This document shows, in pieces, positions 1-64,000 of a stretch of DNA of 64,000 nt; position 1 is the stretch's first letter, and each line of letters starts with the position of its first letter. This stretch comes from Micromonospora lutea (GTDB taxonomy: Bacteria; Actinomycetota; Actinomycetes; Mycobacteriales; Micromonosporaceae): the NCBI RefSeq assembly GCF_016863535.1, contig NZ_BOPB01000014.1, forward strand, positions 186,001 to 250,000, read 5' to 3'. The notes under the pieces are model-generated. The model had not been told where the DNA came from. It searched no databases and worked only from the letters and a program-made list of their open reading frames with translations. The position numbers and the translations under genes are program-made.

Positions 1-71
1 ATCAGCGGAGACAGGCGGCGCTGCAGGTCGCGGACGGGATCGGTGGCGGCGGGTGAGGCTGGATTCTGCAT
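1..71 (-). CDS. 5' end of an unidentified gene (partial)
   Basis: A reading frame starts at the ATG at 71 and runs leftwards out of the window, so only about 23 codons are visible. The peptide begins MQNPASPAATDPVRDL and looks like the hydrophilic N-terminus of a cytoplasmic protein. There is no signal peptide and no recognisable motif. It points away from the cytidine deaminase-like gene at 453. I cannot name the family from this fragment. Confidence 0.45.
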   Translation of the reverse strand, partial: MQNPASPAATDPVRDLQRRLSPL

Positions 72-452
72 GTCGTGGCCAAGGATAGGCAGCCGCTGCC
101 CGCTCCGCCTCCTGGTTACCCGCCCGGTGCCCGACCTGCTCCTACGCGGCGACGCCGGCCGAATCGGTCGGCGATATCCGGGCGGAGCGCCCTGATGGTG
201 GTGCCCGGGCGGTGGTGTCCGGGCGGTGGTGTCCTGGCTTGCTGCGGCGCGTAACGACCCCCGCGTTCCCGAGGCGGCGTCGGACCTGACGGTTCCCCTT
301 GTGCCCCCTTTGCTCTGCTTCAACCTACGCAATGGATGTCGCCTCGAACCGATGCGTGGATTGAAGCAGAGCGGAGGGGGCGGTGGTGTGGCACCAGCGT
401 GGCGGCGGTCTATCGTTGAGCGCCGAGTTGGGAGCGGAACACGGGGACGTCG
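72..452. other. intergenic region between divergent genes
   Basis: The 380 bases hold no convincing gene. They contain a directly repeated 14-mer (gggcggtggtgtcc at 207-220 and 221-234) and the inverted repeat at 309-375, described separately. A G-rich stretch just before 453 (ggggacg) may be the ribosome binding site of the next gene. Confidence 0.5.
309..375. repeat. inverted-repeat element, short copy of the 22365-22490 family
   Basis: The left arm at 309-331 (TTTGCTCTGCTTCAACC, then TACGCA) pairs with the right arm at 353-372, matching at 18 of 20 positions around a 21-nt loop. The same terminal sequence bounds a longer element at 22365-22490. The interiors differ, so this looks like a family defined by its termini rather than a simple duplication. 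Confidence 0.75.
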
Positions 453-809
453 ATGACGATGAGGGACACCGACCGGGCACTGGTGCAGGCCGCCAGTGCG
501 GTGGCGAAGCTACGGTGCCGCAGCGCCGCCCACACCCTCGCCTCGGCGGCTCGTACCGCCGATGGTCGGGTCATCTCCGCCGTCAACGTGGTGCACGCGA
601 CCGGCGGAGCGTGCCCCGAGACGGTGGCGCTGGGCACCGCCGCCACTCAGGGCGTGGGTGAGCTGGAGACGATCGTCACGGTAGGCGACCGTGGCCGGGC
701 TATCGTCACCCCATGTGATCCCTGCCGCCAACTCCTGGCCGAGCACTTCCCGTCGCTGCGACTGATCGTCGGCCCGGTCGACAACCCCCAGGTCACCACC
801 ATCGTGTGA
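453..809 (+). CDS. cytidine/blasticidin-S deaminase-like protein
   Basis: A 118-residue zinc-dependent deaminase of the CDA fold. Family members hydrolytically deaminate cytidine or related nucleosides and act in pyrimidine salvage or in resistance. Visible features are the first zinc-ligand/catalytic segment GGACPETVALG (Cys and the proton-shuttling Glu) and the second pair PCDPC. The usual C-A-E is C-P-E here, a mild deviation. Length fits the single-domain homotetrameric family (about 125-135 residues). The start at 453 has a G-rich site upstream; an ATG two codons later is an alternative. It is a single gene, and a hairpin repeat at 822-881 lies just after its stop. Substrate cannot be told apart between cytidine and blasticidin S. 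Confidence 0.8.
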   Translation: MTMRDTDRALVQAASAVAKLRCRSAAHTLASAARTADGRVISAVNVVHATGGACPETVALGTAATQGVGELETIVTVGDRGRAIVTPCDPCRQLLAEHFPSLRLIVGPVDNPQVTTIV

Positions 810-821
810 GCCAGGATGAGT

Positions 822-881
822 GCAACTTCGGGGAAAGTGCTGCCTCGGCGCGTCTGGAGGCAGCACTTTCCCCGAAGTTGC
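822..881. repeat. palindromic hairpin repeat, family GCAACTTC (perfect copy)
   Basis: Two perfect 25-nt arms, 822-846 and 857-881, flank a 10-nt loop. The arm begins GCAACTTCGGGGAAAG and ends CTGCCTC. It lies between the 3' ends of two convergent genes, so it could act as a bidirectional terminator. Related copies are at 2157-2218 and 9380-9438. Confidence 0.85.
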
Positions 882-956
882 TCGTCCTCGGCCGGGGGTC
901 CGTGCCCGAGGGGCAGCATCCGGGTCAGTTCCTTGCCCAGGGCGTCGATCGACTGG

Positions 957-1199
957 GGCCGGGGTCCGTGCCCGGGGAGGCACGGGGCACGGCACGGGGC
1001 GCGGGGCGCGGGGCACGGGGAGGGACGGGGCGCGGGGCACGGGGCGCGGGGCACGGGGCGCGGGGCACGGGGAGGGACGGGGCGCGGGGCACGGGGAGGC
1101 GCGGGGCGCGGGGCACGGGCACGGGCACGGGCACGGGGGGCCTGGGGCTCGGGCGCGGGGCCGGGGCTCGGGGGTCAGCGGGTGCGGGTGCGGGTGCGG
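957..1199. repeat. G-rich low-complexity tract (GGGGCAC/GGGGCGC)
   Basis: About 240 bases of imperfect tandem repeats built from ggggcac, ggggcgc and ggggagggac, ending in gcgggtgcgggtgc. The plus strand carries dozens of G4 runs. The tract fills the space downstream of the hairpin at 822-881 and enters the 3' end of the minus-strand gene at 1175, where it encodes the terminal RTRTRTR. Apart from the hairpin and this tract, 810-1174 holds nothing I can call. Confidence 0.8.
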
Positions 1200-2074
1200 A
1201 GGGCTTGACGGAGCTCGGCGAGGAAGCCGTCGAAGTCGTCGCGGAGGCGTTTCGCGGTCACGTGCAGCACGATCCAGTCCTCGCCGAGCAGGCGGTTGAG
1301 GCGGCGTCGGTCGCGGTGGAGCTGCTGCGGATCGTCGTGCCAGAGACCGTCGTACTCGACCGCGATTTTCAACTCCGGCCAGGCGAGGTCGACCCGGGCG
1401 ATGAACCTGCCGTCGCGCTCCACCACGAACTGGGTGACCGGACGGGGCAGGCCGGCCAGCACGATCCGCACCCGTAGCCGCGACTCCTGAGCCGACTCCG
1501 CGCCCGGGTCGGCGAGCTGTGCCACCCGAAGCAGCCGTTTCCAACCACGGGCACCACGACGACGGTCCGTCAGCTCCCGTAGCTGGTCGGCGCGGACCAG
1601 CCGCTGGCGGAGCAACCGGTCGACCACGACCGTGGCCTCTTCCACGTCGAGCCACTGGGCCAGATCCCAGCAGGTGCGCAGCGGGGTGGTGACCGGCATG
1701 CCGGCGTGCGACAGGACATCGTCCTCGGTGATCTCGCCGGTGTGCACCACGAGACCGGCGACCGGCCCGAAGCGCAGCCCGGCGGGCACGAGGACGTCGA
1801 GCGGATCGGCGTCCCCGCTGAACCCGGCACCGAACAGCGCGGCGGCGCTCCGTCCGGCGATCACCGCACCGGGTGGAATGACCCATCGTGCCGCTGCCTG
1901 GCACCGGGTGCGGTGGGAGATCGTGAGCTGGGCGTCGGCGTACACGTCCCGGAAGACCGGCCGCCATGCCCGGCTGCGCAACTCGCCCCGGGTCAGCAGC
2001 CCTCGGGCTACCGCACGGGAACCACGGAAGACGCGCCCGCGCAGTTGCGGCGGACGCCGGGCGGAAGTAGCCAT
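1175..2074 (-). CDS. DUF559/Vsr-like endonuclease-domain protein with AbiEi-type N-terminus
   Basis: A 299-residue protein of a type frequent in actinobacteria. The N-terminal half resembles the winged-helix/AbiEi antitoxin-like region that precedes DUF559 domains. The C-terminal part (about residues 215-290) has a PD-(D/E)XK-like core: RVDLAWPELKIAVEYDG supplies Asp230 and Glu241, followed by WHDD and a basic helix. Whether it cuts DNA is not established for this group. I chose the ATG at 2074. An upstream in-frame codon at 2164 would place the start inside the hairpin repeat at 2157-2218, and an ATG at 2086 is also possible. The C-terminus ends in an RTRTRTR run encoded by the G-rich tract. 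Confidence 0.7.
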   Translation of the reverse strand: MATSARRPPQLRGRVFRGSRAVARGLLTRGELRSRAWRPVFRDVYADAQLTISHRTRCQAAARWVIPPGAVIAGRSAAALFGAGFSGDADPLDVLVPAGLRFGPVAGLVVHTGEITEDDVLSHAGMPVTTPLRTCWDLAQWLDVEEATVVVDRLLRQRLVRADQLRELTDRRRGARGWKRLLRVAQLADPGAESAQESRLRVRIVLAGLPRPVTQFVVERDGRFIARVDLAWPELKIAVEYDGLWHDDPQQLHRDRRRLNRLLGEDWIVLHVTAKRLRDDFDGFLAELRQALRTRTRTR

Positions 2075-2156
2075 GCCGTCCACCATGGACGACGACGAGC
2101 CCTTCCCGACACCCCCTGTGGATAACCCGCCCGCCGCAAGCTCGAGGCGCTGCTCC

Positions 2157-2218
2157 AGCAACATCGGGGAAAATGTCGCCTCGGATCGCGCGGAGGCAGC
2201 ATCTTCCCCGATGTTGCT
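2157..2218. repeat. palindromic hairpin repeat, family GCAACTTC (second copy)
   Basis: Arms 2157-2182 and 2193-2218 match with three differences and share the AGCAAC..CGGGGAA..GCCTC pattern of the copy at 822. It lies downstream of the 3' end of the minus-strand gene at 2280 and just upstream of the next one, a position that suits a terminator. Confidence 0.8.
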
Positions 2219-2279
2219 CGGATCCCGACCTGGCGAGGCGGGGCGAAGCGGGGCAGCGCAGGGGGAGGGAGGGGTGGGG

Positions 2280-2924
2280 TCAGGCGGCGGCGGACCAGAT
2301 GGCGCGGAAGGCGGCGGCTTCGCCGGCCAGCCAGCGTTCGATCTCGTCGGGTTTCACCCCGTCGGGCATCCGGTGGGTGGTGCCCCGGCGGATGTCGACC
2401 AGGACCGGCTCGGCGCGCGGCAGGACGGCGTCCATGTGCCGGGCGGTCAGGTGCAGCGCGGCCAGCATCGCCTCCTCGCTGGGCGGGGCCTCGTCGAAGT
2501 GCAGGCGCACCGCCTCGGCGTGGCCGTCGGCGTACCGGATGCCGAAGTGTGGATTGATCTTGATGGGTAGGTCGCCGAGCATGGCGAGGGCGTCGCGGGT
2601 CTGGGCCAGGTCGACGCCGGCCGGCTCGCCGAGCGAGTGCAGCCAGGCCGTCGCACCGGGCACCAGCGCCTGATAGAGCGGACGCCACCGGGGCTTGACC
2701 ACGTCGACCACCTGAGCGAGGTGGGTCCCGCCGGTGTGGAAGGCGATGTCGGCCTTGAGCGCCTTGACGAACTGGCCGTGCGGGTTGAATCCGGAACGGC
2801 TCGCCCGCTGCCGACGCAGGCCACCGACGAAGCTCGCCTTGGTCGGGCCGGTGCGATCGACGTAGCGGGTGAAACCGAGGAGGGTTGCGTACGGCGTGAG
2901 GGGGGCGGAGATGGGCGCGGTCAC
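2280..2924 (-). CDS. conserved hypothetical protein, 214 residues
   Basis: I do not recognise a domain. The protein is soluble, with a basic N-terminal third (KASFVGGLRRQRASRSGF), a middle containing HTGGTHLAQVVDVVKPRW and an acidic helical C-terminus. There is no signal peptide or membrane segment. GTG at 2924 is preferred to the ATG at 2930 because the GGGAGG motif directly abuts the ATG but lies a normal 6 nt before the GTG. Upstream is a strong AT-rich inverted repeat (2948-2973) that probably controls it. The gene stands alone; the hairpin repeat at 2157-2218 lies beyond its stop. Confidence 0.6.
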   Translation of the reverse strand: MTAPISAPLTPYATLLGFTRYVDRTGPTKASFVGGLRRQRASRSGFNPHGQFVKALKADIAFHTGGTHLAQVVDVVKPRWRPLYQALVPGATAWLHSLGEPAGVDLAQTRDALAMLGDLPIKINPHFGIRYADGHAEAVRLHFDEAPPSEEAMLAALHLTARHMDAVLPRAEPVLVDIRRGTTHRMPDGVKPDEIERWLAGEAAAFRAIWSAAA

Positions 2925-2947
2925 GAGCATCCTCCCAGGTCAGGAAC

Positions 2948-2973
2948 TCGATTAGTACATACATTCTAATCGA
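2948..2973. promoter_or_regulatory. operator-like inverted repeat TCGATTAG-N10-CTAATCGA
   Basis: Perfect 8-bp arms at 2948-2955 and 2966-2973 surround an AT-rich spacer in a very GC-rich genome. It sits 24-50 nt upstream of the start at 2924. Geometry fits a dimeric helix-turn-helix repressor site overlapping the promoter. No regulator gene adjoins it. Confidence 0.55.
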
Positions 2974-3001
2974 CGACCCTGACATCGCCCAGGGAACGAA
3001 A

Positions 3002-3030
3002 GGGGCCGCCCGGGCATCCCGGACGACCCC
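3002..3030 (-). terminator. hairpin terminator after the helicase gene
   Basis: GGGGCCGCCCGGG pairs imperfectly with CCCGGACGACCCC around a 3-nt loop. Read on the minus strand it is followed by CTTTCG. It lies 15 nt past the stop of the helicase gene. Confidence 0.6.
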
Positions 3031-3044
3031 TCGTACGAAAAATT

Positions 3045-5549
3045 TCAGAGCTGGCCGACGTCGGTGATCCGGACCACCGCGGCGCCCGCCTCGTCGGAGG
3101 CGGCCAGGTCGACCTCCGCGCTGATGCCCCAGTCGTGGTCGCCCTCCGGGTCGTCCAGGATCTGCCGCACCGTCCAGCGTTCCCGGCCCTGATCGATCAT
3201 CAGCAGCGCCGGGCCACGGGCGTCCGGACCGGTCCCGATCTCGTCGTACGACTCGAAGTAGGGCTCCAACGCGTCGGCCCAGGCGTCGGCGTGCCAGCCC
3301 GAGTCGGCGTCCAACTCGCCCAACGTCGCCCACTGTCGTAGCGCGGCCAACTCGACCCGCCGGAACAGGGCGTTGCGCACCAGCACCCGGAACGCGCGCG
3401 GGTTGCGGGTCACCGCCGCCGGCCGGTCGTCCAGGGCGGCGGCGACCTCGGGCAGATCCGTCGGGTTGCGCAGCCGCTCCCACTCGTCGATGAGGCTGGA
3501 GTCGACCTGCCGGACCAACTCGCCGAGCCACTCGATGAGGTCGACCAGTTCCTCGGTCTTGGCTTCTTCCGGCACCGTCTGCCGCAGCGTCTTGTACGCG
3601 TCGGTGAGGTAGCGCAGCACCAGGCCCTCGGAGCGGGACAGCCCGTAGAACTGCACGTACTCGGTGAAGGTCATCGCCCGCTCGTACATGTCGCGTACCA
3701 CGGACTTGGGGGAGAGCTGGTGGTCGGCCACCCAGGGATGCCCCCGTCGGTACATCTCGTAGGCGTCCTCCAGCAGTTCGGCCAGCGGCTTGGGCCAGGT
3801 CACCTCGTCGAGCAGTTCGAGCCGGGCCTCGTACTCGATGCCCTCGGCCTTCATCGCGGCGACCGCCTCGCCCCGGGCCTTGAACTGCTGCGCGGAGAGC
3901 ACCTGGCGCGGGTCGTCGAGGATCGACTCGATCACCGACAGCACATCCAGGGCGTACGACGGTGATTCGCTGTCCAGCAGCTCGATGGTGGCCAGCGCGA
4001 GGGGTGACAGCGGCTGGTTGAGCGCGAAGTCGAGTTGCAGGTCGACGGTGAGCCGGACCCGCCGCCCGGTCTCGTCCGGCTCGGGTAGTTCCTCGACCAC
4101 GCCGCCGGCCCGCAACGCCCGGTAGATGGCGATGGCCCGGCGGATGTGTCGGCGCTGGGCCGCCGCGTCCTCGTGGTTGTCGGTGAGCAGGTGCCGCATG
4201 GCCGCGAACGCGTCGCCGGGGCGGCCGATCACGTTGAGCAGCATCGAGTGGCTGACCTGGAAGCTTGAGGTCAGTGGCTCCGGTTCGGCCTCCACCAGGC
4301 GGTCGAAGGTGGGCTTGCCCCAGCCGATCGAACCCTCCGGCGGCTTTTTACGCACCACCTTGCGCCGCTTCTTGGGATCGTCACCGGCCTTGGCGAGGGC
4401 CTTCTCGTTGTCGATGACGTGCTCGGGTGCCTGCACCACGACCCGGCCGAGGGTGTCGAATCCGGCGCGTCCGGCCCGGCCGGCGATCTGGTGGAACTCG
4501 CGGGCCTTGAGCAGCCGGGTGCGTACCCCGTCGTACTTGGACAGGCCGGTGAACAGCACGGTGCGGATCGGCACGTTGATGCCGACGCCGAGGGTGTCCG
4601 TACCGCAGATGACCTTGAGCAGCCCGGCCTGGGCGAGGGTCTCCACCAGCCGGCGGTACTTCGGCAGCATCCCGGCGTGGTGCACGCCGATGCCGTGCCG
4701 GACCAGCCGGGACAGGGTCTTGCCGAAGCCGGAGGTGAACCGGAACCCACCGATCGCCTGCGCGATCATGTCCTTCTCGGCCCGGGTGCAGACGTTGACG
4801 CTCATCAGCGCCTGCGCGCGTTCCAGGGCGGCGGCCTGGGTGAAGTGCACGACGTACACCGGGGCCTGCTTGGTTTCCAGCAGCTCCTCGAGGGTCTCGT
4901 GCAGCGGTGTCATCGCGTACGAGAAGAGCAGCGGGACCGGCCGCTCGGCCGAGCGGACGACGGCGGTCGCCCGGCCGGTGCGCCGGGACAGGTCGTCGAC
5001 GAATCGGGTGGTGTCGCCCAGCGTGGCCGACATCAGCACGAACTGCGCCTGCGGCAACTCGATAAGCGGTACCTGCCAGGCCCAGCCCCGGTCCGGTTCG
5101 GCGTAGAAGTGGAACTCGTCCATGATCACCTGGCCGACGTCGGCCTTCACGCCCTCGCGGAGCGCCAGGTTGGCGAGGATCTCCGCGGTGCAGCAGATGA
5201 TCGGGGCGTCGGCGTTGACACTGGCGTCACCGGTGAGCATGCCGACGTTCTCGGCGCCGAAGACCTCACAGAGCGCGAAGAACTTCTCCGACACCAGGGC
5301 CTTGATCGGCGCGGTGTAGAAGGTCGTCCGGTCGTCGGCCAGGGCGGCGAAGTGGGCGGCGATGGCGACCAGGCTCTTGCCCGAGCCGGTCGGCGTATTC
5401 ATGATCACGTTGGCCCCGGAGACGATCTCGATGACCGCCTCCTCCTGGTGGGGATAGAGGTCCAGGCCGCGCTCGGACGCCCAACTGGCGAACGCGTCGT
5501 AGAGAGTGTCGGGATCGGCGGTCTTGGGCAGCGCGGCGGTGAGTGTCAT
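3045..5549 (-). CDS. superfamily II RNA/DNA helicase with DUF3516 C-terminal domain
   Basis: An 834-residue DExH-box ATPase of the Ski2/HelY-like group. Walker A TPTGSGKS is at about residues 52-59, the Walker B box is DEFH (144-147), motif III is MSATLGD, and the motif VI region contains HQIAGRAGRAGFD. The C-terminal half corresponds to the DUF3516 region found with this helicase in actinobacteria. It probably unwinds structured RNA or RNA-DNA hybrids; no substrate can be read from sequence. The start ATG at 5549 gives a full-length N-terminus. A terminator hairpin follows at 3002-3030. The 5' side borders the 3' end of trmB and a two-copy repeat. Confidence 0.9.
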   Translation of the reverse strand: MTLTAALPKTADPDTLYDAFASWASERGLDLYPHQEEAVIEIVSGANVIMNTPTGSGKSLVAIAAHFAALADDRTTFYTAPIKALVSEKFFALCEVFGAENVGMLTGDASVNADAPIICCTAEILANLALREGVKADVGQVIMDEFHFYAEPDRGWAWQVPLIELPQAQFVLMSATLGDTTRFVDDLSRRTGRATAVVRSAERPVPLLFSYAMTPLHETLEELLETKQAPVYVVHFTQAAALERAQALMSVNVCTRAEKDMIAQAIGGFRFTSGFGKTLSRLVRHGIGVHHAGMLPKYRRLVETLAQAGLLKVICGTDTLGVGINVPIRTVLFTGLSKYDGVRTRLLKAREFHQIAGRAGRAGFDTLGRVVVQAPEHVIDNEKALAKAGDDPKKRRKVVRKKPPEGSIGWGKPTFDRLVEAEPEPLTSSFQVSHSMLLNVIGRPGDAFAAMRHLLTDNHEDAAAQRRHIRRAIAIYRALRAGGVVEELPEPDETGRRVRLTVDLQLDFALNQPLSPLALATIELLDSESPSYALDVLSVIESILDDPRQVLSAQQFKARGEAVAAMKAEGIEYEARLELLDEVTWPKPLAELLEDAYEMYRRGHPWVADHQLSPKSVVRDMYERAMTFTEYVQFYGLSRSEGLVLRYLTDAYKTLRQTVPEEAKTEELVDLIEWLGELVRQVDSSLIDEWERLRNPTDLPEVAAALDDRPAAVTRNPRAFRVLVRNALFRRVELAALRQWATLGELDADSGWHADAWADALEPYFESYDEIGTGPDARGPALLMIDQGRERWTVRQILDDPEGDHDWGISAEVDLAASDEAGAAVVRITDVGQL

Positions 5550-5617
5550 GGCTGCTCCATGGTGCCTGGATCACGCCCCGGGACGCCAACCGGCCTCCGG
5601 CGGGCGGTGGTGTTGGT

Positions 5618-5670
5618 GTTAGCAGGGGGCCCTTCCTATACACCAGGCGTTAATAAGGTGCCCTTCCTTA
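5618..5670. repeat. two direct copies of a 22-nt GTTA...GCCCTTCCT repeat
   Basis: Copies at 5618-5639 and 5649-5670 share GTTA-N-A-rich-GG-GCCCTTCCT and are offset by 31 nt. The second copy overlaps the end of trmB, so the trmB stop codon (5668-5670, read on the minus strand) is the last triplet of the repeat. I recall similar GGGCCCTTCC elements from other Micromonosporaceae intergenic regions; this needs a genome-wide count. Confidence 0.65.
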
Positions 5671-6378
5671 CCGGCGGCGGTGGTAGATCAGGTCGGCGAC
5701 CGGGCGTCCGGCACGCTGCGCCCGCCGCTCGAACCGGGTCACCGGTCGGTGCGCCGGTCGGGGGGCGTAACCGTCGTAGGCGTTGACCAGGCCCGGGTCG
5801 GCGTCCAGGGTCGCGCGCATCGACTCGGCGTACTCCGCCCAGTCGGTGGCACAGTGCAGCGTGCCGCCGACGGCCAACCGGGAACGCAACCGCGCGACGT
5901 GCGTCGGCTGGATCAGCCGCCGCTTGTGGTGCCGGGACTTCGGCCACGGATCCGGGAAGAAGACGTGCACCGCGTCCAGGGACGCGGACGGCAGCAGATC
6001 GAGCAACTCCATCGCGTCGCCCTCGACGATCCGGACATTGTCGAGGTCACGAAGGTGGATCAGGTCCAGCAGGTTCGCAATTCCCGGGGTGTGCACCTCG
6101 ACCGCCAGATAATCTCGATCCGGGTCGGCGGCAGCCATCTCGGCGGTCGCGTCGCCCATGCCGGATCCGATCTCGACCACCAGTGGGGCGCGGCGGCCGA
6201 ACAGGGCGACGGGGTCGAACGGGTCGGCGTCGGTGACGCGCAGGCCGTACCGCGGCCAGAGCTGTTCCAACGCCGCCACCTGCCGGCCGCTCATCCGGCC
6301 GCGACGCGGGTGGTAGGTACGGATCGCCCGCGCCACGGAGGGCACGGCGGCAGGGGTCGGGTCGGTGGAGGTCACCAC
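5668..6378 (-). CDS. trmB: tRNA (guanine-N7-)-methyltransferase TrmB
   Basis: Catalyses SAM-dependent N7-methylation of G46 in the variable loop of tRNAs. The 236-residue sequence shows the SAM-binding EIGSGMGDATAEM segment, an acidic residue in LAVEVHTPGI, the family hallmark FFPDPWPKSRHHKRRL, and the late T-D-W motif in CATDWAEYAES. GTG at 6378 is chosen because a -10-like TAGGCT ends six bases upstream, predicting a leaderless transcript; GTG at 6375 and TTG at 6381 are alternatives. The stop codon lies inside a repeat. The gene precedes the helicase on the same strand with 118 bp between them. Confidence 0.93.
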   Translation of the reverse strand: MVTSTDPTPAAVPSVARAIRTYHPRRGRMSGRQVAALEQLWPRYGLRVTDADPFDPVALFGRRAPLVVEIGSGMGDATAEMAAADPDRDYLAVEVHTPGIANLLDLIHLRDLDNVRIVEGDAMELLDLLPSASLDAVHVFFPDPWPKSRHHKRRLIQPTHVARLRSRLAVGGTLHCATDWAEYAESMRATLDADPGLVNAYDGYAPRPAHRPVTRFERRAQRAGRPVADLIYHRRR

Positions 6379-6513
6379 CAACCGAGCCTACGCGAGCGTC
6401 GCGCCGGACCGGATGTGATGTACGCCCGGTGGTGAGACCATCATCGGTAGAAGGCAGGACCGGGTGTCCGGCAGGGCCCCGGTGACCGCCCCGGCGCACC
6501 GGGAGGGGGCCTC

Positions 6514-7179
6514 GTGCCAGCAGTGACGCACACTCGTCCGGCGCTGTCCGCTGCTGGTCTGCGTACCCTCGTCACCCGCGCTCCGCTGCTCTCGATCGCC
6601 CTGGCCGCTCCGTTGCTGACGGCGGTGCCGGCCCTGGCGGTACCGCTCGTGCCGGCCAGCGTGGAGTCGGTGTCCGCGGCGACACCCGCCCGGGCCGCCG
6701 GCGCACCGGTCGCCGCCGGGCAGCCCGCCGACGGGCAGCCCGGTGCACCCGCGGGCGCGCCGCAGCCCGGCCCGAACGTCTTCGTCGAGGTTTCGCCGAG
6801 CATGGTGGAACCGGGACACCTGGTCGGCCTGCGGGCGAGCTGTCACGACAACTCGGTGGGGGCCATCGTCGTCTCCGACGCGTTCGGCCGGGTCGCCGTC
6901 CAACCCCAGCGCGGGCTGCTCACCGGCACGGCGATGGTGAAGGACCGGGTGCTCCCCGGCAACTACCGGGTCAAGCTCGAATGCCGGGGCGGCGAGACCG
7001 CCTCCACCATGATCCAGGTGGTACGCCAGATGAAGCCGAGCCGGGGGCCGGCGACCGGCTTCGGCGGGTCTGCCGGTGCCGTCACCTCCAGTCTGCTGCT
7101 CCCCGGTGGGCTGGCATTGACCGTCACCGGCATGGTCCTCTGGGTCACCGCGACACGGCGTCGCGGCATCCGGCGGTGA
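6514..7179 (+). CDS. secreted membrane-anchored protein upstream of sortase
   Basis: A 221-residue protein with an N-terminal signal segment (hydrophobic LLSIALAAPLLTAVPALA), a Pro/Ala/Gly-rich spacer (about 45-85), an extracytoplasmic beta-type domain (about 85-180, containing FVEVSPSMVEPGHLVGL and two Cys) and a C-terminal transmembrane helix followed by TRRRGIRR. No LPXTG-type sorting motif is visible before the helix, so it is not an obvious sortase substrate. GTG at 6514 follows a strong GGGAGGGGG site. It ends 6 nt before the sortase gene, so the two are surely co-transcribed and probably work together at the membrane. Confidence 0.75.
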   Translation: MPAVTHTRPALSAAGLRTLVTRAPLLSIALAAPLLTAVPALAVPLVPASVESVSAATPARAAGAPVAAGQPADGQPGAPAGAPQPGPNVFVEVSPSMVEPGHLVGLRASCHDNSVGAIVVSDAFGRVAVQPQRGLLTGTAMVKDRVLPGNYRVKLECRGGETASTMIQVVRQMKPSRGPATGFGGSAGAVTSSLLLPGGLALTVTGMVLWVTATRRRGIRR

Positions 7180-7185
7180 GCCGCC

Positions 7186-8292
7186 ATGCCCGCCGGCCAC
7201 GCACCCCGCCCCACCGACTCGACAGGTAGGTCCGGACGTGCCGACTCCGGTCGGCCGGTCCGTTCCGGTGGCCCGCCCCGCCCGACCTACCGCCACGACC
7301 TGTTCGTGCCGCAGGCCAGTCCTCCGCGCCGCCCCGGGTCCATCCCCGGCCGCGAGGCTTTCCCGCACCGACCCGACGGGCGCGTACCGCCCACCGACGG
7401 TCCGTCGTCGCTCACCGGCGGCCGGGCGTCGAAGCCCAGCCCGTTTCCGCGGGTCGACGGTCGGCGACCGGCGGCCGACCGTCGGACGTGGGAGCCGCAG
7501 GTGGACCGTCGCGGCGCTCCCGACCGGGTCACGGGCTCCGCGCCGCGCCCGCACGGCCGTGCGACCGTCCCGGATGTCGCCGCCCGACGCGCCGGCCTGT
7601 CACCGCTGGCCACCGACCGGCGTCGTGCTCCCCGGCCCACCGGCGGGTCCGAGCGCGCGCGGCGGCCCGGGCGCAGCCCGTGGTCGTTGCCGCTGGCGGT
7701 GGTGCTCGTGCTGGCCGGCGTCTTCGCCACCGGCGCCGGTCTCGGGCACACCGTCGGAGGACCGCTGGACTGGACCGCCACCGGCGGTGAACGCGGCTCC
7801 AGCACCGCTGTGGTACCCGCCGAACGCACCGCCGCGCGGCCGGTGAGCCTGTCCATCCCATCGATCGAGGTCTCGGCGCCGGTGAAGCCGGTCGGTGACG
7901 CACCGGACGGTACGATCGGCGTGCCGCCGCTGAGTCGGCACGAGGAAACCGGGTGGTACGACCGTGGCCCCGCCCCGGGAGACCCGGGTCCGGCGGTCAT
8001 CGTCGGGCACGTGGACACCAAGAGCGGCCCGTCGGTCTTCTACCACCTGGGCAAGCTGACCGTGGGGGACACCGTCGAGGTGACCCGGGAGGACGACTCG
8101 GTGGCTGTCTTCACGGTCAACTCGGTGGAACGCTTCCCGAAGGATCGGCTGCCGGCCGACCGGGTCTACGGCCATGAAGGTCCACCGGGCCTGCGGCTGA
8201 TCACCTGCGGTGGCGAGTGGCTCGGCGGTGGCACCGGCTACGCCGACAACGTCATCGCCTTCGCCACCCTCACCACCACCCGCCCCGCCTGA
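7186..8292 (+). CDS. class F sortase with long disordered N-terminus
   Basis: A 368-residue membrane-bound transpeptidase-like protein. Residues 1-160 are Arg/Pro/Gly-rich and disordered, a single transmembrane helix lies at about 165-185 (SLPLAVVLVLAGVFATGAG), and the sortase beta-barrel fills the C-terminal 170 residues. The catalytic pair is visible: His275 in VIVGHVDTKSG and Cys341 in LITCGGEW (the TCGG form of class F). Class F enzymes are common in actinobacteria; most substrates are unknown. An alternative start nearer the helix would remove the disordered region. The partner is the membrane protein gene just upstream. Confidence 0.88.
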   Translation: MPAGHAPRPTDSTGRSGRADSGRPVRSGGPPRPTYRHDLFVPQASPPRRPGSIPGREAFPHRPDGRVPPTDGPSSLTGGRASKPSPFPRVDGRRPAADRRTWEPQVDRRGAPDRVTGSAPRPHGRATVPDVAARRAGLSPLATDRRRAPRPTGGSERARRPGRSPWSLPLAVVLVLAGVFATGAGLGHTVGGPLDWTATGGERGSSTAVVPAERTAARPVSLSIPSIEVSAPVKPVGDAPDGTIGVPPLSRHEETGWYDRGPAPGDPGPAVIVGHVDTKSGPSVFYHLGKLTVGDTVEVTREDDSVAVFTVNSVERFPKDRLPADRVYGHEGPPGLRLITCGGEWLGGGTGYADNVIAFATLTTTRPA

Positions 8293-8311
8293 TGGGTCAA
8301 TCGGCTAACCG

Positions 8312-8554
8312 TCACTCTGAGGGCCGGCTCGGTAGCTGCTCGGCAACCCACAGGCCGCGACCCTGTAGGCCGACAACCAAGCCTCGATCCTGCAGGATGA
8401 TGATCGCTCGCTGAACCGTCGTGACGCTGACGCTGTAAAGGTCGGCCAGTTCCTTGTAGGTCGGCAACCGTTCACCTCGCGGATACTCACCGCTCCTGAT
8501 TCGGGTTGCCAGGTCTTCGGCCACCTCGCGGTAGCCCCCGGTCGGTATCGGCAT
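8312..8554 (-). CDS. GntR-family winged-helix regulator (short form)
   Basis: An 80-residue protein consisting almost only of the GntR DNA-binding domain: IRSGEYPRGERLPTYKELADLY, then VSVTTVQRAIIILQDRGLV and a beta-wing. It has no effector-binding domain, so it resembles the minimal YtrA-like or plasmid-type GntR proteins. It is transcribed divergently from the small Cys-containing gene at 8716, and the space between holds a palindrome (8622-8646) that is the likely operator. It ends 19 nt from the sortase stop, convergent. Confidence 0.88.
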   Translation of the reverse strand: MPIPTGGYREVAEDLATRIRSGEYPRGERLPTYKELADLYSVSVTTVQRAIIILQDRGLVVGLQGRGLWVAEQLPSRPSE

Positions 8555-8621
8555 GGGAAGGTCCTTCGTTCGGCACCTTCCATCGGATCATGAGTGACAC
8601 CCACCTTCAAGACCAACATTG

Positions 8622-8646
8622 CCTTAGGTACTAAAGGTCTCTAAGG
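8622..8646. promoter_or_regulatory. candidate GntR operator between divergent genes
   Basis: CCTTAGGTACTAAAGG at 8622-8637 is an imperfect palindrome centred on GTAC. CTAAGG at 8641-8646 repeats the complement of its first half, giving CCTTAG-N13-CTAAGG. It is AT-rich and lies 68 nt upstream of the GntR start and 70 nt upstream of the small gene. Confidence 0.5.
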
Positions 8647-8715
8647 TGGTTGTCGTGGTTGGGTTCTTCGTTCGGCAAGCGCTGGACCCCACCAGGAAAG
8701 CCACCCAAGGGGAGC

Positions 8716-8988
8716 ATGACGCAGGGACTCTGCCCCCTTGGGGCGGGGCCAATCGTGATCGCACCGGAGGTCTTCGCCGTGCCGCTCGATGATCCAGACG
8801 AGGATTCGCCGATGCGTCGGCTGTTCGAGGCCAATCGGGTGCTGGAGCTGCACTGGACCCGCGCGGTCGCCAACCCGTTCGCCGCTGGCGGTTGCCTGGA
8901 GTGCCGTGGGCGTACCGAATGCCCGCAGCTCGACTGGGCGATCGGCGTCACGGTCGAGATCGCGGCGGTGATGTTCCAGAAACGCTGA
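8716..8988 (+). CDS. small Cys-containing conserved hypothetical protein
   Basis: A 90-residue protein starting MTQGLCPLGAGP. The C-terminal part contains GGCLECRGRTECPQLDWA, with three Cys in a C-x2-C-x4-C arrangement that could bind zinc or a cluster. No known domain is recognised. ATG at 8716 is chosen because AAGGGGAG lies directly before it; an in-frame TTG at 8650 would add 22 residues. It is divergent from the GntR gene with a shared operator-like palindrome, so the two probably form a regulator-target pair. Confidence 0.6.
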   Translation: MTQGLCPLGAGPIVIAPEVFAVPLDDPDEDSPMRRLFEANRVLELHWTRAVANPFAAGGCLECRGRTECPQLDWAIGVTVEIAAVMFQKR

Positions 8989-8998
8989 GGGGCCTCGA

Positions 8999-9310
8999 TC
9001 AGGGGACCTGCTGCACGACCTCGAATTCGAGGAGGGTGGCACCGGAGGCGACGGGTGGCCGCTGCTCCGCGCCGGGCGGGGCGGCATGGGCGGCGCGCGC
9101 CGGGCCGGCGGCCCAGTCCTGGTACGCCTGCTCGGTCTCCCACCTGGTGTAGACGAAGTAGCGGTTCTCGCCGGCCACCGGGCGCAGCAGCTCGAAGCCG
9201 AGGAAGCCGGGGGAGTTCTCCACCGCGCGGGCCCGGGCGGCGAACCGCTTCTCCAATTCCTCGCCGGCACCGGGCGGGACGTCGATCGCGTTGATCTTCA
9301 CAACAGCCAT
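8999..9310 (-). CDS. antibiotic biosynthesis monooxygenase (ABM) family protein
   Basis: A 103-residue ferredoxin-like alpha/beta-barrel protein. The family includes heme-degrading and quinol-type monooxygenases that work without a metal or flavin cofactor. Typical features are VKINAIDVPPGAGEELEKRF at the start, SPGFLGFELLRP, and YFVYTRWETEQAYQDW. It resembles the HmoA/MhuD-like actinobacterial group, but heme-ligand identity cannot be proved here. A -10-like TAGGGT ends six bases before ATG 9310, predicting a leaderless mRNA. It is convergent with the small gene at 8716. Confidence 0.8.
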   Translation of the reverse strand: MAVVKINAIDVPPGAGEELEKRFAARARAVENSPGFLGFELLRPVAGENRYFVYTRWETEQAYQDWAAGPARAAHAAPPGAEQRPPVASGATLLEFEVVQQVP

Positions 9311-9379
9311 GACGTCACCCTAACCACCCGTACGCCCGACCCATTCGCCGAGATTGCCCGCCCCGTGTTGGTGATCCCC

Positions 9380-9438
9380 GCAACTTCCCTGATAGTGCTG
9401 CCTCCGGCGGTGTTGAGGCAGCAACATCCCTGAAGTTG
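9380..9438. repeat. palindromic hairpin repeat, family GCAACTTC (diverged copy)
   Basis: Arms 9380-9404 and 9415-9438 share the CAACTTC ends and the GCTGCCTC/GAGGCAGC inner part with the copies at 822 and 2157, but the middle has diverged. It lies between the start of the ABM gene and the 3' end of the exonuclease III gene, beyond the latter's stop. Confidence 0.65.
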
Positions 9439-9510
9439 TGCGGATCTTCGCGGGCGGCGCGGATCTTCGCGGGCGGGGCGGGCCGTGTCTTCGCGGGTGG
9501 GACGGGCCGC

Positions 9511-10308
9511 TCAGAAGGATTCGATGGTGGGGATCAGGTCGGCGTCGACGACGACGGGGGCGTGGTCGGAGGGGCCCTTGCCCTTGCGGGCCTCCCGGTC
9601 CACGTACGCCGACCGGACGGCGCGGGCCAGCGGGGCCGAGGCGTACACCAGGTCGATGCGCATGCCCTTGTTCTGGTGGAACATCCCGGCCCGGTAGTCC
9701 CAGTAGGTGAACGGGTGTGGCCCCTTCATCGGGGTGGGCACCACGTCAACGAGACCGAGGTCGCGCAGCGCCGCCAGGGCGGCCCGTTCGGGCGGCGTGA
9801 CGTGGGTGGAGTTCACGAAGAGCGCGGGATCCCACACGTCGTCGTCGGTGGGGGCCACATTGAAGTCACCGCAGACGGCCAGCGGCGTCGGGTTGGTCAG
9901 TTCGGTGTCCAGCGCGTCCCGCAGTGCCGCCAACCAGGCCAACTTGTACGCGTAGTGCGGATCGTCGGGTGCGCGGCCGTTCGGCACGTACACCGACCAG
10001 ACCCGCAGCCCGCCGCAGGTGGCCGAGATCGCCCGGGCCTCCGGTTCGGGGAACCCGGGCTCGCCGGGAAACCCGACGGTGACATCGGCCAGGCCGACCC
10101 GGGACAGGATGGCGACTCCGTTCCACCGGCCGTCGCTGTGACTGGCCACCGTGTAACCCAGCGCGCCCACCTCCGCCACCGGAAAGGCGCCGTCCGGGCA
10201 TTTGGTCTCCTGGAGGCAGACCACGTCCGGCGCGGTACCCGACAGCCAGTCGAGCAGCCGGGGCAGCCGGGCCTTCACCGAGTTCACGTTCCACGTCGCC
10301 AGGCGCAT
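9511..10308 (-). CDS. xth: exodeoxyribonuclease III / AP endonuclease
   Basis: A 265-residue EEP-superfamily nuclease that incises DNA 5' to abasic sites and has 3'-5' exonuclease activity in base-excision repair. Signature segments are MRLATWNVNSVKARL at the N-terminus, LQETKCPD (metal-binding Glu), YVPNGR, CGDFNVAPTDDDVW, the W-D-Y-R region and RIDLVYAS, and the terminal SDHAPVVVD catalytic Asp-His. ATG at 10308 gives the canonical N-terminus; the frame is open further upstream only by chance. It follows the PAC2 gene on the same strand after 46 bp. Confidence 0.95.
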   Translation of the reverse strand: MRLATWNVNSVKARLPRLLDWLSGTAPDVVCLQETKCPDGAFPVAEVGALGYTVASHSDGRWNGVAILSRVGLADVTVGFPGEPGFPEPEARAISATCGGLRVWSVYVPNGRAPDDPHYAYKLAWLAALRDALDTELTNPTPLAVCGDFNVAPTDDDVWDPALFVNSTHVTPPERAALAALRDLGLVDVVPTPMKGPHPFTYWDYRAGMFHQNKGMRIDLVYASAPLARAVRSAYVDREARKGKGPSDHAPVVVDADLIPTIESF

Positions 10309-10354
10309 GATGCCAGCCTGCCCCATCCCGCCCCGCTCCGCGCGACCCGCCCGC

Positions 10355-11278
10355 TCAACTGCCCGGGGTGTCGTTGTTCGGCCGGGTCTGTTCGGCCAGG
10401 AAACGCTCCAACTCGGCGCCGAGTTCCTCCGCCGTGGGCAGCGGCCCGCTCTCCGCGGCGAGCAGGTTCTTCTCACCCCGGCCCCGGGCGTACGTGTCGT
10501 ACTGCTCCTCAAGGGCCTGGACCAGGGTCGTGGCCTCGTCGCTCTCGGCGACCTGCCGGTCGATCTCGACCCGCACCACCTCGGCGGCCGAGCGCAGCCC
10601 GTCCCGGGGCAGCAACAGCCCGGTGCTGCGGGACACCGACGCCAGCAGCACCTCGGCGGCGGCCGGATACTCGGCCTGTGCCACGTAGTGCGGCACGTGC
10701 GCGGCGAAGCCCAGCGCGTCCCGGCCGGCCTCACCGAGCCGGAACTCCAGCAGGTGCCCCACGCTGCCGGGGACCTGCACCCGTTGCAGCCACGGTTCGT
10801 AGCCGGCGATCAGATCACGCCGGGTGGCGTGCGCGGTCACGCCGGTCGGCCGGGTGTGCGGCACCGCCATCGGGATCGCGTTGAGCCCGACGGTGAGCCG
10901 GACGTCCAGCCGGGCGGCGAGCCCGGCGACGGCGGCCGTGAACCGCTCCCACTGAAGGTCGGGCTCCGGGCCGGTGAGCAGCAGGAAAGGCGTCTCGTCG
11001 TCGTCGTGGAGCAGGTACAGCTCCAACTCCGGGTCGTCGTAGCTCTCCCAGTGATCCTCGACAAAGGTCATCACCGGGCGGCGGGAGCGGTAGTCGTAGA
11101 GCTGGTCCAGATCGAACCGGGCGATCGGGCGGGACTCCAGCGATGTGAGCAGTTGTTCGCGGGCGAGCCGGCTCGCGCTACCGGCGTCGACGAAGCCGGT
11201 GAGCGCCTGGATCAGCACCGGCTGACCGAGGTCGGGCAGATCGTCGGTGAGTTCGTAGAGCTCGTGTGGATCGAGCAC
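10355..11278 (-). CDS. PAC2-family protein
   Basis: A 307-residue protein of the PAC2 (proteasome assembly chaperone 2-like) family widespread in actinobacteria. Recognisable parts are VLIQALTGFVDAGSASRLA, a ryedyrsrRP-type loop (YDYRSRRPVMTFVEDHW), LLTGPEPDLQWERF, and a late HVPHYVAQAEYPAAA segment. The biochemical role is unsettled; in actinobacteria it is often assumed to be linked to proteasome function. GTG at 11278 is preferred because AGGGAGG lies 8-10 nt upstream. It is divergent from the EcsC-like gene and probably co-transcribed with xth. Confidence 0.82.
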   Translation of the reverse strand: MLDPHELYELTDDLPDLGQPVLIQALTGFVDAGSASRLAREQLLTSLESRPIARFDLDQLYDYRSRRPVMTFVEDHWESYDDPELELYLLHDDDETPFLLLTGPEPDLQWERFTAAVAGLAARLDVRLTVGLNAIPMAVPHTRPTGVTAHATRRDLIAGYEPWLQRVQVPGSVGHLLEFRLGEAGRDALGFAAHVPHYVAQAEYPAAAEVLLASVSRSTGLLLPRDGLRSAAEVVRVEIDRQVAESDEATTLVQALEEQYDTYARGRGEKNLLAAESGPLPTAEELGAELERFLAEQTRPNNDTPGS

Positions 11279-11470
11279 CGGTGCGGCCTCCCTGCATGTG
11301 CGTAACGGGTCACCGAACGGACGCGGCCCCGATCGCCAAAACGTACCTGCCATCCTCGTGCATTCCGATGGCGCCGGTTCGCCCGGCCCGGCGTCGGTGG
11401 CTGATCGGCCGACGGTACGCCGTTGCCGCCGCGGGGTACATATGGATGCGCACCACCGAAAGGAGAGGTG

Positions 11471-12235
11471 ATGAGCGACTCCGCCCCCGCCGAGGGCCAG
11501 CCCGTCATCCCGGTCCCGCCCGTGTCGGGCGGTCGCGATGACGAGTCGCCCCCGGCCAAACTGTGGGACCGGATGCGGCAGGATCCGCAGTACGCTCCCG
11601 AACACCTCGCCCTGGAGGCGGTGCGCCGGCTCGGCCCGGAGGCCGCGCAGTGGGCGCAGCGGATCCGGGCCGCCCAGCCCGGCATCAGCGCCGAGGCCCT
11701 GGCGGAGCAGGCGGTACGCCGGTTCGTCAACCAGGCCCGGCTCTCCGGGGCCGTCTCCGGTGCGGCCGGACTGCCCGGCGCGGTGATCGATGTCGGTGTG
11801 CTGGCCTGGACCCAGTCCCGCATGGTCCTGCACGTCGCCGCCGCGTACGGCGCTGATCCGACGCATGCCGACCGCGCCACCGACCTGCTGGTGCTGCAGC
11901 GGGTGCACAAGGCTGCCGCGAGCGCCCGGGTGGCGCTGGGGGTGGCGGCCGGGCGGGAACGGGCGGGTGCGCTCTTCGGTGGTGGCGGGCAGGCACCGCT
12001 CGGCCGGGTGATGCTGCACCTCGGGGTCCGGCTCGCCCAGATGGCCGGGGTACGCGCGGCGAAACGGCTCTTCGCCAAGGTGGTCCCCGGAGCGGCGATC
12101 ATCCTCGGCACCTGGGCGAACTCCTCGGCCACCAAGAAGCTGGCGGAACGCTCCCGAGCGTTGTACCGCCAGCACAGCGGCTCCCGGATCCCGTCACCCC
12201 GTCGCTCCGATGAGTCGGGCGATCAGTCGGCGTAG
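11471..12235 (+). CDS. EcsC-family protein
   Basis: A 254-residue protein. The central region (about 85-220) with SGAVSGAAGLPGAVIDVGVLAWTQ, MVLHVAAAYGADP and a late VRAAKRLFAKVVPGAAIILG helix matches the EcsC family, whose members are membrane-associated proteins of unknown mechanism often found with exporters. ATG at 11471 follows AAAGGAGAGGTG. A GGGTAC element at 11434-11439 resembles a SigB-type -10, but no matching -35 is present. The last 13 bp overlap the 3' end of the convergent SGNH lipoprotein gene. Confidence 0.7.
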   Translation: MSDSAPAEGQPVIPVPPVSGGRDDESPPAKLWDRMRQDPQYAPEHLALEAVRRLGPEAAQWAQRIRAAQPGISAEALAEQAVRRFVNQARLSGAVSGAAGLPGAVIDVGVLAWTQSRMVLHVAAAYGADPTHADRATDLLVLQRVHKAAASARVALGVAAGRERAGALFGGGGQAPLGRVMLHLGVRLAQMAGVRAAKRLFAKVVPGAAIILGTWANSSATKKLAERSRALYRQHSGSRIPSPRRSDESGDQSA

Positions 12236-13074
12236 CCGGAGGAACGCCAGGTCACCTCGGCGAGGCGGGACTGACCGGCCGTGTTGGGATGGAAGTAGTC
12301 CAGTGGGTTGACCAGGTCCAGATCGAACCGGACCCGGTGCGCCGCGCCGCCGTCGTAGCGGCATCGGGAGCCGTACACCCGGCACGCCGCCTTCAGTTGG
12401 CTGTTGTACGCCGCGACGCGTTCCCGGAAGGCCGTGCGGCGGCTCCGGTCCGCCGGTGCGGTCGACGTCGCGTCGGCCAGCAGCGCCGGACAGACACCGC
12501 GCCGCCAGGCGCGTACCGCTCGGGGCTCGTCGTGGCCGACCTCCCAGAGCCGGTACAGGTTCGGGATGCTGACGACCAGGACCCGAGCCTTCGGGCGTCC
12601 GTCGCGCAGCACCCGCAACCCCCGGTCGATCTCGGCCCGGAACTCGGTCACCGGCGTCATCGCGTCGATCGTGGCGCGGCAGGCGTCGTTGGCGCCGACC
12701 AGCACCGTCACGTAGTCGGCGCGGTCGCGTACCGCCGCTTCCGCCTGCCCGGCCAGCGCCCCGGCACGCGCCCCCGGCCTGGCATGGTTGTGCGCTTTGC
12801 CGCGCAGCCCCGGGTTGCGGTCGAGCAGCCGGCGGTAGTGGCTGTCGACCCGCAGCCCGTCCCCGGTCGACCAGGAGTTGCGCTCACACGAGGTGAGCAG
12901 CAGACAGGACCCGAAGCCGGTGGTGATCGAGTCGCCGAGGGCGGCGACGACCCGGGGGGAGCCGGGCTGAGCCGTTCCGCCCGATGGTCGGGGCGCCGCC
13001 TCCCCGCCCGCTTCGCAGGCCAACGCGACGAGTGCGAGCAGGCAGACGGCGGCGGTGGTCCAGCGTCCAGGCAT
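12223..13074 (-). CDS. SGNH/GDSL-family hydrolase, lipoprotein
   Basis: A 283-residue exported esterase/lipase-like enzyme. The N-terminus is a lipoprotein signal with lipobox LVALAC (Cys at about residue 19). Block I is ALGDSITTG with the nucleophilic Ser, block III GANDAC gives the oxyanion-hole Asn, and block V DYFHPNTAG gives the catalytic Asp/His pair. Several Cys pairs suggest disulfides outside the cell. The natural substrate is unknown. It converges on the EcsC-like gene with a 13-bp overlap and shares the region upstream with the DUF6343 gene. Confidence 0.9.
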   Translation of the reverse strand: MPGRWTTAAVCLLALVALACEAGGEAAPRPSGGTAQPGSPRVVAALGDSITTGFGSCLLLTSCERNSWSTGDGLRVDSHYRRLLDRNPGLRGKAHNHARPGARAGALAGQAEAAVRDRADYVTVLVGANDACRATIDAMTPVTEFRAEIDRGLRVLRDGRPKARVLVVSIPNLYRLWEVGHDEPRAVRAWRRGVCPALLADATSTAPADRSRRTAFRERVAAYNSQLKAACRVYGSRCRYDGGAAHRVRFDLDLVNPLDYFHPNTAGQSRLAEVTWRSSGYAD

Positions 13075-13229
13075 GACTTCCCCAGCCTCACAGCGCAGAG
13101 CGATGGCACGGTGACTCTACGCGCGTCGGTCGGGCTGGGCAGGCGTTGCTGTCGGGGATGCGGCAGTGCCATGTCGTACCACTCGCCGCCGTGCTATGCG
13201 GCGCCCAGCCGCCGTCGGCGGTCGTGACG

Positions 13230-13254
13230 GTTAGCTCTGCCGGCTGCCGGGTAG
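13230..13254 (+). promoter_or_regulatory. SigB-type promoter GTTA-N15-GGGTAG for the DUF6343 gene
   Basis: GTTA at 13230-13233, a 15-nt spacer and GGGTAG at 13249-13254. The -10 ends 9 nt before ATG 13264, as at five other sites in this window. The start may be translated from a nearly leaderless mRNA. Confidence 0.5.
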
Positions 13255-13263
13255 GTGGGGGTG

Positions 13264-13527
13264 ATGACGAGATCACAGCCCCGGCGTGCCCGCGGCACGG
13301 TCGGTCACGCGTACAGCGCCCTGAACCTGCGGCTGGCGCTGGCCAGCTTCGGGCTCGTCACCATGACCGTTTTCGCGGTGTTGGCGTTCCGTGCCGACGT
13401 GGCCTGGTTGGGTGTCGTCTGCGCCGTCTTCGCGGCGGTCGCCGTCGTCGACCTGATCATCATTCAACGTCGTCGCGCCGCCCGACGTCGGGAGGAGCCC
13501 GGCGTGCGGCACTCGCTCTTCGAGTGA
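13264..13527 (+). CDS. DUF6343-family small membrane protein
   Basis: An 87-residue protein with two transmembrane helices (about 22-45 and 48-68) between Arg-rich ends: TRSQPRRARG at the start and QRRRAARRREE after the second helix. NLRLALASFG is typical of the family. Function is unknown. ATG at 13264 is supported by the promoter spacing, although GTG at 13255 is in frame. It precedes the aldehyde dehydrogenase gene by 14 nt and probably forms an operon with it. Confidence 0.75.
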   Translation: MTRSQPRRARGTVGHAYSALNLRLALASFGLVTMTVFAVLAFRADVAWLGVVCAVFAAVAVVDLIIIQRRRAARRREEPGVRHSLFE

Positions 13528-13541
13528 CGGGAGTAGCCCTG

Positions 13542-14954
13542 ATGACCATCGCCACCACCAACCCGGTCAACGGCCAGGTGCTCAAGACGTACGAGGCGAT
13601 GTCCGACGAGCTCATCGACAGCGCGATCGAACGGACCGACCTGGCGTACCGGCAGCTGCGCGGCACCACGATCGAGCAGCGGGGACGATGGTTGACGACG
13701 GCGGCCGACCTGCTGGAGGCGGAGCGGGACGAGATCGCCCGGCTGATGACCACCGAGATGGGCAAGACGCTCGCCGCCGCCAAGGCCGAGGTCACCAAGT
13801 GCGCCACCGCCTGCCGCTTCTACGCCGGCCGGGCAGCCGAGTTCCTCGCCGACGAGCCGGCCGACGCCGAGGCCGTCTCGGCGACCCGGGCGTTCGTCCG
13901 CTACCAGCCGATCGGGCCGGTGCTGGCGGTGATGCCGTGGAACTTCCCCCTCTGGCAGGTCATGCGCTTCGCCGCGCCGGCCCTGATGGCCGGTAACACC
14001 GGCCTGCTCAAGCACGCCTCCAACGTGCCGCAGACCGCGCTGCTGCTGGAGGACCTGTTCCGCCGGGCCGGCTTCCCCGAGGGCGCGTTCACCACGCTGC
14101 TGGTCGGCTCCGACGCGGTCGATCGAATCCTGAGCGATCCCCGGGTACGCGCCGCCACACTGACCGGCAGTGAGGTCGCCGGTCGGTCGATCGCGCAGAT
14201 CGCCGGCCGGGAGCTCAAGAAGACCGTGCTGGAGCTGGGCGGCAGCGACCCGTTCGTGGTGATGCCCTCCGCCGACGTGGAACTGGCCGCGCAGGTGGCC
14301 ACCACCGCCCGCTGCCAGAACAACGGTCAGTCCTGCATCGCCGCCAAGCGCTTCATCGTGCACACCGACGTCTACGACGCCTTCGCCGAGGCGTTCGCGC
14401 GGCACATGTCGGCGCTGCGGGTGGGCGACCCCATGGACGACGGCACCGACGTCGGTCCGTTGGCCTCCGAGCGGGGCCGCGACGAGGTCGACGCGCAGGT
14501 TCGTGACGCCGTCGACAAGGGAGCCACGGTGCTCTGCGGCGGTGAGAAGTCGAGCGGGGCAGGCTGGTTCTACCCGCCGACCGTGGTGACGGATCTGAAC
14601 CCGGGCATGCGGATGTGGTCCGAGGAGGTGTTCGGGCCGGTCGCTGGTTTGTACCGGGCCTCGTCGTACGAGGAGGCGATCGAGCTGGCCAACGGAACCA
14701 GCTTCGGGCTCGGCTCGAACGCCTGGACCCGCGACCCGCAGGAGCAGCAGCGGTTCGCGACCGACCTGGAGGCCGGCGCCGTCTTCATCAACGGGATGAC
14801 GACGTCCTATCCGGAGCTGCCCTTCGGCGGGGTGAAGAACTCCGGTTACGGCCGGGAACTCTCCGCCCAGGGCATGCACGAGTTCTGCAACATCAAGACG
14901 GTCTGGGTGGGGGAGGGCGTCGCCACCGCCGGTGCCGGTGCCCACTCCGAGTAG
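13542..14954 (+). CDS. NADP-dependent succinate-semialdehyde dehydrogenase-type ALDH
   Basis: A 470-residue aldehyde dehydrogenase oxidising semialdehydes such as succinic semialdehyde to the acid. Seen in sequence: the cofactor region MPWNFPLWQVMRFAAPALMAGN, the general-base Glu in LELGGSDPFVV, the catalytic Cys in NNGQSCIAAKRF and the C-terminal PFGGVKNSGYGRELS oligomerisation strand. The C-x-A-A-K context is that of the GabD1-like actinobacterial group. It lies 14 nt after DUF6343 and 42 nt before the LLM oxidoreductase gene, so a three-gene operon under the SigB-type promoter at 13230 is plausible. Confidence 0.9.
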   Translation: MTIATTNPVNGQVLKTYEAMSDELIDSAIERTDLAYRQLRGTTIEQRGRWLTTAADLLEAERDEIARLMTTEMGKTLAAAKAEVTKCATACRFYAGRAAEFLADEPADAEAVSATRAFVRYQPIGPVLAVMPWNFPLWQVMRFAAPALMAGNTGLLKHASNVPQTALLLEDLFRRAGFPEGAFTTLLVGSDAVDRILSDPRVRAATLTGSEVAGRSIAQIAGRELKKTVLELGGSDPFVVMPSADVELAAQVATTARCQNNGQSCIAAKRFIVHTDVYDAFAEAFARHMSALRVGDPMDDGTDVGPLASERGRDEVDAQVRDAVDKGATVLCGGEKSSGAGWFYPPTVVTDLNPGMRMWSEEVFGPVAGLYRASSYEEAIELANGTSFGLGSNAWTRDPQEQQRFATDLEAGAVFINGMTTSYPELPFGGVKNSGYGRELSAQGMHEFCNIKTVWVGEGVATAGAGAHSE

Positions 14955-14996
14955 GCGCTGCTTACCACGAGGCCCGGGTGGGTAGTGAAAGGCGGC

Positions 14997-15956
14997 ATGA
15001 CGGCGATCGCGTTTCACGCTTCCCACGAGCAGATCCACCCGCGTGAGCTGCTGGAGGCAGTGGTCCACGCCGAGCACGTCGGCTTCGACGCCGCCATGTG
15101 TTCGGATCACTTCGCACCCTGGAGCGAGCGTCAGGGCCACTCCGGATTCGCCTGGTCCTGGCTCGGATCGGCGTTGCAGGCCACCGGCCTGTCGTTCGGG
15201 GTGGTCAACGCGCCCGGACAGCGCTACCACCCGGCGATCATCGCGCAGGCGATCGGCACCCTCGCCGCCATGTACCCGGGTCGGTTCTGGGCCGCTCTGG
15301 GCTCCGGTGAGGCCGCCAACGAGCACATCACCGGCGACGTGTGGCCGCGCAAGGACGTCCGTAACGCCAGGCTGCGCGAGTGCGTGGACGTCATCCGCGC
15401 CCTGCTGGCCGGCGAGGAGGTCAGCCACGACGGTCTGGTCCGGGTCGACCGGGCGAAGCTGTGGAGCCGGCCGGAGCAGCCGCCGGCACTGGTCGGTGCC
15501 GCGGTCAGCGTGGCCACCGCCCGCTGGTGCGCCGAGTGGGCGGACGGCCTGATCACGGTCAACGCGCCGACGGACCACCTGCGTCGCATGATCGACGCGT
15601 ACCGGGAGGCGGGGGGCCGCGGGCCGGTGCACCTACAGGTGCACCTGAGCTGGGCGCCCACCCAGGACGAGGCCGAGGCGATCGCCTACGACCAGTGGCG
15701 CAGCAATGTCTTCGCCCCGCCGGTCTGCTGGGACCTGACCACCCCGGAGCACTTCGACGTGGTCTCCGCCGAGGTGCCGATGGCCCGGCTCGCCGAGGTG
15801 GTCAACATCTCCGCCGACCTGAGCCGGCACGTGGGCTGGCTGGAAGAGTACGTCGACCTGGGCTTCGACCAGATCGCGCTGCACCACGTAGGCCAGGACC
15901 AGCGCCCCTTCCTGGACGCCTTCGGCGAGCAGGTCCTGCCGAAGCTGCGCGCCTGA
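14997..15956 (+). CDS. LLM-class F420/flavin-dependent oxidoreductase
   Basis: A 319-residue TIM-barrel protein of the luciferase-like superfamily, closest to the TIGR03885-type non-F420 or F420 group. Typical segments are AEHVGFDAAMCSDHF, HSGFAWSWLGSALQAT, YHPAIIAQAIGTLAAMYPGRF and ALGSGEAANEHITG, and a C-terminal WLEEYVDLGFDQIALHHVG. Substrate is unknown. ATG at 14997 follows GAAAGGCGG; an upstream GTG at 14985 would add MKGG only. It is the last gene of a plus-strand run and is followed by two strong hairpins. Confidence 0.85.
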   Translation: MTAIAFHASHEQIHPRELLEAVVHAEHVGFDAAMCSDHFAPWSERQGHSGFAWSWLGSALQATGLSFGVVNAPGQRYHPAIIAQAIGTLAAMYPGRFWAALGSGEAANEHITGDVWPRKDVRNARLRECVDVIRALLAGEEVSHDGLVRVDRAKLWSRPEQPPALVGAAVSVATARWCAEWADGLITVNAPTDHLRRMIDAYREAGGRGPVHLQVHLSWAPTQDEAEAIAYDQWRSNVFAPPVCWDLTTPEHFDVVSAEVPMARLAEVVNISADLSRHVGWLEEYVDLGFDQIALHHVGQDQRPFLDAFGEQVLPKLRA

Positions 15957-15964
15957 CCCACGAC

Positions 15965-15996
15965 TCTGGTCCGGACCCCGCAGGGTCCGGACCAGA
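15965..15996 (+). terminator. hairpin terminator after the LLM gene
   Basis: Perfect 14-bp stem, TCTGGTCCGGACCC with its complement, around a 4-nt loop, starting 9 nt after the stop of the LLM gene. No U-run follows, as is usual in this genome. Confidence 0.8.
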
Positions 15997-16025
15997 ATCA
16001 CCGATCAACTCGATCGAGGTCGGGG

Positions 16026-16063
16026 CCGGGTGGGGTGCCGGTCGCCGACGGCACCCCACCCGG
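16026..16063 (-). terminator. hairpin terminator after the GH9 gene
   Basis: Perfect 15-bp stem, CCGGGTGGGGTGCCG with its complement, around an 8-nt loop. It abuts the stop codon of the GH9 gene and is separate from the hairpin at 15965, so each convergent gene has its own stop signal. Confidence 0.8.
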
Positions 16064-16066
16064 GGA

Positions 16067-18676
16067 TCAGGACACGGTGCAGGCTGCGCCGTTGACCGTG
16101 ACCAGGTTGGGGGCGGGGTTTGCGAGGCCACCGGTGGTGGCGTTGAAGCCGAACATCACCGAGCCGCCCGGGTTGATCCGCGAGTTGTACGACTCGCTCT
16201 TCGCGGTCACCGTCGCCCCGGACTGCGTCACGTTGGCCATCCACGCCTCGCGCACCTTGGCGTCACCGGTGAAGGCGAACCGGGCGGTCCAGCCGTTCAC
16301 CGTGGCGGTGCCGGTGTTGCGGATGTTCACCTGGGCGGTGAAGCCGGTGTCACCCTGCCACGGACCGTAGTTGGTGTACGACACCGTGCAGGTGGGTGCC
16401 GGTACCGCAGCGGAGTCACCCTGGTCGGCCACGAACGAGGCAAGCCAGGCCAGCGCCGAGTTCCAGTTGATCGCCACCTCGTTGGTGGAGTACGAGGCGA
16501 TGTCGTCGACGAAGCAGAACATCGGCGCGCAGCCCTCGAGCAACTGCTCCACGAACGGGTCCTGGAGGGCGGCGTTCGGGCCACCGGCGATCGAGCCGGC
16601 GGGCGGCTTCGGCATGCTCGGGTCGAGCTGGAAACCGAAGATCCGGCTGTGCTGGTTCTCCGCCGCGTGCTCGCCCCACCCGGTGACGTACGAGATGTTC
16701 AGCGCGTTGCGGCCGAGGATGTAGTCCATCGTCTGCACCGCGCCGTCACGGTACTTCGCGGCTCCGGTCAGATCGAACGCGGTGGCCAGCACGACGGCGT
16801 TGTTGATGATGGCGCCGTTGCCGCCCCAGAAGTAGCTACCCGGGTCACCGGGCATGGGCAGCCCGTACGCCTGCCGGCCGATCTCGGCGAGGTAGCCGTC
16901 GGCGGCGGTGGTGACCGACGCGCGGATCCGGGCCAGCTCGGCGGCCGGCAACCCGTTCGGCACGGTCGCCAGGTCGAGGCGGCCCAGCGCGGCCACGCTC
17001 TGCCAGCCGAAGCCACGGACGTCGAAGACGTCACCGGTGTGGTGCGGCGAGGCGGTCAGGTCGGTCAGGTAGCTGCGCTGACCGGTGGTCAGGTACAGCT
17101 CGGCGGCCGCCCAGTAGAACTCGTCGGTGAGGTTGGTGTCGTCGTACGGGCCACCGCCGTTGCCGGTCGACGGCGCGTACCGGGCCGGGTTGGCCTTGGC
17201 CGCCGCGTACGCGGTCTTCGCCGCACTGCCGCAGCGCTGCGCGAACTCCTTGTCGTACGGGGCGAACAGCCGGGCACACTGGGCGGCCACGGCGGCCAGG
17301 TTCAGGGTGGCGGCGGTGGACGGCGGGTGCAGCTCGCGCGGCTCCGGGTCGTCCTCCGGCTGCATCGGCAGGCCGGTCCAGTTCCGGTCGTGGATCTTGT
17401 GGTGGGCCATCCCGGCCAGCGGCTTGCCGGCCGGCACCTGCATCCGCATCAGGAACTCCAGCTCCCAGCGGGCCTCGTCGAGGATGTCCGGCACCCCGTT
17501 GTCCCGCTCGGGCAGCCGCAGCGTGCCGTCGCCGAGGTCGGCGCCGAATCCGGCCGTGGCGGCGTTCTTGGTCCGCTCGAAGGCGCTCAGCAGCTGGTAG
17601 GTGGCGATACCGCCGTTGACCACGTACTTGCCGTGGTCACCCGCGTCGTACCAGCCGCCGCGCACGTCGAGGCGGTAGTCGCAGGCTCCGGCGGCACAGG
17701 GCACGTTGGTGTCACCCTGGTTCGGGGCCACGTCCAGGTGACCGGCGGGGCGGGCGTACTCCTCGCCAACCAGGTCACCGTCGATGGCGATGCCGCTGCG
17801 CTGGATGTAGAAGAACTGCAACGCGTCCGACCGCAGTTGGTCGTAGAGCGTGCCGGAGATGTCGAACGGGTGGCTGACCTCGCCGTCCACGGCCAGCGTC
17901 AAGCCCCGACCCGGGGTGCGGTACGACGAGAAGTCCAGCGTGTGCACGTTCTGCGCCGATGCCTGGTCGACGCCGCGCGGCGTGGTGGTGCCGCTGGCCA
18001 GCACGGCACCGGAGGCGGCGTGCAGCTTCCAGGGCAGCGCCTCGGTGGCCTCGGTGACCACGGTGGCGTTCTTCGGCCCGCCGGGCAGGTAGCCGACCTG
18101 GTTCACCCGAACCCGGGGGCCGGTGTCCGGCACGTACGGCTCGGGTGGGTTGCCGCCGCGCAGCGAGATGTTGTCCAGGCAGATGGTCCGCGGCTCGGCG
18201 CTACCGCCGACCTGGAAGATCAGCTGGGCGCGATCGTCGTCGGTCGAGGCGACGAAGGTCCGCTCGACGCGCTGCTGGGTCGGCGTCGCGGCGGCCGTGA
18301 CCGAGTAGTAGCCGGTGTAGGGCTCGCTGCCGAGTTGCAGCACGGCGGCCACCGGGCCACCGGGGGTGGAGGTGACGTCGAAGCCGAGGGTGTACTCGGC
18401 GCCGGCGATCAGCGGCAGCGCGTCGTGGCCGATGCCGGCGTCCCAGGGGTTGACCAGGCCGCCGGCCACGGTGGCGCAGAGTTGACCGTCGACCACGCCG
18501 AGGGTGTTGGTGCCATAGGAGAACCAGGGCGACGAGCCGTCGCTGAAATCACCGTTGCGGATCTGCTCAGGTGCGTCGGCGGGTGGATCGGCGAAAGCGG
18601 TGCCGGCACTAACGCCGACCAGCGCCACGGCGGTCGCCGCGGCGAGCACCGCGAGACGACGTCGGGATGGCGTCAC
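16067..18676 (-). CDS. secreted GH9 cellulase with CBM4-like and CBM2 modules
   Basis: An 869-residue secreted endo- or processive beta-1,4-glucanase. Order: signal peptide (cleaved near AFA-DP, about residue 30), CBM4/9-like domain (35-175), Ig-like CelD_N domain (about 190-280), GH9 (alpha/alpha)6 catalytic domain (about 290-755), CBM2 (about 770-869). Catalytic features: GGWYDAGDHGKYV with the Asp base and STNEVAINWN with the Glu acid. The usual H-H-R substrate motif reads Q-H-S-R. GTG at 18676 follows AAGGA and gives a Tat/Sec-like SRRR start; a longer frame upstream would cross the operator. A CebR-type palindrome lies 50 nt upstream. Confidence 0.93.
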   Translation of the reverse strand: MTPSRRRLAVLAAATAVALVGVSAGTAFADPPADAPEQIRNGDFSDGSSPWFSYGTNTLGVVDGQLCATVAGGLVNPWDAGIGHDALPLIAGAEYTLGFDVTSTPGGPVAAVLQLGSEPYTGYYSVTAAATPTQQRVERTFVASTDDDRAQLIFQVGGSAEPRTICLDNISLRGGNPPEPYVPDTGPRVRVNQVGYLPGGPKNATVVTEATEALPWKLHAASGAVLASGTTTPRGVDQASAQNVHTLDFSSYRTPGRGLTLAVDGEVSHPFDISGTLYDQLRSDALQFFYIQRSGIAIDGDLVGEEYARPAGHLDVAPNQGDTNVPCAAGACDYRLDVRGGWYDAGDHGKYVVNGGIATYQLLSAFERTKNAATAGFGADLGDGTLRLPERDNGVPDILDEARWELEFLMRMQVPAGKPLAGMAHHKIHDRNWTGLPMQPEDDPEPRELHPPSTAATLNLAAVAAQCARLFAPYDKEFAQRCGSAAKTAYAAAKANPARYAPSTGNGGGPYDDTNLTDEFYWAAAELYLTTGQRSYLTDLTASPHHTGDVFDVRGFGWQSVAALGRLDLATVPNGLPAAELARIRASVTTAADGYLAEIGRQAYGLPMPGDPGSYFWGGNGAIINNAVVLATAFDLTGAAKYRDGAVQTMDYILGRNALNISYVTGWGEHAAENQHSRIFGFQLDPSMPKPPAGSIAGGPNAALQDPFVEQLLEGCAPMFCFVDDIASYSTNEVAINWNSALAWLASFVADQGDSAAVPAPTCTVSYTNYGPWQGDTGFTAQVNIRNTGTATVNGWTARFAFTGDAKVREAWMANVTQSGATVTAKSESYNSRINPGGSVMFGFNATTGGLANPAPNLVTVNGAACTVS

Positions 18677-18725
18677 GGGGGAGTCCTTCCGACGAGCGGG
18701 ACGGAACTGGCGAAGTGGGGTATGA

Positions 18726-18745
18726 ACCTGGGAGCGCTCCCAGGT
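18726..18745. promoter_or_regulatory. CebR-type operator upstream of the GH9 cellulase
   Basis: A perfect 20-bp palindrome with core TGGGAGCGCTCCCA (18729-18742), identical to the cellobiose-responsive CebR box described in Streptomyces. It lies 50 nt before the GH9 start and 150 nt before the divergent PP2C gene. Confidence 0.85.
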
Positions 18746-18894
18746 ATCGGGCATGTTTCCAGGACACGCAGGACATGTCAATCGATCGCATCCGATGGGG
18801 TTCACCTTCACCTACAGTGAGATTCGCCGCGCCACGCCGCGTGGTCCCGATCTCCTAGAGACAACCGAGCCCTACTCCTGGCAGGCTGCGTGCC

Positions 18895-19623
18895 ATGACC
18901 CTGAAGCTGCGTTCCGCCGGGACGAGCGACCGTGGGCTGATCCGCAGCGGAAACCAGGACGCGTTGCACTCCGGCACCTGGCTGGTCGCCGTCGCCGACG
19001 GCATGGGCGGCATGGCCGCCGGAGACCTCGCCAGCGCCATCGCGATCGGGTCGGTGGCCCCGCTGGACGTGGAGACGCCGGAGGACGCGCTGGTCGCCGC
19101 GCTGCAGAACGGCATCCAGGTCGCCACCGAGCGGATCCGCCAAGCGGTCGCCGAGGATCCCCAGCGGCAGGGCATGGGCACCACACTGACCGCGCTGCTG
19201 TTCGCGCGTACCGGTAGCTGCCTGGCGCTGGCCCACGTGGGTGACTCCCGGGCCTACCTGTTCCGCGATGGCGTGCTCAAGCAGATCACCCGGGACGACA
19301 CCTTCGTACAGATGCTCGTCGACCAGGGGCTGATCACTGCGGACCAGGCCGGCAACCATCCCCGTCGGGCGGTGGTGACGCAGGCGTTGCAGGGCGACGA
19401 GGTTTCCCCGACGTACGCCACCATGGTGCCCCGGGCCGGCGACCGCTGGCTGCTGTGCAGCGACGGCTTGTCCAACGTGGTACGCGCCGACACCCTGGCC
19501 GAGGTGCTGGCCGGCCAGCCGGATCGGGACGCCTGCGGGCGCACACTCATCGATCTGGCGCTCCAAGCCGGCGGGCCCGACAACATCACCGTCGTCATCG
19601 CCGACGTGGTCGACGAAGCCTGA
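18895..19623 (+). CDS. PP2C-family serine/threonine phosphatase
   Basis: A 242-residue cytosolic PPM-type phosphatase that dephosphorylates Ser/Thr-phosphorylated proteins and opposes Pkn kinases. Metal-ligand motifs are all present: RSGNQDA, VADGMGGMAAG, GMGTTLTAL, HVGDSRAYLF, LLCSDGLSNVV and GGPDNITVVIADV. It lacks the transmembrane and extracellular parts of PstP, so it is the stand-alone type. It is divergent from the GH9 gene across a 218-bp region and converges on hrpB with a 19-nt gap. Confidence 0.93.
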   Translation: MTLKLRSAGTSDRGLIRSGNQDALHSGTWLVAVADGMGGMAAGDLASAIAIGSVAPLDVETPEDALVAALQNGIQVATERIRQAVAEDPQRQGMGTTLTALLFARTGSCLALAHVGDSRAYLFRDGVLKQITRDDTFVQMLVDQGLITADQAGNHPRRAVVTQALQGDEVSPTYATMVPRAGDRWLLCSDGLSNVVRADTLAEVLAGQPDRDACGRTLIDLALQAGGPDNITVVIADVVDEA

Positions 19624-19642
19624 CCTGCGGTACGCGTTCCGA

Positions 19643-22240
19643 CTATCGCCGACGGCCGCTGTGCCGGGTCGGCGTGGCCGTGGTGGGGTCCTCCGGCCAG
19701 GCATGGCGTGGATAGCGTCCGCGCAGCTCGGCGCGGACCTGGCGGTAGCCGGAACGCCAGAACGAGGCGAGGTCGGCCGTGACCGCCACCGGTCGCCCGG
19801 CAGGGGAGAGCAGGTGCAGCAGCACCGGTATCCGACCGCCGCCGACGCGGGGCGCCTCCGGCCAGCCGAAGGCCTCCTGGAGTCGGACCGCGAGGACTGG
19901 CGCTGCCGGGTCGGTGTAGTCGACCCGGATCCTTGAACCGCTGGGCACCGCGATCCGCTCCGGCGCCAACTCGTCCAGCCGCCCGGCCAGCGACCAGGGC
20001 AGCAGCCGGCGTAGCGCATCGACCACGTCGACCCGGCCCAGGTCGGCCCGGCGTCGAGCGTGGGCCAGCTCCGGCCCCAACCAGTTCGGCGCGTCGGCCA
20101 GCAGCGCCTCGTCGGAGACGTCGGGCCAGTCGTCGCCGAGCGCGTACCGGCAGAACGCCAGCCGCTCGCGCAGCGTCCTGGCCGATGGCGTCCAGGTCAG
20201 CAGGTCGAGGCCGGTGTCGCGCAGCCCGGTCAGCAGGGCAGCGGCCACCTCGTCCCGGTCGGGACGAGCCAGGGGGCGGTCGACCAATTCGATCGCCCCC
20301 AACCGGAGCACCTCCCTGGCCACCACGTCCCCACCCGACCAGCCGATCTCACGCTCCCTGCGCAGCAGGGAGCTGGCCACCTCGCGGGCGGTGACCTCGT
20401 CCAGGGCGGCGGCGAGCCGGATCCGGGCGGCCGGTGCGCCGGGAGCACGGTCGGCCACCGCGACGGCCAGCCACTCGACGCCCACCAGCCCCGACCCGGG
20501 CGTCAGCTCCGCGGCGGTCCCACCACTCATCAGGTACGCCGAACCGCCCGGCCGCCGCACCCGGGCCAGCCGTTCCGGGTACGCCAGTCCGACCAGCAGC
20601 CCGGCGGCGAGGTCGTCGGGCAACCACACCGGTTGCTCGTCAGCCGCCCGCCGTCCACCCCGCTCGTCCGGTGTTGCTCGCTCGTCTGGTGTTGTCCGCT
20701 CGTCTGGTGTCGTCCGCTTGGCCGGTGGCAGGGCGGCGCGCAGCCGGCGTACCTCCGCACGCCAGCGTGCGGTGGCGGCCGGGTCGGTACCGGCGCGCAA
20801 CCGACGCCAGGCGGCACCGAGATCATCACCGGAACCGACCACGGTCGACTCGGCGAGCAGGGCCACCACCTGCGCGGCACGATCGGCACCCACCCGGTCG
20901 GCCCCGTCGAGCAGGGCCCGGGCGAGCCGGGGATGCGCTCCGGCGGCGACGACCGCGCGGCCCCGGTCGGTGATCCGCCCCTCCGCGTCCAGCGCGCCGA
21001 GAGCGGTCAGCGTCTCGGACGCCACCGTCATCGCCGCCACCGGAGGTGGGTCGGGCAGGGCGAGCCCGGCCCCACCGGGGGCACCCCAGGCGGCAAGCTC
21101 AAGGGCGAACCCGGTCAGGTCGGCAGTGGCGATCTCCGGTTCCGGCTGCGCGGGCAGCCGCTCGTGCACCCCCGATGACCAGCAGCGATATACCTGTCCG
21201 GGTGCCTCCCGACCGGCCCGACCGGCCCGCTGGGTGGCCGCCGCCCGGGACACCGGCACGGTGACCAGCGAGCCCAGCCCTCGGGCTAGGTCCAGCCGTG
21301 CCACCCGGGACAGGCCCGCGTCCACCACCGTCCGCACGCCCGGCACGGTCAGGCTGCTCTCCGCCACCGCCGTGGCCAGTACCACCCGCCGTCGCTCTCC
21401 CGGCCGCAGTGCGGCGTCCTGCTCGACGCCGCTCTGCCGACCGTGCAGGCGCAGGACGTCGACGCCGTCGCGCAGGTCGGACAGCCGGCCGGCGACGGCA
21501 GCGATCTCGCCCACGCCGGGCAGGAAGACGAGCAGATCGCCCTCCTGCTCGCCCAGGGCCCGCCGGACGGTGGCGGCGACATGGTCGAGCAGGGCCCGGT
21601 CCACCGGCCCCGCGCCGGGCGGTGGCACCGGTCGAGGCGGTGGCGCCCAGATGCGGGTCACCGAATGCAGCGCCGATGCTGCCCGAACGACCGGCGCTGG
21701 CACCGTGCCGCCGACCAGGGCGGCGAAGCGGTCCGCCTCCGGGGTCGCCGACATGGCCAGCAGCCACAGTTCGGGCCGTAGCGCCGCCCGGGACTCCACG
21801 CTGAACGCGAGCGCCAGATCGGCGTCGAGCTGACGCTCGTGGATCTCGTCGAGCAGCACCGCGTCGACCCCGGCCAACTCCGGATCGTGTTGCAACCGGC
21901 GGACCAGCAGGCCGGTGGTGACCACCTCCACCCGGGTACGAGGTCCTACCCGCCGCTCACCCCGAACGGCGTAGCCGACCCGATCACCGACCGGCTCGCC
22001 GAGCAGGGCTGCCATCCGTCGAGCAGCGGCCCGGGCGGCCACCCGGCGAGGCTGGGCGACAACCACCCGCCCGGCCACCGCGTCGGCCACGGCGAGTGGA
22101 GCGAGCGTGGTCTTACCGGTGCCCGGCGGGGCGACCAGGACCGCGCTGCCAGCGGACTCCAGCGCCGCCACCAGCGCCGGCAGCGCCGGCCGGACCGGCA
22201 GCTCAATAGGCACGTCGGAGAGCACGGCCCAGTCTCGCAC
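19643..22240 (-). CDS. hrpB: ATP-dependent helicase HrpB
   Basis: An 865-residue DEAH-box RNA-type helicase. Walker A is APPGTGKT (37-44), the Walker B box is DEIH (131-134), motif III is SATPE, motif VI is QRAGRAGREAPG, followed by the HA2-like and HrpB C-terminal domains. The cellular substrate is not established. Between the HA2 and C-terminal parts is a charged linker with three copies of TPDER (encoded at 20661-20714), a local repeat expansion. GTG at 22240 follows a CCGGGGCGG site; internal GTG codons nearer VPIELP are possible. It stands alone on the minus strand. Confidence 0.92.
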   Translation of the reverse strand: MRDWAVLSDVPIELPVRPALPALVAALESAGSAVLVAPPGTGKTTLAPLAVADAVAGRVVVAQPRRVAARAAARRMAALLGEPVGDRVGYAVRGERRVGPRTRVEVVTTGLLVRRLQHDPELAGVDAVLLDEIHERQLDADLALAFSVESRAALRPELWLLAMSATPEADRFAALVGGTVPAPVVRAASALHSVTRIWAPPPRPVPPPGAGPVDRALLDHVAATVRRALGEQEGDLLVFLPGVGEIAAVAGRLSDLRDGVDVLRLHGRQSGVEQDAALRPGERRRVVLATAVAESSLTVPGVRTVVDAGLSRVARLDLARGLGSLVTVPVSRAAATQRAGRAGREAPGQVYRCWSSGVHERLPAQPEPEIATADLTGFALELAAWGAPGGAGLALPDPPPVAAMTVASETLTALGALDAEGRITDRGRAVVAAGAHPRLARALLDGADRVGADRAAQVVALLAESTVVGSGDDLGAAWRRLRAGTDPAATARWRAEVRRLRAALPPAKRTTPDERTTPDERATPDERGGRRAADEQPVWLPDDLAAGLLVGLAYPERLARVRRPGGSAYLMSGGTAAELTPGSGLVGVEWLAVAVADRAPGAPAARIRLAAALDEVTAREVASSLLRREREIGWSGGDVVAREVLRLGAIELVDRPLARPDRDEVAAALLTGLRDTGLDLLTWTPSARTLRERLAFCRYALGDDWPDVSDEALLADAPNWLGPELAHARRRADLGRVDVVDALRRLLPWSLAGRLDELAPERIAVPSGSRIRVDYTDPAAPVLAVRLQEAFGWPEAPRVGGGRIPVLLHLLSPAGRPVAVTADLASFWRSGYRQVRAELRGRYPRHAWPEDPTTATPTRHSGRRR
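20661..20714. repeat. three 18-bp tandem repeats inside hrpB
   Basis: Units at 20661-20678, 20679-20696 and 20697-20714 of the form CGCTCGTCTGGTGTTGTC, with one or two changes. The 18-bp unit keeps frame and encodes the repeated (T/A)TPDER linker of HrpB. Confidence 0.85.
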
Positions 22241-22364
22241 CCGCCCCGGAGGCGTGCTGGTGACGCGGGTCGGCCCGGCTGCCGGCCAGGTCGGCGTCCG
22301 GACGAAAGGATGCGGTCGTCACGTCCTGTAGCCGCACCTCGGACCTGCGTCCTACCTCTCTCGT

Positions 22365-22490
22365 CCTTTGCTCTGCTTCAACCCACGCAACGACTACTGT
22401 CCGCGTTGGCTGGTCGACTGCGAGCTTCGATCATGCGTTGACGACGGCGCAGCTCAGCGGGGGAGTGCGTGGGTTGAAGCAGAGCAAAGG
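22365..22490. repeat. 126-bp element with perfect 25-bp terminal inverted repeats
   Basis: The left end at 22365-22389 begins CCTTTGCTCTGCTTCAACCC and the right end at 22466-22490 is its perfect complement, with 76 bp between. The interior has no reading frame of note. A shorter relative with the same ends is at 309-375. It is MITE-like in shape; no clear target duplication is seen. It fills most of the 22241-22612 gap between hrpB and DUF397, where I see nothing else. Confidence 0.8.
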
Positions 22491-22612
22491 AGGGAAGTGG
22501 GGACATGGGTGGGGTGGGGCTGCGCTACGGACAGCGACACTCGGGGGGTGCTGAGTGCTGGTAGCGAACAGTGACGGTGTCGGTATTGGTGACGAAGACT
22601 CTGGTTGCTCTG

Positions 22613-22804
22613 TCAGTGACTGTGGACACTGGTGACGAAGGTGCGCCAAGCCGACAGCGAAAAGGTCAGCACCGGGCCGTGGCGGTCCTTGCTGTCCCGC
22701 ACCGCAACCCCACCGTCCATGGTGGCCACCTCGACGCAGTTGCCGTTGCCCACGCTGCGCGTGCTGGTGCGCCACTCCGCCCGGGACAGGTCGAGCGCGG
22801 TCAT
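22613..22804 (-). CDS. DUF397-family protein, partner of the upstream XRE regulator
   Basis: A 63-residue protein with the DUF397 pattern: LDLSRAEWRTSTRSVGNGNCVEVA, then VAVRDSKDRHGPVLTFSLSAWRTFV. DUF397 genes sit beside XRE/DUF5753 regulators throughout actinomycetes (WhiJ-like and Scr1/Scr2-like pairs), where the small protein is thought to counteract or be controlled by the regulator. ATG at 22804 is preferred because AAGGGG lies 6 nt upstream. The gap to the XRE stop is 44 nt, on the same strand. Confidence 0.9.
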   Translation of the reverse strand: MTALDLSRAEWRTSTRSVGNGNCVEVATMDGGVAVRDSKDRHGPVLTFSLSAWRTFVTSVHSH

Positions 22805-22848
22805 CGCGATCCCCTTCATCGTTACCGAAAGTGACCGCCATGCAGCGG

Positions 22849-23691
22849 TCACGTAAAGTAGCGAGAAGCTTCCTTCAGGCGGATCAGGGACGCCGCTGGA
22901 TCGAGTGCCAGAGTGCACAGCCTCTCGTGCACAAGGCTATACGAGCGCACCTGCGTGGCCTCTTCCAGTGCCAGGCCCATGGAGAGATTTTCCAGGTAGA
23001 CGACGGCCGCATCGGCCGTGTCGGCGAAGGTGAGGATCACGTACGGCGAGTTCATCGCCGGATGTCCACCGGCCTCGAAGGGAAGTACCTGGATCGTTAC
23101 GTTCGGTAGTCCAGCGACGGCTTCCAGGTGGGCCATCTGGCCTGCCATGACGCGACGATCGCTGACAGGGCGTAGCAGTACCGCCTCGTTGAGCACCACC
23201 GACAGCTCCACCGGAGCATTGCCGCGCAGCACGTCCTGCCGGCGTAACCGGGCAGCCACCTTACGGTCCAGATCCGACTCGCCGGCGGTGAGCCGGTACA
23301 CCTCGCGGGCGTACGCCTCGGTCTGCAGGAGGCCGGGCACCGCCTCGGCCTCGTACGTGCGCAGGGTGGCCGCCTCGGCCTCCAGCCCGACGTAGAACTC
23401 GAACCAGTCCGGGAGCACATCGCTGTAGTGCTGCCACCAGCCACGTTGCTGGGCACCTCGGGCGATCTCGATGAGGGCCTCGGCATCGTTGCCGGTGACC
23501 TGGTACAGCGCGAGGGCGGCTCGCACGTCACGTGGCTTGATGCCGATCTGGGCGTTCTCGATGCGCGACAGGTTGCTTTTGGACATGTCCAGCTGCCGGG
23601 CGGCGACATCCAGGGTCATTCCGGAACGTTCCCGCAACTGGCGCAGTTCGCGGGCGATACGGCGGCGTCGGACGGTGGGGCTCGCGGTCAC
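22849..23691 (-). CDS. XRE-family regulator with DUF5753 domain
   Basis: A 280-residue DNA-binding protein. The helix-turn-helix occupies about residues 10-70 (LRQLRERSGMTLDVAARQLDMS, then SNLSRIENAQ). The DUF5753 domain fills about 95-275, recognisable by YEAEAVPGLLQTEAYAREV and GLPNVTIQVLPFEAGGHPAM. Such proteins regulate development or antibiotic genes together with a DUF397 partner. GTG at 23691 is directly abutted by GGAGG, so translation may not rely on that site. It is divergent from GPP34 with 141 bp between them. Confidence 0.92.
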   Translation of the reverse strand: MTASPTVRRRRIARELRQLRERSGMTLDVAARQLDMSKSNLSRIENAQIGIKPRDVRAALALYQVTGNDAEALIEIARGAQQRGWWQHYSDVLPDWFEFYVGLEAEAATLRTYEAEAVPGLLQTEAYAREVYRLTAGESDLDRKVAARLRRQDVLRGNAPVELSVVLNEAVLLRPVSDRRVMAGQMAHLEAVAGLPNVTIQVLPFEAGGHPAMNSPYVILTFADTADAAVVYLENLSMGLALEEATQVRSYSLVHERLCTLALDPAASLIRLKEASRYFT

Positions 23692-23832
23692 CCTCCGAGT
23701 CTGTCACGGGAAAAGGCGCAGGTCGCACCGCCACGGAGTGCAACTGGCCAAAACGGGAGTTGCGTTGCAGTTGCTCTCGGTGCATCCTTGCCCGGTTAGC
23801 GATCACTTTGGACGGCCGGCTCGGGAGGACGT

Positions 23833-24459
23833 GTGCTCACCGCCGACGAGTTCTTTCTGATCGCGCACAACGACAATCGGGGCAAGGCGAAGCTGCACCC
23901 GGCGGCGACCGGCCTCGGGCTGGCCGGCGGGCTCCTCAGCGAGCTCGTCCTCTATGGACATATCACGGTCGCCGCCGGCCAGGTCGCCGTGATCGACCGC
24001 CGGCCTCCGGCTGACGCGTTGGCGCACACCGTGTTGGACCAACTGGTCGGCGAGGCACAACACCAGTCGGTACGGACCTGGCTCAGCTTCCTCGCCCAGA
24101 CCTCGGTGACATCGGTGGGGGAGCGGCTGTCGCGGGCCGGCGTGCTGCGACGGCAGGAGACCCGACGGCTGCTGCGGACCACCGTCACCTACCAGCCGAT
24201 CGACGTCAACGTCGTGGCCTGGCCGGCCACCCGGTTGCGGGCGCTGCTGGAGCGCGCCGAGCCGCCCAGCGTGCCTGACGCGTTGCTGCTCGGGTTGGTC
24301 ACCGCCGCCGGACTGACCCGAGAGGTGCTGTGGAGCGCCGGTCCGCGCGCACATCACCGGCTCAACCTGATCATCCCGGCGCTGCCCGACCCGCTGAAGG
24401 AACTCGTGGCGCACACCGAGGCTGCCGTGGGCGCGGCGGTGCTGCGCGGCGCCCCCTGA
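23833..24459 (+). CDS. GPP34 (GOLPH3/VPS74-like) family protein
   Basis: A 208-residue actinobacterial homologue of Golgi phosphoprotein 3. Typical segments are LTADEFFLIAHNDNRGK at the start, GLGLAGGLLSELVLYGHI, LVGEAQHQSVRTWLSFLA and VPDALLLGLVTAAGL. In eukaryotes GOLPH3 binds PI4P; the bacterial role is unknown, though actinomycetes often encode several copies. GTG at 23833 follows GGGAGGACGT. It is 36 nt upstream of the amino-acid permease gene and may be co-transcribed with it. Confidence 0.85.
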   Translation: MLTADEFFLIAHNDNRGKAKLHPAATGLGLAGGLLSELVLYGHITVAAGQVAVIDRRPPADALAHTVLDQLVGEAQHQSVRTWLSFLAQTSVTSVGERLSRAGVLRRQETRRLLRTTVTYQPIDVNVVAWPATRLRALLERAEPPSVPDALLLGLVTAAGLTREVLWSAGPRAHHRLNLIIPALPDPLKELVAHTEAAVGAAVLRGAP

Positions 24460-24495
24460 CCCGGTACACCCCTTCCCCTCAGACCGGAGCGGTAC

Positions 24496-26019
24496 ATGTC
24501 CTCGACAGCGACAACCGAACGACCGAGCAACGTCTCCGAGGCGCTGGCCCGTGGCCGGCTCGGTGTCCCCTCAGTGATCTTCTTCGTCCTTTCCGCGGCG
24601 GCACCGCTGACCGTGGTCGCCGGCGTGGTCACCACCGGCTACGGGGTCATCGGAGTGCTCGGCATTCCACTGGCCTTCCTGGCGGTGGCCGCGGTCCTCG
24701 CGGTGTTCTCCGTCGGCTACGTGGCGATGGCCCGCCGGATGGCCAACGCCGGTGCCTTCTACGCATACGTGGCCCGTGGGTTGGGGCGCCCGGCCGGGGT
24801 GGGCACGGCCTGGGTGGCCCTGATCGCCTACAACGCCCTTCAGGTCGGGCTCTACGGGACCATCGGCGCGGCGGCCGCACCCGTGCTGGACCGGCTGTTC
24901 GGCATCGCGCCCCAGTGGTGGATCGTGGCCCTGGTGGCGTGGGCGCTGGTGGCGATGCTCGGCCTGCTCCGGGTGGACATCAACGGCATGGTGCTGGCGG
25001 CGCTGCTCTGCGCCGAGATCGCCATCATCGTCGTGTTCGACCTCGGCCAGCTGGGCAACCCGGCCGGCGGCAGCGTGAGCTTCGCCGCCTTCTCACCGGA
25101 CAACTTCTTCGTGTCCGGGCTCGGCGCGGTGCTGGTGCTGGCGATCCTCGGCTTCGTCGGGTTCGAGGCGGCGGTGGTCTTCAGCGAGGAGAGCAAGGAC
25201 CCGAAGCGTACGGTGCCGATGGCCACCTACCTGTCCGTGGTGATCATCGCGGTGGTCTATGCGCTCTCCTCGTGGAGCATGACGGTGGCGGTCGGGCCGG
25301 ACCGCATCGTCGAAGAGGCGGGCGCGCAGAGCGTTGAACTCATCTTCAACCTGGCCGGAGCACACCTGGGTGACACGGTCCTGGCCGTCGGGCAGGCGCT
25401 CTTCCTGACCTCGGTGCTGGCCGCCATGATCTCGTTCCACAACACCACCGCGCGCTACACCTTCGCGTTGGGCCGGGAGCGGGTGCTGCCCGCGGTGTTC
25501 GGGCGGACCTCGCCGACCACCGGCGCGCCCCGGGCCGCCTCGCTGGCGCAGAGCGCGCTCGGCCTGCTGGTGATCATCCTGTACGCGGTGAACGGCTGGG
25601 ACCCGGTCCTCCAGTTGTTCTTCTGGCTGGGCACCAGCGGTGGGTTCGGTGTGCTGCTGATGATCGCCACCACTGCGGTCGCGATCATCGCGTACTTCGC
25701 CCGCAGTGGTGAGCGGGAGACGCTGTGGCGACGGTTGATCGCCCCCAGCATCGCGGTGATCGCGCTGGTCGCGATCATCGTCCTGGCGGTGCAGAACTTC
25801 GCCAACCTGCTCGGCGTCGAGCCGGACTCGCCGCTGCGCTGGGCGATACCCGCGGCGTACCCGGTGGCGGCGGTGCTGGGTGGATTGTGGGGCCTGTCGC
25901 TGCGGCGCCGGCGCCCTGACACGTACGCCCGGATCGGGCTGGGCGCGGAGAGCGCGGCGGCCGTCGTGGCTCCCTCGCCGGTCACCGATCCGACGCCGAC
26001 GGTGGGGGTGCGGCGATGA
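24496..26019 (+). CDS. APC-family amino-acid permease
   Basis: A 507-residue inner-membrane transporter with about 12 transmembrane helices. The N-terminal FFVLSAAAPLTVVAG and the GFVGFEAAVVFSEESKDPKRTVP segment (after helix 6) are typical of the APC superfamily. Substrate cannot be predicted from sequence alone. The C-terminal 45 residues are cytoplasmic and disordered. ATG at 24496 follows CCGGAG. The stop overlaps the start of the GNAT gene by 4 nt, so the two are translationally coupled. Confidence 0.9.
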   Translation: MSSTATTERPSNVSEALARGRLGVPSVIFFVLSAAAPLTVVAGVVTTGYGVIGVLGIPLAFLAVAAVLAVFSVGYVAMARRMANAGAFYAYVARGLGRPAGVGTAWVALIAYNALQVGLYGTIGAAAAPVLDRLFGIAPQWWIVALVAWALVAMLGLLRVDINGMVLAALLCAEIAIIVVFDLGQLGNPAGGSVSFAAFSPDNFFVSGLGAVLVLAILGFVGFEAAVVFSEESKDPKRTVPMATYLSVVIIAVVYALSSWSMTVAVGPDRIVEEAGAQSVELIFNLAGAHLGDTVLAVGQALFLTSVLAAMISFHNTTARYTFALGRERVLPAVFGRTSPTTGAPRAASLAQSALGLLVIILYAVNGWDPVLQLFFWLGTSGGFGVLLMIATTAVAIIAYFARSGERETLWRRLIAPSIAVIALVAIIVLAVQNFANLLGVEPDSPLRWAIPAAYPVAAVLGGLWGLSLRRRRPDTYARIGLGAESAAAVVAPSPVTDPTPTVGVRR

Positions 26020-26609
26020 CCCGGTCGGAGATCGGCCGGCTCGGCACGGACGACGCCCGCTGGGTCGCCGAGCGGATCGCCGAATCGTTCCTGGTGCTGG
26101 ACGCGACCCGGTGGCTGGTGCCCGACGAGTCCAAGCGGGAGCCGGTGCTGGCCGGGAACTTCGAGATCATCGTGCGCCACGCGCTGCGGCATGGTCTGGT
26201 CTTCGGCACCGACGATCGGGCCGGGGTGGCGGTCTGGCTGCCGTCGGTCGGCGAACCGCTGCCGCCGCCGGAGAACTACGACGCTCGGTTGGCCGCGGCC
26301 TGCGGGGAGTGGACCCCGAACTTCGTGCGGCTGGACGAGTTGTTCGAGGCCAACCATCCGCACGCCGATCATCACCACCTGGCGCTGCTGGCCGTGCGTC
26401 CGGACCGCCAGGGCCAGGGTGTCGGCACGGCGCTGCTGCGCCACCATCATGCCTGGCTGGACGCCAACGGCATGCCGGCGTACCTGGAGGCGAGCAGCGA
26501 TGTCAGCCGGGACCTGTACGCGCGGCACGGCTACCGGGTCGCCGAGCCGTTCCGGCTGCCCGACGGTACGCCGTTCTGGCCGATGTGGCGGGAGCCCGTT
26601 GGCGGCTGA
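26016..26609 (+). CDS. GNAT-family N-acetyltransferase
   Basis: A 197-residue acetyl-CoA-dependent acetyltransferase. The acetyl-CoA loop is LLAVRPDRQGQGVGTALL (motif A), followed by LEASSDVSRDLYARHGYRV (motif B). An H-rich stretch (HPHADHHHL) precedes motif A. It is coupled to the permease by an ATGA overlap, suggesting action on the transported compound or a derivative. A 15-bp perfect hairpin terminator ends the unit. Confidence 0.9.
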   Translation: MTRSEIGRLGTDDARWVAERIAESFLVLDATRWLVPDESKREPVLAGNFEIIVRHALRHGLVFGTDDRAGVAVWLPSVGEPLPPPENYDARLAAACGEWTPNFVRLDELFEANHPHADHHHLALLAVRPDRQGQGVGTALLRHHHAWLDANGMPAYLEASSDVSRDLYARHGYRVAEPFRLPDGTPFWPMWREPVGG

Positions 26610-26624
26610 GGCGGTAACCAGACA

Positions 26625-26657
26625 CTGGGGGCCGGGTCCGACGGACCCGGCCCCCAG
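26625..26657. terminator. bidirectional hairpin terminator
   Basis: Perfect 15-bp stem, CTGGGGGCCGGGTCC with its complement at 26643-26657, around a 3-nt loop. It lies between the convergent GNAT and sigma-factor genes. Confidence 0.85.
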
Positions 26658-26669
26658 CGCCACCCCCTG

Positions 26670-27494
26670 CTAGTACGTACCGTCGAGCTGCCCCCGCAGC
26701 TTCGTCAGGGCCCGGGCCAGCAGCCGGGACACATGCATCTGCGAGACGCCGATCTGCTCCGCGATCTGCGACTGCGTCAGGTTGCCGTAGAACCGCAGCG
26801 TCAGGATCTTCTGCTCACGCTCGTCAAGCGTGGCCAGCGCCGGGCCCAGCGCGACCCGCAGCTCGGCCAGCTCGAACTCGCTGTCCTCGCCGCCGAGCAT
26901 GTCGCCCAGCTCGGTCGCGCGGTCACCGTCGCCGGTCGGGGTGGACAGCGACACCGCGTTGTACGCGCGGGCGCCCTCCAGGCCTTCCAGCACCTCTTCC
27001 TCGGTGAGCTTCAGGTGGGCGGCGATGTCGGCGACCGTCGGGGAACGGCCCAGGGTCTGCAGCAGGGTGCTGTTGGCGTCGGAGATCGCCAGCCGCAGCT
27101 CCTGCAACCGGCGGGGTACGCGGATGTCCCACGTCCGGTCGCGGAAGTGCCGCTTCAGCTCACCGATGATGGTGGGGATCGCGTAGCCGGCGAAGTCGAC
27201 CCCGCGGGAGGGGTCGAACTTGTCGATGGCCTTGATGAGCCCGACAGCAGCGGTCTGTGCGAGATCGTCGGTGGGCTCGCCGCGACCGCTGTAGCGGTGG
27301 GCGAGGTGGTTGGCCAGTGGCAGCCAGGCCTCGATCGCCCGCTCGCGCAGCGCGTCCCGGGAGGGGTGCCCGGCCGGCAGCGCGGCCATGGCGTTCAGTA
27401 GCTCGGCGGCGCTGTCGGTGAGCGCCCGTGGGTCGAGCTTGGCGGCCGGGGTCGCCTGGGTGGTTGCCGGCTCGGTGATCGTTGGCGCGGTCAT
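26670..27494 (-). CDS. SigB/SigF/SigG-type RNA polymerase sigma factor
   Basis: A 274-residue alternative sigma-70 factor of the stress/sporulation group. Region 2 contains DDLAQTAAVGLIKAIDKFDPSRG and the -10-recognising YAIPTIIGELKRHFRDRTWDIRVPRR; region 3 and the region 4 helix-turn-helix (LTQSQIAEQIGVSQMHVSRLLARAL) follow. Such factors recognise GTTT-N14-16-GGGTA promoters, which are abundant in this window. No anti-sigma or antagonist gene adjoins it. ATG at 27494 follows CAGGGAGG. The 391-bp region upstream is AT-richer than its surroundings and may hold several promoters. Confidence 0.93.
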   Translation of the reverse strand: MTAPTITEPATTQATPAAKLDPRALTDSAAELLNAMAALPAGHPSRDALRERAIEAWLPLANHLAHRYSGRGEPTDDLAQTAAVGLIKAIDKFDPSRGVDFAGYAIPTIIGELKRHFRDRTWDIRVPRRLQELRLAISDANSTLLQTLGRSPTVADIAAHLKLTEEEVLEGLEGARAYNAVSLSTPTGDGDRATELGDMLGGEDSEFELAELRVALGPALATLDEREQKILTLRFYGNLTQSQIAEQIGVSQMHVSRLLARALTKLRGQLDGTY

Positions 27495-27885
27495 GGTGGT
27501 CCTCCCTGCACCTCGTCCGCGGATATAGACGTGACGCTTTGGTTGGTTCTGTTAGTACGTTCGGGAGACACCTTAGCCCGATCGTCTCCAGGAAATCTAG
27601 CCGAACGGACGATGTACTTAAGTTATTTATCTTCCGAAAAGCCATAAATCGGTACACGGCAGCGCGGCCGGGCTCGGTGAATCCTCATGGAACCGGCGTC
27701 CTGACGGCCGATCGGGCCACTCGGGGATGCCCGAACGTCGCTCGCCGCCGGGTCGCACGATGGCACGCAGGCGTCGAACGGACGATGCCGACGGCTTGTG
27801 GCAGCACGAGTGTCACCAATCCGTCGTTGTCCCGTGGACGGGACCGGGCTTAGCGTCGCGGGGTACATCCTGATCCGGAGGTGCC
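27495..27885. other. long AT-richer intergenic region upstream of the sigma-factor gene
   Basis: It contains an AT-rich stretch at about 27610-27660, a 6-bp inverted repeat GGAGAC...GTCTCC near 27562-27590, and a 13-nt direct repeat CGAACGGACGATG at 27602-27614 and 27775-27787. GGGTAC at 27861-27866 resembles a SigB-type -10 for the next plus-strand gene, but no -35 fits. I see no gene in it. Confidence 0.5.
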
Positions 27886-28620
27886 GTGCTCGATCCTGCC
27901 GTTCCACACCTCGTCGTGAACTGCCGCACGCTGTACTTCAGCTGGCTGCCGGCAGACCCGGACGCGGTGGCGGCGCTGGTCCCTGCGGGGCTGCGGCCCC
28001 ACCCGGACCGGGAGGTCTTCATGAACCAGTACGTGGTGGACGACGAGAGCCAGACCTCCGGCTTCGGCTCCTACTCCCTGACCTACATCGGGGTCACGCT
28101 GGTCGGCATGGATGCCCCGGACGGGGTGACCCCGGGGGGTTGGTGGACCCACTACGTCAGCTCCAGCGAGCGGGTACGCGGCTACGCCGTGGCCCGAGGC
28201 GCCCCGGCCCTGCCGGGCTGCACCAGCATCACCGAGCAGGGCGACACGATCGTCACCGAGACCGCCATCGAGGGTCTGCCGGTGATCCGGGCCCAGGTGC
28301 GGGTCGGTGACACCGGGCACGCCATGCACAACGGCCACCACCGTTACCTGACCGAGCTGCACGGTCAACTGGTCAGCAGCATCTATCCGGTGATCGCCGA
28401 ACCATCCACCGCGTTCGAGATCGAATCGGTGGAGTTCCTCGATCCGGATCACCCGGTGTACGCGCTGCGCCCGGAAAATCCGCTCACCATCGCCTGGGGC
28501 TACTACTCGCCGCGTTCCTCGTTCGCGTACCCCGGTGGGCTGACGGTACTCGGCGAACTGGAACCGGGCTGGCCGGCGCCGGACCGCTGGTCGCGCAGCG
28601 GTCTGCCGTCGAGGCCGTAG
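27886..28620 (+). CDS. acetoacetate decarboxylase-family protein
   Basis: A 244-residue protein of the acetoacetate decarboxylase-like fold, used in actinomycetes by several unrelated enzymes. Matching segments are YFSWLPADPDAVAALVPAGLRPHPDR and VFMNQYVVDD at the start and YAVARGAPALPGCTS, with a C-terminal PRSSFAYPGG. I cannot identify a Schiff-base lysine, so decarboxylase activity is doubtful. GTG at 27886 follows GGAGG. The gene is likely monocistronic. Confidence 0.65.
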   Translation: MLDPAVPHLVVNCRTLYFSWLPADPDAVAALVPAGLRPHPDREVFMNQYVVDDESQTSGFGSYSLTYIGVTLVGMDAPDGVTPGGWWTHYVSSSERVRGYAVARGAPALPGCTSITEQGDTIVTETAIEGLPVIRAQVRVGDTGHAMHNGHHRYLTELHGQLVSSIYPVIAEPSTAFEIESVEFLDPDHPVYALRPENPLTIAWGYYSPRSSFAYPGGLTVLGELEPGWPAPDRWSRSGLPSRP

Positions 28621-28644
28621 CACCGATCAGATCCGCGCGGCGAG

Positions 28645-28668
28645 GTTTCCACCGGCCCGTTCGGGTAA
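28645..28668 (+). promoter_or_regulatory. SigB-type promoter GTTT-N14-GGGTAA
   Basis: GTTT at 28645-28648, a 14-nt spacer and GGGTAA at 28663-28668, leaving a leader of about 60 nt before the small gene at 28733. Confidence 0.65.
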
Positions 28669-28732
28669 GTCAGACACCGGGTTGGCGCGTTCCGGTGACT
28701 GACCCTCACCCCGAGCAGGGAGGAGCCGCAGC

Positions 28733-28861
28733 ATGTCCGGCGAGCCGACGAACTCCGCGACCGAACACCGCGAGCAGGCGGTGGAGGGCGAGCGGGGGGC
28801 GCTGTTGACCGTACTGGTGATGGTCCTGCTCGGCCTGGCCGGCATCTTCGCCGTCTCCTGA
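28733..28861 (+). CDS. 42-residue single-pass membrane protein
   Basis: A very small gene with a good GGGAGGAG site 9 nt before its ATG. The protein starts MSGEPTNSATEHREQ with an acidic, charged half, and its second half is one transmembrane helix (LLTVLVMVLLGLAGIFAV). The SigB-type promoter at 28645 and a terminator right after the stop frame it as a monocistronic stress-regulated unit. Function is unknown. Confidence 0.7.
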   Translation: MSGEPTNSATEHREQAVEGERGALLTVLVMVLLGLAGIFAVS

Positions 28862-28868
28862 GCCGGGC

Positions 28869-28895
28869 GGGCGGCCCCGGAAACCGGAGCCGCCC
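28869..28895. terminator. hairpin terminator between convergent genes
   Basis: GGGCGGCCCCGG pairs with CCGGAGCCGCCC with one mismatch around a 3-nt loop, between the small membrane protein gene and the 3' end of the pirin gene. Confidence 0.7.
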
Positions 28896-28910
28896 CGCTT
28901 TCCTCGGTGG

Positions 28911-29897
28911 TCAGGGACGCTCGCCCTGGCCGTCGGTGTGCGGCAGCCGCGCTGCCGGGATCACGCCGAGTCGTCCGGCCTGGAAGTCGTCGAACGCCTG
29001 GATCAGCTCGTCGCGGGTGTTCATCACGAACGGCCCGTAGTGCGCCACCGGCTCCCGGATCGGCAGACCGCCCATGATGTACAGATCCAGCGTCGGGGTG
29101 CGGCTGTCCTGGCGGGCGTTGGCCCTGAACCGCAACGCGTCACCTGGCCCGTGCACGGCCAACTGCCCGGTCCGTACGCCCCGCCCGTTCGCGCCGACGG
29201 TGCCTCGACCGCCGAGCACGTACACCAGCGCGTTGAAGTCGGGCCGCCAGGGCAGGTCGACCTGTGCCCCGGGCTCCACCGTCACGTGGCTGACGGTGAT
29301 CGGGGTGTACGTGGAGCCGGGCCCCTGGTGGCCGGCTATCTCACCGGCGATCACCCGGATCAGCGCGCCGCCGTCCGGGGTGGTCAGCAGGGCCGCCTGG
29401 TTGCCCCGGATGTCCTGGTACTTCGGTGAGCTCATCTTGGCGGCCCGGGGCAGGTTGACCCACAGCTGGGTGCCGTGGAACAACCCACCGCTGACCACCA
29501 GGTGCTCCGGCGGGGCCTCGATGTGCAGGAGACCACTGCCGGCGGTCATCCACTGGGTGTCGCCGTTGGTGATCGTGCCACCACCGCCGTGACTGTCCTG
29601 GTGGTCGAAGATCCCGTCGATGATGTAGGTGACGGTCTCGAAGCCGCGGTGGGGGTGCCAGGAGGTGCCCTTCGGCTCGCCGGGGGCATAGTCCACCTCG
29701 CCCATCTGGTCGAGCATGATGAACGGGTCCAACTCGCTCATCGGCACCCCGGCGAAGGCCTTGCGCACCGGGAAGCCCTCGCCCTCGAAGCCGCTGGGCG
29801 CGGTGGTGAGCCGGCGAACCGGCCGGAACGTGGTGGACTCGTCGAGCCGGGGTAGCCGGGGCAGGACGAGGACGTTGTCGACGGTGATGGCGGGCAT
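28911..29897 (-). CDS. pirin-family protein
   Basis: A 328-residue bicupin. The N-terminal cupin has the iron-binding pattern of pirins, with HPHRGFETVTYIIDG (His cluster) and a downstream HIEAPPEHL segment; the C-terminal cupin follows LPWRPDFNALVYVLGG. Bacterial pirins include quercetinase-like enzymes and redox-linked regulators; the role here is unknown. The gene follows the MarR gene on the same strand after 10 nt, so it is the likely target of that regulator. Confidence 0.9.
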   Translation of the reverse strand: MPAITVDNVLVLPRLPRLDESTTFRPVRRLTTAPSGFEGEGFPVRKAFAGVPMSELDPFIMLDQMGEVDYAPGEPKGTSWHPHRGFETVTYIIDGIFDHQDSHGGGGTITNGDTQWMTAGSGLLHIEAPPEHLVVSGGLFHGTQLWVNLPRAAKMSSPKYQDIRGNQAALLTTPDGGALIRVIAGEIAGHQGPGSTYTPITVSHVTVEPGAQVDLPWRPDFNALVYVLGGRGTVGANGRGVRTGQLAVHGPGDALRFRANARQDSRTPTLDLYIMGGLPIREPVAHYGPFVMNTRDELIQAFDDFQAGRLGVIPAARLPHTDGQGERP

Positions 29898-29907
29898 CGG
29901 GGCTCCT

Positions 29908-30402
29908 TCAGTCGTCGCCGGGCATGGTGGCGAGGGTGGCGTCGCCGCCGTCGGCCTCTCGCAGCCGTCGGCCGAGCCGGGTGAAGATCCTGGTCAGGCA
30001 GGCGACCTCGGCGTCGTCGAGATCGTCCATGAGATGGGTACGCACGGAATGCAGGTGGTGCGGTGCGGCCTCCCGCAGCGCCAGCAGCCCGGCGGCGGTC
30101 AGGACCGCCTCGCTGCCCCGCCTGTCCTGGGGACAGGGCTGCCGGGCGACCAGGCCACGCCGCTGCATGGTGGAGATCTGATAGGTCAGCCGGCTGGGTG
30201 AGAAGACCAGGCGGTCGGCCAGCTCGCCCATCCGCAGCCGGTGCCCGGGAACTTCGGAGAGCAGCACCAGCACGTGGTAGTCGGCGAAGCTGAGCCCGCT
30301 GGCAGCGCGCAGGTCGTCCTCCAGCCGGGTGAACAACCGCTGGCTGGCCTCGATGTAGGTCCGCCAGGCGGCTGGGCGGTCGCGGTCCATGCTCTCGGTC
30401 AC
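29908..30402 (-). CDS. MarR-family regulator
   Basis: A 164-residue winged-helix repressor-type protein. The core is LSFADYHVLVLLSEVPGHRLRM, with RLRMGELADRLVFSPSRLTYQIS as the recognition helices and RRGLVARQPCPQDRRGSEAVLT as the wing. The single Cys (C-P-Q-D-R-R) could sense oxidants. GTG at 30402 is preferred because -10-like TACTGT ends six bases upstream, predicting a leaderless mRNA; ATG at 30390 is an alternative. A palindrome at 30423-30434 would let it repress itself and the pirin gene. Confidence 0.9.
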   Translation of the reverse strand: MTESMDRDRPAAWRTYIEASQRLFTRLEDDLRAASGLSFADYHVLVLLSEVPGHRLRMGELADRLVFSPSRLTYQISTMQRRGLVARQPCPQDRRGSEAVLTAAGLLALREAAPHHLHSVRTHLMDDLDDAEVACLTRIFTRLGRRLREADGGDATLATMPGDD

Positions 30403-30422
30403 GCCGCCACAGTAGCACCTAC

Positions 30423-30434
30423 TTAAAATTTGAA
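30423..30434. promoter_or_regulatory. MarR-type operator TTnAAATTTnAA
   Basis: TTAAAATTTGAA is an AT-rich palindrome (10 of 12 positions) placed between the presumed -10 and -35 of the marR-pirin operon. Confidence 0.5.
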
Positions 30435-30574
30435 CAACAATGTCGTGCGCTGGTCAACCCGATGTTCCGGAGGAATCTGAGGTGGAGTGTTGAAGCTTTG
30501 AAAGAGTGGCGGGGAGGGGTCACCCGGGCGGGCCCGGTGGGCGCCCGGTGCGGGTGGTGTGAGACTCTGCCGCC

Positions 30575-31096
30575 GTGGAACTGAGCGCTCCTGGCCTGCT
30601 GCTGCGTCCCTGGCGGGAGGCGGACGCACCCGCCGTGCTGGAGGCCTGGCGTGATCCGGCCATCGCCCAGTGGAATCCGCAGGGCGACCCGCTCGACCTC
30701 GATGCCGCGCTGCGCTGGCTACGGTGGCGCGCCGACTGGTCGAGTGGTGGCCACGTGTCGTTGGCGGCGGCCGATCCGACCGACCCGGAAGTCCTGCTCG
30801 GCTCGGTCTCGCTGCACCGTATTCACGCCGGCGACGCCTCGATCGGTTACTGGACCGTGGCTGCCGCGCGTGGCCGAGGAGTCGCCACGGCGGCGGTCGT
30901 GCGGCTCACCGAGTGGGCCTTCGCCGACCGCGGACTGGAGCGGATCGAACTCTGTCACGCGGTGGCCAACGCCGCGTCCTGTCGGGTCGCCGAGCGTGCC
31001 GGCTTCCGAGCCGAGGGCACCCTGCGGCAGTCGCACCGCTACGGCGACGGCCGCCGCTACGACGAGCACCTGCACGCCCGCCTCGCCACCGACTGA
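30575..31096 (+). CDS. GNAT acetyltransferase, RimJ/RimL-like
   Basis: A 173-residue N-acetyltransferase of the RimJ/RimL type. It shows the start LSAPGLLLRPWREADAPAVLE, the acetyl-CoA motif GYWTVAAARGRGVATAAVVR and the late VANAASCRVAERAGFRAEG. The substrate is probably a protein N-terminus or a small molecule. GTG at 30575 gives the canonical N-terminus, but no clear ribosome site is seen. It is single and is followed by a convergent hairpin terminator. Confidence 0.9.
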   Translation: MELSAPGLLLRPWREADAPAVLEAWRDPAIAQWNPQGDPLDLDAALRWLRWRADWSSGGHVSLAAADPTDPEVLLGSVSLHRIHAGDASIGYWTVAAARGRGVATAAVVRLTEWAFADRGLERIELCHAVANAASCRVAERAGFRAEGTLRQSHRYGDGRRYDEHLHARLATD

Positions 31097-31147
31097 ATCG
31101 AGGGCGGGTGGCCCTTGGCCTTCGAGGGCGCGCGCACCCACCTACAC

Positions 31148-31172
31148 CGGGCGGCCCCATCCGGGCCGCCCG
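31148..31172. terminator. hairpin terminator between convergent genes
   Basis: Perfect 10-bp stem, CGGGCGGCCC with its complement at 31163-31172, around a 5-nt loop. Confidence 0.75.
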
Positions 31173-31190
31173 GTCGCGGTGTCGACGGCG

Positions 31191-31778
31191 TCAGGCCGTC
31201 GCCTGCGGCGCGCGCCCACCCAGGTTCAGCCGGGCCAGCAGTTGACGGGCCTGGTCGGCCACGTCGGCCTCCACGGTGACCGCGTACTGGTTGGCCCGCA
31301 GTGAACTGGCGGAGGTGAAGTCCCGCTGCCCGCCCGTCATCGTGTGCGCGATGGCTCCGAAGACGGCACCCCAGATCGCGCCGATGACCAGACCCGCGAG
31401 GATCACCGCCACCCAGTTCCCGACGGTGAAGATGCCGAACAGCAGGCCGATGAGCAGTCCGAACCAGGCCCCCGTACCGGCCCCGATCAGTGCGGCGCGG
31501 ACGGTGGTCATCCGGCCCAGCACGGTCTCCACCAGGGTCAGGTCGGTGCCGATGATGGCGGTGCGTTCGACCGGGAACCGGTTGTCGGCGAGGTGGTCCA
31601 CCACCCGCTGGGCGGCCGGATAGTCCGGAAACGCGCCGATCGTCACGGTCGGTGGCCCGATCGGTGGTCCGTTACCGTCGCCGCTGGGCGCGGTGGGACG
31701 GCCGCCGGGGCCCGACGGGAGGGTGCCGCCGCCGGTCATACCCGGCTGCCAGGCCGAGGGGTTCGACTGTGTGGTCAT
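31191..31778 (-). CDS. general stress protein with YflT-like domain, membrane-associated
   Basis: A 195-residue protein. Residues 1-45 are Pro/Gly-rich and disordered; an YflT/GSP17M-like ferredoxin-fold domain follows (about 45-80, VTIGAFPDYPAAQRVVDHLAD), then two glycine-rich transmembrane helices (about 95-140), and a C-terminal soluble part resembling the second half of the same fold. It is common in actinobacteria and usually annotated as a general stress protein. No convincing SigB-type promoter is visible upstream. Confidence 0.75.
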   Translation of the reverse strand: MTTQSNPSAWQPGMTGGGTLPSGPGGRPTAPSGDGNGPPIGPPTVTIGAFPDYPAAQRVVDHLADNRFPVERTAIIGTDLTLVETVLGRMTTVRAALIGAGTGAWFGLLIGLLFGIFTVGNWVAVILAGLVIGAIWGAVFGAIAHTMTGGQRDFTSASSLRANQYAVTVEADVADQARQLLARLNLGGRAPQATA

Positions 31779-31910
31779 TGGTCTCCTCCTTCGTCACCGG
31801 TCGCCTTCCCGCGTCGGCGCGGCGGTAACACCCCCGGTGGGTCGGGCTGGCGGCCCTGGCGTCGACCGCGTCCAGCGCCCCCGACGAACCAGCGCCGAGC
31901 GGACAGGGAC

Positions 31911-31950
31911 GGGCCCCCGACGCTGCCGCTACGGGCGGTGTCGGGGGCCC
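31911..31950 (-). terminator. hairpin terminator after the GH6 gene
   Basis: Perfect 11-bp stem, GGGCCCCCGAC with its complement at 31940-31950, around an 18-nt loop, starting 16 nt past the GH6 stop. Confidence 0.75.
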
Positions 31951-31965
31951 AGTCGGATCTGTCGA

Positions 31966-36688
<4,723 letters not shown>

Positions 36689-36877
36689 GAAGGCAGCCTA
36701 GTCCGCCCGCTCGACCGGACGTTTCCGATCATCGCCTGGGCATGTCGGGCCGGGACATCAGGGCAGGTCAGGACCGCTCCGATGCGACCTGTCCAGAAAA
36801 AGGGGGTGATCGCAGCGGCGTGCTGGCCGGGTGACGGGGTAAGCGCGGCGGGCAAACCATGCGACAGGAGGGACGTC

Positions 36878-37738
36878 ATGCCGGAAACCCTCGCGGCCAG
36901 GCAGGTCAACATCGGTGACGCCGCGGCCGACATGTGGAGGTCGGTGCTGCTGTTCGTGCCCCGGGCCATCGCGTTCATCGCGATCCTCGTGGTCGGATGG
37001 CTCATCGCCAGAGCCGTGCTCAAGATCGTGGACACGGTCCTGGAACGGGTGGGGTTCGACCGAGCGGTCGAACGGGGCGGTATCAAGCGTGCCCTGGAGC
37101 GCACGCGGTACGACGCCAGTGACATCCTGGCGAGGCTCGCGTACTACGCGGTGCTGCTGTTCACCCTTCAGTTCGCCTTCGGCGTCTGGGGACCCAACGC
37201 GATCAGCGATCTGATCGCGGGCGTCGTGGCATGGCTGCCACGGGCGTTCGTGGCGATCGTCATCGTGGTGGTGGCCGCCGCGATCGCCAACGCGGTGCGG
37301 GATCTCGTCACCGGGGCACTCGGCGGGCTGTCCTACGGCCGCTTCCTGGCCGATGTGACGGCGATCTTCATCATCGCGCTGGGGGTCATCGCGGCGCTCA
37401 ACCAGGTGGGCATCGCCACCACCGTCACCCAGCCCGTGCTGATCGCGGTGCTCGCCACGGTGGCCGGCATCTTGATCGTCGGCGTCGGTGGTGGTCTGGT
37501 GCGGCCGATGCAGCAACGCTGGGAAGGCTGGCTCACCCGAGCGGCCGAGGAGTCGCGGGCAATCCGCGAGCAGCGGCAGGGTGCCGAAGCCGGCCGCGGC
37601 GACATGCAGCGGCAGATGGCCGATCGCGGCGGTGCGGTCCACCCGGTCTCCCAGGGACAGGAGTCCTCGATGGCCGGGGGACGGGGTACCTACCAGTCCG
37701 GCAACGCGGGTGACGAGACCCAGCAGTTCCGTCCGTGA
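36878..37738 (+). CDS. small-channel-like transmembrane protein (MscS-related TM-helix repeat type)
   Basis: A 286-residue membrane protein with about five hydrophobic helices. The first contains AFIAILVVGWLIARAVLKIVD; conserved repeats with FDRAVERGGIKRALERTRYDAS and LPRAFVAIVIVVVAAAIANAVRDLV are found in proteins annotated as mechanosensitive ion channel-related. It lacks the classical MscS beta-domain, so channel activity is an inference. The C-terminal 80 residues are hydrophilic and disordered. ATG at 36878 follows AGGAGGG. Upstream elements GTTT-N13-GGGCAT (36721) and GCGT-N15-GGGTAA (36818-36842) are only weak SigB-like candidates. Confidence 0.7.
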   Translation: MPETLAARQVNIGDAAADMWRSVLLFVPRAIAFIAILVVGWLIARAVLKIVDTVLERVGFDRAVERGGIKRALERTRYDASDILARLAYYAVLLFTLQFAFGVWGPNAISDLIAGVVAWLPRAFVAIVIVVVAAAIANAVRDLVTGALGGLSYGRFLADVTAIFIIALGVIAALNQVGIATTVTQPVLIAVLATVAGILIVGVGGGLVRPMQQRWEGWLTRAAEESRAIREQRQGAEAGRGDMQRQMADRGGAVHPVSQGQESSMAGGRGTYQSGNAGDETQQFRP

Positions 37739-37766
37739 CGGTCGGTCGCGTTGTCAATCGCTCGGA

Positions 37767-37798
37767 GACGGGTGTCCGCCGCATGGTGGACACCCGTC
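37767..37798. terminator. bidirectional hairpin terminator
   Basis: Perfect 11-bp stem, GACGGGTGTCC with its complement at 37788-37798, around a 10-nt loop, between convergent genes. Confidence 0.8.
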
Positions 37799-37802
37799 GC
37801 TC

Positions 37803-38177
37803 TCACAGCGGTGGCGGCTGTGGGGAGGGCGTGTCCAGCGCGGCGGTCAGCGCGCAGATCGCGAGCAGGCGCAGCATGACCCAGTCCGCCTCCACCCAGT
37901 CGATCGGGGCGTCGGCCGGCCGCCAGCCGTACTCCTCGGCAGCAGCGCACATTCCGTCGGCGTAGCCGGCGAGGGCCGCGGCGGTCAACGGCCGCCGGTC
38001 GCCGTGCAGGCTGTCGCGCACCGCGGCGGCGTGCTGGTCCACGGCGGCGAGCAACCCCGGCCGGACGGTGGCGGCGGCGAGTCCGTCGAGGCCCACGGCG
38101 TTGGCGAGGGTGACCAGACTGGACCGGGCCCAGTCGACAGCCGTGGGGGAGGTGCCCTGGTTCGACGACACGCGCAT
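37803..38177 (-). CDS. DUF6401-like small protein
   Basis: A 124-residue helical soluble protein with LANAVGLDGLAAATVRPGLLAAVDQHAAAVRDSL and YADGMCAAAEEYGWRP, a pattern I associate with DUF6401-type proteins of actinomycetes. The function is unknown. ATG at 38177 is preceded by TAGATT eight bases upstream, a possible -10 for a near-leaderless mRNA. It ends at the bidirectional terminator and is divergent from the gene at 38337. Confidence 0.6.
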   Translation of the reverse strand: MRVSSNQGTSPTAVDWARSSLVTLANAVGLDGLAAATVRPGLLAAVDQHAAAVRDSLHGDRRPLTAAALAGYADGMCAAAEEYGWRPADAPIDWVEADWVMLRLLAICALTAALDTPSPQPPPL

Positions 38178-38336
38178 GGGGAAGAAATCTAGCCAACCCG
38201 CAGCGCCGTGACCTCGGCCGCTCGGACGGTCACGGCCTCCCCCGGCGGTGCCCGCCCGGTGGCCGAGGGGACCGAGTCGGGCGCGGCGGACCGCGGAAAC
38301 CCGACGCCGCGACACGGCCAGCACCAGGAGGTACGG

Positions 38337-38783
38337 ATGGACACCGTCGACGGACCCGACGAGCGGCACCGGCGCCCCGCCGGTGTGAGCGACGACACGG
38401 TGGCCGCCCTCGGCAAGCTCAGCGAGGCCCTGGAGTGCGTGGAACGCGCGCGTGGGCACCTCTACTCGCTGCACCAGCTCATCGGACACGCGGACCTGAT
38501 GCTCGACGACGCGGTCCGGATGTTCCGCGACGCCGGACACTCCGAGATCGCCGACCGCGTCGCCGACGAGCTGATCGGCCGCAACGTCATCGCCGGCCGG
38601 TGGACGTTCCAGATCGTCGAGGATTTCGACGATGGCTACCACGCGTTGTTCCGTGACGTGGACCGGTCGGCGCGCGAGCAGTTGGTCGGTGGCCGGCGGC
38701 ACCTCTACGAGGCGGAGATGAAGGAGCGCCGCCGGACGCCCGGGCGTCCAGGCCACGAGGCGCGCCCTGCTGGCGAAGCGTGA
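38337..38783 (+). CDS. conserved hypothetical protein, 148 residues
   Basis: A soluble, charged and mostly helical protein without a known domain. The core ALECVERARGHLYSLHQLIGHADLMLDDAVRMFRDAGH and LIGRNVIAGRWTFQIVEDFDDGYH look conserved; the tail is basic and disordered. ATG at 38337 follows CCAGGAGG. It lies in the stress-type block but has no SigB-type promoter that I can see. A small hairpin (38786-38802) may end it. Confidence 0.6.
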   Translation: MDTVDGPDERHRRPAGVSDDTVAALGKLSEALECVERARGHLYSLHQLIGHADLMLDDAVRMFRDAGHSEIADRVADELIGRNVIAGRWTFQIVEDFDDGYHALFRDVDRSAREQLVGGRRHLYEAEMKERRRTPGRPGHEARPAGEA

Positions 38784-38815
38784 CGCCTCGGCTCGGCCGA
38801 GGAGGTCGAGCGGCC

Positions 38816-39028
38816 CTACTCGGAGGAACGCGCGTTCGCCGGGCGACGACGTGCGGCGTCGTCGGCGATGATCACGGTCGCCACCATCAGCGCGACGCAG
38901 AGGCTGAACAGCCATGAGCTGTCATCGACCAGCCTGGCGGAAACGGGTGCCTGCACAGCGGCGAGAAGGAAGCCGAGCCATGCCAGGCGGCGCTGACGCG
39001 TGGAGAGGAAGCCGGAGCCCTGATGCAT
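38816..39028 (-). CDS. 70-residue membrane protein
   Basis: MHQGSGFLSTRQRRLAWLG leads into two transmembrane helices (about 15-32 and 38-55), ending ADDAARRRPANARSSE. The frame is open further upstream to a GTG at 39205, but that part is Ser/Arg-rich and runs through the inverted repeat at 39063-39117, so ATG 39028 is preferred. The ribosome site is weak. Function is unknown. Confidence 0.5.
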   Translation of the reverse strand: MHQGSGFLSTRQRRLAWLGFLLAAVQAPVSARLVDDSSWLFSLCVALMVATVIIADDAARRRPANARSSE

Positions 39029-39062
39029 TCCGAAAGTCTTACGCGCGACGCGGCCATTGCCG

Positions 39063-39117
39063 TCAGCCGAACGGCCGATTCTGCCGGAGCTGTCCGAATT
39101 TATCGCCGTTCGGCTGA
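39063..39117. repeat. inverted repeat TCAGCCGAACGGC...GCCGTTCGGCTGA
   Basis: Perfect 13-bp arms at 39063-39075 and 39105-39117 around a 29-nt loop that is AT-richer (gaatttatc). It lies between the gene at 39233 and the start at 39028, both on the minus strand. It may be a terminator-antiterminator, an operator or a mobile relic. Confidence 0.7.
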
Positions 39118-39232
39118 GCCTGTCGGTGGCCTCGGCGCAAGGTTTTCCCGAACCGTCGCTGAGCTGCTCTGACGGTGCTCCGGGTCGGTGGCGGAGCGCC
39201 ACCACGAACCCGGAGGGTGATCGGTGATGATG

Positions 39233-39490
39233 TCAGAGCGTGTCGGGCCCGGTGCGTCCGGTGGTGGAGGGGCGGTAGGCGCGGTCGGGGTCGGTGGGCT
39301 CGCGGCCCGTGCCGGGCACCTCGCCGCCCCGATCGGCCGCCGCGGGGCCGTGCCCGAAGGCGGCTTCCTCCCCGGCGTCGTTACCGGTCACGTCGTCCGC
39401 CTGCCCGTCGAGCGTGGACCGGGCGATGGCCCGGTCCAGTTCCTCCAGCGGGAGCCGTTCCTCGTTGCGCCACGCGCTGTCCTCGGTCAT
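39233..39490 (-). CDS. 85-residue acidic hypothetical protein
   Basis: Starts MTEDSAWRNEERLPLEELDRAIARS; the rest is Gly/Asp/Pro-rich and disordered. No domain is recognised. The SigB-type promoter at 39500-39524 ends 9 nt before ATG 39490, which supports this start over a GTG at 39577 and suggests a nearly leaderless mRNA. Confidence 0.55.
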   Translation of the reverse strand: MTEDSAWRNEERLPLEELDRAIARSTLDGQADDVTGNDAGEEAAFGHGPAAADRGGEVPGTGREPTDPDRAYRPSTTGRTGPDTL

Positions 39491-39499
39491 GCCTTCGCG

Positions 39500-39524
39500 G
39501 TACCCCGGCCCGGTCGTCGCAAAC
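39500..39524 (-). promoter_or_regulatory. SigB-type promoter GTTT-N15-GGGTAC for the gene ending at 39233
   Basis: On the minus strand, GTTT at 39524-39521, a 15-nt spacer and GGGTAC at 39505-39500, ending 9 nt before ATG 39490. Confidence 0.7.
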
Positions 39525-39649
39525 GATGCGTCCCGACCCGACGGAGATCCGGGCGGCCGGTCCTTTCGTCGGCCCACCTTCCCGATTTCCGTGTTGCGCG
39601 GCGACGGCCGCCGGGCGAGCCCGGCGGCCGTCGAGGAGCTTGTCGCGGA

Positions 39650-40111
39650 TCAGGGCTGCGGGCGGTCGACCTGCCCGCGCCAGGCGCCGGTCTCCTGACC
39701 GCGCCGCTCGATGAACGTCTTGAAGCGTTCCAGGTCGCCCTTTGCCCGGCGGTCGACCACACCGAGCTTGTCACCGGCCTTCTCCACGACCCCCTGCGGC
39801 TCGAACTCCAGCTGCAGGGTGACCCGGCTGTTGTGCTCGTCCAACCGGTGGAAGGTGACCACCCCGGCGTGTCGGGTGCCGTCGGTCGACTGCCACGCCA
39901 CCCGCTCGTCGGGCAGCTGCTCGGTGATCTCGGCGTCGAACTCCCGCTTGACCCCGGCGATCTCCACGGTCCAGTGGGTCATCGTGTCGGAGAGCTGGCG
40001 AACCTCCTCCACACCCTCCATGAAATGCGGAAACTCCTCGAACTGCGTCCACTGGTCGTACGCCGTCCGCACCGGGACGGCCACGTCGACATGCTCCGTT
40101 ACGCCACTCAT
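39650..40111 (-). CDS. SRPBCC-family (polyketide cyclase/dehydrase-like) protein
   Basis: A 153-residue START/Bet v1-like fold protein, starting MSGVTEHVDVAVPVRTAYDQWTQFEEFPHFMEGVEEVRQL, the usual coenzyme-Q-binding-like pattern; a hydrophobic ligand is expected but unknown. The C-terminus is a long charged helix (DLERFKTFIERRG). ATG at 40111 follows AAAGGATCG. It lies 45 nt after the DUF2795 gene and is probably co-transcribed from the SigB-type promoter at 40584. Confidence 0.85.
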   Translation of the reverse strand: MSGVTEHVDVAVPVRTAYDQWTQFEEFPHFMEGVEEVRQLSDTMTHWTVEIAGVKREFDAEITEQLPDERVAWQSTDGTRHAGVVTFHRLDEHNSRVTLQLEFEPQGVVEKAGDKLGVVDRRAKGDLERFKTFIERRGQETGAWRGQVDRPQP

Positions 40112-40156
40112 CAGCGATCCTTTCCTGCACCCGGTCTGCGGACCGGTCCGGTCCAC

Positions 40157-40573
40157 CTACCAGCGCGTCGTCTCGTTGGTGTGGCCAAGCGCCGCCCACA
40201 CCTCGGACACCGTCTGGTACCGGGTGTCCTCGGGTAGGCGCTGCAAGGCGGCCACAATGTCGTCGGGGGCTTCGTTCTCCCGCGCGTTGGCGAGCAGTGC
40301 CGCCCGGTCGCCGGGCAGGGCGCTCATCGTGATGAACCGCCCCAGCCGGCTACGCGCCTCGACGTCCTCGGAGGTCATGCCCTGGGGCGAGCCGCTGCGC
40401 AGGTCGCCGGCCGGCGCCGTGGTGGGCTCCGGCTGGTCCTCTCCCGCAGGCTCCGGGACGCGGAACTCGTCGACCCGCGAGCCGCCCGTCCCCGGCCCCT
40501 GCACCAGGCCGCTGACCTCCTGGCTCATCTGCTCGTCGACCCTCGGTGAGTGCTTGCTGCTGCCGCGATCCAT
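40157..40573 (-). CDS. DUF2795-domain protein
   Basis: A 138-residue protein. Residues 1-60 are disordered; the C-terminal 70 residues carry the DUF2795 pattern APDDIVAALQRLPEDTRYQTVSEVWAALGH. Such proteins are common in actinobacterial stress regulons; their function is unknown. ATG at 40573 has a SigB-type promoter ending 10 nt upstream. It is 46 nt from the stop of the YihY gene and 45 nt before the SRPBCC gene. Confidence 0.8.
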   Translation of the reverse strand: MDRGSSKHSPRVDEQMSQEVSGLVQGPGTGGSRVDEFRVPEPAGEDQPEPTTAPAGDLRSGSPQGMTSEDVEARSRLGRFITMSALPGDRAALLANARENEAPDDIVAALQRLPEDTRYQTVSEVWAALGHTNETTRW

Positions 40574-40583
40574 GCCTTCTGCG

Positions 40584-40608
40584 CTACCCGACGGGACAGC
40601 CGGTAAAC
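40584..40608 (-). promoter_or_regulatory. SigB-type promoter GTTT-N15-GGGTAG for the DUF2795 gene
   Basis: On the minus strand, GTTT at 40608-40605, a 15-nt spacer and GGGTAG at 40589-40584, ending 10 nt before ATG 40573. Confidence 0.75.
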
Positions 40609-40619
40609 CCGGCAAGCGG

Positions 40620-41597
40620 TCACGAACCGGCCGGTGACCGGGGCGGCAGGACCGGTTCCTCGGCGTCTTCCCGGCCGGACTGGAGCACCCGTCCCCGCTG
40701 CAGTTCGGCGTTGATCTGGACACCGAGCATCAGCGCGGAATTGGACAGGTAGAGCCAGACCAGGAACGCGATCACCGCGCCCAGGCTGCCGTACGTCGTG
40801 TTGTACGAGCCGAAGTTCGCCACGTACAGCCCGAAGCCGAAGGAGCCGAGCGCCCAGGCGACCAGGGCCACCATCCCGCCGGGGGTGAGCCAACGGAACC
40901 GTGGCTGGCGCACGTTCGGCGCGGCCCAGAACAGCAGGGACAACAGCAACATCGCGATCAACGCCAGTGCCGGCCACTTGGCCACGGCCCACGCGGTGCG
41001 GGCGGCGCCACCGGCCCCCACCAGGTCACCGACCGCGTCGGCGACCGGGCCGCTGACGATCAGACCGGCGGCCACGGTGGCGAGCAGCACCAGCGACAGG
41101 GCGGCCAGCCCGATCTGCGTCGGCCGCAGCTGCCACACCGGCCGCCCCTCGACCACCCCGTAGATCGCGTTCGAGGCCCGGGTGAACGAGGCGATGAAGT
41201 TCGACGCCGACCAGAGCGCGCCGAGCAGACCGAAGCTGAGCAGCACCCCGGCGGAGCTGTTCTGGCTCACCACCTCGCGGACCACACCGACGAAGCTCTC
41301 GTTCGCCACCACCGAGCCGGCACCCACGTCGCGGGCCAGATCGAGCACCGTGTCGACGGTGCGCTCCCCGTCGGAGACCAGACCCACCAGGGCCACCACC
41401 ACGACGGTGGAGGGGAACAGCGCCAGCACCCCGTAGTAGGTGAGGGCGGCGGCCCAGTCCGTGCAGTTGTCCCGCAGGTAGTTGCGCCCGGCCCGGACCA
41501 GCACGCCGCGCCAGGTCCGCCAGTGCAACTGGCGGATCCCCGGTAGCCGGGGCACCGGCAGGTCGGCCGACGGGGCGTCGGGGTTCGTGGTCGTCAT
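40620..41597 (-). CDS. YihY/BrkB-family membrane protein
   Basis: A 325-residue inner-membrane protein with six or so helices. The YihY/BrkB hallmarks are TDWAAALTYYGVLALFPSTVV, LWSASNFIASFTRASNAIY and a late FGSYNTTYGSLGAVIAFLVWLY. BrkB-like proteins were wrongly called ribonuclease BN; their role is unclear, perhaps envelope transport. ATG at 41597 follows GGGAGCGGTG. The SigB-type promoter is at 41649-41674, back to back with that of the chaB-like gene. Confidence 0.9.
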   Translation of the reverse strand: MTTTNPDAPSADLPVPRLPGIRQLHWRTWRGVLVRAGRNYLRDNCTDWAAALTYYGVLALFPSTVVVVALVGLVSDGERTVDTVLDLARDVGAGSVVANESFVGVVREVVSQNSSAGVLLSFGLLGALWSASNFIASFTRASNAIYGVVEGRPVWQLRPTQIGLAALSLVLLATVAAGLIVSGPVADAVGDLVGAGGAARTAWAVAKWPALALIAMLLLSLLFWAAPNVRQPRFRWLTPGGMVALVAWALGSFGFGLYVANFGSYNTTYGSLGAVIAFLVWLYLSNSALMLGVQINAELQRGRVLQSGREDAEEPVLPPRSPAGS

Positions 41598-41648
41598 CAC
41601 CGCTCCCAGGGCACGGCGGGCGCGTACGGCCCGTCGATGGCCCGGCCG

Positions 41649-41674
41649 GTACCCGGCCCCGTCCGGCGGCAAAC
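41649..41674 (-). promoter_or_regulatory. SigB-type promoter GTTT-N16-GGGTAC for the YihY gene
   Basis: On the minus strand, GTTT at 41674-41671, a 16-nt spacer and GGGTAC at 41654-41649. It leaves a leader of about 45 nt. Confidence 0.75.
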
Positions 41675-41683
41675 GCGGACCGT

Positions 41684-41708
41684 GTTTGCCGCCGCCTGGC
41701 GGGGGTAC
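41684..41708 (+). promoter_or_regulatory. SigB-type promoter GTTT-N15-GGGTAC for the chaB-like gene
   Basis: GTTT at 41684-41687, a 15-nt spacer and GGGTAC at 41703-41708, 37 nt before ATG 41746. Its -35 and that of the divergent promoter form the arms of a perfect inverted repeat (GGCGGCAAAC at 41665-41674 and its complement at 41684-41693). Confidence 0.8.
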
Positions 41709-41745
41709 GCGAATTCGAATCGCTCGCACACGGAGGAGGTTCGAG

Positions 41746-42147
41746 ATGCCCGGGCGCGAGGTACTGCCCAGCACGCTGCGGCGCTCTCCGGAGAAGGCCC
41801 AGCGCACCTGGGAGAAGACACACGATTCCGCGGTCGAGACCTACGGCGAGGGCGAACGGGCGCACCGTGCCGCGTTCGCCGCTGTCAAACATCAATTCGA
41901 GAAGGTCGGTGACCACTGGGAGCCGAAGGGCCGCAAAGGGCCCAGCGACCGGCAGGCCGCCGGAGGCGGCCCGGCCCGGCGGGCACCCACCGCCGGTGGG
42001 GTGGACGCGAACGCACCCAAGGAGCACCTCATCCGGGTGGCCCGCGAGCTGGACGTGCCAGGACGGTCGACCATGACCAAGTCGGAACTGGTCAACGCCA
42101 TCCAGAAGGCCAATGACCGGGCAACCCGCAAGGCCCGCTCTCGCTGA
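41746..42147 (+). CDS. ChaB-family protein with Rho N-terminal-like domain
   Basis: A 133-residue protein. The N-terminal half (LPSTLRRSPEKAQRTWEKTHDSAVETYGEGERAHRAAFAAVKH) is the ChaB pattern, named after a putative cation-transport regulator. The C-terminal third (APKEHLIRVARELDVPGRSTMTKSELVNAIQKAND) is a SAP/Rho-N-like helical nucleic-acid-binding domain. This fusion is frequent in actinobacteria. ATG at 41746 follows CGGAGGAGG. A hairpin terminator follows. Confidence 0.88.
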   Translation: MPGREVLPSTLRRSPEKAQRTWEKTHDSAVETYGEGERAHRAAFAAVKHQFEKVGDHWEPKGRKGPSDRQAAGGGPARRAPTAGGVDANAPKEHLIRVARELDVPGRSTMTKSELVNAIQKANDRATRKARSR

Positions 42148-42162
42148 GCACGGCCGCCCTGC

Positions 42163-42198
42163 GGCAGGGGCCCGACGCCATCGGTCCGGGCCCCTGCC
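42163..42198. terminator. hairpin terminator between convergent genes
   Basis: Perfect 12-bp stem, GGCAGGGGCCCG with its complement at 42187-42198, around a 12-nt loop. Confidence 0.8.
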
Positions 42199-42231
42199 CG
42201 GCGGCTCGCCCGGCCCCTGTCGGCTCCGGGT

Positions 42232-43665
42232 TCACCAGTGGCCGCCGCCGGGTGCCTGGATGTGCACCGCCTTGGTGGCGGTGAACTCGTCGAGCAGTTC
42301 CGGCCCGTAGCCGAAACCCTGGCCACTGCTCCGACGCGGGTGCGCGGCACCGGCCGGCGCGCCACCGAAGACCGCGTTCACCTTGACGGTACCCACCGGC
42401 AGTTCCCGCCAGGCCCGCTGGGCGTGACTCATCGACCCGGTCAGCACCGTCGCCGCCAAGCCGTACGGTGAGTCGGCCGCACACCGCAGCGCCTCGGAGA
42501 ACGAGTCGACCACCACCACGGCGGCGACCGGGCCGAACGTCTCCTCCCGGATCAACACCAGGTCGTGCCGGCAACCGTCGACCACCGTCGCCGGATAGAA
42601 GGCGCCCGGCCCCTCCGGCACGGTCCCGCCGATGCGCAGCCGGGCACCGTCGGCCACCGCCGCGACCACCTGCCCGTGGACCTGATCGCGATGACGCCGG
42701 TCGACCAGCGGGCCGAGCTGGGTGTCCGGATCCCGCCCCGGGCCGACGCGCAGCGCGGCGGCGTGTTCGACCAGCGCGTCCACGAAGTCCTCGGCGACGT
42801 CGCGGTGGGCGTAGATCCGCTCCACCGCGACGCAGATCTGACCCGCGTTGGCGAAGGCACCCAGTGCGGCCTGGCCGGCGGCCCAGACCGGGTCGACGTC
42901 GGCGTCGACGATCAACGGGTCGCTGCCACCGTTCTCCAGCAGCACCTTGGCGCCGCTACCGGCCGCGGCCGTGGCGATCGCCCGCCCGGTGGCGCTGGAA
43001 CCGACGTGCGCCACCATGTCCACCTCGGCGGCGGCGAGCGCCGCACCGGTCGTCGAGTCGCCGCTGAGCAGCGACAGCACCCCCGCCGGCAGGGCGCTGT
43101 CGAATGCGCGAGCCAGCAGCCATCCGGTCGCCGGGGTGCGCTCGCTGGGTTTGTGCAGCACCACGTTCCCGGTGACCAGGGCGGCGCCGAGCAGCCCGCA
43201 GGCGACGGCGACCGGGTCGTTCCACGGCGTGATGGCGGCCACCACGCCGCGCGGCTGCGGCGTCATGAAGTCGAGCGCGGCGGGATCGCCGTGCAGGGTG
43301 CGCCCGCCCCGGGCCGGCGCGAGTTCGGCGTACTGCCGCAGGGTCGCGATGCCCGCCTCGACGCCGCCCCGCGCGTCCGCGAGAGGCTTGCCCATCTCCG
43401 CGGTCGTCGCCTGCGCGAGATCGTCGGCGGCCTCGGTGACCGCGTCGGCGATCCGGTGCAGTGTCGCGGCCCGCTCCGCCGGGGCCGTCGCGGCCCACTC
43501 CGACGCGGTGCCGCGTGCCGCCGCCACCGCCTTGTCGACCTCGTCGGCCGTGGCGATCGGTGCCTTGGTCACCGGCCGGCCGTCTGCGGGGTCGTGCACC
43601 ACCAACTCGCCGGCCTCCCCGCCGGCACCCCAGACCCCACCGATGAGTTGCGTGACCGTGTACAT
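42232..43665 (-). CDS. aldehyde dehydrogenase family protein
   Basis: A 477-residue NAD(P)-dependent aldehyde dehydrogenase. Cofactor segment AAITPWNDPVAVACGLLGAALVTGN, general-base Glu in VLLENGGSDP, catalytic Cys in NAGQICVAVERIYAH, and the VKVNAVFGGAPAGAAHP end, which differs from the P-F-G-G-x-K-x-S-G form of the enzyme at 13542. The substrate is unknown. ATG at 43665 (MYTVTQ) is favoured over ATG 43677, because the latter lies inside the -10 element GGGCAT. Confidence 0.9.
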   Translation of the reverse strand: MYTVTQLIGGVWGAGGEAGELVVHDPADGRPVTKAPIATADEVDKAVAAARGTASEWAATAPAERAATLHRIADAVTEAADDLAQATTAEMGKPLADARGGVEAGIATLRQYAELAPARGGRTLHGDPAALDFMTPQPRGVVAAITPWNDPVAVACGLLGAALVTGNVVLHKPSERTPATGWLLARAFDSALPAGVLSLLSGDSTTGAALAAAEVDMVAHVGSSATGRAIATAAAGSGAKVLLENGGSDPLIVDADVDPVWAAGQAALGAFANAGQICVAVERIYAHRDVAEDFVDALVEHAAALRVGPGRDPDTQLGPLVDRRHRDQVHGQVVAAVADGARLRIGGTVPEGPGAFYPATVVDGCRHDLVLIREETFGPVAAVVVVDSFSEALRCAADSPYGLAATVLTGSMSHAQRAWRELPVGTVKVNAVFGGAPAGAAHPRRSSGQGFGYGPELLDEFTATKAVHIQAPGGGHW

Positions 43666-43675
43666 GGCGCGCTGC

Positions 43676-43700
43676 ATGCCCGGGCCCGGCCTCGGCAAAC
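43676..43700 (-). promoter_or_regulatory. SigB-type promoter GTTT-N15-GGGCAT for the aldehyde dehydrogenase
   Basis: On the minus strand, GTTT at 43700-43697, a 15-nt spacer and GGGCAT at 43681-43676, ending 10 nt before ATG 43665. The -35 directly abuts the divergent -35 (AAACGTTT at 43697-43704). Confidence 0.65.
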
Positions 43701-43725
43701 GTTTCGTCGGTACGACTCGGGGTAG
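43701..43725 (+). promoter_or_regulatory. SigB-type promoter GTTT-N15-GGGTAG for the FAD oxidoreductase
   Basis: GTTT at 43701-43704, a 15-nt spacer and GGGTAG at 43720-43725, ending 9 nt before ATG 43735. Confidence 0.75.
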
Positions 43726-43734
43726 CGTCCTCGG

Positions 43735-45348
43735 ATGAGCTCGCCAGGTTCCCTCGGTGCCGAACGGGCCGACGCCGTCGTCGTCGGTGCCGGACACAAC
43801 GGCCTGGTCGCCGCGAACCTGCTGGCCGACGCGGGTTGGGACGTGCTGGTGCTGGAGGCGACCGGCGTACCCGGCGGGGCGGTGCGTTCGGCGGAGGTGA
43901 CCGCGCCCGGGTACCTCAGCGACCTCTTCAGCTCGTTCTACCCGCTCGGCTTCGCCTCGCCGGTGCTGCGCGGGCTCGACCTGACCCGGTACGGGCTCAC
44001 CTGGCGGCACGCCCCCGACGTGCTGGCCCACCTGTTCCCCGACGACCGGGCCGCGGTGCTCAACCGCGACCCCACCGTCACGGCGGCGTCGCTGGAGACC
44101 TTCGCCCCCGGCGACGGTGAGCGCTGGCTGACCGCGTACGAGCAGTGGCAGCAGGTCGCCGACCCGATGCTGGAGTTGATCACCACTCCGTTCCCGCCGG
44201 TACGTGGTGGCCTGGGCCTGCTGCGCCGGCTGCGCGTCGGCGGCTCACTGCGGTTGGCCCGGCGGCTGGTGTTGCCGGTGAGTCGGCTCGGCGCGGAACT
44301 GTTCGCCGGTGCTGGCGGGACGGCGCTGCTGGCCGGGTGCGCCCTGCACACCGATCTGTCCACCGAGGAGGCCGGCTCCGGTGTCTACGGCTGGCTGCTC
44401 GCCATGCTCGGGCAGCAGGTCGGCTGGCCGGTCCCGGAGGGCGGTGCGCAGAAGATCACCGACGCGTTGGTGGCCCGGTTGACCGAGCGGGGCGGCCGGA
44501 TCCTCTACGGCGCTCGGGTGGAGCGTGTGCTGACCGCCCGGGGCCGGGCGGTGGGCGTACGCACGGTCGGTGGCACCAACTGGCGGGCCCGCCGCGCGGT
44601 GCTCGCCGACGTGCCCGCACCCGCGTTGTACCTGGATCTGGTCGGTCCCGCCGTGCTGCCGACGCGACTGGTGGCCGATCTGGAACACTTCCGCTGGGAC
44701 GGGTCCACGCTGAAGGTGGACTGGGCGCTGTCCGCCCCGATGCCCTGGACGAACCGTCAGCTGGCCACCGCCGGCACCGTGCACCTGAGGGCGGACCTCA
44801 ACGGGCTGACCGGGTACGCCGCCAGGTTGGCCCTGGGCGAGCTGCCACCCGATCCGTTCCTGCTGGTCGGGCAGATGTCGGTGGCCGATCCGAGTCACTC
44901 GCCGCCGGGTACCGAGTCGCTCTGGTCGTACACCCATCTGCCGTTTCGGCGTGACTGGCGGGCCGACGACATCATGGCCCATGTCGAGCGGATGGAGGCG
45001 GTGCTGGAGGCCGCCGCGCCCGGTTTCCGCAGCCTGGTGGTGGGCCGGCAGGTGGCCGGCCCGGCCGAGCTGGAGGAGGCCAACCCGAGCCTGGTCGGCG
45101 GCGCGCTGGGCGGCGGCACCGCCGCCCCCTACCAGCAGTTGTTCCTGCGGCCGGTACCCGGCCTCGGGCGCGCCGACACTCCGGTGGACCGGCTCTTCCT
45201 GGCCAGCGCGTCGGCGCACCCCGGCGGCGGGGTGCACGGGGCACCCGGCGCGAACGCCGCCCGCGCCGCCCTGGCCCGCGACCGGGCGCTCACCGGTGGG
45301 TTGTACCAACGGGCGATGGCCACCGCACACCGGGCCGTCTACGCGTGA
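43735..45348 (+). CDS. phytoene desaturase-like NAD(P)/FAD oxidoreductase
   Basis: A 537-residue flavoprotein of the carotenoid-desaturase/PYROXD2-like group. The FAD-binding motif is VVVGAGHNGLVAANLLADAGWDVLVLEA; then GVPGGAVRSAEVTAPGY and SSFYPLGFASPVLRGLDL; the C-terminal part has FLASASAHPGGGVHGAPGANAA, closing the FAD site. No other carotenoid gene is nearby, so a role outside pigment synthesis is likely. ATG at 43735 is 9 nt after the -10 of the SigB-type promoter. It converges on the mannosyltransferase gene with an 11-nt gap. Confidence 0.9.
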   Translation: MSSPGSLGAERADAVVVGAGHNGLVAANLLADAGWDVLVLEATGVPGGAVRSAEVTAPGYLSDLFSSFYPLGFASPVLRGLDLTRYGLTWRHAPDVLAHLFPDDRAAVLNRDPTVTAASLETFAPGDGERWLTAYEQWQQVADPMLELITTPFPPVRGGLGLLRRLRVGGSLRLARRLVLPVSRLGAELFAGAGGTALLAGCALHTDLSTEEAGSGVYGWLLAMLGQQVGWPVPEGGAQKITDALVARLTERGGRILYGARVERVLTARGRAVGVRTVGGTNWRARRAVLADVPAPALYLDLVGPAVLPTRLVADLEHFRWDGSTLKVDWALSAPMPWTNRQLATAGTVHLRADLNGLTGYAARLALGELPPDPFLLVGQMSVADPSHSPPGTESLWSYTHLPFRRDWRADDIMAHVERMEAVLEAAAPGFRSLVVGRQVAGPAELEEANPSLVGGALGGGTAAPYQQLFLRPVPGLGRADTPVDRLFLASASAHPGGGVHGAPGANAARAALARDRALTGGLYQRAMATAHRAVYA

Positions 45349-45359
45349 CGCCGGCCGGG

Positions 45360-46127
45360 TCAGGGCCCGATGTTGCGGTGCCGGGTACGAAGCTTGAACG
45401 GCATCAGAGCGCTTTCGATCTTGGTCGCGGTGGTCATCTTCGACGCACCGTCGCGCCGCTCCTCGAAGCGGATCGGCACCTCCAGGATGGTGTGCCCCAG
45501 CTTGGTGGCCAGGTAGTGCATCTCGACCTGGAAGCTGTAACCGTTGGACTGCACCCGCTCCAGACCGATGTCGCGCAACGCGTCGGCGCGCCAGATCTTG
45601 AAGCCGGCGGTGAGGTCCCGGATCCGTACCCGCAGCAGCGTGTGCACGTACAGGTTCGCCCAGCCACTGAGCGCGCGCCGGTACAGCGGCCAGTTCTCGT
45701 CCAGTTCGCCGCCCGGCACGTAGCGTGACCCGATGACCACGCCGGCCTGAGTGGACAGCAGAGCGCCGAGCATTCCCGGCAGCGCCTCCGGCGGGTGGGA
45801 CAGATCGGCGTCCATCTGGGCCACGTACTCGGCACCGCCGTCGAGGGCCCGGCCGATCCCGTCCACGTACGCCCGGCCGAGTCCCTCCTTGCCTGGCCGG
45901 TGCACGACCTCCACCCGCTCCGGATGCTCTATGGCGAGCTTGTCGGCGACTTCGCCGGTGCCGTCGGGGGAGTTGTCGTCGGCGACCAGGATCCTCAGGC
46001 CGGGAAGTGGCAGCGCGACGAGACGCTCGACCAGCAGCGGCAGGTTGCCAGCCTCGTTGTAGGTCGGGACCACGACGGTCAGGCGAACGTCCCGCCACGG
46101 CGAGGGTAACTGGACGGGTTCGATCAT
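45360..46127 (-). CDS. polyprenol-phosphate mannosyltransferase (GT2)
   Basis: A 255-residue GT2 enzyme that moves a sugar, usually mannose, from a nucleotide donor to polyprenyl phosphate on the inner face of the membrane, as in Ppm1/DPM1. Visible features are LTVVVPTYNEAGNLPLL, LVADDNSPDGTGE, the metal-binding MDADLSHPPEALP and GSRYVPGGELDENWPLYRRALS, with no C-terminal membrane domain. ATG at 46127 is chosen because GAGG lies about 9 nt upstream; ATG 46136 is next. Its position beside the heptose operon suggests a shared role in envelope glycans. Confidence 0.88.
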   Translation of the reverse strand: MIEPVQLPSPWRDVRLTVVVPTYNEAGNLPLLVERLVALPLPGLRILVADDNSPDGTGEVADKLAIEHPERVEVVHRPGKEGLGRAYVDGIGRALDGGAEYVAQMDADLSHPPEALPGMLGALLSTQAGVVIGSRYVPGGELDENWPLYRRALSGWANLYVHTLLRVRIRDLTAGFKIWRADALRDIGLERVQSNGYSFQVEMHYLATKLGHTILEVPIRFEERRDGASKMTTATKIESALMPFKLRTRHRNIGP

Positions 46128-46219
46128 GGGGGACATCCTCGGTCTGCGGACAGGGCTACCGAGAGCGTAGCTACTTGTCCCTTCCGGGGGGAAATGGCCT
46201 CCGGCCGCTGGCGCCCCGG

Positions 46220-46666
46220 TCAGTCCGGTGTCTTCTGCCGGCGGGCGATGTCGGAGAGCCGGTTCAGGGTCTCCTTGTTGCGTTGGTGCAGCACCAGGTC
46301 GTTGACTTTGGTGCGAATCCAGCGCAGCGGTCCGGCGGCGAAGTCCTCGGCCAGCGTCACCCGGGTGGCGTCCGTGCCGACCGGCTCCAGGGTGAAGACC
46401 ACCACCGCCTCCCCGGCCGGCCAGAGTTGGACGCGGAGCACCAGCTTGCGCTCCGGTTCGCAGGCCAGCACCGTCGAGCAGTCCTCCAGGGAGAACGGCC
46501 AGGGGCCGGCCCGGTGGTAGAGCCGGGTGCCGACCCGGGGCCAGTCCGCGTCCACGTCGCGCATGTGGGCGGTGCCCACCACCCAGTCGCTGTAGGTCCA
46601 TCCGTCCGCCAGCACCGCCCACACCTGCCGGGCCGGCGCCTCGATCACTCGCTCCACAACCGCCAC
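46220..46666 (-). CDS. SRPBCC-family protein
   Basis: A 148-residue START-like fold protein, beginning VAVVERVIEAPARQVWAVLADGWTYSDWVVGTAHMRDVDADWP and ending in a basic helix (KVNDLVLHQRNKETLNRLSDIARR). A hydrophobic ligand is expected but unknown. GTG at 46666 is supported by the promoter at 46676-46701, whose -10 ends 9 nt upstream. It precedes the mannosyltransferase by 92 bp on the same strand. Confidence 0.8.
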   Translation of the reverse strand: MAVVERVIEAPARQVWAVLADGWTYSDWVVGTAHMRDVDADWPRVGTRLYHRAGPWPFSLEDCSTVLACEPERKLVLRVQLWPAGEAVVVFTLEPVGTDATRVTLAEDFAAGPLRWIRTKVNDLVLHQRNKETLNRLSDIARRQKTPD

Positions 46667-46675
46667 CGCCCTTCG

Positions 46676-46701
46676 GTACCCGGCCCACGGCGGCTGCTAA
46701 C
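46676..46701 (-). promoter_or_regulatory. SigB-type promoter GTTA-N16-GGGTAC for the SRPBCC gene
   Basis: On the minus strand, GTTA at 46701-46698, a 16-nt spacer and GGGTAC at 46681-46676, ending 9 nt before GTG 46666. Confidence 0.6.
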
Positions 46702-46712
46702 GGTGCGGCCGG

Positions 46713-46738
46713 GTTAGCTTCTCGGCGACCGCGGGTAA
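46713..46738 (+). promoter_or_regulatory. candidate SigB-type promoter GTTA-N16-GGGTAA for the heptose operon
   Basis: GTTA at 46713-46716, a 16-nt spacer and GGGTAA at 46733-46738. It would leave a leader of about 140 nt before GTG 46885, so it is weaker than the others. Confidence 0.35.
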
Positions 46739-46884
46739 GGCCACCGCGGGCGGCCGTGCGAGATGCCGCCCGGTGCGCGGTGTCGTCGACCGGGTCGCCG
46801 GTGACGTTTACTCACCGGGGCGCAGGGAACCCGCCGCCCGTGCGACAGGATCAGGGGGAGCCGGGTCAGCGCAGGTCAGCGAGG

Positions 46885-48597
46885 GTGCTGGCCGATGCCG
46901 ACCGGGCCGTGTCCCGTCCCGTCCTGTTCGACGCGGTGCTGCTGGACCGCGACGGCACCCTGGTCGAGGACGTGCCGTACAACTCGGATCCGGACAAGGT
47001 GCGACCGGTGCCGGGAGCCCGCGCGGCGCTGGACCGGCTGCGGGCGGCCGGGCTGAAGCTCGCCGTGGTGACCAACCAGTCCGGGTTGGCCCGGGGGCTG
47101 TTCACCGAGCGGCAGTTGCACCAGGTGCACCGCCGGATCGAGGCGCTGCTCGGCCCGTTCGACTCCTGGCAGGTGTGTCCCCACGACGACGGGGACGACT
47201 GTACGTGTCGCAAACCGAGACCGGGCCTGGTGCACGCCGCCGCCCGGGAACTGGGCACCGTACCCACCCGCTGCGTCATGATCGGTGACATCGGCCGCGA
47301 CGTCACGGCGGCGCTGGCCGCCGGTGCGGCCGGCATCCTGGTCCCGACGCCGGTGACCCGCGCCGAGGAGGTGGCGGCCGCCCCCTGGGTCGCCGCCGAC
47401 CTGTCCTCGGCCGTGGCGGAGATCCTTCGACGTCAGGCCGCCCTCAGCCCGGCGGAGCCGATGTCGGTCGGCAGCCGAGCCGGTCCCACGGATGCCCGGC
47501 GCGCCCACGCGGGACGCGGTCGCACGGTGCTGGTGGTGCGCTCGGACTCGGCGGGGGACGTGCTGGTGACCGGACCGGGTATCCGGGCGGTCGCCGCCGG
47601 GGCCGAGCGGGTGGTGCTGCTCTGCGGGCCCCGGGGACGGGCCGCCGCCGACCTGCTGCCCGGGGTCGACGAGGTGGTCGAGCACCGGCTGCCCTGGATC
47701 GACCCGGCCCCCGCGCCGGTGGATCCGCAGGAGATGGCCACCCTGGTCGCCCGGCTGGCGGCGGTGGCCGCCGACGAGGCGGTCATCTTCACCTCGTTCC
47801 ACCAGTCGCCGCTGCCGTTGGCTCTGCTGCTGCGGATGGCCGGGGTCGCCCGGATCGCGGCGATCAGCGACGACTACCCCGGCAGCCTGCTGGACGTGCG
47901 ACACCGGGTGCCGGTCGGGGTGCCGGAGGCTGAGCGGGCGCTCTCGCTGGCCGCCGCCGCGGGCTTTGCGCTCGGCGATGGCGACGAACCGCACCTGCGA
48001 CTGCGCCCGGTACCGCCGGCACCGCCCGAGGCCGGCGAACCGGGCTACGTGGTGCTGCATCCCGGCTCGGCGGCCCCGGCCCGGGGTTGCCCGCCCGAAC
48101 TGGCCGAACGGATCGCCGACGAGCTGAGCGCCGCCGGCCACCAGGTGGTGGTCACCGGTGGTCCGCACGAGCGGGACCTCACCGCGCGGGTCGCCGGGCG
48201 GCACTGCCGGGACCTCGGCGGCCGTACCGGCCTGGCCGAGCTGGCCGGGATCGTGGCCGCCGCCGGTGCGGTGGTGGTCGGCAACACCGGGCCGGCGCAT
48301 CTGGCCGCCGCGTACGGCGTGCCGGTGGTCAGCCTCTTCGCGCCCACCGTCCCGTTCGGGCAGTGGGGGCCGTGGCGGGTGCCGACGGTACGCCTCGGCG
48401 ACGCCACCGCCGCCTGCCGCGACACCCGGGCCGCGCGGTGTCCGGTACCCGGGCATCCCTGCCTCAGCAATGTCGAGCCCGGTGCCGTCCTGGACGCGTT
48501 GCGACTGCTGGGTGTGCCGCCGGACCGGTCGCCCACCGGGCCGACCAGATCGTCGGCACCCGAGGTGGCCACCGTCGGCGGTGGGGGCGTCCGATGA
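46885..48597 (+). CDS. GmhB-like HAD phosphatase fused to a GT9 heptosyltransferase-like domain
   Basis: A 570-residue two-domain protein. The first 180 residues match D,D-heptose 1,7-bisphosphate phosphatase: LLDRDGTLVEDVPYN (Asp21, Asp23), VTNQSGLARG, the zinc loop CPHDDGDDCTCRKPRPG (Cys98, His100, Cys106, Cys108) and MIGDIGRD. The second part (about 210-545) is a GT9 domain like ADP-heptose:LPS heptosyltransferase: VLVVRSDSAGDVLVTGPGIRAV, VVLHPGSAAPARGCP, and VVVGNTGPAHLAAAYGVPVV. So one chain would make heptose 1-phosphate and transfer heptose. The start is uncertain; GTG 46909 is also possible. It overlaps the next gene by 4 nt. Confidence 0.88.
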   Translation: MLADADRAVSRPVLFDAVLLDRDGTLVEDVPYNSDPDKVRPVPGARAALDRLRAAGLKLAVVTNQSGLARGLFTERQLHQVHRRIEALLGPFDSWQVCPHDDGDDCTCRKPRPGLVHAAARELGTVPTRCVMIGDIGRDVTAALAAGAAGILVPTPVTRAEEVAAAPWVAADLSSAVAEILRRQAALSPAEPMSVGSRAGPTDARRAHAGRGRTVLVVRSDSAGDVLVTGPGIRAVAAGAERVVLLCGPRGRAAADLLPGVDEVVEHRLPWIDPAPAPVDPQEMATLVARLAAVAADEAVIFTSFHQSPLPLALLLRMAGVARIAAISDDYPGSLLDVRHRVPVGVPEAERALSLAAAAGFALGDGDEPHLRLRPVPPAPPEAGEPGYVVLHPGSAAPARGCPPELAERIADELSAAGHQVVVTGGPHERDLTARVAGRHCRDLGGRTGLAELAGIVAAAGAVVVGNTGPAHLAAAYGVPVVSLFAPTVPFGQWGPWRVPTVRLGDATAACRDTRAARCPVPGHPCLSNVEPGAVLDALRLLGVPPDRSPTGPTRSSAPEVATVGGGGVR

Positions 48598-49565
48598 ACA
48601 TCCTGCTCTGGCACGTGCACGGTTCCTGGACCACCTCGTTCGTGCACGGAAAGCACCGCTACCTGATTCCGGCCACTCCCGACCGGGGGCCGTACGGGCT
48701 GGGCCGTGCCCGGACGTACACCTGGCCGGAGAGCGCCGCGGAGGTGAGCCCGGAGCAGTTGCGTGACGCCGAGGTCGACCTGGTGATCCTGCAACGCCCC
48801 GAGGAACTCGACCTGGCGCAGGAGTGGCTCGGTCGCCGGCCCGGTCGGGACCTGCCGGCGATCTACGTGGAGCACAACACGCCGAAGGACGGCCAGGTCC
48901 CCGACAGCCGCCACCCGATGGCCGACCGGGACGATCTGCTCATCGCCCACGTGACCGCCTTCAACGAGCTGTTCTGGGACACCGGCGCCACCCGTACCAC
49001 CGTCGTCGACCACGGCATCGTGACACCGGCGGTGACCTGGACCGGAGAACTCGACCGGTTGGCCGTCGTGATCAACGAGCCGGTACGTCGCTGGCGGGTC
49101 ACCGGCACCGACCTGCTGCCCCGGTTCGCCGAGATCGCCCCGTTGGACGTCTTCGGCATGAAGGTGGCCGGGTTGGCGGAGCACCTCGGTCTGCCGGCCG
49201 ACCGGGTGACCAGCCACGACGACGTGCCGCAACACCGGATGCACGCCGAGCTGGCGCGCCGCCGGGCGTACCTGCACCTCTGCCGGTGGACGTCGCTGGG
49301 GTTGAGCCTGATCGAGGCGATGACGATGGGCATGCCGGTGGTGGCGCTGGCCACCACCGAAGCGGTGATGGCGGTGCCGCCGGGTGCCGGCGCCCTCTCC
49401 ACCCGGGTGGACGCGCTGCTGGAGGCCGCGAGCCGGTTCGTCGCGGAACCGCAGCGGGCGCGCCGGGCGGGTGCCGAGGCGCGCGTCGCCGCCCGCGAAC
49501 GGTACGGCCTCGACCGTTTCCTCACCGACTGGGACCGGCTGCTGGAGGAGGAAGTATGCGGATAG
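48594..49565 (+). CDS. glycosyltransferase (GT-B type), heptose operon
   Basis: A 323-residue glycosyltransferase. It starts MNILLWHVHGSWTTSFVHGKHRYLIP; the C-terminal GT1/4-like part has LHLCRWTSLGLSLIEAMTMGMPVVALATTE, with the E-x7-E-type sugar-nucleotide contact region, and VEHNTPKDGQVPD in the middle. Donor and acceptor are unknown. It begins within the ATGA overlap with the upstream gene and overlaps the next gene by 10 nt, so it is translated in the same coupled operon. Confidence 0.82.
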   Translation: MNILLWHVHGSWTTSFVHGKHRYLIPATPDRGPYGLGRARTYTWPESAAEVSPEQLRDAEVDLVILQRPEELDLAQEWLGRRPGRDLPAIYVEHNTPKDGQVPDSRHPMADRDDLLIAHVTAFNELFWDTGATRTTVVDHGIVTPAVTWTGELDRLAVVINEPVRRWRVTGTDLLPRFAEIAPLDVFGMKVAGLAEHLGLPADRVTSHDDVPQHRMHAELARRRAYLHLCRWTSLGLSLIEAMTMGMPVVALATTEAVMAVPPGAGALSTRVDALLEAASRFVAEPQRARRAGAEARVAARERYGLDRFLTDWDRLLEEEVCG

Positions 49566-50773
49566 CGATGATCTCGGAGCACGCCAGCCCGCTCGCCATC
49601 CTGGGCGGCGAGGACGCCGGTGGCCAGAACACGCACGTCGCGGAACTCTCCGCCGCGCTCGTCGCCGCCGGGCACGACGTGCGGGTCTACACCCGCCGCG
49701 ACGCCGTGGACCTTCCGGTGACCGTACGCAGTCCGGACGGCTACCACGTGGTGCACGTCCCGGCGGGGCCGGCCGAGCCGTTGGCGAAGGACGCGCTGCT
49801 GCCCCACATGCGTCCGTTCGGCGCCTGGCTGATCGACCGGTGGCGGGGCGGCGACTGGGCCCCCGAGGTGATCCACGCGCACTTCTGGATGAGTGGGCTG
49901 GCCGCGCTGGAGGCCGGCCGGCGCACCGGGGTACCGGTGGTGCAGACGTATCACGCGCTCGGCACGGTGAAGCGTCGCCACCAGGGCGTGCAGGACACCA
50001 GCCCGGCCCGGCGGATCGGCTACGAGCGCCACCTGGGCTGTTCGGTGGACCGGGTGATCGCGCAGTGCCGCGACGAGGTCGGTGAGCTGGTCCGGATGGG
50101 CGTCCCACGCACGGCGATGACGGTGATCCCGTCCGGTGTCAACCTCGCCACCTTCGCTCCGCTGGGCCCGGCCACCGAGCGGGAGCCCGGCCGCGCCCGG
50201 ATCCTCACCGTGGGACGGCTGGTGGAACGCAAGGGCTTCCAGACGGTGGTCCGGGCGATGGCGCACGTACCGGAGGCCGAGTGCGTGGTGGTCGGTGGCC
50301 CGCCGGCCGGTCTGCTGGAGACCGATCCGTACGCCCGACGGCTGCGGGCGCTCGCCGGTAGCTGCGGCGTCGCCGACCGGGTCCGACTGGTCGGCGCGGT
50401 GCCCCGGGAGGAGATGGGCCGCTGGTACCGCTCGGCGGACATCCTGGTGGCGGCGCCCTGGTACGAGCCGTTCGGGTTGACCCCGCTGGAGGCGATGGCG
50501 TGCGGGGTGCCCGTGGTGGCCACCGCCGTGGGCGGGCTACGTGACACGGTGGTCGACGGCGTGACCGGGGACCTGGTGCCGGCGCGGGATCCGCGCGCGC
50601 TGGGAGAGGCGCTGCGGGCACTGCTCGACGACCGGATCCGTCGGTTCGCGTACGCGGGTGCGGCGCGTGCCCGGGCCCGCCGGCACTACTCGTGGGCGGT
50701 CACCGCCCAGCGCCTCGCCGAGGTGTACGGCGAGGTCGCCGCCGTGCACCGACCGACCCGGGTGGTGGCCTGA
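49556..50773 (+). CDS. GT4 glycosyltransferase, heptose operon
   Basis: A 405-residue GT4 enzyme of the MshA/sucrose-phosphate-synthase-like type. Visible: MRIAMISEHASPLAILGGEDAGGQNTHVAELSAAL (nucleotide-sugar loop), TYHALG, VIPSGVNLATFAPL, GRLVERKGFQT, and the C-terminal EPFGLTPLEAMACGVPVVATAVGGL donor-binding motif. The first two amino acids of the conserved start confirm ATG 49556, inside the end of the previous gene. It ends with TGATG, sharing a base with the gmhA-like start. Confidence 0.9.
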   Translation: MRIAMISEHASPLAILGGEDAGGQNTHVAELSAALVAAGHDVRVYTRRDAVDLPVTVRSPDGYHVVHVPAGPAEPLAKDALLPHMRPFGAWLIDRWRGGDWAPEVIHAHFWMSGLAALEAGRRTGVPVVQTYHALGTVKRRHQGVQDTSPARRIGYERHLGCSVDRVIAQCRDEVGELVRMGVPRTAMTVIPSGVNLATFAPLGPATEREPGRARILTVGRLVERKGFQTVVRAMAHVPEAECVVVGGPPAGLLETDPYARRLRALAGSCGVADRVRLVGAVPREEMGRWYRSADILVAAPWYEPFGLTPLEAMACGVPVVATAVGGLRDTVVDGVTGDLVPARDPRALGEALRALLDDRIRRFAYAGAARARARRHYSWAVTAQRLAEVYGEVAAVHRPTRVVA

Positions 50774-51426
50774 TGAGTCTGCTCGACGCGCATCTGGCCC
50801 ACCTGACCGCGGCGCTGCCGCCGTTCCGACGCTGTGAGCCGCTGCTCGCCCGGTGGGGCGCGACGCTGGCCCGACGACTCACCGACGGCGGTCGGCTGCT
50901 CGTGGCCGGCAACGGTGGCAGCGCTGCCGAGGCGCAGCATCTGACCGCCGAGCTGGTCGGCAAGCTCCGCGACGACCGCCAGCCGTTGTCCGCCATCGCG
51001 CTGCACGCCGAGACGTCGGCGTTGACCGCGATCGGCAACGACTACGGCTACGCGGAGGTCTTCGCCCGGCAGGTCCGCGCGCACGGCCGTCCCGACGACG
51101 TGCTGTTGCTGCTGTCCACCAGTGGCGGCAGCGGCAACCTGCTTGCCGCCGCGCGGGCCGGCCAGGAGGCGGGACTGCGTTGCTGGGCGTTCACCGGGCC
51201 GACGCCGAACCCGCTCGCCGAGGCGTGTCACGAGGTGCTCGCCGTGGACTCCCCGGACACCCAGGTGGTCCAGGAGCTGCACCTGGTCTCCAGCCACCTG
51301 CTCTGCGAGTACGTCGAGCAGGCGATGGCGGAGCAGCTCGCACCGGCTGCCCCGGCGGCCGACGCGGTGCGGACCGGTGTCGAGGTGGTGCTGGACGGTG
51401 GTGCCGTGCGGCCGGTGCAGGCGTGA
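50773..51426 (+). CDS. gmhA: sedoheptulose 7-phosphate isomerase-like SIS protein
   Basis: A 217-residue SIS-domain protein of the phosphoheptose isomerase type, converting sedoheptulose 7-phosphate to D-glycero-D-manno-heptose 7-phosphate in the first heptose step. Motifs: LLVAGNGGSAAEAQHLTAELVGK (from residue 44), IGNDYGYAEVFARQV, LLLSTSGGSGNLLAAARAG and VDSPDTQVVQELHLVSSHLLCEYVE. The catalytic Glu and His of GmhA are expected in AEAQHLTAEL and QELHL, both present. ATG at 50773 is coupled to the GT4 stop. Confidence 0.87.
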   Translation: MSLLDAHLAHLTAALPPFRRCEPLLARWGATLARRLTDGGRLLVAGNGGSAAEAQHLTAELVGKLRDDRQPLSAIALHAETSALTAIGNDYGYAEVFARQVRAHGRPDDVLLLLSTSGGSGNLLAAARAGQEAGLRCWAFTGPTPNPLAEACHEVLAVDSPDTQVVQELHLVSSHLLCEYVEQAMAEQLAPAAPAADAVRTGVEVVLDGGAVRPVQA

Positions 51427-51436
51427 GGAGGCAAGC

Positions 51437-52873
51437 GTGACGGGACCCGTGGTGGTGGTCGGCGACACCCTGCTCGACCGGGACGTCGAGGGGGTGGTCA
51501 ACCGGCTCTGTCCGGATTCGCCGGTGCCGGTGCTCGACGAGATCGCGCACGTGGACCGGCCCGGAGGCGCGGGCCTCTCCGCCGTCTTCGCCGCCGCACA
51601 GGGTGCCGAGGTGGTCCTGGTGACCGCGCTGGCCGACGATGCCGGTGGGGCTCGGCTGAGTGTGCTGCTCGCCGCCGCCGGGGTGCAGGTGTACCCGTTG
51701 CGACTGGCCGGTGCGACCCCGGAGAAGATCCGGCTGCGGTCCGGGGGGCGGGTGCTGCTGCGTCACGACCGGGGTGGCGGGATGGGGGAGTCGGGGGAGC
51801 CGAGCGATGCGGTGCTGCGGGTCCTGGACCGGGCGTCGGTGGTGCTGGTCAGCGATTATGGCCGCGCGGTGGCGCGGCAGCCGGCGCTGCGGGCGGCGCT
51901 GACCTCGATCCGCGCCCCGCTGGTGTGGGACCCCCACCCCCGTGGGCCGGCCGCGGTACCGGGGGCGAACCTGGTCACCCCGAACGAGGCGGAGGTGCGG
52001 GAGCTGATGGAGGCGCCGGTCGGTGCCACCCGGCTGGCCACTGCCGCCGAGGGGGCGCAGCGGCTGCGGCAGCGGTGGCGGGCGGGGGCGGTCGCGGTGA
52101 CGCTCGGTGCCGACGGCGCGCTGCTCAGCCACGCCGCGTCGACACCGCTGATGGTGCCCGCCCCGGTGGCCGCCGAGGGAGACACCTGTGGCGCGGGCGA
52201 CCGGTTCGCCGTCGCCGCCGGCCTCGCCCTGGCCCGTGGCGCGCTGGTCTCCGAGGCGGTGCAGGAGGCGGTGGCGGAGGCTTCGGCGTACGTGGCGGAC
52301 GGTGGTGTGGCGACGGCCCTGCCGACGCCGGTGCGGCGTGCCCCGCAGGCGGTGCACGCCGCGGTCGCCGGCGACCGGGTGGGGGTGGCCGCGTCCGCTG
52401 CCGTGGTCGCCCGGGTCCGCGCCGCCGGTGGGACGGTCGTCGCGACCGGTGGTTGTTTCGACCTGTTGCACGCCGGCCACGTGGCGACGCTGCAGGCCGC
52501 CCGGCAGCTCGGTGACTGCCTGGTCGTGTGCCTCAACTCCGATGTCAGCGTCGCCGGGCTCAAGGGGCCGGACCGGCCGGTGATGCGCCAGGACGACCGG
52601 AGTCGCCTACTGGCCGCGCTGAGCTGTGTCGACGCGGTGATGATCTTCGACGAGCCGACGCCGGCGGCGGCGCTGTCCTGGCTACGCCCGGACATCTGGG
52701 TCAAGGGTGGCGACTATGCCACCGGCGGTGGTGCCGGTGACGGCCTCCCGGAGGCGGAGATCCTGCGTCGGTGGGGCGGTCACACGGTGGTGGTGCCCTA
52801 TCTGGACGGGCGCTCCACCACCGAGATGATCGCCGCGACGGCCAACCGCAACGTGCTGGAGGTGCGGCGGTGA
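51437..52873 (+). CDS. hldE: HldE-like heptose 7-phosphate kinase / 1-phosphate adenylyltransferase
   Basis: A 478-residue bifunctional enzyme. The PfkB/ribokinase-like domain (1-310) phosphorylates D-glycero-D-manno-heptose 7-phosphate at C1; it has LVTPNEAEVREL and EGDTCGAGDRFAVAAG (catalytic GAGD at 252-255). The C-terminal nucleotidyltransferase domain (325-478) has TGGCFDLLHAGHVATLQAAR (HAGH at 345-348), then CLNSDVSVAGLKGPDRPV and DRSRLLAALSCVDAV, and would make the NDP-heptose, ADP-heptose if it follows HldE. GTG at 51437 follows GAGGAGG. The order kinase-adenylyltransferase is the same as in Gram-negative HldE. Confidence 0.9.
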   Translation: MTGPVVVVGDTLLDRDVEGVVNRLCPDSPVPVLDEIAHVDRPGGAGLSAVFAAAQGAEVVLVTALADDAGGARLSVLLAAAGVQVYPLRLAGATPEKIRLRSGGRVLLRHDRGGGMGESGEPSDAVLRVLDRASVVLVSDYGRAVARQPALRAALTSIRAPLVWDPHPRGPAAVPGANLVTPNEAEVRELMEAPVGATRLATAAEGAQRLRQRWRAGAVAVTLGADGALLSHAASTPLMVPAPVAAEGDTCGAGDRFAVAAGLALARGALVSEAVQEAVAEASAYVADGGVATALPTPVRRAPQAVHAAVAGDRVGVAASAAVVARVRAAGGTVVATGGCFDLLHAGHVATLQAARQLGDCLVVCLNSDVSVAGLKGPDRPVMRQDDRSRLLAALSCVDAVMIFDEPTPAAALSWLRPDIWVKGGDYATGGGAGDGLPEAEILRRWGGHTVVVPYLDGRSTTEMIAATANRNVLEVRR

Positions 52874-53586
52874 GCGTGCGGAGTGAGCCGGTGAGTGCGC
52901 CGGGTGCCGGCCGGACCGTGCTGGTCACCGGCGGTTCCAGCGGACTGGGCGCGGCGGTGGTGACGGCGGTGGCCGCCGCCGGTGGGCGACCCCTGGTGCT
53001 GGACCGGCAGGCGCCGGCCGACGGGGTGCCCTGGGTGGAGTGCGACCTGGCCGACACCCGCAGCGCCGAGGCGGCCACCCGCGAGCTGGCCGAGCGGGTG
53101 GGCGGGTTGGACGGCGTGGTCACCGCCGCCGGCATCGACGTGCCGGGCCGGCTCGCCGACGTGCCCGGCGAGACCTGGGAACGGATCATCGCCGTCGACC
53201 TGCTGGCCACCGCCGCGGTGGTCCGGGCCGCACTGCCGTTCCTGGTTGCCTCCCGGGGCGCCGTCGTGACGGTGGCCTCCACCCTCGGCGTCAAGGCGGT
53301 CAGCGACGCGACGGCGTACTGCGCGGCGAAGTTCGGGGTGGTGGGGTTCACCCGGGCGCTCGCCGCCGAGATGGCCGGCACGGTGGGTGTCACGCTGCTC
53401 ATCCCGGGTGGGATGCGGACGGCGTTCTTCGACGAGCGTGACCCGCAGTACCGGCCCGGAGCGGACGCGATCCTCAACGAGCCGGCCGACACCGCCGCCG
53501 CCGTGATGTTCGCCCTGTCCCAGCCGGCCGGTTGCGCGATCCGCGAGATGGTGGTCTGCGCCGATCAGGAGACGTCGTACCCGTGA
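52870..53586 (+). CDS. classical short-chain dehydrogenase/reductase, heptose operon
   Basis: A 238-residue SDR. Cofactor motif TGGSSGLG (20-27), CDLADTRSA (adenine-binding acid), TAAG (instead of NNAG), catalytic Ser137 and Tyr150-x3-Lys154 (YCAAK), and the P-G-G-M-R-T loop are all present. It is a classical SDR, not the extended SDR type of ADP-heptose epimerase HldD, yet it sits where HldD would be expected. It may oxidise or reduce the heptose or a later intermediate. GTG at 52870 overlaps the HldE stop by 4 nt. Confidence 0.87.
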   Translation: MSVRSEPVSAPGAGRTVLVTGGSSGLGAAVVTAVAAAGGRPLVLDRQAPADGVPWVECDLADTRSAEAATRELAERVGGLDGVVTAAGIDVPGRLADVPGETWERIIAVDLLATAAVVRAALPFLVASRGAVVTVASTLGVKAVSDATAYCAAKFGVVGFTRALAAEMAGTVGVTLLIPGGMRTAFFDERDPQYRPGADAILNEPADTAAAVMFALSQPAGCAIREMVVCADQETSYP

Positions 53587-54536
53587 TCCTGGCGCTGCGT
53601 GCCCTCGGCGTCGGTGACCTCGCCACCGTGGTCCCGGCGTTGCGGGCGCTGCGCGCGGCCCATCCGGACGAGCAACTGGTGCTCGCCGCGCCGGCCTGGC
53701 TCGGGCCGTTGGTCGAGCTGGTCGGTGGGGTGGACCGGCTGCTGCCCACCGACGGCCTGGAGCGGCTGGACCGGCCCGTCGGGCGGGTGGAGGTGGCGGT
53801 CAACCTGCACGGTCAGGGTCCGCAGTCGCACCGGCTGTTGGCCGCCGTCCGCCCCGGCCGGTTGCTCGCCTTCGCCAACGCCGAGGTGCCGCACGCCGAC
53901 GGGCCGGAGTGGGACGACGACGAGCACGAGGTGTCGCGCTGGTGCCGGCTGCTGCGTGGGTACGGCATTCCGGCCGATCCGACCGACCTGGAGCTCCGCC
54001 GACCGGGCCCGGAGGTGGCGGTCCGTGGTGTCACGGTGCTGCACCCCGGCTCGAAGGAGCCGGCCAAGCGCTGGCCGGCCGGCCGGTACACGGCACTGGC
54101 CCGGGAGCTGACCGGGCGGGGACACCGGGTGGTGCTGACCGGCAGCGCGGCGGAGCGGGCCGTGACCGCCCGCATCGCGTACCAGGCCGGACTGCCCGCC
54201 GCTTCGGTGCTGGCTGGCCGGACGAACCTGGCCCAGCTCGCCGCGCTGATCGCCGGGGCTCGCCTGGTGATCAGTGGGGACACCGGAGTGGCGCATCTGG
54301 CCACCGGCTACCGCACCCCGTCGGTGGTGTTGTTCGGTCCGGTTCCACCCACTCGGTGGGGCCCCCCGCCGGAGCGCCGACGGCACCGGGCGCTCTGGGC
54401 CGGTACGCGCGCATGGCCGGAGTGGAACGGGGTAGGTGACCATCCCACAATGGTCGCCCTCGGTGTGGACGAGGTGCTGGCCGCCGTCGACGAGGTGGAG
54501 CGGGCGGTGCGGGTGGACCGTGCGGTTGCGGCGTAG
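53583..54536 (+). CDS. GT9-family glycosyltransferase (second copy)
   Basis: A 317-residue enzyme of the ADP-heptosyltransferase family. It starts VILALRALGVGDLATVVPALRALRAAHP, with VLHPGSKEPAKRWPAGRYTALA, VVLTGSAAERAV and LVISGDTGVAHLATGYRTPSVVLFGP, which is the donor-site signature of the family. Together with the GT9 half of the fusion at 46885 it would add successive heptoses. GTG at 53583 overlaps the SDR stop by 4 nt, and its own end overlaps the topoisomerase frame by 17 nt. Confidence 0.88.
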   Translation: MILALRALGVGDLATVVPALRALRAAHPDEQLVLAAPAWLGPLVELVGGVDRLLPTDGLERLDRPVGRVEVAVNLHGQGPQSHRLLAAVRPGRLLAFANAEVPHADGPEWDDDEHEVSRWCRLLRGYGIPADPTDLELRRPGPEVAVRGVTVLHPGSKEPAKRWPAGRYTALARELTGRGHRVVLTGSAAERAVTARIAYQAGLPAASVLAGRTNLAQLAALIAGARLVISGDTGVAHLATGYRTPSVVLFGPVPPTRWGPPPERRRHRALWAGTRAWPEWNGVGDHPTMVALGVDEVLAAVDEVERAVRVDRAVAA

Positions 54537-55503
54537 CGATCCGGGTCGGCCGGGGTACCGGCGACGTCGGCGCGGCAGGGGCTGGTCGTTCCTGGACCCG
54601 CGCGGCGAGCCGGTGCGCGACCCCGACGAGCTGGCCCGGCTGCGGGCACTGGTCATCCCGCCGGCCTGGCAGGACGTGTGGATCTCGTCGTACCCCAACG
54701 GACACATCCAGGCCATCGGCGTGGACGCGGCCGGTCGCAAGCAGTACCTCTACCACCCGTTGTGGCGGCAGCGGCAGGACGAGGCGAAGTTCGACCATGT
54801 GCTGGAGGTGGCGGGCCGGCTGCCGTTGCTGCGTGAGCGGGTCGACCATGACCTGACGGTGCGGGGGCTGCGCCGCGAGCGGGTACTGGCGACGGTGACC
54901 CGACTGCTCGACATGGGCACCTTCCGGGTCGGCAGCGACCAGTACGCGGCGGGCGAGGATCCGACGTTCGGGGTGGCGACCCTGCGGCCTGAGCATGCCC
55001 GGCTGCGCCGGGGCTGCGTGCTGTTCGAGTTCCCGGCCAAGGGTGGCATCGAGCAGGTACGGCTGATCTCCGATCCGCAGTTGTGCCGGGTACTGACCGA
55101 CCTGAGTCGGCGTCGGCGGGCGGCGGACCGGTTGTTCGGCTACTGGGACGGGCAGCAGTGGCGGGACGTACGGGCCGACGAGGTCAACGACTACCTCCGC
55201 GAGGCCAGCGGCGGCGAGATGACCGCGAAGGACTTCCGCACCTGGCATGCGACGGTACGGGCGGCGACGGAGTTGGCCGGGTTCGCTGCCGCCCGGTCGG
55301 TGACCGCCCGTCGCCGGGCGGTGGCGGCGGTGATGAGGCAGGTGGCGGAACTGCTCGGCAACACGCCGACGGTGGCTCGCGCATCGTACGTGGACCCGAG
55401 GGTGGTGGATCTGTTCCATGACGGCGTGGTCGCCCCGGTGACCGAGGGGACCTCTCCGGAGCAGGCCGAGCGGGCGGTGCTGACCCTGCTGGCGCGGGCC
55501 TGA
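54520..55503 (+). CDS. bacterial DNA topoisomerase IB
   Basis: A 327-residue type IB topoisomerase of the poxvirus-like bacterial group, which relaxes supercoils through a 3'-phosphotyrosyl intermediate. Segments: the start RGEPVRDPDELARLRALVIPPAWQDVWIS, YPNGHIQAIGVDAAGRKQYLYHPLW, RHVLF-like GCVLFEFPAKGG, KDFRTWHATVRAATEL (catalytic Arg/Lys region) and the nucleophile in ASYVDPRVVDLF. GTG at 54520 lies within the GT9 end, so expression is coupled to the operon, though the role is unrelated. Confidence 0.9.
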   Translation: MRLRRSDPGRPGYRRRRRGRGWSFLDPRGEPVRDPDELARLRALVIPPAWQDVWISSYPNGHIQAIGVDAAGRKQYLYHPLWRQRQDEAKFDHVLEVAGRLPLLRERVDHDLTVRGLRRERVLATVTRLLDMGTFRVGSDQYAAGEDPTFGVATLRPEHARLRRGCVLFEFPAKGGIEQVRLISDPQLCRVLTDLSRRRRAADRLFGYWDGQQWRDVRADEVNDYLREASGGEMTAKDFRTWHATVRAATELAGFAAARSVTARRRAVAAVMRQVAELLGNTPTVARASYVDPRVVDLFHDGVVAPVTEGTSPEQAERAVLTLLARA

Positions 55504-55512
55504 CCGGGGGCG

Positions 55513-56319
55513 TCAACCACCGTTGGTCGGGCTGTCGCGTGTCGACGGGTCGGCATCGCGGGTGGGGCCGGCGGTCCGGGCGTCGATCATGACGGCCACG
55601 CCGTCGAGGATCCGGTCCAGCCCGAACCGCCATTCGAGGTCGATGTCGTCCTCGTCGTCGTACTCCTCGCCCTCGGCCAGCAGTTCGTGGATCGCCGGGT
55701 AGGGGCCGGAGCCGGTGACCACGGCGAGATGACGCCAGTAGCGCAGGCCCACCTGCTCGGGCGTCTGTCCGGTCCGGGCGGCGGCCTCGGCGATGTCGGC
55801 GGTGAGCGTGGCCCAGCTGCGGGCGTACCCACTGACCAGCATGATCGCGGAGACCCGCTCGGTGCCCCGCAGGCCGGTGCCGCGCAGCGCGGTGAGCCCG
55901 TACTCCAGCCACCGCACCTGGTTCGGAGTGATGGGTGGGCCGCTGATCGGCACGTGTCGCGTCCAGGGCTGTCGGCGCATCGCGGTGACGTGGCCCTCAC
56001 CCCAGCGAGCCAGTGCCGGTCGCCAGCCCTCGTCGACGCCGCGCGGGGTCGGTGGTGGGCCGAACGCGGTGTCCACCATGAAGTCGAGCAGGTCCTGTTT
56101 GGTCGGCACGTACCGGTACAGCGACATCGTCGCCACGCCGAGCTCGGTGGCCACCCGGCTCATCGACACCGCCGCCAGCCCTTCGGCCTGGGCGATCTGG
56201 ATCCCGGCGGCGACGACCTGGTCCAGGCTGAGGCTGCGTTTCGGACCACGGCTCGGGCGGTCACGCAGGCCCCAGGCGAGCGCGACGTTCTCGGGCAGCT
56301 CGACGTCGGGTCCGTCCAC
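55513..56319 (-). CDS. TetR-family regulator
   Basis: A 268-residue repressor. The N-terminal helix-turn-helix is LDQVVAAGIQIAQAEGLAAVSMSRVATELGVATMSLYRYVPTKQDLLDFMVD, and the C-terminal TetR_C-like domain binds an unknown ligand. It is divergent from the ABC exporter, with half-sites in between that it probably binds. GTG at 56319 follows GGGAGGTGGA; a longer frame upstream would cross the operators. It converges on the topoisomerase gene with 9 nt between. Confidence 0.9.
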   Translation of the reverse strand: MDGPDVELPENVALAWGLRDRPSRGPKRSLSLDQVVAAGIQIAQAEGLAAVSMSRVATELGVATMSLYRYVPTKQDLLDFMVDTAFGPPPTPRGVDEGWRPALARWGEGHVTAMRRQPWTRHVPISGPPITPNQVRWLEYGLTALRGTGLRGTERVSAIMLVSGYARSWATLTADIAEAAARTGQTPEQVGLRYWRHLAVVTGSGPYPAIHELLAEGEEYDDEDDIDLEWRFGLDRILDGVAVMIDARTAGPTRDADPSTRDSPTNGG

Positions 56320-56359
56320 TCCACCTCCCAGATCGGCGTTTGACCGCCAGCATATCTTC

Positions 56360-56390
56360 TGCGTATGGTCTACGCATATTGGCGTACGAC
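56360..56390. promoter_or_regulatory. TetR operator with three GCGTA half-sites
   Basis: GCGTA (56361-56365), TACGC (56371-56375) and GCGTA (56382-56386) are spaced by 5 and 6 nt. The first two extend to TGCGTA-N5-TACGCA. They lie in the 96-bp gap between tetR and the ABC ATPase gene. Confidence 0.6.
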
Positions 56391-56415
56391 ATACACAGAT
56401 AACGGAGAGTGTTCT

Positions 56416-57381
56416 ATGGTCCACGGACCGCCAGCGGTCGAGCTGGTCGACCTACGCAAGTCCTTCGGAGACGTCGTCGTGCTCGACGGGCTGACCCTGC
56501 GAGTGCCCACGGGCGGGGTGCACGCCCTGCTGGGCCAGAACGGGGCCGGCAAGACCACCACGGTGCGGATCCTGGCGACACTGACCCGACCCGACTCGGG
56601 TACCGCCCGGGTCGCCGGTTACGACGTGGTGCGTGAGCGGCGGCGGGTGCGCCGGACGATCAGCCTCGCCGGTCAGCACGCGGCGCTCGACGACGGGCAG
56701 ACCGGGGTGGAGAACCTGACCATGCTGGCCCGGCTCACCGGGCTACGGGCACCGGCGGCCCGTGCCCGGGCCGCGGCGCTGCTGGACCGCTTCGACCTGG
56801 CCGACGCCGCCCGCCGGCAGGTGATCACGTACTCCGGTGGGATGCGGCGGCGTCTCGACCTGGCGGCCAGCCTGGTCGGCGCCCCGTCGGTGATCTTTCT
56901 GGACGAGCCCACCACCGGCCTGGACCCGCGCAGTCGGCAGGCGCTGTGGGAGGTGATCGGCGAGTTGGCCGGTGCCGGGGTGACGGTGCTGCTCACCACG
57001 CAGTACCTGGAGGAGGCCGACCGCCTGGCCGACCAGATCATGGTGCTGCACGGCGGCGCGCTCGTCGCCGAGGGGACCGCCGCCGACCTCAAGCGTCGCT
57101 TCGGTGCCCAGCGGTTGGAGCTGACCTGGCGCGACGCCGCCGGACTGGCCGAGGCGACGCGACGGTTGGGTGACCGCGTCACCCACCGCGAGCCGGCCCG
57201 GCTGTCGTTGTCGGTGGCCACCGAGGGCAGCGCGCCACAGGTCCGCGCCCTGCTCGACGAGGTCGATCCGGACCGGCACGGGGTGGTCCGGTTCACCGTC
57301 CGGGAGGCCACCCTCGACGATGTCTTCTTCACCCTCACCGGTCGTCCGGCCAGCCCTGAGCGGGAGGTGGCCGGTGTCTGA
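56416..57381 (+). CDS. ABC transporter ATP-binding protein, DrrA-like
   Basis: A 321-residue ATPase of the daunorubicin-resistance type. Walker A GQNGAGKTT (from residue 40), Q-loop SLAGQHAALDD, signature TYSGGMRRRLDLA, Walker B VIFLDEPTTGLDP, H-loop TTQYLEEADRLAD, and the C-terminal domain typical of DrrA. It powers the export of a hydrophobic compound with the permease that follows. ATG at 56416 follows GGAGAG. The divergent TetR probably represses it until the substrate appears. Confidence 0.93.
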   Translation: MVHGPPAVELVDLRKSFGDVVVLDGLTLRVPTGGVHALLGQNGAGKTTTVRILATLTRPDSGTARVAGYDVVRERRRVRRTISLAGQHAALDDGQTGVENLTMLARLTGLRAPAARARAAALLDRFDLADAARRQVITYSGGMRRRLDLAASLVGAPSVIFLDEPTTGLDPRSRQALWEVIGELAGAGVTVLLTTQYLEEADRLADQIMVLHGGALVAEGTAADLKRRFGAQRLELTWRDAAGLAEATRRLGDRVTHREPARLSLSVATEGSAPQVRALLDEVDPDRHGVVRFTVREATLDDVFFTLTGRPASPEREVAGV

Positions 57382-58138
57382 GCTGACTCTCCGACCGACG
57401 CACGCCGCAGTGATGATCGGCCGATGCGTGCGGCTGTCCCGGCGTAACGTCGACGCGCTGCTCACCTCGCTGCTGCTGCCGGTGATCCTGATGCTGCTCT
57501 TCGTCTACCTCTTCGGTGGGGCGATCGAGACCGGCTCGGCGTACGTGACCTACGTGGTGCCCGGCGTGCTGCTGCTCTGCGCCGGCTTCGGTGCGGCCGG
57601 CACCGCGGTCAGCGTCACCACCGACCTGACCAACGGCATGATCGAACGGCTGCGCACGATGGATGTCGGCGCCACCTCCATCCTCACCGGGCACGTGGTG
57701 GCGAGCGTGGCCCGCAACGCGGTCTCCACGGTGCTGGTGCTGGGGGTGGCCGTTGCCATCGGGTTCCGGCCGGCCGTCGCGCCGCTGCGCTGGTTGGCCG
57801 CCGCCGGGGTGCTGCTGCTGTTCCTCCTGGCGGTGTCGTGGCTGTCAGCGGCGTTCGGGCTGTTGGCCCGGACCCCGGAGGCGGCGAACGGCTACACCTT
57901 CCTGGTGATGTTCCTGCCCTATCCGAGCAGTGCCTTCGTACCGGTCGAGACCATGCCCAGCTGGCTGCGTGGCTTTGCCGAGCATCAGCCGGTCACCCCG
58001 GTCATCGAGTCCCTGCGCGGGCTGCTGCTGGACACCCCGGTCGGCACCGCGCCCACCCAGGCGGTGGCCTGGTGCGTGGGCCTGCTCGCCCTCGCCGTCC
58101 TGCTGTCCGGCGTGCTCTTCCGCCGCCGAGTCGCCTGA
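57374..58138 (+). CDS. ABC-2-type permease, DrrB-like
   Basis: A 254-residue membrane protein with six helices, containing LLLPVILMLLFVYLFGGAI, VVPGVLLLCAGFGAAG and PYPSSAFVPVETMPSWLRGFAEHQPVTPVIESLRGLLLD, the ABC-2 signature. GTG at 57374 overlaps the ATPase gene by 8 nt, so the two are translated together as an exporter. Substrate unknown. A convergent hairpin follows. Confidence 0.92.
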   Translation: MSELTLRPTHAAVMIGRCVRLSRRNVDALLTSLLLPVILMLLFVYLFGGAIETGSAYVTYVVPGVLLLCAGFGAAGTAVSVTTDLTNGMIERLRTMDVGATSILTGHVVASVARNAVSTVLVLGVAVAIGFRPAVAPLRWLAAAGVLLLFLLAVSWLSAAFGLLARTPEAANGYTFLVMFLPYPSSAFVPVETMPSWLRGFAEHQPVTPVIESLRGLLLDTPVGTAPTQAVAWCVGLLALAVLLSGVLFRRRVA

Positions 58139-58156
58139 CCTCACCCCACCCGCCTT

Positions 58157-58205
58157 GATCATGAGGTTGACGGCGGTCTCGAAAACTGCCGCCAACCTCA
58201 TGATC
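58157..58205. terminator. long hairpin between convergent genes
   Basis: Arms of 21 nt (GATCATGAGGTTG, then ACGGCGGT, and its complement at 58185-58205) with two mismatches around a 7-nt loop. Probably a bidirectional terminator; the sequence resembles other dispersed palindromes. Confidence 0.75.
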
Positions 58206-58232
58206 GACGGGTCAGGTGGGGCGGAGGGCGGA

Positions 58233-58736
58233 TCAGTCGTTGAGGATCTGGGAGAGACGGTCGCGGAAGCGGCGCTCGGACGGGCTGACCTCGGTGCCGC
58301 CGAGGCCGAGCACGCCGCCGGTGCTGGCCGCCCCGACCACCTGATCGGCGATCTCCACCAGCCAGTGCCGGTACGCGCCCGCCTCACCCTCGTCCACCTT
58401 GGCCGCCAGCAGTGCCGTCGCCTCCTTCGCCCGGCCCAGCACGTCCTCGGCGTAGCCGCGCGGGTCGGCGGGCTCGATGACCGGCAGCTCCTCACCGGCC
58501 TCCGGGTCACCGACCCGAGTGACGATCTCACCGGCCACGGCGGCCACCAGCGGACTGGCCGACTCCCGTCCGCCGGCGATGGTCTCCAGGCCGGCGGCCC
58601 CCTCGGCCATCGTCGCCTTGGTGCCGTCGGACTCGGCGGCGCTCGCCGCGGTGAGCACCGACTGCGGCAGGCCGACCAGCAGCCCCCACTCCTCGTCGGA
58701 GAAACCGAAACCGGTGTACGCCGGCTCTTCGATCAC
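58233..58736 (-). CDS. conserved hypothetical protein, 167 residues
   Basis: A soluble acidic protein. The N-terminus IEEPAYTGFGFSDEEWGLLVGLPQSVLTAASAAE is followed by a helical stretch with YAEDVLGRAKEATALLAAKVDEGEAGAYRHWLVEIADQVVGAAS and a C-terminal LSPSERRF-like end. I know of no function. GTG at 58736 is preferred because GGAGGGG lies about 8 nt upstream; GTG 58763 is also in frame. It sits between the ABC permease and recQ genes. Confidence 0.6.
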   Translation of the reverse strand: MIEEPAYTGFGFSDEEWGLLVGLPQSVLTAASAAESDGTKATMAEGAAGLETIAGGRESASPLVAAVAGEIVTRVGDPEAGEELPVIEPADPRGYAEDVLGRAKEATALLAAKVDEGEAGAYRHWLVEIADQVVGAASTGGVLGLGGTEVSPSERRFRDRLSQILND

Positions 58737-58822
58737 GACCCGCCCCTCCCGCTCATCGTTCACGTTCTCGTCAACCGCGCCACGCGCGGCGGCCCGGTCC
58801 GATCGCCGGCAGCCGGCTCAGG

Positions 58823-60454
58823 CTAGTCCAGGGTCAGCAGACCCTGTTCGGACACCACGCTGACCGACAGCGTCTTGTACCCGACCTCGTCGAACAGGAC
58901 CGTCATCCGGCCCTCCTCGTAGCTGAGCACCAGGCCGGAACCCCACTCGGCGTGCCGCACCTGGCTGTGTACGGGGAACGGGCCGACCGAGCCGTCGTCG
59001 GGCACGCTGGTGCCCGCGTGGCAGTTGTCGCAGTGCCCGCAGATCTCGGTCATCTGCTCGCCGAAGTAGGCCAGCAACGTCTGCCCCCGGCAGGCACTGG
59101 TCTCGGCGAAGGCACGCATCATGTCGGTACGTGACCGGGTCAGGCTCTGCTGCCGTTCCGCCTCGGCCACCGCGGCCGCCGCCGCGTCCACCGGCTTCGG
59201 GGCGTAGCGGGGCGCGCTGACCCGCTGCCCCGCCGCCTGCTGAGCCGCGCCGACCTGCTCCAGCAGCGCGAGATACTGCCCGAGCTTGCGAGGGCCGAGC
59301 CCGGTCACCTCCCGCAGCTCCTTGCGGGTGGTCGGTCCGTGGCGCAGCAGCGCGGCCAGATCGCGCAGCTCGGTGGCGTCGGGCAGACCGCCGCTGAAGT
59401 AGCGTTGCAACCCGACATCTTCGGCCTGCCACAGCAGCAGGACCCGGGCCGGCTGCCCGTCGCGGCCGGCGCGGCCGATCTCCTGGAAGTAGCTGTCCGG
59501 CGAGTCGGGCAGGGCCATGTGCACCACCCAGGCGATGTTGGGCTTGTCGATACCCATGCCGAAGGCCGAGGTCGCCACCATGATCGGTACCTGATCGGCG
59601 AGGAACGCCTCGTGCAGCCGGGTCCGGGCGTTGGCCGGCATTCCGCCGTGGTAGTACTGCGCGGGAAAGCCCGAATCGGTCAGCCGGGCGGCCAACTCCT
59701 CGGCGGCGCGGCGGGTGGGCACGTAGATGATGCCGGGCCGCTCGTCCTCGCGCAGCAGCGCGATCAGCCGTCGCCACCGGTAGTCCTCGGTGGGGCAGTG
59801 CGCCACCTCGAAGAAGAGGTTGGGTCGGTCCAGGCCGGACACCACGATCTCGGGCTTGCGCAACCGCAGCCGGTTGACGATGTCGTCGCGTACCGGTGGG
59901 GAGGCGGTGGCGGTCAGCGCGACCACCGGTGGTCGGCCGATGCCCTCGATGAGCTGCCCGAGGGCCAGGTAGTCCGGCCGGAAGTCGTGGCCCCAGGCGG
60001 AGATGCAGTGTGCCTCGTCGATTGCCGCCAGCGCCGGCTTGAGCGCTCGGACCTCGGCCAGCCGGTCGGGGTTGGCCAACTGCTCCGGGGTGATGAAGAG
60101 GAACTCGGCCCGCCCCTCGCGGATCTCGGCGATCGCCTCGGCCTGCTGGGCCGGCGTCTCGTCCGAGCTGATCCGGACCGCTCGCAGCTCCGGCCGCTGC
60201 CGCTCGTTGAGCGCGGCGATCTGGTCCTGCTGGAGCGCCAGCAGCGGTGAGATCACCACGGTCGGGCCGGGGATCAGGCTGGCCGGGATCTGGTAGATCG
60301 CGGACTTGCCGGCGCCGGTGGGCAGCACCACCAGGGCGTCACGGCGGCGCATCACGGCTCGCATCGCGGCCAACTGGTTGGGCCGCAGGGCGGTCCAACC
60401 GAACAGGCTGCGCGCGGCTCGGCGCAACGACATCGAGTGCGTGGTCAGCTTCAT
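58823..60454 (-). CDS. recQ: RecQ-family ATP-dependent DNA helicase
   Basis: A 543-residue 3'-5' helicase involved in recombination and replication repair. Walker A PTGAGKS (45-51), DEAH box (146-149), motif III LTATASP, motif VI QEIGRAGRDGQPA, and a zinc-binding part with ACRGQTLLAYFGEQMTEICGHCDNC. It lacks an HRDC domain; the C-terminal HAEWGSGLVLSYEEGRMTVLFDEVGYKTLS region is a different end that some actinobacterial RecQ proteins have. ATG at 60454 gives a canonical start. Confidence 0.93.
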   Translation of the reverse strand: MKLTTHSMSLRRAARSLFGWTALRPNQLAAMRAVMRRRDALVVLPTGAGKSAIYQIPASLIPGPTVVISPLLALQQDQIAALNERQRPELRAVRISSDETPAQQAEAIAEIREGRAEFLFITPEQLANPDRLAEVRALKPALAAIDEAHCISAWGHDFRPDYLALGQLIEGIGRPPVVALTATASPPVRDDIVNRLRLRKPEIVVSGLDRPNLFFEVAHCPTEDYRWRRLIALLREDERPGIIYVPTRRAAEELAARLTDSGFPAQYYHGGMPANARTRLHEAFLADQVPIMVATSAFGMGIDKPNIAWVVHMALPDSPDSYFQEIGRAGRDGQPARVLLLWQAEDVGLQRYFSGGLPDATELRDLAALLRHGPTTRKELREVTGLGPRKLGQYLALLEQVGAAQQAAGQRVSAPRYAPKPVDAAAAAVAEAERQQSLTRSRTDMMRAFAETSACRGQTLLAYFGEQMTEICGHCDNCHAGTSVPDDGSVGPFPVHSQVRHAEWGSGLVLSYEEGRMTVLFDEVGYKTLSVSVVSEQGLLTLD

Positions 60455-60506
60455 CGAAGGCCGCAGGTACCCGGGAGGCTCCGCGCCGAAACCCGGCCGG
60501 ACCGGC

Positions 60507-60629
60507 TCAGCGGCGGAACATGGCACGGATGGCGAGGAGCAGCAACAGGCCGCCGACGACCAGGCCGAGCAGGCGTACGCCGGGGATGTCGGCCGCGCTC
60601 GTCGCGTCGGCCCGCAGTAGGGGGTCCAT
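60507..60629 (-). CDS. 40-residue single-pass membrane protein
   Basis: A very small frame starting MDPLLRADATSAADIPGV, with a transmembrane helix (LLGLVVGGLLLLLAIRAMF) and ending in RR. It is 52 nt upstream of the recQ start on the same strand. AT-rich DNA with possible promoter elements (TACAGT near 60665) lies upstream. I think it is real because codon bias and hydrophobicity are coherent. Confidence 0.55.
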   Translation of the reverse strand: MDPLLRADATSAADIPGVRLLGLVVGGLLLLLAIRAMFRR

Positions 60630-60842
60630 ACCCGCACTGTCGCGGTGCAGCGCTCCCAAGGCAACTGTAAGGTTTATTGACTATTGAGTGGCGCGGTGTG
60701 ACCATGTCTGCACCGCCAGCTGGCGGGAGTCCACGGCGGAACACGCGGGGGTACAGCGCCGAATGAGTGAGCGGCAGCGAGCGAATCATCAACTCAGCGT
60801 GGCGGTGTCTCATGGCGGCACGCAGCGAAGCGGAGCGCCGTC

Positions 60843-62363
60843 ATGAGTGAGCGGGTCGAGCGCAACGGAAATCTGGCGGCCCTGGCGGCTGCGGTCCTGC
60901 AGCCCGGTTTCGTCGGCACCGTCCCGCCCGCGTGGATCTGCCGCTGGCTCGGCGACGGGCTCGGCTCGGTGGTGCTGTTCAGCCGCAACGTCGTCGATCC
61001 GACGCAGGTCGCCGCGCTCACCGCCGCGCTGCGCGCGGAACGCCCGGACGTGATCGTGGCCATTGACGAGGAAGCCGGTGACGTCACCCGCATCGAATCC
61101 GGCCAGGGCAGTTCCCGCCCGGGCAACCTGGCTCTCGGCGCGGTGGACGACCCGGCCCTCACCGAGGAGGTGGCCCGCGATCTCGGCGAGGAACTGGCCG
61201 CCGCCGGGATCACCCTGAACTACGCCCCGGACGTCGACGTCAACTCCAACCCGGACAACCCGGTGATCGGCGTCCGGTCGTTCGGCGCCGAGGCGTCGCT
61301 GGTCGCCCGACACACCACCGCCTGGATTCGCGGCCTGCAGTCCGGCGGCGTCGCCGCCTGCGCGAAGCACTTCCCGGGCCACGGTGACACCCGCGTCGAC
61401 TCCCATCACGATCTGCCCCGGATCGACGCCGACCGGGCTCGGCTGCACGCCGTCGAACTGGCCCCGTTCCGGGCCGCCGTGGCGGCGGGCGTCCAGGCGG
61501 TGATGACCGGGCACCTGCTGGTGCCGGCCCTGGATCCGGACCTGCCGGCCACCCTGAGCGGCCGGATCCTGGGTGGCCTGCTGCGCGAGGAGATGGGTTT
61601 CGACGGTGTCGTGGTGACCGACGCGGTGGAGATGCGCGCGGTGGCCGACCGCTACGGTTTCGCCGGTGCGGCGGTGCGTGCCCTGGCGGCCGGGGCGGAT
61701 GCGATCTGCGTCGGCGGCGAGCACGCCGACGAGGAGACCGCCCGCCACCTGCGCGACGCCATCGTCGACGCGGTCGTCGTCGGTGAACTACCCGAGGAGC
61801 GACTGGCCGAGGCGGCCAAGCGGGTCGGGCAACTCGCCGCCTGGACGGCGGCGGCCCGTACCGCCCGTGCCGGAACGCGGGCCGCCACGGCCGGTGCCGG
61901 TTCGACCGTCGGGCTGGCGGCGGCCCGACTCGCCGTCCGGGTCACCACCGGCGACGCCGCGTCGTTGCCGTTGACCGGCCCGGCGCACGTGGTCGAGTTT
62001 CAGCCGCCACACAACATCGCGATCGGATCGGAAACCCCCTGGGGGGTGGCGGCGCCGCTGGCCGCGCTCGTGCCCGGAACGACGAACGTCCGGCACGTCG
62101 AGAGCTCGGTGCCGGCCGACCCGGCCGCCGACGCCGTCGGCCGGCCGCTGGTGCTGGTGGTACGCGACCTGCACCGGCACGACTGGATGCGAAACGCGGT
62201 CGAGCGGACGCTGGCCGCCCGCCCCGACGCGGTGGTCGTCGAACTCGGGGTCCCCGCCCTGGTCACCGGGGCGGTACACATCGCCACACACGGTGCCACC
62301 CGGGCCGCCGGTAGGGCTGCGGCTGAACTGCTCGCCGGCGGCGCGGTCAGTCCGAGCTGGTGA
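60843..62363 (+). CDS. GH3 beta-N-acetylhexosaminidase (NagZ-like)
   Basis: A 506-residue cytosolic glycoside hydrolase, larger than the classic 340-residue NagZ. The GH3 barrel has AIDEEAGDVTRI, NYAPDVDVNSNPDNPVIG, KHFPGHGDTRVDSHHDLP (the His/Asp loop of NagZ), and VVTDAVEMRAVADRY with the nucleophile Asp. Residues 340-506 form an additional alpha/beta domain. It would release GlcNAc from muropeptides or other glycans. No signal peptide is visible. The start region is duplicated: ATGAGTGAGCGG also occurs at 60763, opening a 27-codon upstream frame. Confidence 0.88.
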   Translation: MSERVERNGNLAALAAAVLQPGFVGTVPPAWICRWLGDGLGSVVLFSRNVVDPTQVAALTAALRAERPDVIVAIDEEAGDVTRIESGQGSSRPGNLALGAVDDPALTEEVARDLGEELAAAGITLNYAPDVDVNSNPDNPVIGVRSFGAEASLVARHTTAWIRGLQSGGVAACAKHFPGHGDTRVDSHHDLPRIDADRARLHAVELAPFRAAVAAGVQAVMTGHLLVPALDPDLPATLSGRILGGLLREEMGFDGVVVTDAVEMRAVADRYGFAGAAVRALAAGADAICVGGEHADEETARHLRDAIVDAVVVGELPEERLAEAAKRVGQLAAWTAAARTARAGTRAATAGAGSTVGLAAARLAVRVTTGDAASLPLTGPAHVVEFQPPHNIAIGSETPWGVAAPLAALVPGTTNVRHVESSVPADPAADAVGRPLVLVVRDLHRHDWMRNAVERTLAARPDAVVVELGVPALVTGAVHIATHGATRAAGRAAAELLAGGAVSPSW

Positions 62364-62452
62364 CTCCGGGGGGCAGGCCCGTGTCCTGGAAGGTCGGGTC
62401 CACCTCGACGGCCGGACCGGTCGATTCGCCGGTGTTTCGTACGCTGGACGCT

Positions 62453-62809
62453 GTGACGAATCGATCCCTCGCCCGCAGTACCCCCACCCGACTGGCCGTG
62501 CTGCTGGCCGGCCTCGCGCTCGGCGCGGCGCTGCTGACCGGTTGCAGCTCGGAAGGGGCCAGCACCAACTGCGGGCTGGACGCCTGCACGGTGACCTTCG
62601 ACCGGGGCGTGGACGCCCGGGCCAACATCCTCGGTGTCGAGGCCCGGCTGGTCGAGGCGCAGGACGACGTGGTCACCATCGAGGTCGGCGGCGAGCAACT
62701 GTCGCTCACCGTCGGCGAGCAGGCGGCCGACGTCGGTGGCCTCGCGGTCACCCTGGACAGCGTCACCGACTCCGAGGTGAAGGTGCGGATCGCCCGAAAC
62801 GGGGGCTGA
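62453..62809 (+). CDS. lipoprotein with small beta-rich domain
   Basis: A 118-residue protein with a lipobox LLTGC at about residues 28-32 and a short conserved domain (CGLDACTVTFDRGVDARANILGVEARLVEAQ, then EVGGEQLSLTVGE). Two Cys near the start of the domain could form a disulfide. Function unknown. GTG at 62453 lies seven bases after -10-like TACGCT, so the mRNA may be leaderless. It lies between the GH3 and DUF1206 genes on the same strand. Confidence 0.75.
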   Translation: MTNRSLARSTPTRLAVLLAGLALGAALLTGCSSEGASTNCGLDACTVTFDRGVDARANILGVEARLVEAQDDVVTIEVGGEQLSLTVGEQAADVGGLAVTLDSVTDSEVKVRIARNGG

Positions 62810-62870
62810 CGGCAGATCGGGCGGCGGCCAGCACGTTTGGAAATCTTCGCGTTCGGAGATTTGAGGCGCC

Positions 62871-63692
62871 ATGTCTCTCACCCGGAACGCTGAAGCCACC
62901 GCCGCCCGTACGGCCGACAGCCGGTGGCTGGAACTCCTCGCCCGGGCCGGTTTCATCGGCTACGGGATCGTGCACCTGCTGTTCGGCTGGCTGGCGCTGC
63001 AGATCGCGTTCGGCAATTCGTCCGACGACGGCGACCAGTCCGGCGCGCTGCGAACCCTCGCCGCGCAACCCATGGGCCAGTTCCTGGTCATCGCCATCGC
63101 CGTGGGCATGCTCGCCATGGCGATCTGGCAGGCTCTCGAGGCAGCGGTCGGGCACCGCACCGAGCGGGGCAACGACCGACTCAAGGAACGGGTCATCTCC
63201 GCTGCCCGCACCGTCATCTACCTCTGGCTGGCCTGGACCGCCTGGAAGGTCTTCTCCAACGCCAACTCCGACAGCGCCTCCCAGCAGGAGGAGCTGACCG
63301 CCCGGATGATGGAGTCCAGCGGCGGTCGGTGGCTGATCGGTCTCGCCGGCCTGGTGCTCATGGGAATCGGCGTCGGCATGGCCATCTACGGGGCCAAGAA
63401 GAAGTTCATGAAGCGGCTGAAGACCGGCGAGATGAACGCCAAGACCACGCAGCTCGCCCGTCGGCTCGGCATGGCCGGCTACGTCTCCCGGGGCAGCGCC
63501 TTCGCCGTCACCGGCCTGCTGGTCGTGCTGGCCGCGGTGAACTACGACCCGGAGAAGGCGCGTGGCCTGGACGCCGCGCTGCGCACCCTGCGGGACCAGC
63601 CGTTCGGCACCATCCTGCTCATCCTCATCGCGCTGGGCATCGCCGCCTTCGGCGTCTACTGCTTCGTCCAGTCCCGCTACCGCAAGGTATGA
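62871..63692 (+). CDS. DUF1206-family membrane protein
   Basis: A 273-residue protein with six helices in three two-helix repeats of the DUF1206 type: LARAGFIGYGIVHLLFGWLALQIAFG, VISAARTVIYLWLAWTAWKVF and RRLGMAGYVSRGSAFAVTGLLVVLAAV, each followed by a second helix. Function is unknown; it is common in actinobacteria. The start ATG at 62871 lacks a strong ribosome site. A small inverted repeat AAATCT...AGATTT precedes it. Confidence 0.9.
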   Translation: MSLTRNAEATAARTADSRWLELLARAGFIGYGIVHLLFGWLALQIAFGNSSDDGDQSGALRTLAAQPMGQFLVIAIAVGMLAMAIWQALEAAVGHRTERGNDRLKERVISAARTVIYLWLAWTAWKVFSNANSDSASQQEELTARMMESSGGRWLIGLAGLVLMGIGVGMAIYGAKKKFMKRLKTGEMNAKTTQLARRLGMAGYVSRGSAFAVTGLLVVLAAVNYDPEKARGLDAALRTLRDQPFGTILLILIALGIAAFGVYCFVQSRYRKV

Positions 63693-63817
63693 CCTTCTCC
63701 TCCGTGGCGACCCCGACGGTGGTCGGTAACGGCGATCCAGGGCACCATTGCCCCTTTGTCGGATCTTGATCGCCCGTTCGCCGGACGCCGCCGTCGGGTC
63801 GGAAGGAGAAGCAACAC

Positions 63818-64000
63818 GTGCACAGCTACCTCGTGACGGTCGTCGCCGCGCTCGCCGCGGCGGCGATCGCCCTTGCCGTGGTCGAGGTGGTGCATCGCCT
63901 CACCCGCCGCTGGGGCCGCCGGTCGCTGCTGTTGACCGAGTTGACCGAGCATGCGCACCGCTCGTTCCAGATCGTCGCCACCGTGCTCGCGGTGCAGTTC
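63818..64000 (+). CDS. N-terminus of a mechanosensitive-channel-like membrane protein (partial)
   Basis: A frame starting at GTG 63818 with GGAAGGAG upstream and running past the window end. The first helix (SYLVTVVAALAAAAIALAVVEVVHRL) is followed by RRWGRRSLLLTELTEHAHRSFQIVATVLAVQF, a pattern like the start of actinobacterial MscS-type channels. The family cannot be proved from 61 residues. Confidence 0.55.
   Translation, partial: MHSYLVTVVAALAAAAIALAVVEVVHRLTRRWGRRSLLLTELTEHAHRSFQIVATVLAVQF

Follow-up and report, generated by a model that had tools for sequence, protein, structure and literature searches.

What would a Gram-positive actinomycete make with the enzymes of the Gram-negative LPS heptose pathway when they are encoded beside glycosyltransferases? 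We addressed this question in a 64,000-nucleotide stretch of Micromonospora lutea DNA (the window), in which seven tightly packed forward-strand ORFs (46885-54536) lie where an earlier note had placed a heptose/glycosyltransferase operon. Pfam and NCBIfam back every assignment, in the order GmhB-GT9 fusion, GTa, GT4, GmhA, HldE, classical SDR and GT9 (Table 1). Overlaps of 4 nt join the fusion to GTa (48594/48597), HldE to the SDR (52870/52873) and the SDR to GT9 (53583/53586); GT4 and GmhA overlap by 1 nt (50773), a 10-nt gap separates GmhA from HldE (51426/51437), and the GTa/GT4 junction is a 10-nt overlap or a 2-nt gap, depending on the GT4 start (49556 or 49568 vs 49565). Alternative starts also exist for the first gene (GTG at 46885 or 46909) and for HldE (51437 or 51449). 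The operon and its tight junctions are thus borne out, and since dozens of named loci show the same genes in the same order, it is not a chance assembly.

Table 1. Features of the operon region, in positions of the window.
Feature	Position	Strand	Size or motif	Supporting evidence
Divergent SigB-type promoter-like site, facing the SRPBCC gene	46676..46701	-		
SigB-type promoter-like upstream box	46713..46738	+	GTTAGC-N14-GGGTAA	Pattern scan of window
SigB-type promoter-like downstream box	46806..46830	+	GTTTAC-N13-GGGAAC	Heads a strongly conserved ~80-bp leader
GmhB-type HAD phosphatase fused to GT9	46885..48597	+	570 aa	PF00702/PF13242 and PF01075
GTa, cluster-specific GT-B (GT4-type) glycosyltransferase	48594..49565	+	323 aa	
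GT4, MshA/sucrose-phosphate synthase branch	49556 or 49568..50773	+	401-405 aa	
GmhA, putative sedoheptulose-7-phosphate isomerase, SIS domain	50773..51426	+	217 aa	TIGR00441, 150 bits (below cut-off of 209)
HldE, putative heptose-7-phosphate kinase/heptose-1-phosphate nucleotidyltransferase	51437..52873	+	478 aa	PfkB and cytidylyltransferase domains
Classical SDR	52870..53586	+	238 aa; YxxxK present	PF00106
GT9, heptosyltransferase-like	53583..54536	+	317 aa; KRWP and GDTGxxH	PF01075, 106 bits; 1psw (WaaF)
DNA topoisomerase IB, downstream neighbour	54523..55503	+		PF01028 and PF21338

Domains and catalytic motifs support a complete GmhA/HldE/GmhB set of the LPS type beside glycosyltransferases in Micromonospora, with NCBIfam scores below the equivalog cut-offs. 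GmhA, aligned to PDB 2xbl/2x3y, is the sole strong GmhA match in the genome (the other match scores 28.9 bits), and QExHLxxxH is kept in 89/93 GmhA proteins. HldE reaches 254 bits with PRK11316 and 169 bits with TIGR02199, both below cut-off, and matches the PDB entries 5x9q (labelled putative cytidylyltransferase) and 4e84 (heptose-7-phosphate kinase); its GAGD-type motif is present in 89/89 homologues, and KGGDY and HxGH in 87/89. For the HAD part of the fusion, the best match is PRK08942 (GmhB; 128 bits, below the cut-off of 178), the generic models TIGR01656 (histidinol-phosphatase domain) and TIGR01662 (HAD-IIIA) pass their cut-offs, PDB matches include 3l8h (putative HAD hydrolase) and the heptose bisphosphatases 4pnh and 2gmw, and CxH..CxC is kept in 90/90 domains. 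Such scores, with the HAD domain passing generic models only, would also be expected if the SIS, PfkB-nucleotidyltransferase and HAD domains had drifted to another sugar phosphate and made no heptose, which we consider quite improbable because the heptose enzyme is the best-scoring NCBIfam model in each case, the catalytic and metal motifs are kept, and a single operon brings the three activities together.

The product had been named as ADP-D-glycero-D-manno-heptose; a set for nucleotide-activated D-glycero-D-manno-heptose stands, whereas the nucleotide may not be ADP alone. The window HldE reads YLDGRSTT, with Arg directly before STT and Tyr instead of F/L as the first motif residue, and Arg occupies this alignment position in 80/89 HldE proteins. 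According to the commentary PMC11461863 on Tang et al. 2024, Arg at the fifth residue of (F/L)xxGxSTT (STTR5; the residue assignment is our reading of its wording) allows CDP/UDP-heptose and marks an NTP-promiscuous HENase, and the window HldE may likewise use CDP or UDP besides ADP. The operon shares this Arg-bearing HldE-type nucleotidyltransferase with the beta-D-manno-heptose enzymes that the commentary describes across kingdoms; here it is tied to a glycosyltransferase operon, a context suggesting a function beyond NDP-heptose synthesis. Compared with the ADP-heptose pathway of the Gram-negative LPS inner core (GmhA, HldE, GmhB, HldD, WaaC/WaaF), it has the steps of isomerase, kinase, phosphatase and nucleotidyltransferase in common, as well as a single canonical GT9, but differs in the Arg before STT and the fusion of GmhB to GT9; no HldD 6-epimerase (L,D form) exceeds the cut-off in the genome (best 112 bits vs 274.6), and no lipid A context was noticed. 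A second HldE locus of the same genome, on contig C25 (HldE2-GT2, convergent with DUF2231-HSP20-GT9), resembles the operon in its HldE kinase and nucleotidyltransferase domains and nearby GT9, and HldE2, GT2 and GT9 occur together in all 20 same-genus loci fetched. However, HldE2 is 570-784 aa as called, contains an insert and lacks the GxST[TS] motif in 20/21 proteins, and neither GmhA nor GmhB was seen beside it.

KRWP and D-[ST]-G-x-x-H are signatures of GT9 heptosyltransferases. When aligned to 1psw, the terminal GT9 of the window carries both; among 82 terminal GT9 proteins, the D-T/S-G type is present in 81, and a pattern search found KRWP in 37 and KCWP in 2, with neither found in 43. 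The fused GT9 domain (PDB matches 3tov and 1psw), when aligned to 3tov, lacks these signatures: N replaces D in 90/92 domains (motif not found in 2) and R-[AGS]-C-P replaces KRWP in 44/92 (pattern not found in 48). Both domains described earlier as heptosyltransferase-family are GT9 by Pfam, but two heptosyltransferases are not established, since the fused domain lacks the residues that the last GT9 keeps. We count these missing residues, along with the sub-cut-off HldE, GmhA and HAD scores, against the main reading set out below. An AlphaFold model of GTa (pLDDT 91.8, pTM 0.90) gave Foldseek matches to BshA, sucrose-phosphate synthase, PimB' and others, and YxxxK is kept in 72/72 SDR homologues examined.

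The closest matches of the GT4 are sucrose-phosphate synthase and MshA (NCBIfam MshA 247 bits vs a cut-off of 462; PDB 6kih 199 bits; MshA 3c4q 168 bits), enzymes that glycosylate small phosphorylated acceptors. This affinity, the SigB-type promoters and the lack of a flippase, polymerase or lipid-carrier gene within the operon would suit a soluble heptosyl oligosaccharide or glycoside, serving as a stress metabolite or compatible solute, in place of a polymer or lipid-linked surface glycan. We regard such a product as unlikely, given that GTa together with two GT9 domains points to a longer chain, that fuller copies of the operon add a GT2 and a NodU-like carbamoyltransferase, and that the Streptomyces counterpart discussed below is reported as a cell-envelope-stress target. 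A surface glycan or glycolipid, as proposed in the earlier note, is the most likely product on this genomic evidence.

The distribution of the operon bears on whether it serves an antibiotic instead. HldE of this type is full-length at ≥77% identity in 33 of the 37 same-genus genomes searched and present as a fragment in the other 4. The ordered core HAD, GT9a, GTa, GT4, GmhA, HldE, GT9 of the window recurs in 34 full main copies (GmhA called in 33/34, the last GT9 in 32/34, the other parts in 34/34), and the search for homologous clusters proposed earlier found GmhB and GT9 fused in 33 of the 34 full-length Micromonospora-type main copies. Topoisomerase IB, which is probably outside the pathway, adjoins the operon in 34/34 full main copies (and is present in 6/9 Actinoplanes-type loci), and a PPM-type GT2 is a neighbour in 33/34. 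The annotated flanking genes (FAD oxidoreductase, PPM-type GT2, SRPBCC, topoisomerase IB, aldehyde dehydrogenase, BrkB, sigma factor) are housekeeping-like and include no NRPS, PKS, aminocyclitol or nucleoside genes; the earlier note likewise saw no aminoglycoside or nucleoside genes adjacent. A secondary-metabolite locus would find its precedent in septacidin, for which heptose enzymes serve in Streptomyces (as stated in PMC11461863); the earlier note also cites hygromycin B as a product for which actinomycetes use ADP-heptose. On contig C9 of the same genome, moreover, NRPS-like, radical-SAM and hydroxylase genes accompany a GT9 and a carbamoyltransferase. That each of the 37 same-genus genomes searched has HldE of this type, if only as a fragment, and that the neighbours are fixed argues against an antibiotic cluster. 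Neither nucleoside or aminocyclitol genes among the annotated neighbours nor the patchy distribution of a septacidin/hygromycin-type locus was found, making this explanation very improbable; on this evidence, the known secondary-metabolite locus that the earlier note said would overturn its reading did not emerge.

Beyond the genus, all 8 loci retrieved for other families within the order had the same gene set, three of them with the ordered core (L019, L020, L024) and five with displaced genes or one gene uncalled; GTa and GT4 are displaced in L021-L023 and in Planobispora/Planomonospora. In a phylum sample of 296 genomes, GTa was found in 31, cwg-type HldE in 38 and both in 29, and in all 29 the two lie on the same contig, <10 kb apart (coordinates compared by hand). 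The ordered core also occurs in Actinoplanes relatives and in Streptomyces, where the order is epimerase-CarbT-GT2-HAD-GT9-GTa-GT4-GmhA-HldE-GT9. The published labels of SCO6180-6183 and SCO6185-6188 fit this order at 8/8 labelled positions, though five read only 'putative transferase'. The locus, which could not previously be matched to a known system, thus matches, in its core and the order of the core genes, the cwg genes ('cell wall glycan', SCO6179-6190) of S. coelicolor, as judged from other Streptomyces loci and published labels. In contrast to cwg, the window joins HAD and GT9 in one protein, includes an SDR (found in 0/13 full Streptomyces-type loci) and lacks the 5' nucleotide-sugar dehydratase/epimerase, carbamoyltransferase and GT2, none of which occurs in any of the 34 full Micromonospora-type main copies. 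Some Micromonospora have a second, fuller copy, and 4/4 full second copies carry CarbT and GT2 without the epimerase. Recognition of cwg as a sigma-E target goes back to Hong et al. 2002, as cited in later papers. The operon is vancomycin-induced in a partly sigma-E-dependent manner (PMC6767563), and its first gene, cwgA, is reported as activated under salt (PMC13011467); these last two papers give its product as 'predicted', and their main text does not mention heptose. SCO6185 is reported as stably expressed in S. coelicolor (PMC4630627), which fits poorly with strong stress induction there.

The regulation appears to differ from the sigma-E type reported for cwg. By the criterion of a GTTT-like -35, a spacer of ~12-15, a GGGWA -10 and conservation (consensus taken from PMC8346170), the window contains putative SigB-type promoters, and such boxes occur in 38/49 scanned upstream regions vs 0.22 expected in shuffles; of the other 11, 10 have their upstream DNA (nearly) cut off and one, L085 (Motilibacter), belongs to another family. 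Because the strict pattern is not rare (39 occurrences across the other fetched loci, which total 391 kb), the promoter argument rests on conservation, not mere presence. The downstream box is found in 38/38 Micromonospora-type loci with upstream DNA and both boxes in 36/38; the upstream box stands out as conserved when 38 upstream regions are aligned and is absent from L065, L079 and L085. Its -35 forms an inverted repeat (GCTAAC/GTTAGC) with that of the divergent site, and the ~80-bp leader matched no Rfam family. Two sigma genes in the genome exceed the SigB/F/G cut-off, one of them within the window. A stricter sigma-E-like pattern had no site upstream in the window and matched 2/49 main-type regions (0.76 expected). 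Most loci, the window among them, did contain a looser AAC...TTCT pattern, which overlaps the GTTAGC box. None of the 13 Streptomyces-type operons examined had the published S. coelicolor sigma-E promoter upstream, which leaves regulation shared with cwg unsupported.

Collectively, we put at roughly 0.72 the probability that the window holds, in its Micromonospora form, a heptose-glycan operon that is widespread in actinobacteria, has a core homologous to cwg and acts as follows. GmhA would convert sedoheptulose 7-phosphate to D-glycero-D-manno-heptose 7-phosphate, HldE would phosphorylate C1, after which the C7 phosphate would be removed by the GmhB domain of the fusion, and HldE would add the nucleotide (ADP, possibly CDP or UDP) to give NDP-D-glycero-beta-D-manno-heptose. 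The last GT9 would transfer heptose; further sugars would be added in the cytoplasm, onto a lipid-, protein- or sugar-borne acceptor, by the fused GT9 domain, GTa and the MshA/SPS-like GT4; the SDR would adjust a sugar or intermediate, and the finished glycan would reach the envelope through machinery encoded elsewhere. We infer the activities, order of transfers, acceptor and surface location from genes, motifs and synteny; the operon itself encodes no flippase, polymerase or phosphoglycosyltransferase, which weakens the case for a surface location. Promoter use and inducing signal are likewise suggested by the conserved boxes: tandem SigB-type promoters would drive transcription, so that cells probably deposit the glycan in response to osmotic or general stress or while developing. 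A more specific proposal, which we offer tentatively, is that Micromonospora places under a SigB-type general-stress regulon a heptose glycan whose homologous operon in Streptomyces is under cell-envelope-stress control, the product, not described before, being either a heptose-rich glycan of the envelope or a soluble heptosyl oligosaccharide that cells make when osmotic or dormancy stress calls for it, from an NDP-heptose that is possibly CDP- or UDP-heptose.

The conserved core, spread over several actinobacterial families and core in Micromonospora, points to a heptose glycan and makes its chemistry testable, namely D-glycero-D-manno-heptose in the envelopes of Gram-positives in which this sugar is not expected. 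The predicted presence of NDP-heptose in these organisms bears on the ALPK1 innate-immune question, and one biosynthetic core appears behind different stress sigma factors, which bears on the evolution of regulation.

The seven-gene operon described in the earlier note held up, with seven ORFs on one strand and the same gene set in relatives. In the 6.09-Mb genome of M. lutea, where the window lies on contig C14, GC across the operon was 0.73-0.76, and domain searches gave the order GmhB-type phosphatase (HAD) plus GT9 (GT9a) in a single protein, the cluster-specific glycosyltransferase GTa, a GT4 of the MshA/sucrose-phosphate synthase (SPS) branch, GmhA, HldE, a classical short-chain dehydrogenase/reductase (SDR) and a terminal GT9. 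For the HAD domain, GmhA and HldE, heptose models scored best in NCBIfam, each below its equivalog cut-off, and the HAD domain exceeded the cut-off for two generic models only. Among solved structures, the HAD domain aligned with a putative HAD hydrolase (3l8h) and two D,D-heptose bisphosphatases (4pnh, 2gmw), GmhA with 2xbl/2x3y, HldE with a putative cytidylyltransferase (5x9q) and a heptose-7-phosphate kinase (4e84), and the terminal GT9 with WaaF (1psw). Across the collected homologues motifs were largely intact: the zinc motif of HAD in 90/90 and D[RL]DG[TVI] in 80/90, the HldE kinase motif G[AC]GD in 89/89 and KGGDY and HxGH in 87/89, GmhA Q[EM]xHLxxxH in 89/93 and GNGGSA in 71/93, and SDR YxxxK in 72/72. 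We judge the biochemical reading of the earlier note to be good.

Coordinates of the features discussed (window positions unless a locus is named)
Feature	Position	Strand	Remark
Operon	46885-54536	+	seven ORFs
Terminal GT9	53583-54536	+	seventh gene
SigB/F/G-type sigma factor	26670-27551	-	over family cut-off; ~20 kb from operon
SigB-type site	46701	-	faces divergent SRPBCC gene
Upstream box 1	46713		GTTAGC-N14-GGGTAA
Upstream box 2	46806		GTTTAC-N13-GGGAAC
DNA search query	46690-46910		
Leader	46803-46880		~80 bp, promoter to start codon
Further SigB-type site	28645		intergenic
Further SigB-type site	39524	-	intergenic
Further SigB-type site	41674	-	intergenic
Further SigB-type site	41684		intergenic
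Further SigB-type site	60492	-	intergenic
Long hairpin	58141-58219		intergenic
Second HldE locus	L015 9178-13075		G000:C25 (own genome)
GT9/carbamoyltransferase cluster	L016 1730-12840		G000:C9 (own genome)

From these enzyme families it follows that sedoheptulose 7-phosphate would be converted to an NDP-D-glycero-beta-D-manno-heptose, along a pathway that is established in Gram-negative bacteria and whose step order is textbook knowledge. The window gene was the single strong GmhA of the genome, and no HldD exceeded the family cut-off there (best 112 bits vs 274.6). The fifth residue of the HldE (F/L)xxGxSTT motif was Arg (YLDGRSTT in the window), as in 80/89 homologues; PMC11461863, which comments on Tang et al. 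2024, states that an Arg here permits the synthesis of CDP- and UDP-heptose. As for the glycosyltransferases, the DTG motif of the terminal GT9 carried Asp in 81/82 sequences and the fused GT9 domain Asn at this position in 90/92, with R-x-C-P in the fused domain at the KRWP position of the terminal one (pattern detected in about half of each set); the donors of the two domains may differ. The AlphaFold model of GTa, built from 52 aligned sequences of the window and the loci, reached a pLDDT of 91.8 and a pTM of 0.90, and the 50 Foldseek matches listed included BshA, SPS, PimB' and similar GT4 enzymes at 12-17% identity, so that the predicted structure clearly assigns GTa to a fold class, GT4-type, and not to a substrate. 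The glycan assembled by the glycosyltransferases, its acceptor and its final location we infer from context alone. SPS and MshA relatives use phosphorylated sugars or inositol as acceptors, which is the basis of a rival reading with a soluble product.

Of 37 same-genus genomes, own included, 33 had a full-length HldE of the operon type (at least 77% identity) and the remaining four had HldE fragments, on broken contigs or in split frames; seven of the 37 additionally carried a second HldE copy at 64-67% identity. M. andamanensis was among the nearest named loci, with 95% GTa protein identity. HldE in pieces or without nucleotidyltransferase motifs was seen at G036:C1:2332846-2334244 and in loci L041 and L065, either through decay or through draft-sequence errors. 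In other families of the order, cwg-type HldE occurred in 8/24 genomes, and all eight loci, when fetched, had the gene set in variable order: the core was ordered in L019, L020 and L024 (the latter two without SDR), the last GT9 was not called in L025 nor GmhA in L026, and L021-L023 had GTa, and in two of the three also GT4, away from the rest of the operon. A different fusion, of GT2 with the GmhB-type HAD in one ORF, was present in L020, L021, L022, L023 and L026. Across an even phylum sample of 296 genomes, which are not independent lineages, HldE (alignment A2, E 1e-40) was detected in 38, GTa (alignment A1, E 1e-20) in 31 and both in 29, and in 29/29 of the latter the two lay on one contig less than 10 kb apart, as compared by hand from coordinates. 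Among named GTDB contigs there were at least 571 relatives of GTa, and the 80 best loci were retained.

Gene content by group, assigned by hand from record titles (loci of 17 kb or less left out; L083 in no group; CarbT, carbamoyltransferase; fused, HAD and GT9a in one protein)
Group	Loci kept	Epimerase	CarbT	GT2	HAD	GT9a	Fused	GTa	GT4	GmhA	HldE	SDR	Last GT9	Topoisomerase IB
Micromonospora/Salinispora/Verrucosispora/Plantactinospora main copies (window included)	34/42	0	0	0	34	34	33	34	34	33	34	34	32	34
Second Micromonospora copies	4/6		4	4			4
Phytohabitans/Actinoplanes and relatives	9/9		9	9			8					9
Streptomyces and Actinacidiphila	13/17	13	13	12			0					0	12
Planobispora, Planomonospora, Streptomonospora, Motilibacter	5/6		4				0				4	5	1

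The earlier note had proposed a search for clusters combining HldE with the GmhB-GT9 fusion; among the main copies the fusion was present in 33/34 and HldE in 34/34. Four Planobispora/Planomonospora loci (L088, L090, L094, L098) were rearranged, with HAD and GTa divergent from CarbT-GT2-GT9a-GT4-GmhA-HldE-SDR, and HldE was unlabelled in L088. The carbamoyltransferase of the fuller copies is NodU-like, which recalls the carbamoylated heptose that occurs in Pseudomonas LPS. M. mirobrigensis is an example of a species that has both copies (L076 and L078). In a midpoint-rooted FastTree phylogeny built on 1979 columns from six concatenated proteins of 88 loci (including four zero-distance pairs that apparently each represent one genome in two collections), the main and second Micromonospora copies formed sister groups within Micromonosporaceae (joint support 1.0). 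CarbT-bearing Phytohabitans and Actinoplanes loci branched outside both copies, as did two CarbT-less loci, those of Plantactinospora (L065) and M. pattaloongensis (L079). This branching makes it likely that the operon was duplicated within the lineage and that CarbT and GT2 were lost; the loss may have occurred in one event or two, or copies may have been transferred.

The earlier note could match the operon to no known system, a claim that did not survive comparison with the cwg ('cell wall glycan') operon of S. coelicolor, since the core order and the published labels of eight genes in SCO6180-6188 fit. The Streptomyces order found here was epimerase, CarbT, GT2, HAD, GT9, GTa, GT4, GmhA, HldE, GT9. 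In a table of PMC5839063, SCO6180, 6181, 6183, 6185 and 6188 are each a 'putative transferase', SCO6182 a 'putative dehydratase', SCO6186 a 'putative phosphoheptose isomerase' and SCO6187 a 'putative bifunctional synthase/transferase'; these eight labels, compared as labels and not as DNA, fit positions 2-5 and 7-10 of the Streptomyces order, the telling part being the isomerase beside the bifunctional enzyme, and the remaining labels being generic. In PMC6767563, cwg is a 12-gene sigma-E target, vancomycin-induced and predicted to serve cell wall glycan synthesis, and in PMC13011467 its first gene is activated by salt; the word "heptose" is absent from the main text of both, and the literature searched yielded no paper that deals with envelope heptose in Micromonospora or with the chemical nature of what cwg makes. 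An HldD-like role of the Streptomyces dehydratase/epimerase was rejected: its best match was dTDP-glucose 4,6-dehydratase, far below cut-off, and HldD was not among its matches at 1e-20.

A sigma-E promoter was sought and rejected in the window, where a stricter pattern gave none and the loose pattern AAC...TTCT, matched there and in most loci, overlapped the better-conserved GTTAGC-N14-GGGTAA box. The cwg promoter of S. coelicolor, as given in PMC6767563, was not found at 13 Streptomyces-type loci with up to 9 substitutions allowed (L086, a short contig with no epimerase gene, was left out), which weakens the claim of simple shared sigma-E control. Upstream of the operon, two boxes were near-invariant and the rest of the intergenic stretch had diverged among the aligned Micromonospora-type loci. 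Both fit the SigB consensus GTTTAA-N12-14-GGG(A/T)A(A/T) and the mapped promoters of S. coelicolor SigB homologues (PMC8346170). Among 49 upstream regions, 38 had at least one box and 36 had both, against 0.22 expected from shuffles within 40-base blocks; an alternative expectation of about 1 in 49, from the rate of a similar pattern in other fetched loci, is still far below 38. Ten of the 11 box-less regions start no more than 260 bases from a contig end; the remaining one is Motilibacter. A similar box began 33-34 bases before the called CarbT start in 7/18 CarbT-first loci, with an eighth (L084) 390 bases away; epimerase-first loci had a SigB-like site in 2/14 and a sigma-E-like site in 0/14 with the same patterns. 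Back-to-back -35 boxes, one facing the divergent SRPBCC gene, explain the GCTAAC/GTTAGC inverted repeat.

Two sigma factors of the genome exceeded the SigB/F/G cut-off, and the one in the window, with its match at about 26685-27356, is a candidate user of these promoters. The strict SigB-type pattern had 8 sites in the window, 8/8 between called genes, against 0.65 in first-order Markov sequences; the other fetched loci, operon loci included, had 39 in 391 kb on both strands, a density of about 6.4 per 64 kb. The window therefore does not stand out, and the idea of a stress-regulon island was dropped. Three of the five further sites stand directly upstream of a correctly oriented gene. The leader was conserved beyond the promoter boxes, with a GGATCAGCGCAGGTCAGC-like sequence near its end; a riboswitch was rejected, as no Rfam family matched, the window giving nothing at gathering score and permissive searches giving sub-threshold unrelated matches only. 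Its conservation is due, at least in part, to the SigB-type promoter. When the promoter region was searched against 41 genomes, strong matches were confined to the same genus, by coordinates upstream of the same operon. Any further match within the own genome reached 65 bases at best (E 6e-4), so this is no repeated element. The long hairpin further downstream, whose sole match was an unrelated microRNA model below gathering score, is perhaps a bidirectional terminator or a repeat.

Two other loci of the genome were observed. The second HldE locus encodes HldE2, a diverged protein of 622 aa whose two domains are separated by an insert; a GT2 gene comes next, and a DUF2231-HSP20-GT9 gene row is convergent with this pair. 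An HldE2-type match of about 40-45% was listed in 36/37 same-genus genomes and a shorter one in the last; HldE2, GT2 and GT9 occurred together in 20/20 loci fetched, and neither GmhA nor GmhB was seen beside HldE2 in the loci examined. SigB control of this locus as a general rule was rejected, the site standing before HldE2 in the own genome and 2/20 others (3/21). The other locus is probably a secondary-metabolite cluster, in which GT9 and NodU-type carbamoyltransferase genes accompany those for radical SAM and Asp/Arg hydroxylase enzymes and for an AMP-binding/PP-binding/nitroreductase protein.

We found no description of the shortened fused form, the SigB-type boxes or the second copy in a literature search that did not target each one separately and had most subscription journals outside its reach. 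The operon is real and conserved and is a variant of the already known cwg-type system. What is new is the shortened form seen throughout the genus, in which GmhB and GT9 are fused, together with promoter boxes of the SigB type and a second, fuller copy.
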